Assembly (NCBI GenBank): GCA_947631645.1
Contig: CANRMD010000018.1
Span: forward strand, 1-36,391
DNA: 36,391 bases
Direction: 5' to 3'
Origin: Candidatus Gastranaerophilales bacterium
Lineage (GTDB): Bacteria > Cyanobacteriota > Vampirovibrionia > Gastranaerophilales > Gastranaerophilaceae
A program made the translations under genes and the position numbers. The notes under the pieces are model-generated. The model made no database searches. It worked only from the letters and a program-made list of their open reading frames with translations, and was not told where the DNA came from. Below are positions 1-36,391 of this stretch, in pieces (the first letter of the stretch is position 1; each line of letters begins with the position of its first letter).

Positions 1-239
1 GTTAGATCTGTTTCTACGACTTCCCATTTTCCTTTATCTACACCAATATCTTCAAATAAAGCGAATGCAAAAGATTTACTATTATAGCATAATGCACAAA
101 ATAGCATTATAATAACTAAAAATGATTTAATATATCTATATAAACTAGATTGTAGGTTGGGTTTTAACCCAACATTTTCCCACAAACTTTGTTTATTAAC
201 TTTTTCTTGTTCTATATTCTCTTTATCTTCACTCATCAT
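1..239 (-). CDS. Membrane-anchored protein, N-terminal part only (paralogue of the gene at 1184-2446)
   Basis: The reverse strand is open from two consecutive ATG codons (239 and 236) to the window edge, so the C-terminus lies outside. The N-terminus reads MSEDKENIEQEK, almost the same as the full gene at 1184-2446 (MSDDKENIEQEK). A hydrophobic segment follows (SFLVIIMLFCALC, about residues 39-52), so it is probably membrane-anchored or carries a non-cleaved signal. A copy of the 24-bp palindromic repeat (151-174) lies in frame and encodes VGLKPNLQ at residues 22-29 counted from the second Met. The full gene has its repeat at the same place but in another reading frame. AGGA lies just upstream of the ATG pair as a ribosome binding site. 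Function is unknown. The shared 5' end and the neighbouring stunted copies point to a tandemly duplicated family. Confidence 0.7.
   Translation of the reverse strand, partial: MMSEDKENIEQEKVNKQSLWENVGLKPNLQSSLYRYIKSFLVIIMLFCALCYNSKSFAFALFEDIGVDKGKWEVVETDL
151..174 (+). repeat. 24-bp palindromic repeat, copy 1
   Basis: Core hairpin TTGGGTT-TT-AACCCAA, preceded by TGTAGG and followed by CA. It lies in frame inside the partial gene at the left edge. Confidence 0.95.
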
Positions 240-255
240 CAAATTCCTAACTATC

Positions 256-369
256 TTATCTGCTATAACGACACAAAGATTGTAGGTTGGGTTTTAACCC
301 AACATTTCTACACAACCCCTGCTTATTTATCTTTTCTGACTTTTTATTTTCTTTTTCGTAACTCATCAT
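256..369 (-). pseudogene. Stunted copy of the gene-family 5' end (37 codons)
   Basis: The reverse strand starts with the family's double ATG after AGGATTTG, as in the other copies. It reads MMSYEKENKKSEK, then a repeat-derived VGLKPNLQ, then SLCRYSR and a stop. It aligns with the N-termini of the left-edge gene and the gene at 1184-2446 but stops just after the repeat, before any membrane segment. It is either a decayed paralogue left after deletion or a short expressed peptide. The ribosome binding site and start look intact, so translation is possible. I favour a remnant. Confidence 0.6.
281..304 (+). repeat. 24-bp palindromic repeat, copy 2
   Basis: Identical to copy 1 (TTTTAA centre). 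It is translated in frame inside the stunted copy at 256-369. Confidence 0.95.
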
Positions 370-467
370 CAAATCCTAACTTTGCCCATTATTTTCACAA
401 TTTAACTTATCAAAAATTTATTTTATGCCACTATTTTTAATTTTGTTTTATATCCCCTATTCTTTTC

Positions 468-491
468 TGTTGGGTTAAAACCCAACCTACA
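468..491 (-). repeat. 24-bp palindromic repeat, copy 3 (inverted)
   Basis: Exact reverse complement of copy 1. It is followed by TACTT, as are the other inverted copies. Confidence 0.95.
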
Positions 492-604
492 TACTTATTG
501 TAATACCTAATGAAATTAGGAATAATATTGCAGAGAAATTAAAAGAATTGCATTATAAAAAAAGCGGTTACTCAAAAGAGGTCAAGGCTGTAGGTTGGGT
601 TTAA
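491..604 (+). pseudogene. Short open remnant between two palindromic repeats
   Basis: The plus strand is open for 37 codons with no start of its own. It reads ILIVIPNEIRNNIAEKLKEL, then HYKKSGYSKEV, and runs into the next repeat (encoding GWV) where it stops. The composition looks protein-like (a charged amphipathic helix), unlike the low-complexity surroundings. I do not recognise it. It may be the tail of a gene whose front was lost when repeats recombined, or chance. It interrupts the family array and is absent between the other copies. Confidence 0.35.
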
Positions 605-679
605 ACCCAACAACTTCTTCCACCAACTTTGCTTATTTTTCTTTTCTTGCTCTATATTTTCTTTATCATTACTCATCAT
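572..679 (-). pseudogene. Stunted copy of the gene-family 5' end (35 codons)
   Basis: The reverse strand reads MMSNDKENIEQEKKNKQSWW, then KKLLGLNPTYSLDLF and a stop. Up to LLGLNPTYSL it matches the full-length gene at 1184-2446 almost residue for residue, including the repeat-encoded LLGLNPTYS. The sequence then departs and stops within four codons. It carries the same AGGATTTG ribosome binding site and double ATG as the other copies. The break lies immediately after the palindromic repeat, as if the homologous gene had been cut off there. Confidence 0.6.
589..612 (+). repeat. 24-bp palindromic repeat, copy 4 (TTTAAA variant)
   Basis: The centre is GGGTTTAAACCC, which makes GTTGGGTTTAAACCCAAC a perfect 18-bp palindrome. 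The same variant occurs inside the gene at 1184-2446. Confidence 0.95.
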
Positions 680-763
680 CAAATCCTAACTTTGCCCATT
701 ATTTTCACAATTTAACTTATCAAAAATTTATTTTATGCCACTGTTTTTAATTTTGTTTTATAT
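619..763. repeat. 145-bp direct repeat, unit B
   Basis: By eye this stretch is identical over 145 bp to 848-992. It contains the promoter region, ribosome binding site and first codons of the gene family (reverse strand). A third, diverged unit at 305-453 matches over its right 93 bp (361-453) with about one difference. Confidence 0.9.
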
Positions 764-777
764 CCTCTATTCTTTTC

Positions 778-801
778 TGTTGGGTTAAAACCCAACCTAC
801 A
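778..801 (-). repeat. 24-bp palindromic repeat, copy 5 (inverted)
   Basis: Same sequence as copy 3. It is 16 bp from copy 6, and together they encode a tandem peptide on the reverse strand. Confidence 0.95.
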
Positions 802-816
802 TACTTCATTCTTTTT

Positions 817-840
817 TGTTGGGTTAAAACCCAACCTACA
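817..840 (-). repeat. 24-bp palindromic repeat, copy 6 (inverted)
   Basis: Same sequence as copy 3, preceded by CTTTTT and followed by TACTT. Confidence 0.95.
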
Positions 841-847
841 TACTTTT

Positions 848-992
848 TCCACCAACTTTGCTTATTTTTCTTTTCTTGCTCTATATTTTCTTTATCATTA
901 CTCATCATCAAATCCTAACTTTGCCCATTATTTTCACAATTTAACTTATCAAAAATTTATTTTATGCCACTGTTTTTAATTTTGTTTTATAT
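848..992. repeat. 145-bp direct repeat, unit A
   Basis: Identical by eye to 619-763, with a period of 229 bp. Perfect identity in such AT-rich DNA implies recent duplication or gene conversion. Confidence 0.9.
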
Positions 993-1170
993 TCTTCATT
1001 CTTTTTTGTTGGGTTAAAACCCAACCTACATACTTTTTTGTTGGGTTAAAACCCAACCTACATACTTCAATAATCTGAACCTTTTCATTATCAATGTAAT
1101 AGAAATCATCATTATTTGTTCCCTTTTTCTTAAAATCATTGACATTATCAGCAGTATTATAAATTGTCAT
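976..1170 (-). CDS. Short protein of unknown function with repeat-encoded tail
   Basis: This 64-residue reading frame begins 13 bp after the stop of the 1184-2446 gene. It has a strong ribosome binding site (AGGAGG overlapping that stop), so it looks translationally coupled. The first 36 residues (starting MTIYNTADNVNDFKKKG) are unique in the window and mostly polar. From about residue 37 the protein is made of two translated palindromic repeats: CRLGFNPT and then YVGWVLTQ, the same element read in two frames. The tail MKNIKQN matches the adjacent stunted copy. This could be the front of a longer gene cut by the repeats, or a real small partner of the upstream protein. I do not recognise it. 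Confidence 0.5.
   Translation of the reverse strand: MTIYNTADNVNDFKKKGTNNDDFYYIDNEKVQIIEVCRLGFNPTKKYVGWVLTQQKRMKNIKQN
1007..1030 (-). repeat. 24-bp palindromic repeat, copy 7 (inverted)
   Basis: Same sequence as copy 3. It encodes VGWVLTQ in the ORF at 976-1170. Confidence 0.95.
1039..1062 (-). repeat. 24-bp palindromic repeat, copy 8 (inverted)
   Basis: Same sequence as copy 3, eight bases from copy 7. It encodes CRLGFNPT in the ORF at 976-1170, a different frame from copy 7. Confidence 0.95.
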
Positions 1171-1183
1171 TTTTACTTACCTC

Positions 1184-2446
1184 CTACTTATTTGTGCTAT
1201 ACACATTCTTTCCACCTAGTAAACCGATATAAATTATTTGATTATTATTTAGATTTAAAGAACTTCCATACTTAAAAGAATGATCATAATAATTACTAAA
1301 ATTTATTAACTCATATGATAGTATTTTATTAACTTCTGTATCTATCAAAAACTGGGTTCGTTCAAAATTTTTATTTTTGCTATAAGGAAATAAATTTCCA
1401 AGTGCAATAATCTTATTATTGTCATATTGTAAAAAAAAACGAGTTGGATAGAAAACATTTGAAATATCTGAGATTTGAGTGTATTCATTATTTTTCAAAT
1501 TGTATTTTGTTATTTTTGATAATGTTCTTATAATGATTTCTTCATTGTTCAACTTCTGAAGGCTAAGAAAAGTATCATTATATGGAAAAATTGAATAATT
1601 ATTAAAGGATTGATGCTTTTTATCATAAATATTAATAGAACAATTTGATAACATATTTTTTTCAAGTATTTTATAATTACAATCAATAAAAAACAAATCA
1701 TTACCAATACTAAATAAAGGATTCTGCGTATATTCAAAAAATAATGAAAATTTTGTATCTAATTCATTTTTAATTTCAACAATATTGGTATTTTTTAAGT
1801 TATATATGAACATTTTTTTTTCTTGTAGATTTTTTTTCGTAAAATCATTATCAGTTGTTCCAGTATTACCCAATAATAATAATACTGAATCGTTATCAAT
1901 ATTTGCTGCAAATCCTTTTGTATATTTATATGATTTATCTGGTAACATCACAAGTTTTGATGTGTTTGTTTTTATATTTATTTCTTCAATTGATTTTCCT
2001 ATAATTAAAATATTATTATTTGGTAATTTTAATAAGAAGTCATCTGAATGGCTATTTTTCAAATTTAAAACCTTTACTGTTTGTTTTTTATTAATATCAA
2101 ATATCTCCGCTTTTTTAGATATATTTTTTTTACCATCTCCTATAACTAAAATTTTAGAGTTGTTAATTAATATTGCGTTATAATTAGTTCTTGAATATTT
2201 TAATTTACCAACATAAAACAATTTATTATTACTAGCCTTTTTAATAAAATTTTGATATACAATCTCAACTTTTTCAGTTTTTTGTTTTATAGCAAAAACA
2301 AATAAAATTATTAAAATGATAATTAAAATGATTATTATATTTTTTACAGCTTGTAGGCTGTAGGTTGGGTTTAAACCCAACAACTTCTTCCACCAACTTT
2401 GATTTTTAAATTTTTCTTGCTCTATATTTTCTTTATCATCACTCAT
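1184..2446 (-). CDS. Membrane-anchored Kelch/beta-propeller-like protein
   Basis: The 420-residue protein has a charged N-terminal tail (MSDDKENIEQEK), one membrane segment (about residues 37-54, rich in Ile) and a long non-membrane domain. That domain has repeated beta-strand blocks such as ILINNSKILVIGDGK, NNNILIIGKS, NDSVLLLLGNTG and NNNQIIYIGLLGG, spaced like the blades of a Kelch-type propeller. No catalytic motif is visible, so a binding or adhesive role outside the cytoplasm is likely but inferred. I chose the ATG at 2446 because AGGTGG lies 5 nt before it; an in-frame GTG at 2455 falls inside that site. Residues 22-30 (LLGLNPTYS) are encoded by a palindromic repeat (2359-2382). The promoter contains a poly-G run (see 2476-2507). 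Paralogous 5' ends are stacked downstream. Confidence 0.75.
   Translation of the reverse strand: MSDDKENIEQEKFKNQSWWKKLLGLNPTYSLQAVKNIIIILIIILIILFVFAIKQKTEKVEIVYQNFIKKASNNKLFYVGKLKYSRTNYNAILINNSKILVIGDGKKNISKKAEIFDINKKQTVKVLNLKNSHSDDFLLKLPNNNILIIGKSIEEINIKTNTSKLVMLPDKSYKYTKGFAANIDNDSVLLLLGNTGTTDNDFTKKNLQEKKMFIYNLKNTNIVEIKNELDTKFSLFFEYTQNPLFSIGNDLFFIDCNYKILEKNMLSNCSINIYDKKHQSFNNYSIFPYNDTFLSLQKLNNEEIIIRTLSKITKYNLKNNEYTQISDISNVFYPTRFFLQYDNNKIIALGNLFPYSKNKNFERTQFLIDTEVNKILSYELINFSNYYDHSFKYGSSLNLNNNQIIYIGLLGGKNVYSTNK
2359..2382 (+). repeat. 24-bp palindromic repeat, copy 9 (inside a gene, TTTAAA variant)
   Basis: It lies in frame inside the 1184-2446 gene and encodes residues 22-30, next to the membrane segment. 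A partial duplication TGTAGGC precedes it on the + strand. Confidence 0.95.
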
Positions 2447-2475
2447 AAAAACCACCTAAATTCGTAAACAAAATC

Positions 2476-2507
2476 ATTATACCACTTTTACCCCCCCCCC
2501 AAGGCAA
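2476..2507 (-). promoter_or_regulatory. Promoter with poly-G tract in its spacer (candidate phase-variable switch)
   Basis: On the reverse strand, TTGCCT (2507-2502) is followed by a spacer containing ten consecutive G (2500-2491), then TGG and a perfect TATAAT (2481-2476). Transcription should begin about 23 nt before the ATG at 2446. The spacer from TTGCCT is 20 bp with ten G and would be 17 bp with seven. Length changes of such a run alter promoter strength in known phase-variable promoters such as Neisseria porA. Alternatively TG-n-TATAAT may act as an extended -10 without a -35. Confidence 0.6.
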
Positions 2508-2604
2508 ATTTACGGTTTTATGTTTTTAGCAATAATAATTTCATTTATTATCATTCAATATCAGTTGTCAGGGGCGGGAAAAAAGGGGGAAAAATCAAAA
2601 TTTT

Positions 2605-2638
2605 GAAAAAATTGGCATAAAAAAAGATTTCTGCCAAT
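2605..2638 (-). terminator. Rho-independent terminator after tRNA-Asn
   Basis: On the reverse strand, ATTGGCA (2638-2632) pairs with TGCCAAT (2617-2611), followed by five T. The loop is 14 nt. It lies about 35 bp beyond the 3' end of the tRNA-Asn gene. Confidence 0.6.
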
Positions 2639-2672
2639 CGCTGAAACCCTTATCCTATCTTTGTTTTAGAAA

Positions 2673-2744
<72 letters not shown>

Positions 2745-2794
2745 ATATCTATATCTCTATATTACCAAAAAAAATATTATTGTAAATACTTTTT

Positions 2795-3775
2795 TTAAAT
2801 ATTTTCTAATTTATTTATTACAATTTGCATTCTATCAAACGGGCTGACTGTTATATCGGTATTTTTTGCTTCGTCTTTTGCATATTCAAAAAGTTCATAC
2901 ATTCTTTTTATAAACTGATTACTATTACTGTATCTGCAGAATATACCAATTTCGACATCAATACAGCAAGACTTTACATTTGATTCCTTATTCCTGTTTA
3001 TAAATTCATATATTTCTTTCTTATTGTCATTGTAATTAGGTATAATAATATATTTTGTTTGTACAAGAGAATTATCTTTTTGTATTTTTGTATATTTTTT
3101 TATATTTTCCCAGACTTTATCATGTTTGTCTGTTTGTTTTATTTTTTTATATGTTTCTCTTGTCCCTGAATCAACTGAAACAAGAATATTCACTAATCCC
3201 TCTTTTAAACCTTTTTCAATGTTTTTGTTATATTTTATTGCATTTGTAAGAACCCTGACAGGTTTAATTTTATTTTTTATAAATATTTTTAATATTTTAT
3301 CAAAATCTGAAGTTAAGGTAGGTTCTCCGCCTGCGATTGTAATATCCGCAGGCATTCTTAAATAATTATTTTCTATAAGACTTTTTATTAACGGATATAG
3401 CTTGTATTCTTTTTTATTCCTGTAAAATTTTCTGTCACAATATATACAGAAAGCATTACATTTAATCCAGTTGTTAATATTAATTGTACTTATGTAATGT
3501 TCATTATTCCAATTTTTATTTTCCAAATAAATACAGCCTTCGCATTCAGGTATGGTTTTACCGCTTTTTTGATATTCTCTTAGTTTATCTGTAATTTGAA
3601 AAAAATTCTCCCATATGATTTCTCTTCCGTCATAATTAGGTATTAAAACTAACTTATTAGTAAGTTTTTCTTTACTTATTCGGCAGCAAAGGTTAATTGA
3701 ATCAATTTGAGCATCAAAACCGTGTTCTATGATGTTGCAGCTGCAATATTCATTATTATTATTTGTATTGGACAT
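2795..3775 (-). CDS. Radical SAM protein with N-terminal cysteine cluster
   Basis: The 326-residue protein has the radical SAM signature C-x3-C-x2-C at C106, C110 and C113 (CNAFCIYC). It also has the SAM-binding GGEPT (about 149-153), placed as usual after an MPADITIAGG strand. Unusually, additional cysteines come before the core: CSC at 11-13, CC at 30-31 and C-E-G-C at 78-81. This resembles a SPASM-type auxiliary cluster domain placed in front rather than at the end, and no C-terminal SPASM is seen. The family includes peptide- and sugar-modifying enzymes; the substrate here cannot be told. The gene stands alone between two tRNA genes, with ATG at 3775 and no clear ribosome binding site. 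Confidence 0.8.
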   Translation of the reverse strand: MSNTNNNNEYCSCNIIEHGFDAQIDSINLCCRISKEKLTNKLVLIPNYDGREIIWENFFQITDKLREYQKSGKTIPECEGCIYLENKNWNNEHYISTININNWIKCNAFCIYCDRKFYRNKKEYKLYPLIKSLIENNYLRMPADITIAGGEPTLTSDFDKILKIFIKNKIKPVRVLTNAIKYNKNIEKGLKEGLVNILVSVDSGTRETYKKIKQTDKHDKVWENIKKYTKIQKDNSLVQTKYIIIPNYNDNKKEIYEFINRNKESNVKSCCIDVEIGIFCRYSNSNQFIKRMYELFEYAKDEAKNTDITVSPFDRMQIVINKLENI

Positions 3776-3813
3776 ATAATGGACATGAAATATTAGTGAA
3801 GTTGATAGAGATA

Positions 3814-3886
<73 letters not shown>

Positions 3887-3928
3887 GTTATTTATATTTT
3901 ACAATATAAATTGATTTTGTATAGTTTA

Positions 3929-6757
3929 TTATTTGTTAGAAAATAATTCTATAAGATTTGTTGTTGTTTTATTATTTAAAATTGGTATTGAAGTTGCTGA
4001 TGTAGTGCTTTGGGTGTTTGTTTTCGGTAATCTTGCTTTTAAAGGTTTTTTACCTGTTAATAATCTCATAAATTTAAAATATTTACCTAAAAAGCCTTTT
4101 CTGTTTTCATTTTTTTCATCCAGTTCTTCAAGTTCTTTTAATGATTTCTTTCTGATTGGCATGCCGATAGATTTTCTTGTTAATATTTCTGTTGTAAGTG
4201 TGTTTGGAATTACGACTGCAGCCATGCCTTTAAGTGAACTGTTATATGTAGCTCTGAATGTAGCATTAAACCAGTTTATTAACATTGTTTGATAGAACAG
4301 AGCACTTAATCTTTGAATAATACGTTCGTTGGCTTTTTCTTTTGCACCCTCTTTGTCTTCGCCGTTTGATTTTAACATTACCATATTGTAATTATCAGCA
4401 ACAAGGAATGCTGATGTTACGGCTGATGATGCAAGTTTTGACATCATTGCCAAGTCGGTATTTTTATTACTTGATTGAGTTACTCCGTTGAATGATTTTT
4501 CTACGGCTGTGTTTACGTATATTAATAAATCATTTTTAGCTTTATCAAGTAATTCTTTTGCTTTTTGAATTTCACTTTCGGAACTTGCATTTTTAATTGC
4601 TTGAGAAAGTGCTGCTTCGGCTTTTCTGTATGGCAGCGTACGTTTTTCAAGTTGTTCCATTGCATTAACAAATATTGATTGGCTTATCTTTCCGGCTTTC
4701 GGATTGTTTTCTCCAAAAATTTCGGTTACTGCTTTATGTATACCTTTTTCAAATTTTGTTAATTCGGTTTTGCCTAATAATGCTTGTTGTGCTTTTTTCT
4801 CTACAGGAGAAACCATTAATTTTAATAATGAACTTGTAATTTTATATGGCAGTTTTAATGCTGACATAATGAATTTAAACGGTTCTGTTACTATATCCAC
4901 AAACGGTTTTATTTTCGTTTCAATTTGTATCGGACTTTCTTTGACTCTTTGGGCTATAGCTTCAGCTATAGATTGAGTTACATCTTCAATTTGTTTATCA
5001 TTTAGATTTACATTTCTGTTTTTTATAATTTCAACAGCTTTTTTCGCAACATTTTCATATTTCTTTTCTGAAATGGATGTACCTTCCATTTTTATGGCTG
5101 TCTTTATAGATTCCGTTAGTCCCGCAAATTCTTTATCACTGAGGTTAATATCCTTAGACTTAATACTTTCTATTGCAGATTGTATAACCTCAGGAATTTT
5201 AGATGCTGAAAGTGATGATTTATACATTTTTATTACACCATCAGCAGTTGTTTTGCCGTATTTTTGCATTATAAATTCATGACCTTCTGCTACTTCTTTA
5301 CAGCCTGATTCTTTTAAACTGTTTATGACTTTACCGAAGTTTTCTTCTGTTATTTCAAAATCTTTAAATGCTAACGGATTATATATTTTCTCTTTGATTT
5401 TGTTTCCTATATTTTTTATTGCTTGAACCGGTTTTGAGTTCTTTGTTAAAGAACTGTTTTTGAGGAAGCTTAATGCAAAGCCTGATGCAATAAGAATTAA
5501 TACGGCATTTTTAAATGTTTTTCCGTTTATTAATGCTTTTTTAGGTTCATCTTTCTTGGGTTCTTCTTTTTTCTCGGGTTCCGTTACTGAAGATTTAAAG
5601 CTTGTAAATACTTTTGAATTTGTTGCTGCATTATAGTCAAAATATGTATTTAACTGTGGTTTTATCGGAGAAGAAGCTGTTGTGTCTTTCTTAGGTTCTT
5701 CTGTTTTTTCTGATTTTGAATTATTTTTCTTGTTAATTTCTTTTGCTTTATCTTTTGATACAAAGAAAATGGGTTTTCCTAAACGTTTTCTTGAGGTTAT
5801 TTCAGAGAATAAAACTGTTGCAGCAGAGGTCAAAGGCGTAAACCAAGGAATTGTATTTACTTGTTTTGTAAATGCACCAAATGTTAATAATTGAATATAT
5901 GCGGTTGTAAATACTCTTGATATTTCTTGTTTTGCTCTTTCTTTCGCTTCTTTATCAGAAGTTTCTTTTTTATCTCCGCATAATACCGATAAGTTGTAAG
6001 CATCATTTGCTAGGAACATAACGGGAACTAAACCTGATACAATTCTGTTTAAAGGTCTTTCGTATGCGGTATTAAAATTACCTGTGTGTTTATCAAAGAA
6101 TTTGTTGCTTACTTTATAAAGGTTTTCTTTTATAAATGCGTTAGCGTCGGAAACAAGTTTTTTTGCTTCGGGAGTATCATCTGCTTTATTTAGTTGTTCA
6201 AATAAATATTCGGGAGTAACATTTCTTTCTTTTGCGAACTTCGTTACAACTTCTTTTGTTTTTTCAAGAATACCTTTTATTTGATCTGTTCTTGCATCAA
6301 GTTCATTTAATTTTCTCGGATATCTTAAAACAGGGTTTTTATATACTTTTGCCGCCCAGTTCTGAACGGATTTTATCGGCAGTGATTGCAGTTTTTTAAA
6401 TATCCAGCTTGTTGCATATAAAGGCAAATTCACAAAAGGAAATATAACGTTTTCAATAACGGATTGTACTATACTTTTATCACGAATAGAAAGAGCCCCT
6501 TTGTCTGTTACAAAACGGGAGCTCTTTTTAAATATTTCTGAGGTATTAACAAGTTTATCAGCTTTTAATAATAATCTTTCCCCAATTTTACCGTAATGCT
6601 GAGAGAACACATTCATAACATTTTTATCAACTAAACTTACAAGGCTTTTAGGGTCTGCTTTAAAACTAATTTGTTTGGGAGAATGAGGAACCTTATTTGA
6701 TTCCTTGAAACGTTCTCGTCTCTTTATACTTCCGATGTTTGGGGTTATAATATTCAT
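3929..6757 (-). CDS. Large helical membrane protein with internal duplication, lineage-type orphan
   Basis: The 942-residue protein is of unknown function. Its N-terminus carries the short motif ISFKADPKSL (30-39), of the kind seen at the start of several orphan proteins in this window. The body is almost entirely helical with amphipathic or hydrophobic stretches near 105-123, 240-260, 283-320 and 417-430 (VLILIASGFALSFL), and again in the C-terminal third. Two halves resemble each other: FLANDAYNLSVL at about 248 followed by EITSRKRLGKPI at about 319, and FLVADNYNMVML at about 782 followed by EILTRKSIGMPI. A Lys/Glu/Pro-rich linker (about 340-400) separates them. It is monocistronic and runs up to the tRNA-Thr gene. 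No enzymatic motif is visible. Confidence 0.75.
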   Translation of the reverse strand: MNIITPNIGSIKRRERFKESNKVPHSPKQISFKADPKSLVSLVDKNVMNVFSQHYGKIGERLLLKADKLVNTSEIFKKSSRFVTDKGALSIRDKSIVQSVIENVIFPFVNLPLYATSWIFKKLQSLPIKSVQNWAAKVYKNPVLRYPRKLNELDARTDQIKGILEKTKEVVTKFAKERNVTPEYLFEQLNKADDTPEAKKLVSDANAFIKENLYKVSNKFFDKHTGNFNTAYERPLNRIVSGLVPVMFLANDAYNLSVLCGDKKETSDKEAKERAKQEISRVFTTAYIQLLTFGAFTKQVNTIPWFTPLTSAATVLFSEITSRKRLGKPIFFVSKDKAKEINKKNNSKSEKTEEPKKDTTASSPIKPQLNTYFDYNAATNSKVFTSFKSSVTEPEKKEEPKKDEPKKALINGKTFKNAVLILIASGFALSFLKNSSLTKNSKPVQAIKNIGNKIKEKIYNPLAFKDFEITEENFGKVINSLKESGCKEVAEGHEFIMQKYGKTTADGVIKMYKSSLSASKIPEVIQSAIESIKSKDINLSDKEFAGLTESIKTAIKMEGTSISEKKYENVAKKAVEIIKNRNVNLNDKQIEDVTQSIAEAIAQRVKESPIQIETKIKPFVDIVTEPFKFIMSALKLPYKITSSLLKLMVSPVEKKAQQALLGKTELTKFEKGIHKAVTEIFGENNPKAGKISQSIFVNAMEQLEKRTLPYRKAEAALSQAIKNASSESEIQKAKELLDKAKNDLLIYVNTAVEKSFNGVTQSSNKNTDLAMMSKLASSAVTSAFLVADNYNMVMLKSNGEDKEGAKEKANERIIQRLSALFYQTMLINWFNATFRATYNSSLKGMAAVVIPNTLTTEILTRKSIGMPIRKKSLKELEELDEKNENRKGFLGKYFKFMRLLTGKKPLKARLPKTNTQSTTSATSIPILNNKTTTNLIELFSNK

Positions 6758-6858
6758 TATATTTCCTTTTGAAATTGGAGTTTATCCGTTAGTTGTAAAA
6801 ATTATAAAAGATTTTTTTGCCACAAATTAATCAAAAATGTAACATTTTGTATTCTATT

Positions 6859-7611
6859 TTATTCGGGGTATCTCGATGTGGCTTTTAAAAGCATTTTTGC
6901 CAATTTATCCGCTCCTTCAAATTTCCTTAAAAGTATTTTATTACTTGCCGATTTTACATCATATTTAACAAATTTATGCTTAATGTTAAAGCTCGAATTA
7001 TTTTCATTAATATCTAAAATCGCATAGCAAGACTCGGGTGTTTCACTGAATGGACGCCCGATTGAGCCTGCATTAACAACAGTTTGTTCGCTGTTTGTTT
7101 GATATCCGCATGGCATGTGCGTATGCCCGCAGAAAATTACATTTGCATCAGTATCTTTTATTATTTCTTCTACTTGTTCAATAGTCATGTCAGGATAAAT
7201 ATTTTCATCGTTTTTTCTTGGTGAACCGTGAACCAGTAATATTTTTATCCCTAAAAGTTCAATTTCTTTTTGAGGAGGAAGACTTTTTAAAAATTCTTTA
7301 TCTTCATCACTTAATATTTCGCTGTCTGCAAGATATGCACTTGCCATAACCGCGTTTGTTTTTAGTATTTTATTGTAAGTATCAAAAGAAAATACAGACA
7401 ACATCTTGTCTGTATTACCTTGAATTATATAAAAATCTTTTGATTGCACTAGGTCATGTATCTTAGATAATGTTTTTATCGGTTCGGGACCTGCCATTAC
7501 AATATCTCCCAAACAAAATATTTTGCTGCATTTCTCTTCTTTTATATCATTAAGAACACTATCAAGTGCATCTAAATTGCCATGTATATCAGATATTATT
7601 GCAATTTTCAT
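6859..7611 (-). CDS. YfcE/MJ0936-type metallophosphoesterase
   Basis: The 250-residue protein has the calcineurin-like phosphoesterase metal motifs in order: ISDIHGNLDAL (D8, H10), CLGDIV, GNTD in place of the common GNHD, LVHGSP and FCGHTHMP. The length and the ending NAGSIGRPF-SETPESCYAIL match the YfcE family of phosphodiesterases. Substrates in the family vary (cyclic nucleotides, small phosphodiesters), so none is assigned. The start is taken as the ATG at 7611; an in-frame TTG lies 12 nt upstream, but GGGA before the ATG favours the shorter form. The gene diverges from ispG across a 54-bp gap. Confidence 0.85.
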   Translation of the reverse strand: MKIAIISDIHGNLDALDSVLNDIKEEKCSKIFCLGDIVMAGPEPIKTLSKIHDLVQSKDFYIIQGNTDKMLSVFSFDTYNKILKTNAVMASAYLADSEILSDEDKEFLKSLPPQKEIELLGIKILLVHGSPRKNDENIYPDMTIEQVEEIIKDTDANVIFCGHTHMPCGYQTNSEQTVVNAGSIGRPFSETPESCYAILDINENNSSFNIKHKFVKYDVKSASNKILLRKFEGADKLAKMLLKATSRYPE

Positions 7612-7638
7612 TTTATATCCCAAAATTATTCATGCTAA

Positions 7639-7644
7639 TATAAT
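7639..7644 (+). promoter_or_regulatory. -10 box of ispG
   Basis: TATAAT ends 21 nt before the ispG ATG, with AGGAAC between as a weak ribosome binding site. No convincing -35 is seen. Confidence 0.45.
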
Positions 7645-7665
7645 GATAACAGGAACAGAAAAATC

Positions 7666-8721
7666 ATGATACAAAGACGTAATTCAAAACAAATAGAAAT
7701 TGGGAATATAAAAATAGGCGGAAATGCTCCGATTTCGGTTCAATCAATGACAAATACCGATACAAGAGATATAGATGCCACCTTAAAACAAATTTACAAT
7801 ATGTATGAACAAGGCTGTGAGCTTGTAAGATTGGCTATTTTAAACCCTGATGCGGCAGATGCCGTAAGAGAAATCAAAAAAAAATCTCCGCTTCCGTTAA
7901 TTGCCGATATACATTTTGACTACAGATTGGCTATAAAATGTATTGAAAACGGAATTGACGCACTTAGAATTAACCCCGGAAATATCGGAAAAGAAGAACA
8001 TACAAAAAAGGTAGTTGCTCTTGCAAAAACCAATAATGTTCCTATTAGAATAGGCATAAATGCCGGTTCTCTTGAAAAAGATTTACAGGAAAAAGACATT
8101 CCCTTATCCGAAAAAATGGTTGAAAGTGCATTAAGACATATTAAGATTTTAGAAGATAATAATTTTGATAAAATTAAAATTTCTTTAAAATCAAGTGATG
8201 TCCTTACTACAATTGATGCTTATAGACTTATAGCCCAAAAAGTTGAATATCCGCTTCATCTCGGAGTTACGGAAGCGGGTACATATGCGGGCGGAATTGT
8301 AAAATCAGCCGTTGGAATTGGGACTCTGCTGGCTGAAGGTATCGGAGATACAATAAGAGTGTCTTTGACAGATAACCCTGTTGAAGAAGTAAAAACAGGA
8401 TTTATGATTTTAAAATCACTCGGATTAAGAGAACATGGCGTAAACTTTATCTCTTGCCCTACTTGCGGAAGAACTCAAATAGATTTAATTAAACTTGCAA
8501 AAGAAGTTGAAAAACGTTTGGAAAATTTCCCAAAACCGATTACTGTTGCGGTTATGGGGTGTGCGGTAAACGGCCCCGGGGAGGCTAAGCACGCTGATTA
8601 TGGTATCGCAGGCGGAATAAAAGAAGGATATATATTCAAAAAAGGTGAAATAATTTCTCGCGTTAGTGAAGAAAAACTTATTGATGAATTTATAAATATC
8701 ATTCAAATGGAGAATGTATAA
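7666..8721 (+). CDS. ispG: 4-hydroxy-3-methylbut-2-enyl diphosphate synthase (GcpE)
   Basis: This is the penultimate step of the MEP isoprenoid pathway. The enzyme converts methylerythritol cyclodiphosphate to HMBPP using a [4Fe-4S] cluster. The 351-residue protein has the usual bacterial length and layout. The TIM-barrel part starts RRNSKQIEIGNIKIGG and includes PISVQSMTNTDTRD, LIADIHFDYRLA and ALRINPGNIG. The C-terminal cluster-binding part has C264 and C267 (SCPTCGRTQ) and C299 (VMGCAVNGPGEA). All three cluster cysteines and the NGPGEA loop are intact, so it should be active. It diverges from the phosphoesterase gene and is followed by a secreted-protein gene. Confidence 0.97.
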   Translation: MIQRRNSKQIEIGNIKIGGNAPISVQSMTNTDTRDIDATLKQIYNMYEQGCELVRLAILNPDAADAVREIKKKSPLPLIADIHFDYRLAIKCIENGIDALRINPGNIGKEEHTKKVVALAKTNNVPIRIGINAGSLEKDLQEKDIPLSEKMVESALRHIKILEDNNFDKIKISLKSSDVLTTIDAYRLIAQKVEYPLHLGVTEAGTYAGGIVKSAVGIGTLLAEGIGDTIRVSLTDNPVEEVKTGFMILKSLGLREHGVNFISCPTCGRTQIDLIKLAKEVEKRLENFPKPITVAVMGCAVNGPGEAKHADYGIAGGIKEGYIFKKGEIISRVSEEKLIDEFINIIQMENV

Positions 8722-8734
8722 ATATTGCATTCTC
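8710..8734 (+). other. Hairpin spanning the ispG stop codon
   Basis: GAGAATG (8710-8716) pairs with CATTCTC (8728-8734), with the TAA stop in the loop. It is followed by A rather than T, so it is not a standard terminator. It may mark or protect the mRNA end. Confidence 0.3.
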
Positions 8735-8780
8735 AAAAAAAATAATATATCATGTAATAAGAATGTGAGGATTTGATTAC

Positions 8781-9086
8781 ATGAAAAAGAATATAATTTT
8801 AACAATGGTTATTTTAGCTTTGGCTGCAACTGGGGCAAATGCTTATGTTGATAATCAATATATGAAATCGGAACAATTTTTGTTAAATACGGGTTATTCA
8901 ACGGATATGAAAAAAATGTTGGATGTAATGACTGAAGATGTCTACAGAGAACCTTACAGTGAACCTAAGACTCCTTCTAACATTTTTAAAAGAATTTATT
9001 CCTACGTCGCTCCTACAATGTATACTGATTTGACTTTCTATAATCGTGATATTAACTTTAATAAAACTGACTGGAAAGATTTTTAA
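8781..9086 (+). CDS. Small secreted protein of unknown function
   Basis: The 101-residue protein starts with a typical signal peptide (MKKNIILTMVILALAATGANA, cleavage likely after the ANA at about residue 21). The mature part is about 80 residues, rich in Tyr, Asp and Lys, with no Cys and no recognisable domain. AGGA lies 10 nt before the ATG. It is followed by a clear terminator. The neighbouring downstream gene is also exported, but that one appears to have its own promoter. I do not recognise the family. Confidence 0.75.
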   Translation: MKKNIILTMVILALAATGANAYVDNQYMKSEQFLLNTGYSTDMKKMLDVMTEDVYREPYSEPKTPSNIFKRIYSYVAPTMYTDLTFYNRDINFNKTDWKDF

Positions 9087-9102
9087 AAAGATTTTTGAAT
9101 AT

Positions 9103-9134
9103 AAAAAAGGCATCAAATCGATGCCTTTTTTTTT
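9103..9134 (+). terminator. Rho-independent terminator
   Basis: GGCATC (9109-9114) and GATGCC (9120-9125) pair, extended by A/T flanks, with loop AAATC and a run of nine T. It ends the small secreted-protein transcript. Confidence 0.9.
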
Positions 9135-9140
9135 AAATAT

Positions 9141-9149
9141 TGTTATAAT
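9141..9149 (+). promoter_or_regulatory. Extended -10 promoter giving a nearly leaderless transcript
   Basis: TG-T-TATAAT ends 6 nt before the ATG at 9156, so the expected start of transcription falls on or next to the start codon. No ribosome binding site is present. Confidence 0.6.
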
Positions 9150-9155
9150 TTAAGT

Positions 9156-9839
9156 ATGAATAAAGTTTTAAGAAATCTGTTTGTTTATATTTTTATTATA
9201 ATTTTGCTGCAAAGTCAGGTACTGGCTGACGATGTATCAAAAGGTGAGCAGCTTATAAAAAAAGCAAAATTGGCTCAAATAAAAGATGAAAGTTATGAGT
9301 ACATTAATAAAGCAAGAGATATTTTCCGCGAGGCGTATGAAAATAATCCTTCTGATATAAGAGTTTTGTTGGGCTTATCTAAAGTTGCACAATTTATTCA
9401 AGATAGAGGCGATGCAAAATTGTATCTTTTGATGGCATATAATACAAACCCTGCTGATCCTAAATTACAAAGAGAAATGGCTGATTTCTTCTATAATTTT
9501 CAGGAATATTCCACCGCTATAGAATATTATAAACTTGCGTTAGCTTCAGGATTATTAATGGACTTTGAAACAAATTTAAAAACGGCTCAATGTTATGAAA
9601 AGCTTGCTGATGTTGAAAATGCAAGATTGTATTATCAGATTTGTGCACAAATAAACCCCTCATCTAAAGTTGTTGCGGATAAGTTAAATCAATATGATTC
9701 CGAAGATCATCCTGATAATACCGAAGAACTTGAAAATGCCGGGTATAAATATTTGTTTAAAGATAAAAAATTATCTGAAAAAGAGCAAAATGAAGCTGAT
9801 TCGGAAAGTATTATAGAACAGATAAACAGTTCTTATTGA
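9156..9839 (+). CDS. Secreted TPR-repeat protein
   Basis: The 227-residue protein has an N-terminal signal or anchor (NLFVYIFIIILLQSQVLA, then DDVSKGEQL). It then has about four TPR-like helical pairs: AREIFREAYENNPSDIRVLL-type, AKLYLLMAYNTNPADPKLQ, YSTAIEYYKLALASG and ENARLYYQICAQINPSS. The C-terminal 50 residues are acidic. TPRs mediate protein-protein contacts, so a periplasmic scaffold role is inferred. The extended -10 sits directly before the ATG, implying a leaderless mRNA. The gene converges on the minus-strand operon and overlaps its last gene by 7 bp. Confidence 0.8.
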   Translation: MNKVLRNLFVYIFIIILLQSQVLADDVSKGEQLIKKAKLAQIKDESYEYINKARDIFREAYENNPSDIRVLLGLSKVAQFIQDRGDAKLYLLMAYNTNPADPKLQREMADFFYNFQEYSTAIEYYKLALASGLLMDFETNLKTAQCYEKLADVENARLYYQICAQINPSSKVVADKLNQYDSEDHPDNTEELENAGYKYLFKDKKLSEKEQNEADSESIIEQINSSY

Positions 9840-10315
9840 TTTATAAAAGGTTTATTAATAGAAGCTTGGCATTTAAGATATTCTAAAATAGCCCCTCCGA
9901 TTTCTTCAGTGGGGTCAAAATACGGAGAATTCGGAGTTAAAGATTGACGTATCATCATTTTTATTAACGGTCCAAACGCATCAGGCACAAGAGTTTTTCT
10001 GTATATTCCGGCAAGCATTACTTGAATGTTCGGAGAAGCCATGTCGTTAAATCTTGATAGTGAAGGATACATTTTATCAATGCCTTTTACACCTTTATCA
10101 AGCATTTTATCTAACACTTGGAGTGCATCAAGAACTTGTTCTTCAGTATTTGCCGTTTTTAAAAATGTATCAATATACGGCAAGGCTTCTTCTTTTGCAT
10201 TAACTAAGGAGGTTGTTCGTTGTTCGTTATATGTACAAAAATTTTTTGTTTGATTAGGAAATGTTACACCTTGTCCTAATTGTGATATGTTTTGTTGGAT
10301 TATCGGGTTAATCAT
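9833..10315 (-). CDS. Helical-repeat (HEAT-like) protein of unknown function
   Basis: The 160-residue protein is mostly helical: EALPYIDTFLKTANTEEQVL, LQVLDKMLDKGVKGI, NIQVMLAGIYRKTL, GPLIKMMIRQ. The pattern suggests HEAT/ARM-type helical pairs, but too few for confident assignment. The N-terminal polar tail (NPIIQQNISQLGQGVTF) resembles the short leader motifs of the other orphan proteins here. It is the last gene of a three-gene operon (12510 to 9833), 10 bp after the previous stop, with AAGGAG before its ATG. It overlaps the convergent TPR gene by 7 bp. Confidence 0.65.
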   Translation of the reverse strand: MINPIIQQNISQLGQGVTFPNQTKNFCTYNEQRTTSLVNAKEEALPYIDTFLKTANTEEQVLDALQVLDKMLDKGVKGIDKMYPSLSRFNDMASPNIQVMLAGIYRKTLVPDAFGPLIKMMIRQSLTPNSPYFDPTEEIGGAILEYLKCQASINKPFINQ

Positions 10316-10325
10316 ATTATTCTCC

Positions 10326-11828
10326 TTATGTATAAACGTATGGGGGACCGTTTTTGGTTTCCATTAATATATTATCAGCGAGCTGTTTTAATTCTTCTTT
10401 TGATTTTGTTCCTTGAAGTGCTTCTTTTTCAAATTGTTCCAATAACGGGTTAATTGCACTTTGTTTTTTTGACTTAAAGTTTTCAATTTCTACATCAACT
10501 AATCTTTTCCTCAGATTTAATTCTGTTTTTGCGTTTTCTCTTAATACAGTCATTTCTTTTAATGCATCCATACCTTGTTTAAACAGATATCCTATTGCAC
10601 TTGAAATTGTAAAAGCTCCGAAAATATATTTTGTGAATTTATTTTCAGGATTTAATATCCAGTTATATAAATGACCTCTGTTTTCATCAATGTAGCAATA
10701 GTACTGAATTTTTTTCGGAATACCTCCAAGTGCGGTCGGAGCATCAGCGAAAATTGTCTTTTTTGATTCTTCCACTGCACTTATTATAGAGGAAATTTCG
10801 TTTTCGGTTAAGTTATATTTTTTGCAAGTTGTTTTAATAAATTCAGGCTTTGCACAAATAGATTTAAACAGTTCCGTAATTGTCGGAATATCTTCTTTCT
10901 TTGCGGACTCACTCATTTTATTAATAGCGTCAATTGTTTTTTCTGCAAAGCCGTTTGCAAATTCTTCACTGAATTTTGCTGTTTTCTTAATATTGGAAAT
11001 GCTGAATTTGCCCAGTGCTATTGCTCCTAATATAACTCCGAGAATTAAAGCCGTATATTTAATATTTTTAATATTTTTTTGTTTTTGAGCACTATCCTCT
11101 TCTTTTTTTGTTCCTTTAAATGAAATAAATTCGGAGAATATGTTTGATTTTGTATCGGATTTTTTATTAAGAAGTTTATCAAAAAATTTTACGTTCTCTG
11201 TAAGCATATTATTAACGACGTCAAGTTTTCCGGAAAAGGAGTTTGTTTCAACCTCAATTAAATTTTCTTGTAATTCCCTTTCAATATCTGCAGATTGCTT
11301 TTTTAACCAGATTTCTTTAGCTCCGTCTACAAAATTTTTACAACCGATAGTAATTCCGCTCATAATAAAAATTGCGGCAGCTCCCATAATATTACGGAAA
11401 TTAGGATCCCTAATTGCTCTATATATTGCAAACTGCGGTTCTTCTTTTATATTCATGTTAACAGCCAAATCGGGCAGTTGTTCAAAACTTCTTGTTGTAA
11501 GTAAATTTTGTGATGATTTTTTTAATATTGCACTCATTGCAAAACAGCCGCCAACTATTAATGCTGTTGCCGCAAGAAGTGGTTTTAATGCTTTATTTAT
11601 GTTAAAGGAACTTTCTTTTGCTTCTTCATTTTTTAATGTTGTTTTTGTTGTATAGGTTGGAGCATGCATTAGCAGAGAATCTTGTATATCGTCAAAAGAT
11701 ATTGATTTCTCGTTATTTTTTACGTGAGTATTAATTAATACCCCTTTAAGCGTCGAATTTATTTCCGGCGTATTTGTTTTTGTAACTGTTTGTTTAGCTT
11801 TGATTACTTTTAATGCTGTCAGATTCAT
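10326..11828 (-). CDS. Multi-spanning membrane protein of unknown function
   Basis: The protein is about 500 residues with four likely membrane segments: KPLLAATALIVGGCFAM near 85-100, FRNIMGAAAIFIMSGITIG near 145-165, YTALILGVILGAIALG near 260, and KYIFGAFTISSAIGYLF near 400. Long charged helical stretches separate them, one being coiled-coil-like. ISFKG at about residue 237 echoes the ISFKA motif of the 942-residue protein. No enzymatic motif is visible. An ATG at 11834 is also in frame, but it sits against the GGA ribosome binding site, so 11828 is preferred. The start overlaps the end of the upstream gene by about 35-40 bp, implying translational coupling. Confidence 0.7.
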   Translation of the reverse strand: MNLTALKVIKAKQTVTKTNTPEINSTLKGVLINTHVKNNEKSISFDDIQDSLLMHAPTYTTKTTLKNEEAKESSFNINKALKPLLAATALIVGGCFAMSAILKKSSQNLLTTRSFEQLPDLAVNMNIKEEPQFAIYRAIRDPNFRNIMGAAAIFIMSGITIGCKNFVDGAKEIWLKKQSADIERELQENLIEVETNSFSGKLDVVNNMLTENVKFFDKLLNKKSDTKSNIFSEFISFKGTKKEEDSAQKQKNIKNIKYTALILGVILGAIALGKFSISNIKKTAKFSEEFANGFAEKTIDAINKMSESAKKEDIPTITELFKSICAKPEFIKTTCKKYNLTENEISSIISAVEESKKTIFADAPTALGGIPKKIQYYCYIDENRGHLYNWILNPENKFTKYIFGAFTISSAIGYLFKQGMDALKEMTVLRENAKTELNLRKRLVDVEIENFKSKKQSAINPLLEQFEKEALQGTKSKEELKQLADNILMETKNGPPYVYT

Positions 11829-12510
11829 TTTCATTCCGTTTCTTTATTTTTGAAAAAATTTTTACTATGTATTTTTTTATTTCTCTTGATTTAAAGATTG
11901 CAAGTGTTTCGTCATTTTTGTAATTTTCATCTTCTATATTGATATGGAAGAAAGCGAAAATTTTCTTTAAACTTCTTTTTATGTTTTTTAGAATTTTTAT
12001 TTCTATAAAATTTTTAATTTCACCTAAAATTGAAACGATTTTTTCTGCGGTTTGCTGAATGAAGGTTTTTATATCTTGTTGCAGTTGAGCAATTTTCTCA
12101 ATAATTTTAGGTAAAACAGAAATTATATTAATAAATATATTTGCTGCAATTTGTATAGTTGAGGTGATAATTTTCGGAGCTATATCTTTTATATTTTGAA
12201 TGGTATTTTGAATTTTTTGAGCTAAGTTTTCAATATTTTTATTAAGTTGTTTAGCAAATTCTAATTCTTTTTCAAAAGCGGTTTTAGCATTTTCGGCTCT
12301 TGCGTGTTGAGCTTTTATAGCAAGCCCTGCGGCATAACATTTCATGTATGACCATTGGTTAGAAATGGGTTTAGGCTTAGTAGCCGCGGAATCTTTCATT
12401 CTTGCTCCGCCCATAGCTCCTCCCGAACATATCGGGCAAGCGGACGGCGGCAGTCCGTGGGGACATAATCCTGCTCTTGAATTTGATTGTGCTGATATTG
12501 GCGATGACAT
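11794..12510 (-). CDS. Zinc-ribbon plus coiled-coil protein, first gene of a riboswitch-like leader operon
   Basis: The 238-residue protein begins with a small metal-binding motif CPHGLPPSACPIC (residues 16-28: C-x-H, then C-x2-C). A Gly/Ala-rich linker follows, then an almost continuous helical region (about 60-190). This contains EKELEFAKQLNKNIENLAQK and Ile-rich heptads, consistent with a coiled coil or amphipathic membrane-binding helices. The tail is basic and Ser/Asn-rich. No known family is identified. It leads the operon with the two genes downstream (overlap of about 35 bp with the next). Its ribosome binding site AAGGA, 6 nt before the ATG, is buried in a perfect hairpin (12517-12539), so translation is probably controlled by the leader RNA. 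Confidence 0.7.
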   Translation of the reverse strand: MSSPISAQSNSRAGLCPHGLPPSACPICSGGAMGGARMKDSAATKPKPISNQWSYMKCYAAGLAIKAQHARAENAKTAFEKELEFAKQLNKNIENLAQKIQNTIQNIKDIAPKIITSTIQIAANIFINIISVLPKIIEKIAQLQQDIKTFIQQTAEKIVSILGEIKNFIEIKILKNIKRSLKKIFAFFHINIEDENYKNDETLAIFKSREIKKYIVKIFSKIKKRNENESDSIKSNQS

Positions 12511-12516
12511 AAATAA

Positions 12517-12660
12517 TCCTTACTTGTTAATTGTAAGGACTCCAAAAATTAATTATTATTCGGATACACGAACAATAATCCATGGAGCATTCCGACTGTA
12601 ACGGCCGTGGTCCGGTTTAGGAATTTCACCTAAATTTCCTCTTATTAACTTTGAGGTTAT
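12517..12660 (-). promoter_or_regulatory. Riboswitch-like leader with ribosome-binding-site sequestering hairpin
   Basis: On the reverse strand (transcript 5'->3'), GGAA is followed by a stem-loop TTTAGG-TGAAATT-CCTAAA (12634-12616). Then come CCGGACCACGGCCGTTACAG and TCGGAATGCTCC. The order GGAA, GGTGAAATTCC, GC-rich core, AGTCGGAATGC resembles cobalamin-type aptamers. The consensus core CCCGC-x-ACTGT is not exact, and an FMN aptamer is a weaker alternative. Downstream, TCCTTAC (12539-12533) pairs perfectly with GTAAGGA (12523-12517), hiding AAGGA six bases before the ATG at 12510. That is the layout of a translational OFF switch. The regulatory hairpin is seen directly; the ligand class is a guess. 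Confidence 0.5.
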
Positions 12661-12704
12661 ATTACCATAGTGATTTTTTAGGGTAAATAATAAGTTAAAA
12701 AATA

Positions 12705-13802
12705 TTACAAGTTGAATCTAAAGTGAACTAAATCTCCGTCTTGTATAATGTAATCTTTTCCCTCAAGTCTTGTTAAGCCTTTATCTCTTGCGGCTGCATA
12801 TGAACCTGATTCAACAAAATCTTTATAACTTGTAACTTCAGCCCTGATAAAGCCTTTTTCAAAATCAGTATGAATAACTCCGGCTGCTTTTGGAGCTTTT
12901 GAGCCGGCTTTAACCGTCCAAGCTCTTACTTCTTTTTCGCCTGCAGTTATGAATGTAGTTAAATTCAGAAGTTTGTATACTGATTTTATCATTCTTTCTA
13001 TACCTGAATTTTCGACTCCGAGGTCTTTTAAATATGCTTTGGCTTCTTCTTCCGATAAATCAACAAGTTCGGCTTCAATTTTAGCGGAAATTACAACAAC
13101 ATCAGCCCCGTGGTTTTTTGCGTATTCTTTCACTTTATCCACATAAGCGTTACCTGTTGCTAAATCTCCTTCACTAACGTTAGCTGCATATATAACGGGT
13201 TTTATACACATTAATTGAGAATTTCTTGCACATTCAAGTTCTTCTTCTTGGAAATGTTCCTCTATGTTTATAAATGAAGCATCAGAAAGTAAATCATTGA
13301 GTTTTGATAAAACTTTATATTCAAGGTTTGCTTGTTTATCTCCGCTTTTTACTTGTTTAGTGAGTCTTTCAAGTCTTTTTTCTATAGATGCCATATCAGC
13401 CAGTGCAAGTTCTGTATTAATTGTTTCAATATCATCTATAGGGTTAACTTTGCCTGAAACATGGATTGTATTTTCATCATCAAAGCATCTTACAACCTGA
13501 ATAATCGCATCAACTTCTCTTATGTTGTGCAAAAATTGATTTCCCAAACCTTCACCTTTGCTTGCACCTTTTACAAGCCCTGCAATATCAACAAATTCAA
13601 TCGCTGTAGGTATTACAACATTTGTTTTTACCAAATCTTTTAATATATATAAACGTTCATCAGGAACATTAACTACACCTACATTTGGTTCAATTGTGCA
13701 AAACGGATAGTTTTCGCTTTGTGCATTTTTTGATGATGTAAGTGCGTTAAATAAAGTTGATTTTCCTACATTCGGGAGTCCTACAATTCCTGCTCGTAAC
13801 AT
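12705..13802 (-). CDS. ychF: Redox-regulated ATPase/GTPase YchF (Obg family)
   Basis: The 365-residue protein is of standard length. Its G1 P-loop is GLPNVGKST (8-16), followed by the Switch I-type NYPFCTIEPNVG. G3 is DIAGLVKGASKGEGLG, then FLHNIREVDAIIQVVRCF. The G4-position NVSE in place of NKxD is typical of the family's ATP preference. The C-terminal TGS domain includes RAWTVKAGSKAPKAAGVIHT and ends in DGDLVHFRFNL. YchF binds ribosomes and is linked to stress responses and translation quality. It is likely monocistronic and lies just upstream of the riboswitch-like leader of the next operon on the same strand. Confidence 0.97.
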   Translation of the reverse strand: MLRAGIVGLPNVGKSTLFNALTSSKNAQSENYPFCTIEPNVGVVNVPDERLYILKDLVKTNVVIPTAIEFVDIAGLVKGASKGEGLGNQFLHNIREVDAIIQVVRCFDDENTIHVSGKVNPIDDIETINTELALADMASIEKRLERLTKQVKSGDKQANLEYKVLSKLNDLLSDASFINIEEHFQEEELECARNSQLMCIKPVIYAANVSEGDLATGNAYVDKVKEYAKNHGADVVVISAKIEAELVDLSEEEAKAYLKDLGVENSGIERMIKSVYKLLNLTTFITAGEKEVRAWTVKAGSKAPKAAGVIHTDFEKGFIRAEVTSYKDFVESGSYAAARDKGLTRLEGKDYIIQDGDLVHFRFNL

Positions 13803-14094
13803 AATATTTCCCTTTCAAACTTATTTAAGGTTAATATAAAAACAAACGGTTTGCAAATAATCTTTTATATGCAGGTTAAGTTTTTAATCTGTCAAATTTT
13901 ATCTTGTGTCGCAACTTTAAGCTTGCTTATTGCAAGTCTTTTCACACTCCGTTGCGGTGTTTACTTTTTGTCCGAAAAAATTCGCAGGTTTGAAAAGTTC
14001 AAAACATGCAAGCTTTGAATGAGTTTAGCGAGCTTTTATGCGTACATGATACGTAGTAACAACACTAGATTAAATATTTTTTTAAATTATGATA
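13803..14094. other. Intergenic region without a recognised gene
   Basis: These 292 bp lie between ychF and the XRE regulator, both on the minus strand. I see a small hairpin CTTGC-TTATT-GCAAG (13922-13936), an imperfect one around CTCCGTTGCGGTG (13950-13962), and a CGTA/TACG pair near 14040-14052. None has a clean T run. Base composition is a little less AT-rich in the middle. It may hold the ychF promoter and the end of the regulator transcript; no tRNA or protein is supported. Confidence 0.4.
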
Positions 14095-14409
14095 TTATTT
14101 TGTTAATGCCGTTACAATTTTATAAAAATCTTCTATTCTGTCAGGATTATTTTTTAATTTTGTGTTAATTTGTACTAATAAATCTTTATTACTATTTTTA
14201 TGCTCAAAATCAAAAGCATCAATAAATGAACAACCCAGAACTTCTAACAAATTTTCAAGATTTATAAGAGAGGGATAATTTTTTCCGTTTTCAATGTTAC
14301 TTATCGTAGTCGGATCAACATTTATTAATTCGGCAAGTTTTTCCTGATTAATGCCTTTTCGTTTTCTTAATTCCCTTATTCTTTTACCTAATAATTCTTT
14401 TTTGTTCAT
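14095..14409 (-). CDS. XRE-family transcriptional regulator
   Basis: The 104-residue protein has a classic helix-turn-helix of the Cro/CI type at about residues 8-60: LGKRIRELRKRKGINQEKLA, then ELINVDPTTISNIENGKNYP and SLINLENLLEVLG. A short C-terminal helix (about 75-103) may dimerise. It reads away from the acyl-carrier cassette at 14623-19606. A long inverted repeat with a third half site lies between the two, so it is the likely repressor of that cassette and of itself. This is inferred from position. No ligand domain is present. Confidence 0.9.
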   Translation of the reverse strand: MNKKELLGKRIRELRKRKGINQEKLAELINVDPTTISNIENGKNYPSLINLENLLEVLGCSFIDAFDFEHKNSNKDLLVQINTKLKNNPDRIEDFYKIVTALTK

Positions 14410-14481
14410 TGTTCATCCTCTACTTTATGTTATATGTTTCAGTGATAAAAATGAACCAAATTGTAATCATTAAAAACTTGA

Positions 14482-14546
14482 AAAATGAGTTTAAATCATT
14501 TAATATTAATTTAAACTCATTTTAATTAAAAATTATGAGTTTAAAT
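14482..14546. promoter_or_regulatory. Operator: 15-bp inverted repeat plus third half site
   Basis: AAAATGAGTTTAAAT (14482-14496) and its exact complement ATTTAAACTCATTTT (14509-14523) are separated by 12 bp. A third half site ATGAGTTTAAAT is at 14535-14546, about 50 bp from the first. The element lies between the divergent XRE regulator and ACP genes, as expected for an autoregulated operator. Confidence 0.7.
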
Positions 14547-14622
14547 ATGTAAAATACAAAAATATGAAAAGCGAAAATTAAAGTATAGGTAATTGTTGAA
14601 ATATTTTTAAACGAGGTAATTA

Positions 14623-14850
14623 ATGAAAAATAAAGAAAAATTAGCAGAAATCTTATCTGTATTATTAGGACAAAATGTTGAGATAAACAGTGATATTTCA
14701 ATGATGAATTGTGAAGTTTGGGATTCTATGAAACATATAGAAATTATTACAACACTTGAAGAAGAATTAGGTATCAGTTTCCCGATAGAAGATATTCCAA
14801 ATTTAACTTCATATAAACTTTTAGCGGATGAAATAAAAAAACTTATATAG
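14623..14850 (+). CDS. Acyl carrier protein (first of two in the cassette)
   Basis: The 75-residue protein has the ACP four-helix pattern. The phosphopantetheine attachment Ser is S35 in EVWDSMKHIEI, in the position of the usual DSL motif. The later EEELGISFPIEDIPNLTSY matches the helix 2-3 region. It would carry an acyl or glyceryl group as a thioester after 4'-phosphopantetheinylation. It leads the seven-gene cassette, just after the palindromic operator. The next gene starts 9 bp after its stop, which suggests that the FkbH-like enzyme loads this carrier. This is a specialised ACP rather than the fatty-acid AcpP, since it sits outside a fab operon and has DSM instead of DSL. Confidence 0.9.
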   Translation: MKNKEKLAEILSVLLGQNVEINSDISMMNCEVWDSMKHIEIITTLEEELGISFPIEDIPNLTSYKLLADEIKKLI

Positions 14851-14859
14851 GGAGTTGAT

Positions 14860-16443
14860 GTGCTTTTATTTGATAAAGATATTTCAAGATTAAAAATTTT
14901 GACCGAAAAAAAGAAAATGAAAATAAATAAAAAAATATTTGTTCGTCGTAACCATTCATTTGAAATGACAGGAAATGTTCTTAATGCTTTTTTAAATTAT
15001 TCAGATATTGAAGCATATATAGAATATAGCAGTTACGATGACAGTTTAACCTGTAATGATTTAATCGAAGCTGATTTACATATTTTATGGCTTGATTTAA
15101 ACAGATATAATGAAAATTTATTGAATAAATTTATTGCAGAAAAAGTAGAGGAATTAAGAAACAAAATCAGTTCTCCAATTTTACTTGCTTATATAGGCAG
15201 TGAAATAGAAGAAAAATATTTTACTACCAAAGATTTGACAATAGTAAATATTAATCAAGTGATAAATTCTTTAGGTAATAAAGCGTTTGATACTTCAAAG
15301 GAAGACTTATCAGGAACAAGGTTATCAAATAAAGCTTGTTTGTATATTGCACAGTATTTGGGATTAAAAATTATTCCTTCAATTTTAAAACCTGCTTTAA
15401 AAGCAATAGTTTTAGATTTAGATAATACTTTATATAAGGGAATTATTGCTGAGGACGGAATTAAAAATGTCTGTCCTTATAATAACTTACAGAAAAAATT
15501 AAAAGATTTAAAAAATAAAGGGTTTCTTCTGTGCCTATGTTCAAAAAATGAAGAGAGTGATGTTAAAAAACTTTTTACTTTAAGAGATGATTTTATTTTA
15601 AATTGGAATGATTTTACATCCATAAAAGCAAACTGGAATAAAAAATCAGATAATATAATTGAAATTGCAAAAGAATTAAATATAAGTACTGATTCAATAC
15701 TGTTTATTGATGACAATATTGCCGAAGTTGAAAATGTAAAAGCGTTTATAAACGACATTCATACAATTATCACTACAGAAGAAGAAAAAACATTAAGAAT
15801 TTTAGATTTGTATCCTTGTTTAATGAAAAAAAACGTTTCAAATGAAGATTTGATTCGTTCAAAAGATATACAATTAAATAAACAAAGAAAAGAAATTTCT
15901 AAAACACTTTCCAAAAGTGAATATTTTAAAAAACTGGAAATTAAAATTGAATTAACATTAAATGACAAAAATAATATAAACAGAATTTCAGAACTTTTAA
16001 ACAAAACAAATCAATTTATTTTATCCTACAAAAGATACAATTTAACCGAAACAGAAAAATTATTAAATTTTTCAAATACATGTATTGTAACCGCTAAAAT
16101 GTCTGACAAATTATCTGACAGCGGAATAATTGCAATACTTATAGCAAAGAAAAACAATACGGATTTATATGTGGATGAATTAACTTTTTCTTGCAGAGCA
16201 TTAGGTAGAAATATAGAGGATATTGTAATCACAAAAATGCTTCAAATTTCAATAAATTATTTAAAAACATCAAATAAAATATTAATAAATTATAAAAAAG
16301 GCCCGCGTAATATTCCTGCATTGTCCTGGTTATCATCTTATACCGGTGAAGTGTTGCAGGATAAGGGAATAATTATAAAGCAATTAACAAAAGACCTTGA
16401 AACTTACGGTTTGGATATTAAAGAGGTAACTTATGTGAAATAA
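14860..16443 (+). CDS. FkbH-like HAD-superfamily protein (glyceryl/acyl-ACP forming type)
   Basis: The 527-residue protein starts at GTG (14860) with GGGAG 5 nt upstream. It has three parts. An N-terminal region (about 25-160) occupies the place of the SGNH-like domain of FkbH proteins. A HAD-IIIC core follows with DLDNTLY (D186, D188), LCLCSKNEESDV (about 224-235) and FIDDNIAEVENV (D284, D285). The C-terminal part is GNAT-like (about 350-527), including YVDELTFSCRALGRNIEDIV. FkbH-type enzymes take the glyceryl group of 1,3-bisphosphoglycerate, dephosphorylate it and load it on an ACP. The usual DLDNTLWGG is DLDNTLYKG here, so the substrate could differ. The adjacent ACP is the obvious partner. 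Confidence 0.88.
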   Translation: MLLFDKDISRLKILTEKKKMKINKKIFVRRNHSFEMTGNVLNAFLNYSDIEAYIEYSSYDDSLTCNDLIEADLHILWLDLNRYNENLLNKFIAEKVEELRNKISSPILLAYIGSEIEEKYFTTKDLTIVNINQVINSLGNKAFDTSKEDLSGTRLSNKACLYIAQYLGLKIIPSILKPALKAIVLDLDNTLYKGIIAEDGIKNVCPYNNLQKKLKDLKNKGFLLCLCSKNEESDVKKLFTLRDDFILNWNDFTSIKANWNKKSDNIIEIAKELNISTDSILFIDDNIAEVENVKAFINDIHTIITTEEEKTLRILDLYPCLMKKNVSNEDLIRSKDIQLNKQRKEISKTLSKSEYFKKLEIKIELTLNDKNNINRISELLNKTNQFILSYKRYNLTETEKLLNFSNTCIVTAKMSDKLSDSGIIAILIAKKNNTDLYVDELTFSCRALGRNIEDIVITKMLQISINYLKTSNKILINYKKGPRNIPALSWLSSYTGEVLQDKGIIIKQLTKDLETYGLDIKEVTYVK

Positions 16444-16525
16444 CATATATCGTGAATTTATAAATAAATAAAAACTAATAAAAATTTATTTAAGAAAAAA
16501 CTTAAACATAGTAAAGCGAGTAAAA

Positions 16526-16934
16526 GTGTCTGAAAATCTGAAATTTCATCACATCGGTGTGGCAACACGCAGTATAGAAAAAGAATTCAAGGTTTTTCAA
16601 AGGCTTGGATATTATAAATACAGTGAAATCTTTGAAGACCACGGTCAAAAAATAAGAGGTTTATTTATAAAAGCGGATAATCAACCTTGTTTAGAACTGC
16701 TGGAAGGAATAACCGAAGATAATCCGTTAAAAAATCACATCTTAAAAGGAAATAAATTATATCATATTGCTTATGAAACAAAAAATATTGAACAAGATTT
16801 GAAATACTTGATTGAAACAATGGGGGGGGGTAAAAGTGATTATCCCTATTACAAAAGCCTCTTATTTTGAAAAAATATGTTTTATTGTCTTACAAAACAT
16901 GATGCTAGTAGAGTTTGTTCAATTAAAGGAGTAA
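16526..16934 (+). pseudogene. VOC-superfamily (methylmalonyl-CoA epimerase-like) gene, frameshifted in a poly-G run
   Basis: From the GTG at 16526 the frame encodes a vicinal-oxygen-chelate fold: LKFHHIGVATRSIEKEFKVF, LFIKADNQPCLELLEG and KLYHIAYETKNIEQDL, with family metal-ligand positions His and Glu. A run of nine G (16822-16830) shifts the frame, and translation would stop at 16870 after GGGKSDYPYYKSLLF. Removing one G restores an open frame to 16934, reading VKVIIPITKASYFEKI and ending EFVQLKE. That is the expected end of a VOC protein, and it brings the stop to 7 bp before the next gene. It is either a phase-OFF state or a sequencing error. The family includes epimerases, glyoxalases and dioxygenases; function here is not fixed. 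Confidence 0.8.
16822..16830 (+). repeat. Poly-G tract (nine G) inside the VOC gene
   Basis: It follows AT of an in-frame ATG codon. Eight G would keep the frame open to 16934; nine stop it at 16870. Homopolymeric G of this length is rare in such AT-rich DNA. Confidence 0.9.
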
Positions 16935-16941
16935 AAATAAA

Positions 16942-18015
16942 ATGGCAAATGCAAAAATAAAAAATATAAAAATAAAAGGTATGTCTGTTGTACTTGGAGA
17001 AAATGAAGTAAAATTTGAAAATGAGCCTCATTTTTATAATAACGATACTGTTCAACTTGCAAAGTTAAAAAAAATGATAGGTTTTGACACAAGATATACA
17101 ACTAACTTTCAAACAACAACTGCTGATTTATGTGAACAGGCGGCAAAAATTCTCATCAGTAAATTAGGAATAGATAAAAATTCCATAGACGGAATAGTTT
17201 TTGCGACACAAACTCCTGATTATTATATGCCCGGTAATGCCCATGTTATACATCGAAATTTGGGTTTTTCAAAAGAAACACTTTCTGTTGATTTGGAGTT
17301 TGGATGTTCAGGGTTTGTTTACGGACTTTTCATTTCTGCCTCAATGTTAAATAGCGGGTTAAAAAGAATTTTATTGCTCACCGGTGATACTTTGAGTAAA
17401 TTGACTAATCCAAAAGATAGAACGGTAACGCCTTTATTTTGCGATACAGGAAGTGCTGCAATTATTGATTATGATGAAAATGCAAAAGAATCATATTTTA
17501 TATTGAAATCTGACGGAAAAGGAATAAACAGTATGTTACAACCGGCAGGTGCATATAGAGTTCCGTCAACGGAAGAAACAAGAAAAGATATACCTGATAA
17601 AGACGGTAATGTACGAAATCAAGAAAATTTTTATATGAATGGTCTTGAAATATTTAATTTTACATTAACGGAACAACCGAAATTACTTAATGAAATTCTT
17701 GAATTTTCAGGTAATACAAAAGAAAATATTGATTATTTTGTTTTACATCAGGCAAATGTTTATATTGTTGAAACAATTTTAAAAAAATTAAATATTCCTT
17801 TCGAAAAAGCCCCGAGCAGAGTTTTTGAAAAATACGGAAATCAAAATTCAGCCTCTATTCCATCTGCAATATGTTCCGAATTATACGATAAATTTAGAGA
17901 GACTAAAAAGGTTCTTATGCAAGGCTATGGTATTGGTCTTTCCTGGGGTGCTTGTATTATGGATTTTGAAAACACAATTTGTATTCAACCTCAAATCTAT
18001 AGGAGGGAGGAATGA
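16942..18015 (+). CDS. 3-oxoacyl-ACP synthase III-like (KAS III) enzyme
   Basis: The 357-residue protein has the thiolase-fold catalytic triad of KAS III: C122 in FGCSGFVYGL, H269 in VLHQANVYIVETIL and N300 in KYGNQNSASIP. The C-terminal GYGIGLSWGACIM loop is also present. KAS III enzymes condense an acyl-CoA or acyl-ACP starter with an ACP-bound extender. Relatives in tetronate and surface-glycan clusters use glyceryl-ACP or other unusual partners. AAAGGAG lies 10 nt before the ATG. Position between the FkbH/ACP pair and the second ACP suggests that it joins the two carrier-bound units. It is not the housekeeping FabH, judging by context. Confidence 0.92.
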   Translation: MANAKIKNIKIKGMSVVLGENEVKFENEPHFYNNDTVQLAKLKKMIGFDTRYTTNFQTTTADLCEQAAKILISKLGIDKNSIDGIVFATQTPDYYMPGNAHVIHRNLGFSKETLSVDLEFGCSGFVYGLFISASMLNSGLKRILLLTGDTLSKLTNPKDRTVTPLFCDTGSAAIIDYDENAKESYFILKSDGKGINSMLQPAGAYRVPSTEETRKDIPDKDGNVRNQENFYMNGLEIFNFTLTEQPKLLNEILEFSGNTKENIDYFVLHQANVYIVETILKKLNIPFEKAPSRVFEKYGNQNSASIPSAICSELYDKFRETKKVLMQGYGIGLSWGACIMDFENTICIQPQIYRREE

Positions 18016-18116
18016 AATAAATTATTACATTATATCGAATTCATAAAACCTAAAAAACAAAAAACAATTTTTTGCTCAATCAGCAGTATTTCACCGATAA
18101 AAAAGGAGATTATATA

Positions 18117-18335
18117 ATGAACAAAAGTGAATTTCTGGAAAAGATGAAAGATATTTTGCAAACGGATGAAGAATTAAAATTAGATATGGAATTAGATTCA
18201 TTAACAGAATGGGATTCGTTGTCTAAATTAGCTACGGTTGCTTTTTTAGATTCAGATTTTGAAGTTAAAATAACTTTTAATGATTTCAGAAAAATTAAAA
18301 CTATTGACGATCTTGCAAAAAAGGCAGGAATATAG
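18117..18335 (+). CDS. Acyl carrier protein (second of two in the cassette)
   Basis: The 72-residue ACP has its attachment Ser S34 in TEWDSLSKLATVAFLD, with a following acidic helix and the end region TIDDLAKKAGI. The start is the ATG at 18117, preceded by AAAGGAG at 8 nt. An upstream in-frame ATG at 18072 lacks a ribosome binding site. It is distinct in sequence from the first ACP (shorter loop, DSL instead of DSM), so the two probably carry different groups. The SDR gene begins directly after its stop codon, with no gap. Confidence 0.9.
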   Translation: MNKSEFLEKMKDILQTDEELKLDMELDSLTEWDSLSKLATVAFLDSDFEVKITFNDFRKIKTIDDLAKKAGI

Positions 18336-19073
18336 ATGATTAAATTTAATAAAGAAGATATTTTTCTTGTAACCGGTGCAAGTTCAGGAATAGGACAGTC
18401 AATTGCACAAAAGCTTAATGAACTCGGTGCAAGCATAATTGCCGTTGCACGTTCTGTTGAAAAATTGGAGAAAACAAAAAACAATTCAAAATTTCCCCAA
18501 AATGTTTTCATTGAACCAAAAGATTTAACGGAAAATATTGAAAGATTACCGGATTATGTTAAAAATTTAAAAGAAAAATACGGTAAACTAAAAGGATTAA
18601 TCTGTTGTGCAGGAGTCGTCAATCCAAAACCTTTACAATTTATAGAAGAAAAAAACAGCAAAGATGTATTTAACATTAATTATTTTGTTCCGATTTTTTT
18701 AGCGAAGGGATTTGCTGATAAAAGAAATCGGACAATAAATTCTTCTATCGTGTTTATTTCATCAATAGCAGCAGTATATCCCGACAGAGGTCAAACAATT
18801 TATGCCGCATCAAAGGCGGCACTGATTGCATCTATGAAGAGTATAAGTAAGGAACTTACACCAAAAGGAGTAAGGGTAAATTCAATTTCACCTGCATATG
18901 TGGAAACTCCTATGTATTATAAAACCGAAGAAAATATAGGTACAAATATTGAAGATTTTCCTTTAGGTATTGGCAAACCATCTGATCTTGCAAATATGAC
19001 GGCATTTCTTTTATCTGATGAAGCAAGGTGGATTACCGGACAAAATTACATTATGGATGGAGGTGCATTTTAA
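18336..19073 (+). CDS. Short-chain dehydrogenase/reductase (FabG-like)
   Basis: The 245-residue protein has the SDR cofactor motif TGASSGIG (13-20), CAG (91-93, variant of NNAG), catalytic S143, and Y156-x3-K160 (YAASKAAL). It also has the family ending LLSDEARWITGQNYIMDGG. Sequence and context fit a 3-oxoacyl-ACP reductase acting on the KAS III product, using NAD(P)H. It could instead act on a nucleotide sugar. It starts immediately after the second ACP, and its stop overlaps the start of the GNAT gene (TAATG). The cassette from 18117 on is therefore tightly coupled. Confidence 0.9.
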   Translation: MIKFNKEDIFLVTGASSGIGQSIAQKLNELGASIIAVARSVEKLEKTKNNSKFPQNVFIEPKDLTENIERLPDYVKNLKEKYGKLKGLICCAGVVNPKPLQFIEEKNSKDVFNINYFVPIFLAKGFADKRNRTINSSIVFISSIAAVYPDRGQTIYAASKAALIASMKSISKELTPKGVRVNSISPAYVETPMYYKTEENIGTNIEDFPLGIGKPSDLANMTAFLLSDEARWITGQNYIMDGGAF

Positions 19074-19606
19074 TGGCAAAATTACTTTCAGAAGAAAAAT
19101 TAAAGGGTAAATATGTTAATCTTCGTGAGGTTACGGTTGAAGATGCGGAATTTATTCTAAAACTTCGCTGCGATGAAAAGAAATCACGTTTTCTTCACAA
19201 AACAGAATATAATGTTGAAAAACAAAAGGAGTATATTAAAAATTATTTAAAAAAAGACAATGAATGGTATTTTATTATTGAGAATAAAAAACATATACCG
19301 CTGGGAACAATTAGAATTTATGATGTAGAAGATGATAAGTTTACGGGCGGAAGCTGGTTGATGGTTTATGGAGCAACAAGTCAAGAAACTCTTGAAGGTG
19401 AAATACTTATGAAAGAATATGCTTTTAATGTTCTTGGGTTTAATAAAAATTGTTTTGATGTAAGGAAAGCAAATAAAAAAGTGGTACGTTTTCATAAAAT
19501 TTGGGGTGCAAAAATTGTTAGTGAAAATGATTATGATTATTTTTTTGAGTTGACAAAAAAAGACTTTGAAAATAATAAAAACAAAATATATTTAATGTTC
19601 GGGTAG
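19073..19606 (+). CDS. GNAT-family N-acetyltransferase
   Basis: The 177-residue protein is of the RimJ/RimL-like GNAT type: YVNLREVTVEDAEFILKLR at the start, WYFIIENKKHIPLGTIRIYDV in the middle strands, and a C-terminal FDVRKANKKVVRFHKIWGA. That last segment corresponds to the acceptor/CoA region of PseH-type sugar N-acyltransferases. The start is the ATG at 19073, overlapping the SDR stop, with GGAGG 8 nt upstream; a longer in-frame reading from 19028 lacks support. It probably transfers an acetyl or longer acyl group, perhaps the cassette product, onto an amino group. The acceptor is unknown. Confidence 0.85.
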   Translation: MAKLLSEEKLKGKYVNLREVTVEDAEFILKLRCDEKKSRFLHKTEYNVEKQKEYIKNYLKKDNEWYFIIENKKHIPLGTIRIYDVEDDKFTGGSWLMVYGATSQETLEGEILMKEYAFNVLGFNKNCFDVRKANKKVVRFHKIWGAKIVSENDYDYFFELTKKDFENNKNKIYLMFG

Positions 19607-19669
19607 TATTCGGATTTAAATTTTAACATTAAAAGACAATAGAGAAAAACAGTTTATCGACAATAAAAA

Positions 19670-20458
19670 CTATCCTTTTATTTTTACATCATCGGAAATT
19701 TTAATTTGAAATTTAGTACCGGCGGGCAGTGAAACGGAACCGCCTTTACAAAAAACGGATACGACAGGTGAAAAAGCGGCATTAACAATGTAAACTACTC
19801 CGCCAACTATCCAAATTACGGGAGATAGTAAATTAATTATTGGTATTGAAGCCATATCATGAGCGGCACCACTGGTTGCTTTAAATGCTTTTCGACCCGG
19901 TTTTGTCACTTTTGCACAATTTTTCCAGAATTTACGCTGTCCTTTTATATCAGAGCGGAATACTCTTTTTGAATTTGCAAGTGCTATTTTTGTATCAATC
20001 TTTGACATAACACCGTTTAAATGAATTTCATCAACGCAAAGTTCAATAAGACCGCCGTTCCCTGTTATTTGAGGTCTGTGTGAGTCTGTTACTCTGCCTT
20101 TAAATATTGTGCCTGATGGAATTGTGTATCCCTCTTTTGTCATAACAGGGTTTGATGAGCTAAAGGATATATATGTCCCTTTCGGACTCCAATCGGATAA
20201 TTTATTACGCAGTATTAAATTTACTTTGCTTCCGCTTTTTAAAGTGTATGTTTTACCTGTTGCTTTTGATACTGCAGGCAGAGGCGGAACTTCTTCTATA
20301 TCTGCTGTAGGGATTGATTTGGGTAATTCGGGCAAGTCATTTTCTTCCACTTTATAATTTTTTCTTATGGACTCATCTATGGAAGTATCAAATTCCACGG
20401 CATATACGCTTGTATTAATAAGCAATGATATTAATATTAAAGACAAAATCTTTTTCAT
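19670..20458 (-). CDS. Secreted protein with C-terminal hydrophobic hairpin
   Basis: The 262-residue protein starts with a signal peptide (KKILSLILISLLINTSVYA, cut after about residue 20). A Pro/Glu-rich linker (LPELPKSIPTADIEEVPPLP) follows, then a beta-rich domain: GKTYTLKSGSKVNLILRN, GYTIPSGTIFKGRVTDS and GGLIELCVDEIHLNG. The SGTIFKGRV strand pattern resembles TrbI/VirB10-type or SH3-like barrels of cell-envelope proteins, but I cannot assign a family. Near the C-terminus a hydrophobic stretch (PVIWIVGGVVYIVNAAFSPV) may be membrane-embedded. It converges on the acyl cassette, with a 63-bp gap. Two cysteines in the C-terminal third could pair. Confidence 0.7.
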   Translation of the reverse strand: MKKILSLILISLLINTSVYAVEFDTSIDESIRKNYKVEENDLPELPKSIPTADIEEVPPLPAVSKATGKTYTLKSGSKVNLILRNKLSDWSPKGTYISFSSSNPVMTKEGYTIPSGTIFKGRVTDSHRPQITGNGGLIELCVDEIHLNGVMSKIDTKIALANSKRVFRSDIKGQRKFWKNCAKVTKPGRKAFKATSGAAHDMASIPIINLLSPVIWIVGGVVYIVNAAFSPVVSVFCKGGSVSLPAGTKFQIKISDDVKIKG

Positions 20459-20508
20459 ATCTTTATTTTAATATTATTATTAATAATTTAACTCAATTAA
20501 ATGAGTGA

Positions 20509-22275
20509 TTATTTATCTTCAACTTTTATGCCGCTTGCATATTTTGGTGTTATTTCAGTCCAGAATTTATTGTATTCTTCTTGTGCTACTTTTACAACCG
20601 AACCTGATGATTTATATTTTTTATAGAGTTTATCGCAATAATTGCCGATTTTAGATAAAACTATTCCGGAAATAAGTGAAAATGCAAGGTTTTTAGCTCC
20701 CGATAACATCTTTGTCGTACCGTATACAAATGTTGCAAATGTGCCTACAAGAGGAATACATGTTGTCAAAGTCGCTGATATTTTTTCTTCTTTATTATCT
20801 CCTTTTGCAATGGAATATGCTCCGACTCCTATCGGGAACAGTACGGAAAGTACATCAGTCGGGGCGGAACCCACTTCTAATTCCGCCTGTTTTAAGAAAT
20901 ATTCACCTATTTCAAGTTCACTGGCTTTAGTTAAACCTTTACTTATTTTTTTTGATAATGATGCATATTCTTTCATATCCTTATCGGAAAGTAATTTAGA
21001 ACCGTTTAGGCCTTTTAGTATTGTCATTATTTCTTCAAGAGCACCTTTTTTACTTTCACTTACAGACATTAGTGAATTTGTTATTCCTTTTAAATGTTTA
21101 GTAAGTGCTGCTTGTTCTTCGGGGGTGTATAATGAATTTGATTTTAATGAATTTAAAGTTTCATTAATGAGTGAAGATAATTCAGAGGATATTTTTTCTC
21201 TTGCTTGAACTTCATTTTTGCCGGAACAATTTTTAAAAGCATCAAGTTTTTCTGTTAATGTACCGAGTGTTTTTATAGAAGCAGTATCATCAGGTTTTAT
21301 AACTTGAGAAAAACCTTTTAATCGATTTTTTAATCCGTCATATACTTGTTGAATGTTATTTGTTACTTGTTTTCTTGCTTTAATTATATCGTCTTGCAGT
21401 TCTTTTTGTGCTGATTTTGATACATCTTCTGTAACATATGTCTTATAATTTTTAATATCAAAAAGTCCTTTTTTTGAGAAAAACTTTCCTCTGACTTTTT
21501 GAGAAATTCCCGATAATAATTTTGTTCTTTTTTGTGCTCTTAATCTTCTTGCTCCTAAACTAAAACCTTGAGCGTAGGAGGTTTCAAGTTTTTGGGTTTG
21601 TTCGGATAAAATTTTTATCCATTCGCCTAATGGTTTTGAAACTCCTTTTATACTTATTTGCTCTAATTTTTGTGCTTCACTTAAATTTGACAGATTTTTA
21701 ATGTTGTATTGTTTTAAAAGCGAAGTTAAATCGCTTATTCCTATATCGACGGTATGGTATTTTTTGCCGAGAGTTGAGTCTACAACTTTTTTAAAACCTG
21801 ATTTTGAACCTTCGGCGAATTTAGTGCCGGCTTTTGTTGTTCTGAGTGCTGCATCGCTCGCAGAGTCCTTTATTGCAGTAAAATTAGATGCTGCTTGCAT
21901 CGTATCTATAACTTTTTTAATTCCTTTTTTTGTATAAAGTCCGATTTTTTTTGACAGTGTTTTTGTTGATTCAGAGTCTTGAATTTCTCTCGAAAGTTTA
22001 TCCGTATAATTTGAAAATCGCTTAAAAATACTGCCATGAAGCCCTTTTGCAAAAAACAATCCAACTAAACCCGCACTTACAATAGTAGTTGCAAGTGTGG
22101 AACCGAATATAATTTTTCTGGCTTTTGTACCTTTTCTTGAAATATCAACTTTGTCTTCAAGTGCACTTGATACTTTTATTGATGCGGGTATTGACGTACA
22201 TTTAGCTTGTTCCAGTTCATATTTGGGGAACAAGCTAAATATATCTCCGAATTGTTTAGAATTATAATTTTGCAT
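20509..22275 (-). CDS. Large helical membrane protein of unknown function
   Basis: The 588-residue protein has an N-terminal membrane segment (FGSTLATTIVSAGLVGLFFA, about 54-73) and a C-terminal hydrophobic region (LSVLFPIGVGAYSI, TCIPLVGTFATFVYGTTKM, LAFSLISGIVLSKIG, about 480-560). Between them lie some 400 residues of charged, Lys/Ser-rich helices. The arrangement of terminal membrane parts around a long helical middle resembles the other orphan proteins at 3929-6757 and 10326-11828. It follows the small membrane protein at 22284-22634 by 8 bp and is probably co-transcribed. The ATG at 22275 lacks a strong ribosome binding site, so it may rely on coupling. No known domain is recognised. 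Confidence 0.7.
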   Translation of the reverse strand: MQNYNSKQFGDIFSLFPKYELEQAKCTSIPASIKVSSALEDKVDISRKGTKARKIIFGSTLATTIVSAGLVGLFFAKGLHGSIFKRFSNYTDKLSREIQDSESTKTLSKKIGLYTKKGIKKVIDTMQAASNFTAIKDSASDAALRTTKAGTKFAEGSKSGFKKVVDSTLGKKYHTVDIGISDLTSLLKQYNIKNLSNLSEAQKLEQISIKGVSKPLGEWIKILSEQTQKLETSYAQGFSLGARRLRAQKRTKLLSGISQKVRGKFFSKKGLFDIKNYKTYVTEDVSKSAQKELQDDIIKARKQVTNNIQQVYDGLKNRLKGFSQVIKPDDTASIKTLGTLTEKLDAFKNCSGKNEVQAREKISSELSSLINETLNSLKSNSLYTPEEQAALTKHLKGITNSLMSVSESKKGALEEIMTILKGLNGSKLLSDKDMKEYASLSKKISKGLTKASELEIGEYFLKQAELEVGSAPTDVLSVLFPIGVGAYSIAKGDNKEEKISATLTTCIPLVGTFATFVYGTTKMLSGAKNLAFSLISGIVLSKIGNYCDKLYKKYKSSGSVVKVAQEEYNKFWTEITPKYASGIKVEDK

Positions 22276-22283
22276 AATTTATT

Positions 22284-22634
22284 TTAAGGTTTTTTTGTAA
22301 ATAGGTTCATAATAAATTTACCCGCTTGTTTAGCTTTTGTTTTTACCGTGGCAAGACTTGGAAGAGTTAATTTACTATAGAATTTTTTAGCAGTGGTTTT
22401 AACTGATTTAATTAATCCGGGGATTGCTTTTTTGTTTTTGAATATGACTAAACCGCCTATTAAAGTTGTTATCCCTAATAATAACCCGTTTGTGGGATCT
22501 TGTTTTTTCTTATATTTCTTGTTAAATGTATCTTTTCCGTCTTTATCTACAGAAGTTAAAATGCCTTCATTTCTTTCTTGGAAAGATTCTGCACCGTATT
22601 TAGAATAATATGTGGGTAATCCTATTCCTATCAT
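22284..22634 (-). CDS. Small membrane protein, partner of the 588-residue protein
   Basis: The 116-residue protein has a polar N-terminus (GIGLPTYYSKYGAESFQERN), one membrane segment (NGLLLGITTLIGGLVIFKN, about 48-66) and a very basic tail. AAGGAG lies 6 nt before the ATG at 22634. It is the first gene of a two-gene unit with the larger membrane protein. Function is unknown; the pairing suggests a shared membrane complex. Confidence 0.7.
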   Translation of the reverse strand: MIGIGLPTYYSKYGAESFQERNEGILTSVDKDGKDTFNKKYKKKQDPTNGLLLGITTLIGGLVIFKNKKAIPGLIKSVKTTAKKFYSKLTLPSLATVKTKAKQAGKFIMNLFTKKP

Positions 22635-22816
22635 ACTTAACTCCTTTTCTTTTTCTATTTTGATAAAACATATGAAGATTGAAAATTGACTTTTATCTCA
22701 TAATTGTTAAGTAAATATAACAAAACTTATCTACTCTAAATGCTGTATTTTGTGCGGAAAATATTCCAATTTCATGAATTTTATAAGATGATATAAATAT
22801 CGGGGGAAGATTTTAA

Positions 22817-24487
22817 ATGTTTAATGAAATTACAGCAAATTCATTTGACTCAATAGAAAAACAAGATATAAATTCTATGGCTCAAAGTTGTATGGAATTT
22901 GCAAGAAAGTTTCATGAACAGTATCTTATAAAAGGGAAAAAAACAGACTTAGATAACGCTGTTGATAATTATATTGATGCAATAAAATATAATCCTAATA
23001 TTTCTGAAGCCTACTATAGACTTGCTTCATTATTGTGGGATAAAGGAGAAATAAATTTAACGGGAGCTATAGAACAATGTAAGTCTGCAATAAGTATATC
23101 ACCGTCTAATTATAATGCCAGAATATATGCCGCATATTTTCTTGAAATGGCAAAAAATTATGAAGAAGCTGAAAAAGAACTTAAAGCAGCAATAAAATTA
23201 AATCCTTTAAAGTCAGCACGTTCAAGATTGTCTTTAGCTTCAATGTATTTTGATAAAATGAGTGACACTAAAATAAATTTAAAAGATTTATCTCAATCTA
23301 TATATTATATGCTTTCAGGTGGACTTAGCATAGCGTTGGATTATCCTTCCGTTAAAATGCTGTATAAAAATGTTTCAAAAAACTTATTTGTTATGTTTTA
23401 TGATGCTGTCGGAAAATTTATGGAAAAAACAAAAAATTATTCCTTGGCTGTAAAAGCATACGATATTGCGGCAAATACTACGGGTCAAAATGAGCTTTTT
23501 TATCAGAGAATCGGTGATATTAACATAAAAAATGAAGAAATTTCGGTTGCATTTGAGGCATATAAAAAGGCTTTGGAAACTAATCCGAATTCAAAGGAAA
23601 TGTTATATAAAGTAGCGGCTATTTCTCAATTCTGTATTGAAGAAGATTTAGATACCGCTATAGATTGTTATACAAGACTTTTAGAGCTTGAAGATAAAAA
23701 AGCCGAAATATATTATGAACTGGGGCATTTATATTTAAAGAAACAAAATATTTTAAGTTCAATAAATGCTTTTAATATGGCTATAGAAGAAGATTCCGAA
23801 AATCCTTTTTATCATAATGCTCTTGCATATGCACTTGTTAGTGCGGAACAATATGAGGAAGCCGCAGAACATTATAAAATTGCAATAAATAAAAACCCTG
23901 ACCCCGAATGGACTGCAATTGTTTGTCAAACTCTTGCTTCATTATATTATTCCGCTTTTGAAGATGTAGATGGAGCATTAGATTTATTAAAAACTTCTAT
24001 TATTCTTGACGGAACAAATTCCGATGCATTTGTTGATTTGGGTGATATATACTCTGAATGTGAAGATTTAGACAGTGCAATAAAAGCTTATTGTGAAGCA
24101 ATTAAATTAAATCCTAAGAATGCTCAAACATATAATAAATGTGCCATGGCATTGTGGCAGAAAAATTATATTGAAGAAGCTATTATTGCATATCATAAAG
24201 CTATAGGCTTAAAACCCGATTATTACAACGCTTATAATAATTTAGGCGTAATTTACCTTGACGGAATATGTAATTTAAAAGAAGCAAAAAAACTTTTTGA
24301 AAAAGCTATTGAATTAAAAGAAGATTATGCAATGGCTTATTTTAATTTAGCAAGAGTATTTCAGCGTCAAGGAAAAAATATTGAAGCGGCAAAAGCATAT
24401 CAATCTGCTCTTGAAATTAATGAATATAGTCAAGAAATGGATTCAAACGAAATTAGAGAAAAACTTCACTCTGTATTTGAAGTTTAA
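22817..24487 (+). CDS. TPR-repeat protein (about a dozen repeats)
   Basis: The 556-residue protein is built nearly entirely of tetratricopeptide repeats. Examples are AYYRLASLLWDKGEINLTGA, ARIYAAYFLEMAKNYEEAEK, IYYELGHLYLKKQNILSSIN and AYNNLGVIYLDGICNLKEAK. There is no signal peptide, so it is cytoplasmic and probably a scaffold. Some repeats have an extended helix (DLDTAIDC, DVDGALDL insertions), as in SEL1/TPR mixtures. GGGGGAAG precedes the ATG by 7 nt. The gene overlaps the convergent sigma factor gene by 4 bp. Partners are unknown; the position opposite the flhB-sigma operon is only suggestive. Confidence 0.88.
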   Translation: MFNEITANSFDSIEKQDINSMAQSCMEFARKFHEQYLIKGKKTDLDNAVDNYIDAIKYNPNISEAYYRLASLLWDKGEINLTGAIEQCKSAISISPSNYNARIYAAYFLEMAKNYEEAEKELKAAIKLNPLKSARSRLSLASMYFDKMSDTKINLKDLSQSIYYMLSGGLSIALDYPSVKMLYKNVSKNLFVMFYDAVGKFMEKTKNYSLAVKAYDIAANTTGQNELFYQRIGDINIKNEEISVAFEAYKKALETNPNSKEMLYKVAAISQFCIEEDLDTAIDCYTRLLELEDKKAEIYYELGHLYLKKQNILSSINAFNMAIEEDSENPFYHNALAYALVSAEQYEEAAEHYKIAINKNPDPEWTAIVCQTLASLYYSAFEDVDGALDLLKTSIILDGTNSDAFVDLGDIYSECEDLDSAIKAYCEAIKLNPKNAQTYNKCAMALWQKNYIEEAIIAYHKAIGLKPDYYNAYNNLGVIYLDGICNLKEAKKLFEKAIELKEDYAMAYFNLARVFQRQGKNIEAAKAYQSALEINEYSQEMDSNEIREKLHSVFEV

Positions 24488-25170
24488 TATTCATAATGGT
24501 CTTTTTTATTTAAATATTCTCTGACCGTATTTAAAGAGGATTGTATAATTCTTGTAATTCTTGAAGACGACAGACCAACTTGTTCTGCGATTTCTTTTAC
24601 TTGCATATTTCTGTAAAATCTGTATTCAATAATAATTCTTTCTTTTTGAGGCAATTTAGAGATGGCTTCTCTTATAACTCTGCCCAGTTCGGATATTTCT
24701 GCTTTTTCATCGGGTAAAGCCGCAGGGTCTTTTATAAAATCAAACGGAGAATCGTTATCAGAGGCAGCAGCCGCTAAACTGTCAATAGAAAGAATTGTTT
24801 CATAGATAGCTTCTCTGACTTTTCCCGGCGTTATCATCGGTCCTGTTGAAGAGTCATCATCACCGTTATCTGTTACATCATCTTGGGATGAAGAATAATC
24901 TGTTTCTTCATTACTATTATGTTTTAGAGTATACCATTTATATCGGTTTCTCAATTCATTTCTAATTGCCCATCTTACAGCTGTTGCGATATAGGCATTA
25001 TTGTATTTTTGAAGCTGCTCTTCGGTTTTATCTTTAATCATTATTTGAATGGCAATAATGCCAATACTGACCAGCTCATCATAATCCACCATATGCGACG
25101 GAATACGCCTATGTTCAACCTTAGCGACTTTTTCAATTATTTCTATATAATCTTTAATTTTTGTATGCAT
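24484..25170 (-). CDS. FliA-like (sigma-28 type) RNA polymerase sigma factor
   Basis: The 228-residue protein has region 2 (HMVDYDELVSIGIIAIQ, then NAYIATAVRWAIRNELRNRY, close to the FliA-type A-x-x-RIRGAI-x-DELR) and region 4. Region 4 (LPQKERIIIEYRFYRNMQVK, then EIAEQVGLSSSRITRIIQSS) is a clear helix-turn-helix for the -35 element. Region 3 is replaced by a Ser/Asp-rich linker (about 83-105), which is unusual. It is 20 bp after flhB on the same strand, so control of flagellar genes is likely but inferred. No anti-sigma gene is adjacent. Confidence 0.85.
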   Translation of the reverse strand: MHTKIKDYIEIIEKVAKVEHRRIPSHMVDYDELVSIGIIAIQIMIKDKTEEQLQKYNNAYIATAVRWAIRNELRNRYKWYTLKHNSNEETDYSSSQDDVTDNGDDDSSTGPMITPGKVREAIYETILSIDSLAAAASDNDSPFDFIKDPAALPDEKAEISELGRVIREAISKLPQKERIIIEYRFYRNMQVKEIAEQVGLSSSRITRIIQSSLNTVREYLNKKDHYEY

Positions 25171-25190
25171 TTTTACAGTCTATAAGTCTT

Positions 25191-26267
25191 CTACTTTATA
25201 TTACTACCTTTTTGAGTATTTCGCAAATTATAAACAAAAATCAATATTTCAGCTACTGCTTTATAAAGTTCGGGCGGAATAGAAGCGTTAATTTCGACCA
25301 TTCTGTAAATAGCTCTTGCAACAGGCGGGTTTTCTATTACCGGGATTGAGTGTTCACGAGCTATCTCGATAATTTTTTTAGCAAATAATTCACTGCCTTT
25401 TGCAAGTAATTGAGGTGATTCCATTTTTGTTGAATCGTATTTTAAAGCACAGGCAATATGAGTCGGATTTGATACAACAAAATCTGCATCAGGCACTGAA
25501 TCCATCATCTTTTGCTGTAACATTTGCTGACGTCGTTGCCTTAATGCGGCTTTTACATTAGGGTCGCCTTCCGAGTTTTTATATTCATCTTTTACTTCTT
25601 TAAAAGACATTTTTTGATCTTGCAGAAATTTCCATCTCGTTATTCCGTAATCTGCTGCCGCTATTATTAAAAAGGCTATTCCTGCTTTCATTATGAAGTC
25701 TATCAGTATAGAACCGAATTCTTTCATTATTGCAAAACTGTTTTCGATGCTGGCAAGTGCTATTATTGCTTCTAAATGAGATTTATAAACCATCCAGCCT
25801 ATAATCCCTAAAAGTACTACTTTTAGTATATTTTTTACCAAATCAAATGCGGTTTTAGGAGATATAAGGTTTTTAAAATATTTTGTAGGGTTTAGTTTAT
25901 CAAGTTTTGGTTCCAGCGGTTTTGTAGTAACCAAGGGGCCTACCTGTATAAAATCACCAAGTATTGCTATAAACGCGGCTAAAATCAGTATTGGACCTAT
26001 GATTAATACTGTAGGTATAATTATTGCTGTGAATAAATGTGTGTAACCGATATCTTCCAAGTGCTTTTCTGGAATTTTATCATACAAATACACAAATAAT
26101 ATAGTTATTTGATTCCAAATAAAAGGTGAAATTTTTATGATTGTAATAAACATAACCAAAAGAGCAAGAGCGGTTGAAAAATCTTTTGATTTGACAACCT
26201 GTCCTTCTTTTCTTGCCTTTTGCAGCTTTTGCTGGCTGGCTTCAAATTGTTTATTCTCATCAGCCAT
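25191..26267 (-). CDS. flhB: Flagellar type III export apparatus protein FlhB
   Basis: FlhB is the inner-membrane export-gate protein that switches substrate class from rod/hook to filament. The 358-residue protein has the usual start (ADENKQFEASQQKLQKARKEGQVVKS) and four membrane segments in the first 210 residues. A charged linker follows, then the autocleavage motif NPTH at 267-270 (VVSNPTHIACALKY), cut between Asn and Pro. All family features are intact. No other flagellar genes are in the window, but the FliA-like sigma gene follows by 20 bp, and apt and maf lie upstream in the same unit. A non-flagellar T3SS homologue (YscU type) is less likely given the sigma factor. Confidence 0.95.
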   Translation of the reverse strand: MADENKQFEASQQKLQKARKEGQVVKSKDFSTALALLVMFITIIKISPFIWNQITILFVYLYDKIPEKHLEDIGYTHLFTAIIIPTVLIIGPILILAAFIAILGDFIQVGPLVTTKPLEPKLDKLNPTKYFKNLISPKTAFDLVKNILKVVLLGIIGWMVYKSHLEAIIALASIENSFAIMKEFGSILIDFIMKAGIAFLIIAAADYGITRWKFLQDQKMSFKEVKDEYKNSEGDPNVKAALRQRRQQMLQQKMMDSVPDADFVVSNPTHIACALKYDSTKMESPQLLAKGSELFAKKIIEIAREHSIPVIENPPVARAIYRMVEINASIPPELYKAVAEILIFVYNLRNTQKGSNIK

Positions 26268-26282
26268 TTATTATTTTCCCGT

Positions 26283-26810
26283 TTAATACGTAACCATAGA
26301 TACAATATCAATATCCGAGGGAAGATTTTTTCTTCCGTTTAAATCGGACAATTCAATAATAAATGCAGCCGCTTTTACATTTGCACCGGCTTTTTTAAGT
26401 AATTTACAAGCAGCATTTACCGTTCCGCCCGTAGCAAGTAAATCATCTATAACTATTACGTTTTTGCCTTGTTCAATTGCGTCTTTATGAATTTCGAGCT
26501 TGTCTGTTCCGTATTCAAGAGCATATTCTTCGCTGATTGTTTCTGCAGGAAGTTTACCCGGTTTTCTGATTAAAATACAGCCTGCTCCTATATTATATGC
26601 AAGTGCACTTCCGAATATAAAACCTCGGGATTCAATTACTGCAACATAGTCAATCCCTTGATTTTTAAACTTTTCTGTTAAAAAATCTATCATCATTTTA
26701 AGTGCATCTTTATCTTTGATTGCAGTAGTTATATCTCTAAATATTATTCCTTTTACGGGAAAATCTTTTATGCTTCTTATTTTATTTTTTACAAGCTCTA
26801 AGCTATGCAT
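26283..26810 (-). CDS. apt: Adenine phosphoribosyltransferase
   Basis: The enzyme makes AMP from adenine and PRPP in purine salvage. The 175-residue length is standard. It carries the family start (IRSIKDFPVKGIIFRDITT), the loop ESRGFIFGSALAYNIGAG, RKPGKLPAETISEEY (catalytic/hood region) and the PRPP-binding VIDDLLATGGT. It is in a minus-strand series with maf 31 bp upstream and flhB 15 bp downstream. Housekeeping function is clear; co-transcription with flhB is by gene spacing. Confidence 0.96.
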   Translation of the reverse strand: MHSLELVKNKIRSIKDFPVKGIIFRDITTAIKDKDALKMMIDFLTEKFKNQGIDYVAVIESRGFIFGSALAYNIGAGCILIRKPGKLPAETISEEYALEYGTDKLEIHKDAIEQGKNVIVIDDLLATGGTVNAACKLLKKAGANVKAAAFIIELSDLNGRKNLPSDIDIVSMVTY

Positions 26811-26841
26811 TTTCTTCTCCTTCTTAACTCCACTTTATATT

Positions 26842-27414
26842 TTACAATAAATTTATTTCTTCCAGCATATTTATTAACATTTTTGTAGGAAGTCCCACTA
26901 TATTATCGTATTCTCCTTTTATTTCTTTTATATATTCTTTTTTTAACTCTTGTATTCCGTAGGCTCCAGCTTTATCAAACGGTGAAAATTCTTTTATATA
27001 ATTTGTTATTTCTTCTTTTGACATTTTATTAAAAGTAACTTCACTTGTATCTGATTTAATGATTTTTTTATTTTTTTCATTATCAATAACACAGACGGAG
27101 GTTACGACAATATGCGTATTACCGCTTAGAGAAGTTAGTATATTTAAAGCATCGTTATAGTCTTTTGGTTTTCCGAGTATAATGTCATTATAAATAACCG
27201 CAGTGTCAGCACTTATTATAACAGCAGGTTCGTGTACCATTTCTGCAACAGATAAGCCTTTTTTCAAAGCTACCGTTTCTATTAGATTGTAGCTGAAGTG
27301 CTTGTGCAAAATGTTTTCATCATAATCAGGAGATTTTATTTCAAATTTTATTCCTGTTTTTGTTAAAAGTTCTTTTCTTCTCGGAGAAGTTGATGCAAGT
27401 ATTATTTTTTTCAT
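26842..27414 (-). CDS. maf: Maf-family nucleoside triphosphate pyrophosphatase
   Basis: Maf proteins hydrolyse non-canonical or modified NTPs to NMP and pyrophosphate (dTTP/UTP-type in YhdE). The protein of about 190 residues has the signature ILASTSPRRKELL at the start. It also has PDYDENI, ISADTAVIYNDIILGKPKDY, FSPFDKAGAYGIQ and EYDNIVGLPT. The start is taken as the ATG at 27414, which gives the standard MKKIILASTSPRR. A frame from 27429 would add MYTDN without family support. It begins the apt-flhB-sigma series. Confidence 0.95.
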   Translation of the reverse strand: MKKIILASTSPRRKELLTKTGIKFEIKSPDYDENILHKHFSYNLIETVALKKGLSVAEMVHEPAVIISADTAVIYNDIILGKPKDYNDALNILTSLSGNTHIVVTSVCVIDNEKNKKIIKSDTSEVTFNKMSKEEITNYIKEFSPFDKAGAYGIQELKKEYIKEIKGEYDNIVGLPTKMLINMLEEINLL

Positions 27415-27494
27415 ATTATCCGTATACAAAAATGATTAACTTTTTTATTGTAATTAAAAGTTAACCATTTTGTAAATTTATTTATTTTTTTAAA

Positions 27495-27749
27495 TTATTG
27501 TCTTCTCGGTTTCGGAGGATTAAATGTTATTTTCATATATACGGCTGATTTGGAAGTTACGCTTGAACAAATATTTTTTAATTTCATATTCATGTCCATC
27601 ATACTTTTTTGCATTGCTGCGTAATCATTCATTGCGGATAACATTTTTTGAGAATCAACCAATTTGGTAGTTTCAGGATTGTCCATTTTTAGTTTTGCAT
27701 ATTTTCTGACTAATTCTCTGTCTATTTTATCTCTTGCACCAATTGCCAT
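27495..27749 (-). CDS. Small protein of unknown function
   Basis: The 84-residue protein is charged and helical in its first two thirds (ARDKIDRELVRKYAKLK, then SAMNDYAAMQKSMMDMNMKL). It has one Cys and a basic Pro-rich end (FNPPKPRRQ). No membrane segment or known domain is seen. AGGAATAAAATATG precedes it, giving a plausible ribosome binding site. It is alone in a gap of about 450 bp between maf and the divergent radical SAM gene. I do not recognise it. Confidence 0.6.
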   Translation of the reverse strand: MAIGARDKIDRELVRKYAKLKMDNPETTKLVDSQKMLSAMNDYAAMQKSMMDMNMKLKNICSSVTSKSAVYMKITFNPPKPRRQ

Positions 27750-27826
27750 ATTTTATTCCTCGCTACATTTATATAAAGTTTTTTTTTCGGAATTAATTGC
27801 TTTTTTTTATAATTTTTTGTAACAAT

Positions 27827-27854
27827 TTGTTAATATTATTTTTAACTGTATAAT
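27827..27854 (+). promoter_or_regulatory. Promoter of the SPASM radical SAM gene
   Basis: TTGTTA (27827-27832), 16 bp, TATAAT (27849-27854). The start of transcription would be about 11 nt before the ATG at 27872, so the leader is very short, with AGG within it. Confidence 0.55.
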
Positions 27855-27871
27855 AAGACTAGGTAAATATT

Positions 27872-28960
27872 ATGGCAATAAATTACAGTTATTTATTTGA
27901 TTTTGTACGTGATACATATGCTTCTTTAGTTTATAACAAATCTACGGGTAAAATAAAAATGCCTATGAGATATATATTGGAACTAACTTATCGCTGTAAT
28001 TTACGATGCCCGTTTTGCTATATTACGGGAGAAAGAAATATTGAAGAATTAACTACTCAAGAGTGGTTTAATATTATAAATCAGCTTCCGCCGTTTTCTT
28101 TAATTACTTTTTGTGCCGGTGAAGTTCTTATAAAAGAGGATTTTATAAAAATATATGAAAAGGCATCGGAAAAATTCAGAAAAGTAACTGTTATATCAAA
28201 CGGTATTGCTTTAAATGAAGATGTAATTAATTCTTTTATAAAACATAAATTATTGTTATTATCCGTTTCTTTAGATGCTTATGGTAATAAACATGATGAA
28301 ATAAGAAATTTCCCTCATTTATGGGATAAAGTTATAAATAACTTGGAATTATTTAATTTAAAACGCAATAAAAAATCTTCTCCCATGCTGGATATAAAAA
28401 CATGCGTACTGGAGAATAATTTAGACGATTTGCCAAAATTGTACAAAGAAGCGATGCGTTTAAATGCACAATTCTTTTCACTTACATTTATAAGAAAGCA
28501 GCCGTTAAGACAAAATTCAATACTATATGATGATTTTAGCGAAGATTTTTATTTAAAAGAATATCCGCCGGAGTTGTATTTTGATTTGGAGCATTTTAAA
28601 GAAGTATATAAAGAGCTTGAAAGTTTGCAAAAAAAATCAAAAACAATATTAAGATATGCTCCAAGGTTCAATTCTACGGGTGCAATTGATACAATAGAAA
28701 AAATATTTACTTCCGCAGGTACATCCCCACCCGTTAAAGATTTGTATAAACCTTGCAAAATACCAATGACAAGTCTTTATATAACCCCTAAAGGTGATAT
28801 ATACCCTTGTTTATCATATAAAGTTGCAAATTTAAAAGAAATGCCGTTAAAAGAAGCAATAAATACGGTTAAATATAAGTGTTTTCGTAAAAACTTATAT
28901 GCATCTAAAGTGTTTAATGCATGTCAAATGTGTTGTGATTTAATACCTAAAAACCGATAA
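27872..28960 (+). CDS. Radical SAM/SPASM-domain protein
   Basis: The 362-residue protein has the radical SAM cluster C42-x3-C46-x2-C49 (YRCNLRCPFCYI) and a GGEP-position variant CAGEVL, which is unusual. It ends in a SPASM-type auxiliary cluster region: PCKIPMTSLYITPKGDIYPC, then NACQMCC near the end. SPASM enzymes modify peptides (sactipeptides, PQQ, mycofactocin) or other substrates. No precursor peptide gene is obvious next to it, although the 84-residue divergent neighbour is a conceivable partner. It overlaps the convergent ald gene by 14 bp. Confidence 0.87.
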   Translation: MAINYSYLFDFVRDTYASLVYNKSTGKIKMPMRYILELTYRCNLRCPFCYITGERNIEELTTQEWFNIINQLPPFSLITFCAGEVLIKEDFIKIYEKASEKFRKVTVISNGIALNEDVINSFIKHKLLLLSVSLDAYGNKHDEIRNFPHLWDKVINNLELFNLKRNKKSSPMLDIKTCVLENNLDDLPKLYKEAMRLNAQFFSLTFIRKQPLRQNSILYDDFSEDFYLKEYPPELYFDLEHFKEVYKELESLQKKSKTILRYAPRFNSTGAIDTIEKIFTSAGTSPPVKDLYKPCKIPMTSLYITPKGDIYPCLSYKVANLKEMPLKEAINTVKYKCFRKNLYASKVFNACQMCCDLIPKNR

Positions 28961-30068
28961 GACTCGGAAGTTCGGTATAATCAAGATTTAAGGCTTCCGC
29001 TACACCTTTGTTTGTTAATTTACCTTTATAGGTATTAACTCCCTTTGCTAAGGAGGAATCTTGTTTAAATGAATCAATAAGTCCGTTTTGAGCTATTTTA
29101 AGTACGTACTTAATTGTTTCGTTAGTAAGAGCTAGAGTTGCCGTTTTAGCTACGCTCCCGGGCATGTTCGCAACACAATAGTGAGTTACTCCGTATTTTT
29201 CGTAAGTCGGGTTTTTATGAGTGGTAATTCTGTCCATAGTTTCAACTATACCGCCTTGGTCGATACATACATCAATTATGACAGAACCTTTGTGCATACT
29301 TTTTACCATATCTTCCGTAATAAGACAAGGTGCTTTGTGCCCCGGAATAAGAACGGCACCTATAACAACATCAGAAGCCGCAACAAGTGATTTTAAATTA
29401 TCTTCGGTTGAAATATATGTTTTAATTTTTGAACCGAATTTTTCTTCCGCAATTCTTAATTTTTGAGTATCTATATCGGCAATACTGACATTAGCACCAA
29501 TACCTACGGCTATTTTAGCGGCATTAATACCTACAGAACCCGCCCCGACTATTAAAATTTTACCGGCAGGAACACCTGCCACTCCGCTTAATAATATTCC
29601 TGAACCATTATTTCTGTTTTCTAACAAATTAGCAGCTATTTGAACAGACATTCTTCCGGCTATTTCGCTCATTGGTATAAGTAACGGAAGTTTTTTATCG
29701 CTTGTTTCTATTGTTTCATAGGCAATTGCCGTAATTTTTTTATCTAATAATTCTTTAGTAAGAACTCTTTCAACCGCAAGATGCAAATACGTAATAAGTA
29801 TTTGATTTTTCTTTAAAAATTTATATTCACTTGGCTGCGGTTCTTTAACTTTAACAATCATGTCAGATTGGGAATATATTTCTTCAGCATTATCAATAAT
29901 AAGAGCACCTTGCTGTTTATATTCATCATCAGTGTATCCGCTTCCAAAACCTGCATTTTTTTGTATAAGAACTTTATGTCCTTTATCGGTAAGAATTTTA
30001 ACCCCTAAAGGAGTCATCCCTACTCGATTTTCTTCGGGTTTAATTTCTTTTACTACCCCAATAATCAT
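28947..30068 (-). CDS. ald: Alanine dehydrogenase
   Basis: The enzyme interconverts L-alanine and pyruvate plus ammonia with NAD. The 373-residue protein has the family start (MIIGVVKEIKPEENRVGMTP), the substrate-binding K and H regions (MIVKVKEPQPSEYKFL, YLHLA) and the Rossmann motif VGAGSVGINAAKIAVGIGA. It also has DVCIDQGGIVET and the ending VNTYKGKLTNKGVAEALNLDY. An upstream extension (MPQQNLLLRKLKTHLKTKRN) is read from a spurious start; the true ATG at 30068 follows AGAGGA within the end of pyrF. It is translationally coupled to pyrF. Confidence 0.97.
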   Translation of the reverse strand: MIIGVVKEIKPEENRVGMTPLGVKILTDKGHKVLIQKNAGFGSGYTDDEYKQQGALIIDNAEEIYSQSDMIVKVKEPQPSEYKFLKKNQILITYLHLAVERVLTKELLDKKITAIAYETIETSDKKLPLLIPMSEIAGRMSVQIAANLLENRNNGSGILLSGVAGVPAGKILIVGAGSVGINAAKIAVGIGANVSIADIDTQKLRIAEEKFGSKIKTYISTEDNLKSLVAASDVVIGAVLIPGHKAPCLITEDMVKSMHKGSVIIDVCIDQGGIVETMDRITTHKNPTYEKYGVTHYCVANMPGSVAKTATLALTNETIKYVLKIAQNGLIDSFKQDSSLAKGVNTYKGKLTNKGVAEALNLDYTELPSLIGF

Positions 30069-30069
30069 A

Positions 30070-30825
30070 TTATTCCTCTTTGTTTTTAAGTGCGTCTTCA
30101 ATTTCCGCAATAATAAGTTTTGCTGCGGCAACAGGGTCTTGTGCGTGAGTAATTGGTCTGCCGATAATTATATAATCACATCCTGATTTTATTGCATCAG
30201 ACGGTGTTACAATTCTGATTTGGTCGTTAACAATAGCCCAAGTGGGTCTTACCGCAGGGCATACAACGATAAAATCATCTCCAAGTTCTTTTTTTATCTG
30301 TGCTGCATCAGTATCAGGTGCGATAACTCCCGATACTCCGGCATTCTTTGCAAGTTCTGATAATTTTAAAACGTAATTTGAAATATTAACATCAACCCCC
30401 AGTTCTTCTGTCAAAGTTTTTTGTCCGAAGCTGGAAAGTAAAGTTACGGCAAGAATTACGGGCGGTTCTATATTATTTTTCTTGGCAAAAGAATTACAGT
30501 TTTCAACGGTATTAGACATCATTTTTGAACCGCCTGTTGCACTAATATTAAAAAAATCTATTCCTTTTTTTAATAAATTTATGCTTGCGGTTGCAACAGC
30601 ATTAGGTATATCTTGGAATTTTCCGTCAAAATAAACTTTTCCGCCATGTTCTCTTATTAATTTTATGGTATCAATACCGCAAGAGGTAAGAAACGGAAGT
30701 CCTACTTTAAAATATCCTACATAATCACGTAACAAATCGACGTATTTTATAACTTCTTCTACATTATCTACGTCGAGTGCAAGAATTATTCTGTCTTTAG
30801 CTTCAATAGGCTGTAATTTTTTCAT
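30070..30825 (-). CDS. pyrF: Orotidine 5'-phosphate decarboxylase
   Basis: The last step of UMP synthesis. The 251-residue protein has the barrel start RIILALDVDN and K40 (YFKVG). The catalytic D67-x-K69-x2-D72 sits in FDGKFQDIPN, where the usual text is LDLKFHDIPN. It ends VRPTWAIVNDQIRIVTPSDA, then GCDYIIIGRPITHAQDP. It is the first gene of a two-gene unit; ald starts 1 bp after its stop. Confidence 0.95.
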   Translation of the reverse strand: MKKLQPIEAKDRIILALDVDNVEEVIKYVDLLRDYVGYFKVGLPFLTSCGIDTIKLIREHGGKVYFDGKFQDIPNAVATASINLLKKGIDFFNISATGGSKMMSNTVENCNSFAKKNNIEPPVILAVTLLSSFGQKTLTEELGVDVNISNYVLKLSELAKNAGVSGVIAPDTDAAQIKKELGDDFIVVCPAVRPTWAIVNDQIRIVTPSDAIKSGCDYIIIGRPITHAQDPVAAAKLIIAEIEDALKNKEE

Positions 30826-30890
30826 ATAATACTTTCATTTAAAATAATGAAAATATATTAGCACTATTGTATTAAGTTATCAATATTTTA

Positions 30891-31265
30891 TTAATGGCTG
30901 CAATGATGCTGTGCAATATCCATAAATTCTTCTTCTGCCATTAATGCCTTTATATAAGCATCAGATTCGGTCATTCCTTCAGCTAAATACATTTTATATA
31001 ATCTAGTGAAACATTTATCGCAAGAATATAATATTCCGGAATGATTTTTTGCCAGAGCAACAGCTTCATCAACACTTCTTGCAATGTCAGCCCCTTTTCC
31101 CGGTTTTACTTGAGAACGACCAAGTACTCCTGTATCTGCTACATATTCTGTTGATGTTTTTGAGCCTTTTTTATCACTAATTTTATGTTCAGGTGTTTGT
31201 GCTTCTTTGTTTATTTTTTCGATTTTATGTCCAAAATTAGGGATATTGTTGTTTATTTCTGTCAT
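30891..31265 (-). CDS. Small orphan protein with Cys motif
   Basis: The 124-residue protein starts with TEINNNIPNFGHKIEKINKE, a short motif typical of orphan proteins of this lineage. It has a Lys/Ser-rich stretch, then a helical part with YSCDKCF (Cys-x2-Cys) and a His/Cys-rich end (AQHHCSH). The cysteines and histidines could bind a metal. The start is taken as the ATG at 31265, because GGAG is correctly spaced for it; an ATG at 31271 overlaps the site. Function is unknown. Confidence 0.65.
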   Translation of the reverse strand: MTEINNNIPNFGHKIEKINKEAQTPEHKISDKKGSKTSTEYVADTGVLGRSQVKPGKGADIARSVDEAVALAKNHSGILYSCDKCFTRLYKMYLAEGMTESDAYIKALMAEEEFMDIAQHHCSH

Positions 31266-31507
31266 TTTCATCTCCGTGTTTATTTCGCATTATATTCTAA
31301 ACCATGTTCAGAAAATTTTTTGCTAGTTAATTTTAAAATATATACTTTTTTTTAAAAAAAATAAATTTAAAACATCCTGAAAGTCAAATATATCAACAAA
31401 AAATTGCTAAAAAAATTTTGTTAATATTTCTTAATATTTTATATACTTTTTCGGTATAATTTATTTAGTCGATTGAATTAATCAAGATTTTAACCCAAAA
31501 TTATATT

Positions 31508-32575
31508 ATGAAGAAGATTATTTTATTAATATACTTGTATTTGCTTGGAATTAATATGTGTTATTCAAAAAATACGGACTCGGACGTTAACTCTCAGAGT
31601 TTTATTGATATAGGAAGATACTCTAAAACATTTGAAATAAATGATATTCAAGATGCGGAAATTAAAACTGAAGAAGATGATAACTTTGAAGAAGATGCAA
31701 TAACGGATATTGCTAAAAGATATGAACATAATGCAGTAGAGTTAAGACTTGATGAGGCTGATGACACTACTTTAGACAGTGTAAATTCAACAAGATTATT
31801 CAGTTTAAAAGTAAATGAAACTCAGTATAAAATTGAGCAGCAGATAAAAACCGAGAATATGATATGGGATTCAAATAAAGCATTTTCTCATGCAGTTTTT
31901 AGTGATTCACGACATATGGCACCAATACCTTCCGTTGTAAATTCACAAAAATTGAGTGCAAAAGTTTCTTCTAACGTAACGGCTTCTTTAGGTCAAACTT
32001 ATTTATTTGATTCTTTAGGTCCGTCTTTACTATTTGTGAGGACTAATGAATCAACATATAATACGGGTTCTGTTCTAACATATAAAGGCGGTAAATTTAA
32101 CGCATCTTTGGGGTCTTTTGCTTCGTCATATAATCATTCATCATCAGGCGGTGCACTTTTATCTTCCACTCCTGTGTGTTTGCCGAAAAATTCGGGTAAA
32201 ATCAGTGTAGGAGGCGGGATATTTGCAAATGAAATGTTTAATAATAATAAATCAACGGGCGGACTGTTCGGAGAATATTCTTTTAAACGCTTAAAACTTA
32301 ATGTCCAGATAGGTCAAAGCAGATATACCAATGCTGATAATGTTGATACGAGTTTGTATTTTATTCCGGAATATCAATTAACTGATTCTTTGTCTTTAAA
32401 AACGCGGTTTATCCGTAATGTTTCACAAAATACCAATCAAGATGAACTTGCTATATCTTATAAACCTATAAAAAGTAATAATAATCTTGAAATAGAACTA
32501 AATGCTTCTAATCAGTATTCAGATACTTCAAATATTAAACAAAGGTTGAAGTTATCTACTACTTTTAGAATATAA
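31508..32575 (+). CDS. Probable outer-membrane beta-barrel protein
   Basis: The 355-residue protein has a signal peptide (KKIILLIYLYLLGINMCYS, cut at about residue 20). An acidic linker (DIQDAEIKTEEDDNFEEDAI) follows, then a beta-rich half with alternating strands (ASLGQTYLFDSLGPSLLFVR, LKTRFIRNVSQNTNQDELAI). It ends in a strand with terminal aromatic and hydrophobic residues (LKLSTTFRI), as in barrels inserted by BamA. No enzymatic site is seen. A perfect TATAAT at 31455-31460 lies about 47 bp upstream of the ATG. The next gene has its own promoter. Confidence 0.7.
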   Translation: MKKIILLIYLYLLGINMCYSKNTDSDVNSQSFIDIGRYSKTFEINDIQDAEIKTEEDDNFEEDAITDIAKRYEHNAVELRLDEADDTTLDSVNSTRLFSLKVNETQYKIEQQIKTENMIWDSNKAFSHAVFSDSRHMAPIPSVVNSQKLSAKVSSNVTASLGQTYLFDSLGPSLLFVRTNESTYNTGSVLTYKGGKFNASLGSFASSYNHSSSGGALLSSTPVCLPKNSGKISVGGGIFANEMFNNNKSTGGLFGEYSFKRLKLNVQIGQSRYTNADNVDTSLYFIPEYQLTDSLSLKTRFIRNVSQNTNQDELAISYKPIKSNNNLEIELNASNQYSDTSNIKQRLKLSTTFRI

Positions 32576-32577
32576 AT

Positions 32578-32606
32578 TTGTCTAACTTATTTTTATAGAG
32601 TATAAT
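32578..32606 (+). promoter_or_regulatory. Promoter giving a leaderless transcript (FtsB/DivIC-like gene)
   Basis: TTGTCT (32578-32583), a 17-bp spacer and TATAAT (32601-32606) form a near-consensus promoter. The ATG starts 9 nt after the -10, so the mRNA should begin at or within about 3 nt of the start codon. No ribosome binding site fits. Confidence 0.7.
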
Positions 32607-32614
32607 TTTTTATT

Positions 32615-33001
32615 ATGCCTGAAACTAATTTAAATAATAATTTTAATAAAGACAAAAAAAAGAAGAAAATTCAGTATTCTCTTCTTACTATCGTGTTAAT
32701 TATTTGTATAATTGAGCTTTTTGTAAGTTCTATGCAGAATATTAATAAAAATATTAACTTTGTATCAAAAATAAAGGGTTTAGAGAATAAACGCGATGAG
32801 GAATACGATAAAAACAGACAATTAAAATCAGAAATTGAAAATTTCAATTCAGAGCAAATTTTAGAGTCAATTGCACGAAATAATTTAAAAATGGCCGGAC
32901 AAAATGAAATTTTAATAATAATAAATAAGCCGAAAACAATTGATAATGACGAAGAGTTAAAAGTAAATAATAAAATGAAGCACAAAAAAAACCGCAAATA
33001 A
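32615..33001 (+). CDS. FtsB/DivIC-like septum formation protein
   Basis: The 128-residue protein has a basic cytoplasmic N-terminus (NKDKKKKKIQYS), one membrane segment (LLTIVLIICIIELFV, about 24-38) and a coiled coil (about 45-85: GLENKRDEEYDKNRQLKSEI). It ends in the family region ILESIARNNLKMAGQNEIL, matching the R-x-x-L-x-x-x-x-G-E pattern of FtsB/DivIC. It would join FtsL and FtsQ at the division site. Its stop codon lies in the loop of its terminator. The promoter is leaderless (32578-32606). Confidence 0.85.
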   Translation: MPETNLNNNFNKDKKKKKIQYSLLTIVLIICIIELFVSSMQNINKNINFVSKIKGLENKRDEEYDKNRQLKSEIENFNSEQILESIARNNLKMAGQNEILIIINKPKTIDNDEELKVNNKMKHKKNRK

Positions 33002-33010
33002 GCGGTTTTT
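32987..33010. terminator. Bidirectional terminator between two convergent genes
   Basis: AAAAACCGC (32987-32995) pairs with GCGGTTTTT (33002-33010), with loop AAATAA that includes the stop codon of the upstream gene. T runs follow on both strands, so it should serve the minus-strand 51-residue gene too. Confidence 0.85.
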
Positions 33011-33032
33011 TTTTAATACAACTCTCTTTTAA

Positions 33033-33188
33033 CTATTTAACTGAAACAAGTCTTAAGTTAGCTCCTAAATTCGTATTTAACTGTCTGACGCTTGCAATTG
33101 CCATAGAACGGCGTTTTTTTGCTCCTCTTAATAAAAATTCCACACCTTCTGATATATTACTTGTCGGTACAACAATTTTATTGAACAT
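33033..33188 (-). CDS. Small basic protein of unknown function (51 residues)
   Basis: The reverse strand starts at ATG 33188 with AGGAAA about 9 nt before it. It reads MFNKIVVPTSNISEGVEFLL, RGAKKRRSMAIASVRQ and ends GANLRLVSVK. It is basic in the middle (GAKKRRS) and lacks membrane segments. It lies in an otherwise empty 330-bp gap, converging on the FtsB-like gene across a shared terminator. The codon pattern and the site are gene-like. I do not recognise the family; it may bind nucleic acid. Confidence 0.55.
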   Translation of the reverse strand: MFNKIVVPTSNISEGVEFLLRGAKKRRSMAIASVRQLNTNLGANLRLVSVK

Positions 33189-33333
33189 AAATTTTATTTC
33201 CTATTTGTCTTTATATTTTTTTATTCGGAATATTTTTTTTGAAACTTTAATTTTTAATTGCAATTTGTAACAAAATGTAATGAGTGAATTTTATGTTTAT
33301 GTTAAAACATTAATGATAATAAGGTAAAAAGCA

Positions 33334-34050
33334 ATGGAAGAATTAAAACTTATTACAAAAGATAAAATAAAAATTGCGGTTAATTATTATAATAACGGCT
33401 TTGATAAAGTGATAATACTTGCTCCCGGATGGTTTATGACAAAGGATAGCAAATCTTTTAAAGAAATGAGCGAAGTATTCAGTAAATATTCGGATATTAT
33501 CGCAATGGATTTTAGAGGACATGGCAGAAGCAGCGGTTTTTATACTTTTACCAGATGTGAAATATTAGATATTCTGACTGTAATGGATTATGCACATAAA
33601 ACATATAAGAATATATATTTAATGGGCTTTTCACTTGGTGCGGCGATAGTAATTGAAGCTGCCACAAAAAGAAATTATGTAAAAAAAATTATTGCAATCA
33701 GTGCTCCTGCGGCTTTTGATAAAATTGAAAATCAAATGTGGAAAAAAGAAGCATGGATACCTACTTTACAAAAATGTGAGTTAAAAAGGTGGTTTTCAAT
33801 AAGACCGTCTGTTATAAAAAGTAAAAAAGTAAATTCCGTAGATATAATACAAAAAGTCAAAGCACCTACTTTGTTTTTAGCGGGAGAAAAAGACCCGACT
33901 GTTTGCAGCTGGCATACACAAAGTCTGTATGAAAAAGCTGTATGTGATAAACGGTTTGAATTATTTAAAAACGGCTGTCATGCCGAAGATTTATTTATTC
34001 AAGATAGAGAAAAGTTTGTTAATATTTGCTGTGATTGGTTATTTGAATAA
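33334..34050 (+). CDS. Alpha/beta hydrolase
   Basis: The 238-residue protein has the alpha/beta hydrolase layout. The strand VIILAPGWFMTK leads into the oxyanion region, followed by DFRGHGRSSG. The nucleophile elbow is GFSLGA (S100), the acid D187 is in LAGEKDPTV, and His H216 is in NGCHAEDLF. The length is typical of short serine hydrolases without a large lid. Substrate is unknown (esterase, thioesterase or acylglycerol lipase are all possible). It sits alone before groES. Confidence 0.88.
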   Translation: MEELKLITKDKIKIAVNYYNNGFDKVIILAPGWFMTKDSKSFKEMSEVFSKYSDIIAMDFRGHGRSSGFYTFTRCEILDILTVMDYAHKTYKNIYLMGFSLGAAIVIEAATKRNYVKKIIAISAPAAFDKIENQMWKKEAWIPTLQKCELKRWFSIRPSVIKSKKVNSVDIIQKVKAPTLFLAGEKDPTVCSWHTQSLYEKAVCDKRFELFKNGCHAEDLFIQDREKFVNICCDWLFE

Positions 34051-34077
34051 ACTAAAAATAAAATATTAAATAATTAA

Positions 34078-34109
34078 TTTTTCATTAATATTTTAACGAA
34101 AATGAAAAA
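34078..34109. promoter_or_regulatory. Inverted repeat upstream of groES (not CIRCE)
   Basis: TTTTTCAT (34078-34085) and ATGAAAAA (34102-34109) are perfect complements 16 bp apart. It is positioned about where a heat-shock operator could lie, but the CIRCE core TTAGCACTC/GAGTGCTAA is absent. The AT-rich context weakens the case. Confidence 0.3.
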
Positions 34110-34151
34110 ACGATTGTATAAAAGAAATAAGTAGACATAAAGGAGGATATT

Positions 34152-36102
<1,951 letters not shown>

Positions 36103-36103
<1 letters not shown>

Positions 36104-36154
36104 CGAAATTCCGCAGGGTGGAGCGAAGCGAACCCGAGGGAGCAGCAAGCCGAC
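36103..36154 (+). repeat. GC-rich 52-bp repeat, copy 1
   Basis: It starts with GCGAAATTCCGCAGGGTGG at the last base of the groEL stop codon and ends AGCAGCAAGCCGAC. It is identical to 36320-36371. The many GCGAA words stand out from the AT-rich surroundings. Confidence 0.95.
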
Positions 36155-36209
36155 CGAGAGGAAAAAACTGAAAGGTTTTTGAAGCGAGGTTGCAGGGCTT
36201 GTGCGAACA

Positions 36210-36232
36210 GGAATTTCAAGAGGCGAAATTCC
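36210..36232 (+). repeat. Hairpin-forming repeat GGAATTTC-AAGAGGC-GAAATTCC, copy 1
   Basis: The 8-bp arms are perfect complements. The second copy is at 36307-36329, where it runs into the 52-bp repeat. Confidence 0.9.
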
Positions 36233-36306
36233 GTACGGATGAAATCCGGTAAAGCGGAAGCCGAAGTGACGACAGCGAAGCGAAGGAACGACAGGCTGAA
36301 GCGAAA

Positions 36307-36329
36307 GGAATTTCAAGAGGCGAAATTCC
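36307..36329 (+). repeat. Hairpin-forming repeat GGAATTTC-AAGAGGC-GAAATTCC, copy 2
   Basis: Same sequence as 36210-36232. Its right arm overlaps the start of the 52-bp repeat at 36320. Confidence 0.9.
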
Positions 36330-36371
36330 GCAGGGTGGAGCGAAGCGAACCCGAGGGAGCAGCAAGCCGAC
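36320..36371 (+). repeat. GC-rich 52-bp repeat, copy 2
   Basis: Identical to 36103-36154, 217 bp downstream. The AT-rich sequence resumes directly after its end, with TTGACT soon following. Confidence 0.95.
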
Positions 36372-36391
36372 AAAATGTATTGACTTTAATT

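Follow-up and report, generated by a model that had tools for sequence, protein, structure and literature searches.

The window, meaning the whole stretch of 36,391 nucleotides that was analysed, comes from the Gastranaerophilales, a gut-associated group of bacteria for which assemblies are the main source of knowledge. At 14623..19606 it carries a cassette in the order ACP1, FkbH, VOC, KAS III, ACP2, SDR and GNAT; an XRE regulator is encoded divergently from it. An earlier note on this DNA had located the seven reading frames and the regulator correctly, but what it described as a seven-gene cassette is made up of six intact genes and a frame-split one, because the VOC frame ends soon after a G9 tract and the rest of the gene lies in another frame. 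The features are as follows:

14095..14409, - strand: XRE-type transcriptional regulator, divergent from the cassette (HTH_3 E = 1.9e-17)
14482..14546, no strand: possible operator, with AAAATGAGTTTAAAT as a perfect inverted repeat of 15 nt (14482-14496 / 14509-14523), followed by a third half-site (14535-14546)
14623..14850, + strand: ACP1, starter carrier adjoining FkbH (PP-binding E = 2.9e-5; WDSM serine motif)
14860..16443, + strand: FkbH, predicted HAD-type glyceryl loading enzyme of 527 aa (TIGR01686)
16526..16870, + strand: VOC enzyme, first part, whose frame stops after the tract (Glyoxalase_4 3.3e-12; TIGR03081 positions 1-92 of 129)
16822..16830, + strand: G9 homopolymer tract dividing the VOC frame, at a site common to G14 in L060 and G10 in L202
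16831..16934, + strand: remainder of the VOC C-terminus in the other frame, with the third putative metal-ligand Glu (second profile match G000:C18:16731-16934)
16942..18015, + strand: KAS III (KAS3a clade), condensing enzyme (Cys-His-Asn triad; C-domain E = 5e-22)
18016..18116, + strand: gap matching the place of KAS3b in L056 and L057, possible deletion scar (11-nt matches only)
18117..18335, + strand: ACP2, predicted carrier of the extended acyl chain (PP-binding E = 0.009; EWDSL)
18336..19073, + strand: SDR, FabG-like 3-oxoacyl reductase (adh_short_C2 2e-44)
19073..19606, + strand: GNAT N-acyltransferase (Acetyltransf_3 1.1e-9; nearest solved structure by sequence FdhC)

The FkbH protein belongs to the TIGR01686 family (284.7 bits, above the curated cut-off of 146.65), whose members load a glyceryl unit from 1,3-bisphosphoglycerate onto an ACP; its residues D186, D188 and T190 (DxDxT), D284, D285 and C445 are kept in 26/26 aligned sequences, and the FkbH of the relatives likewise has an ACP beside it. 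The catalytic residues of KAS III are also conserved (Cys122 in 35/35 aligned sequences, His269 and Asn300 in 36/36). The scores of KAS III with the fabH model (178.9 bits) and of the SDR with the FabG model 3oxo_ACP_reduc (146.5 bits) are below the curated cut-offs (292.1 and 297.75, respectively). ACP2 is below the Pfam PP-binding cut-off (16.7 bits, cut-off 20.8) but aligns with the ACPs of related loci, being homologous to their ACP2. The only PDB match of the GNAT at E <= 0.01 is 5kta (E = 8.7e-26), which makes it a relative of FdhC; with the PseH model (TIGR03585) it scores 42.2 bits, below the curated cut-off of 93.1.

Upstream of the cassette, GAGTTTAAAT occurs three times in the entire window, always inside 14482..14546, in the gap between the XRE gene and ACP1; 3/100 shuffles gave three matches somewhere in the window. 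This repeat is possibly an operator. A search for XRE homologues (E <= 1e-3) in the examined stretches of the other cassette loci L056, L057, L132 and L060 gave no match, so the supposed dedication of the regulator to the cassette is not supported, although the inverted repeat lies between the two.

The VOC gene and its homopolymer tract

The VOC frame of the window has 114 aa (133-146 aa in the intact relatives) and covers positions 1-92 of the 129 of TIGR03081, the remainder lying in another frame, which contradicts the intact gene of the earlier description. With this model, that of methylmalonyl-CoA epimerase, the split frame obtains 45.0 bits, below the curated cut-off of 114.95. The predicted structure (pLDDT 91) finds its best PDB folds in Ni-bound glyoxalase I (TM 0.85) and in methylmalonyl-CoA epimerases (TM 0.74-0.80 by query length); judging from this model, VOC is predicted to be a metal enzyme with the glyoxalase I/methylmalonyl-CoA epimerase fold.

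The presence of VOC in the cassette had been considered unusual, but VOC accompanies FkbH. It is found within 4 kb of 15/15 window-type FkbH genes fetched. It also lies within 8 kb of 9/9 KAS III rows (6 loci) having FkbH nearby and of 0/27 rows (22 loci) without FkbH, 11/27 of the latter having 8 kb of sequence on both sides. In profile searches, the VOC family is present in 12/12 genomes with a window-type FkbH and in 9 of the other 371, seven of the 12 matching by construction because they supplied profile rows. In five VOC genomes (G241, G357, G247, G215 and G301), VOC lacks an adjacent FkbH as far as seen; among these, G301 is a weak match whose neighbourhood was left out, and the contig of G241 stops just after VOC.

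A G/C tract is present in 7/17 stand-alone VOC genes, at three different sites; the frame is kept in three of them (L133, L138 and L202) and broken in four (the window, L060, L136 and L137). For comparison, tracts were found in 1/26 FkbH genes and 0/54 ACP rows. The VOC genes thus show marks of homopolymer contingency, a tract inside a reading frame and both on and off states among relatives, these states coming from different relatives, with one assembly per species. The genome of the window has 39 such tracts, of lengths 8, 9, 10 and 11 in 2, 16, 18 and 3 cases, respectively; the lengths peak at 9-10, unlike chance runs, and eight of the 39 sit in a promoter-like motif. Since tracts occur in 7/17 stand-alone VOC genes (three in frame, four not) versus 1/26 FkbH genes, the comparison suggests that the VOC tailoring step is phase-variable.

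Alternatively, the VOC gene may be decaying into a pseudogene, or its frame break may be an assembly error, with no switching at all. Tract lengths can be wrong in a draft assembly, the VOC of L205 is broken without a tract, and G325 has only a VOC remnant. Nevertheless, the recurrence of tracts at three sites, the intact frames of L133, L138 and L202, the scarcity of tracts in FkbH genes and ACP rows and the non-random tract lengths in the genome all argue against decay or error, as does the second frame of the window VOC, which is free of further damage; we consider this explanation unlikely. Returning to phase variation, a more specific version of it is conceivable, though tentative: G-tract slippage would toggle a VOC epimerase, so that a clone would flip the configuration of its sugar decoration while keeping the same sugar and linkage, as part of a genome-wide homopolymer system of the Gastranaerophilales acting on both glycan-enzyme frames and promoter spacers. 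No description of phase variation in Gastranaerophilales was found among the top-ranked papers of the literature searched.

Related loci and sugar context

The same gene order was sought in other genomes, a check proposed in the earlier note. Two loci from other genera (L056 and L057) have the order ACP1-FkbH-VOC-KAS3a-KAS3b-ACP2-SDR-GNAT, with KAS III 80% and 72% identical to that of the window, respectively; L057 has a Capsule_synth and a radical SAM gene inserted between FkbH and VOC. A Campylobacterota contig (L060) carries ACP1-FkbH-VOC-KAS3-ACP2-SDR. Such a recurrence, across two further genera and this contig, shows that the gene order is more than a coincidence. Since the second KAS III of L056 and L057 is missing in the window, the latter may have an incomplete pathway or a shorter product; the deletion scar at 18016..18116 is suggestive at most because the matches have only 11 nt. 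Conservation with fatty-acid genes, named beforehand as evidence against an acyl-decoration pathway, is not the rule: no fab genes were seen beside the window, L056, L058/L132 or L060, the exception being L057, in which fabG-, fabD- and fabH-like genes (by eye) lie ~5 kb past the cassette on the opposite strand.

The related modules are of three types: FdtA-KAS3-ACP2-GNAT (L049), FdtA-FkbH-ACP-GNAT.VOC fusion (L124, L125) and the window type, which unites both. FdhC is the best solved match of the GNATs of all three. This modularity could mean that the cassette makes two separate acyl groups, FkbH-ACP1-VOC providing a glyceroyl and KAS III-ACP2-SDR-GNAT a 3-hydroxybutanoyl from acetyl-CoA for Fuc3N. 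In favor of this, KAS III modules have no FkbH in 27/36 rows, FkbH-ACP-GNAT.VOC modules have no KAS III in L033, L124, L125 and L135, and the GNAT.VOC fusions are more distant from the window GNAT than are the KAS3-type GNATs of L049 and L050. Yet, the window has a single acyltransferase for two chains, and the KAS3a proteins of FkbH cassettes form one clade (100/100) with a sole outsider, L059, from an alphaproteobacterial MAG, where the KAS III is found behind an AMP-ligase that takes the place of FkbH. Two separate groups therefore seem unlikely. Against the glyceryl-based pathway proposed below, however, the KAS III of L059 stands without FkbH or VOC, so membership of the clade does not by itself imply glyceryl.

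A Pfam scan of 20 window proteins revealed no sugar gene and no nonulosonic acid gene next to the cassette; the link to FdtA comes from relatives and from other contigs. Glycan genes do exist outside the window, where the earlier note had advised looking for them: contig C10 carries FdtA, a DegT aminotransferase and an ACPS phosphopantetheinyl transferase, and C7 carries RmlB. The dTDP-3-amino-sugar genes are thus present in the genome, though away from the cassette. FdtA is within 1.7 kb of FkbH in G123, G138, G154 and G039, and it is present in all 6 genomes with a window-like GNAT at the FkbH locus (E < 1e-10 to the window GNAT), versus 98/383 overall (hypergeometric P = 2.5e-4, for a count whose definition was set post hoc). 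At two further FkbH loci the GNAT is less similar to that of the window: L136 in G339 (E = 1.4e-6) and L139 in G133 (E = 2e-7). Both belong to genomes without FdtA and have nonulosonate-type neighbours (by eye); with such loci added, the count becomes 6/7 (P = 0.0014) or 6/8 (P = 0.004).

Proposed pathway and comparison with known systems

The cassette most likely produces a short acyl group, based on glycerate and destined for a surface sugar. Gene content and order, the conserved catalytic residues, the tract with its frame break and the association with sugar genes are directly visible; the substrates, the products, the epimerase role of VOC and the switching are predicted from them. On this basis, it seems rather probable that the cassette makes an unusual hydroxyacyl on carrier proteins, amide-linked to a dTDP-3-amino-3,6-dideoxyhexose (Fuc3N/Qui3N type) of a surface glycan, and that the VOC step is phase-variable owing to the G9 tract. 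FkbH would load ACP1 with a glyceryl unit whose most likely source is 1,3-bisphosphoglycerate, and VOC would act on the alpha-carbon of glyceryl-S-ACP1, in the simplest case as a C2 epimerase. KAS III would then join the glyceryl-ACP1 starter and malonyl-ACP2 into 3-oxo-4,5-dihydroxypentanoyl on ACP2, the SDR would reduce the 3-oxo group to give 3,4,5-trihydroxypentanoyl-ACP2, and the FdhC-like GNAT would move the acyl to the 3-amino group of the sugar that RmlB, FdtA and the DegT aminotransferase, whose genes lie elsewhere in the genome, would produce. The sequenced state would be VOC off, in which case the cell would make the decoration in another configuration, or less of it.

The sequence FkbH, KAS III, SDR and GNAT agrees, as a predicted order, with that of the earlier note, which had also raised the idea that this Gastranaerophilales-like genome uses the cassette for acyl decoration of a glycan; this is supported, and the near relatives L056 and L057 bear the Gastranaerophilales name. 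These ideas and the Campylobacter parallel found support, whereas the intact VOC, the dedicated regulator and tetronate biosynthesis did not. FkbH, ACP and KAS III, the core of the tetronate pathway, are all present in the window and might produce a tetronate or another small secreted metabolite from glyceryl-ACP via KAS III. Nevertheless, the SDR and the sugar-type GNAT come next in the cassette, the sugar genes FdtA and DegT accompany its relatives, and a Pfam scan of 20 window proteins detected neither of the tetronate accessory enzymes, an acyltransferase and an eliminating hydrolase. Such a product is thus highly improbable.

If true, the sugar-decoration pathway would provide a testable route to glycerate-based sugar decorations, to whose synthesis the C. 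jejuni passages cited below assign no enzymes, and it would give the recurring VOC protein a place in that route; the tracts suggest slippage-driven surface variation in Gastranaerophilales, as in Campylobacter. Its first step resembles the glyceryl loading by FkbH in polyketide pathways (OzmB type), with which it shares the TIGR01686 family, the HAD motif and the invariant SCR cysteine; in those pathways FkbH serves a modular polyketide synthase, while the window has a discrete ACP and a sugar acyltransferase. Its last step recalls FdhC, which acts in the 3-hydroxybutanoyl Fuc3N/Qui3N pathway (Acinetobacter, E. coli O103) with a CoA-bound hydroxybutyryl donor. The genome likewise has RmlB, FdtA, a DegT aminotransferase and an FdhC-like GNAT, but the window offers a carrier-protein route with FkbH and VOC instead of a CoA-bound donor. 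3-Hydroxybutanoyl amides of Fuc3N and Qui3N are among the structures described in PMC3726653.

The closest parallel to the glycerate part is the flagellin glycosylation locus of C. jejuni, which, as described in PMC7099621 and PMC3068675, has the fkbH-domain gene cj1302, poly-G tracts and a glycerate on an amino sugar; the gene order of L060 also speaks for the Campylobacter parallel. Cj1295, the product of a poly-G gene, is reported as required for the di-O-methylglyceric acid on pseudaminic acid (PMC3068675). In the account of PMC7099621, cj1302 is a pseudogene in strain 12664 and cj1301 ('epimerase') is missing in strain 12661, and both strains are described as devoid of the di-O-methylglyceric acid group. 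These differences fit a glycerate product without proving it; both strains differ in other genes too, and the off state of cj1295 alone could explain the absent group. The 'epimerase' of cj1301 is a possible counterpart of the window VOC. The DUF4910/DUF2172 and Antibiotic_NAT genes that lie beside ACP-VOC-FkbH among pseudaminic-type genes in G144 (L134) resemble Cj1295 and Cj1296/7 by description, not alignment. The sugar of C. jejuni is a nonulosonic acid, whereas the relatives of the window point to a dTDP-3-amino-hexose. Compared with the C. jejuni locus, the window adds KAS III, ACP2 and SDR for chain extension and, unlike it, has its tract in the VOC gene.

The cassette and its relatives in other genomes

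As the earlier note had proposed, the seven genes of the cassette (ACP1, FkbH, VOC, the KAS III here called KAS3a, ACP2, SDR and GNAT) and a divergent XRE regulator are present at 14095-19606. FkbH retains the HAD motif and the invariant SCR cysteine, and KAS III keeps its Cys-His-Asn triad. The suggestion that the regulator is dedicated to the pathway is not supported: no XRE homologue (E ≤ 1e-3) turned up in the stretches examined of the cassette loci L056, L057, L132 and L060; such homologues occur in L133, L049, L046, L140 and L141. About 5 kb from the cassette, an FlhB gene and a gene for a sigma-70 region 4 protein (24487-26267) are likely flagellar genes.

Relatives of the KAS III (E ≤ 1e-40) were found in 21 of 191 family genomes. 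The order ACP1-FkbH-VOC-KAS3a-KAS3b-ACP2-SDR-GNAT, where KAS3b is a second KAS III, recurs in L056 and L057, each from another genus; in L057, FkbH and VOC are separated by two genes, one Capsule_synth and one radical SAM. The gap at 18016-18116 of the window, searched for a KAS3b remnant, gave matches of 11 nt at most. The Campylobacterota contig L060 carries a PglD-like gene followed by ACP1-FkbH-VOC-KAS3-ACP2-SDR, and the loci L132 and L130 consist of KAS3-ACP2-SDR, one further gene (hexapeptide-type by eye) and then ACP1-FkbH-VOC-KAS3a. This scattered occurrence suggests that the cassette spread by horizontal transfer.

In the KAS III tree, the KAS3a sequences of the window, L056, L057, L132 and L060 form one clade (100/100) with that of L059, a locus from an alphaproteobacterial MAG. 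L059 (6557-13096) has no FkbH: an AMP-ligase, a small ACP-like ORF (by eye; no Pfam family matched it) and an SDR replace FkbH-ACP1-VOC, and the same KAS3a-KAS3b-ACP2-SDR order lies downstream. On our reading, a loading module provides the starter for the KAS3a clade, and FkbH-ACP1-VOC would be one type of such module. A gene for an ACPS-type phosphopantetheinyl transferase lies beside KAS3a in another locus (L058, 11082-11435).

The VOC gene and its association with FkbH

The VOC gene of the window is split. Against the 129-position model, its 114-aa frame matches positions 1-92 only, and the remainder, with the Glu that is the putative third metal ligand, runs on in a different frame up to 16934; a run of nine G lies inside the gene at 16822-16830. 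The intact VOC protein of L056 has a predicted structure with a mean pLDDT of 91, and the folds nearest to this model are the Ni-bound glyoxalase I of Clostridium acetobutylicum (TM 0.85) and methylmalonyl-CoA epimerases. Since glyoxalase I makes an alpha-hydroxyacyl thioester via an enediolate, alpha-carbon chemistry on glyceryl-S-ACP would be natural for a VOC protein, and the simplest guess for its reaction may be an epimerisation.

FkbH matches at E ≤ 1e-30 came from 56 of 383 family genomes, with 38 above the cut-off. The loci examined correspond to 26 FkbH rows, namely all 22 strong rows, three of the 38 weak ones and L060. Window-type FkbH, defined by phmmer E < 1e-100, accounts for 15 of these rows, and a VOC gene lies within 4 kb in all 15, compared with 3/8 for the other, 600-aa type (L133, L137 and L138, where it adjoins FkbH) and 0/3 for the weak rows. 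The 36 KAS III rows point the same way: a VOC gene occurs within 8 kb in 9/9 rows (6 loci) with FkbH nearby vs 0/27 (22 loci) without FkbH, only 11 of these 27 having 8 kb of sequence on both sides. It follows from both counts that VOC belongs with the FkbH product, and on them the reading of VOC as a chance neighbour was rejected. A search with a nine-row VOC profile, to which seven of the 12 genomes with window-type FkbH had supplied rows, detected family members in 21 of the 383 genomes: all 12 of those and nine others. In four of the nine (G251, G259, G362 and G325) VOC adjoins a 600-aa FkbH, one (G301) gives a weak match, and in G241, G357, G247 and G215 there is no FkbH within the stretch examined.

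The genome that holds the window (G000) has a second FkbH locus on its contig C1 (L033, 8246-14051), made up of a hexapeptide transferase, a formyl transferase, an ATP-grasp/HAD protein, FkbH, an ACP and a GNAT-VOC fusion; its first three genes bear C10, C11 and C9 tracts respectively. The 600-aa FkbH is found with an ACP in L128, L129, L131, L133, L137 and L138. MBOAT-like genes (by eye) and repeated proteins of 550-576 aa, several of them with G/C tracts, lie near it in five of these six loci, the exception being L137, a 4.2-kb contig. In L140 and L141, FkbH-like genes (591 and 583 aa) stand beside genes that resemble ATP synthase epsilon/beta by eye.

Homopolymer tracts in the cassette and in the genome

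Tracts are taken here as G/C runs of at least 8, with all lengths taken from assemblies. In the window, of 30% G+C, dinucleotide shuffles predict 0.04 eight-G words; five are observed, in the two tracts at 2491-2500 and 16822-16830. Among the first set of loci, tracts occur in 6/13 stand-alone VOC genes vs 0/5 GNAT.VOC fusions, 1/26 FkbH and 2/39 KAS III rows; the counts are 0/54 for ACP, 0/21 for SDR, 0/7 for GNAT and 2/2 for ATP-grasp/HAD rows beside FkbH. The difference between VOC and FkbH has a Fisher P of 0.004 on 14 VOC rows, and with four more VOC loci the count becomes 7 of 17 stand-alone genes. These seven tracts fall at three sites: one in the window and L060 (frame broken in both) and in L202 (in frame), a second in L133 and L138 (in frame) and L137 (broken), and a third in L136 (broken). 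Tracts that share a site belong to related, non-independent genes and were counted as three events, which gives a Poisson P of 0.003 at the tract density of the loci. The L060 gene is likewise split, by a G14 tract at the site homologous to that of the window; the L202 gene (6512-6919, at a contig end) has a G10 tract there, with no FkbH in the stretch examined.

Throughout G000 (1.87 Mb) there are 39 tracts, of which 2, 16, 18 and 3 have lengths of 8, 9, 10 and 11, a peak not expected of chance runs; 19 lie inside ORFs of at least 100 aa and 20 outside. A Pfam scan of 12 tract-bearing proteins left five without a family and assigned seven: two hexapeptide transferases, a formyl transferase, an ATP-grasp/HAD protein, an FkbM-type methyltransferase, a radical SAM protein and a methyltransferase slightly under the cut-off. 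Eight of the 39 tracts are embedded, with small variants, in the repeated motif TTGC-NNN-G(8-11)-TAAAAGTGGTATAAT, and appear placed as if in the spacer of a promoter, between -35 and -10 boxes:

Motif-embedded tracts of G000
Window, 2491-2500
L155
L156 (two)
L160
L162
L165 (two)

A promoter reading of all tracts was rejected. A TATAAT-like box (one mismatch, at most 22 nt after the tract) follows 13/20 tracts outside vs 11/19 inside ORFs of 100 aa, a test with no discriminating power in such AT-rich DNA; only the longer repeated motif stands out. At least one tract occurs in 130 of 146 family genomes, the genus ranging from 0 (G049) to 121 (G123), and phase variation across the family is possible, to judge from these runs. 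The tract excess is not peculiar to the family: by raw counts, tracts are present in every one of 117 genomes sampled from the phylum, and some of other families have far more (418 in the 3.0 Mb of G438). With raw counts also high in other, larger genomes, tract number by itself does not distinguish the family.

Sugar context and comparison with Campylobacter

The favoured product is an acyl group that the FdhC-like GNAT would transfer to a dTDP-3-amino-3,6-dideoxyhexose. FdhC is the best solved match of the window GNAT, of the KAS3-type GNAT of L049 and of the GNAT.VOC fusions. The sugar 3,4-ketoisomerase FdtA, found in 98 of 383 genomes, is present in all six whose FkbH locus has a window-like GNAT (G000, G123, G138, G154, G039 and G341; P = 2.5e-4), a grouping set post hoc that becomes 6/8 (P = 0.004) when the more distant GNAT loci L136 and L139 are added; in four of the six, FdtA adjoins the FkbH locus. 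In G000, contig C10 carries FdtA together with a DegT aminotransferase and, near these two, a phosphopantetheinyl transferase of ACPS type (L171, 7868-8308), and RmlB is on C7. The probable link to a dTDP sugar is read from relatives and from the rest of the genome. L056 has two FdtA genes (2928-3329 and 3700-4110) in inverted orientation between two FkbH cassettes, with identical first 60 residues.

Tetronate biosynthesis, which the earlier note had linked with FkbH, ACP and KAS III, was dropped on account of the SDR, the GNAT and the sugar context. A fatty-acid role was also rejected, as KAS III and SDR score under the fab cut-offs; yet fabG-, fabD- and fabH-like genes (by eye) lie on the other strand about 5 kb past the cassette in L057 (18695-21062). 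Among the papers listed by the literature searches on this point, none gives FkbH a part in making a sugar acyl group. Pseudaminic-type genes accompany FkbH in L134 (with VOC) and, by eye, in L136 (with VOC) and L139 (without VOC).

In Campylobacter jejuni, according to the text consulted, the poly-G gene Cj1295 is required for the di-O-methylglyceric acid derivative of flagellin pseudaminic acid (PMC3068675). In the consulted part of a second paper, an fkbH domain is given for cj1302 and the annotation epimerase for cj1301, and dimethylglyceric acid is absent from both strain 12664 (cj1302 a pseudogene) and strain 12661 (without cj1301), which also differ in other genes (PMC7099621). These strain differences may tie cj1302/cj1301 to dimethylglyceric acid, a link that the authors do not draw in that text and that we take as a lead and no proof. 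Cj1295 and Cj1296/7 are described, in the text consulted, as aminopeptidase-like and as an N-acetyltransferase; by such descriptions only, they can be likened to the DUF4910/DUF2172 and Antibiotic_NAT genes of L134.
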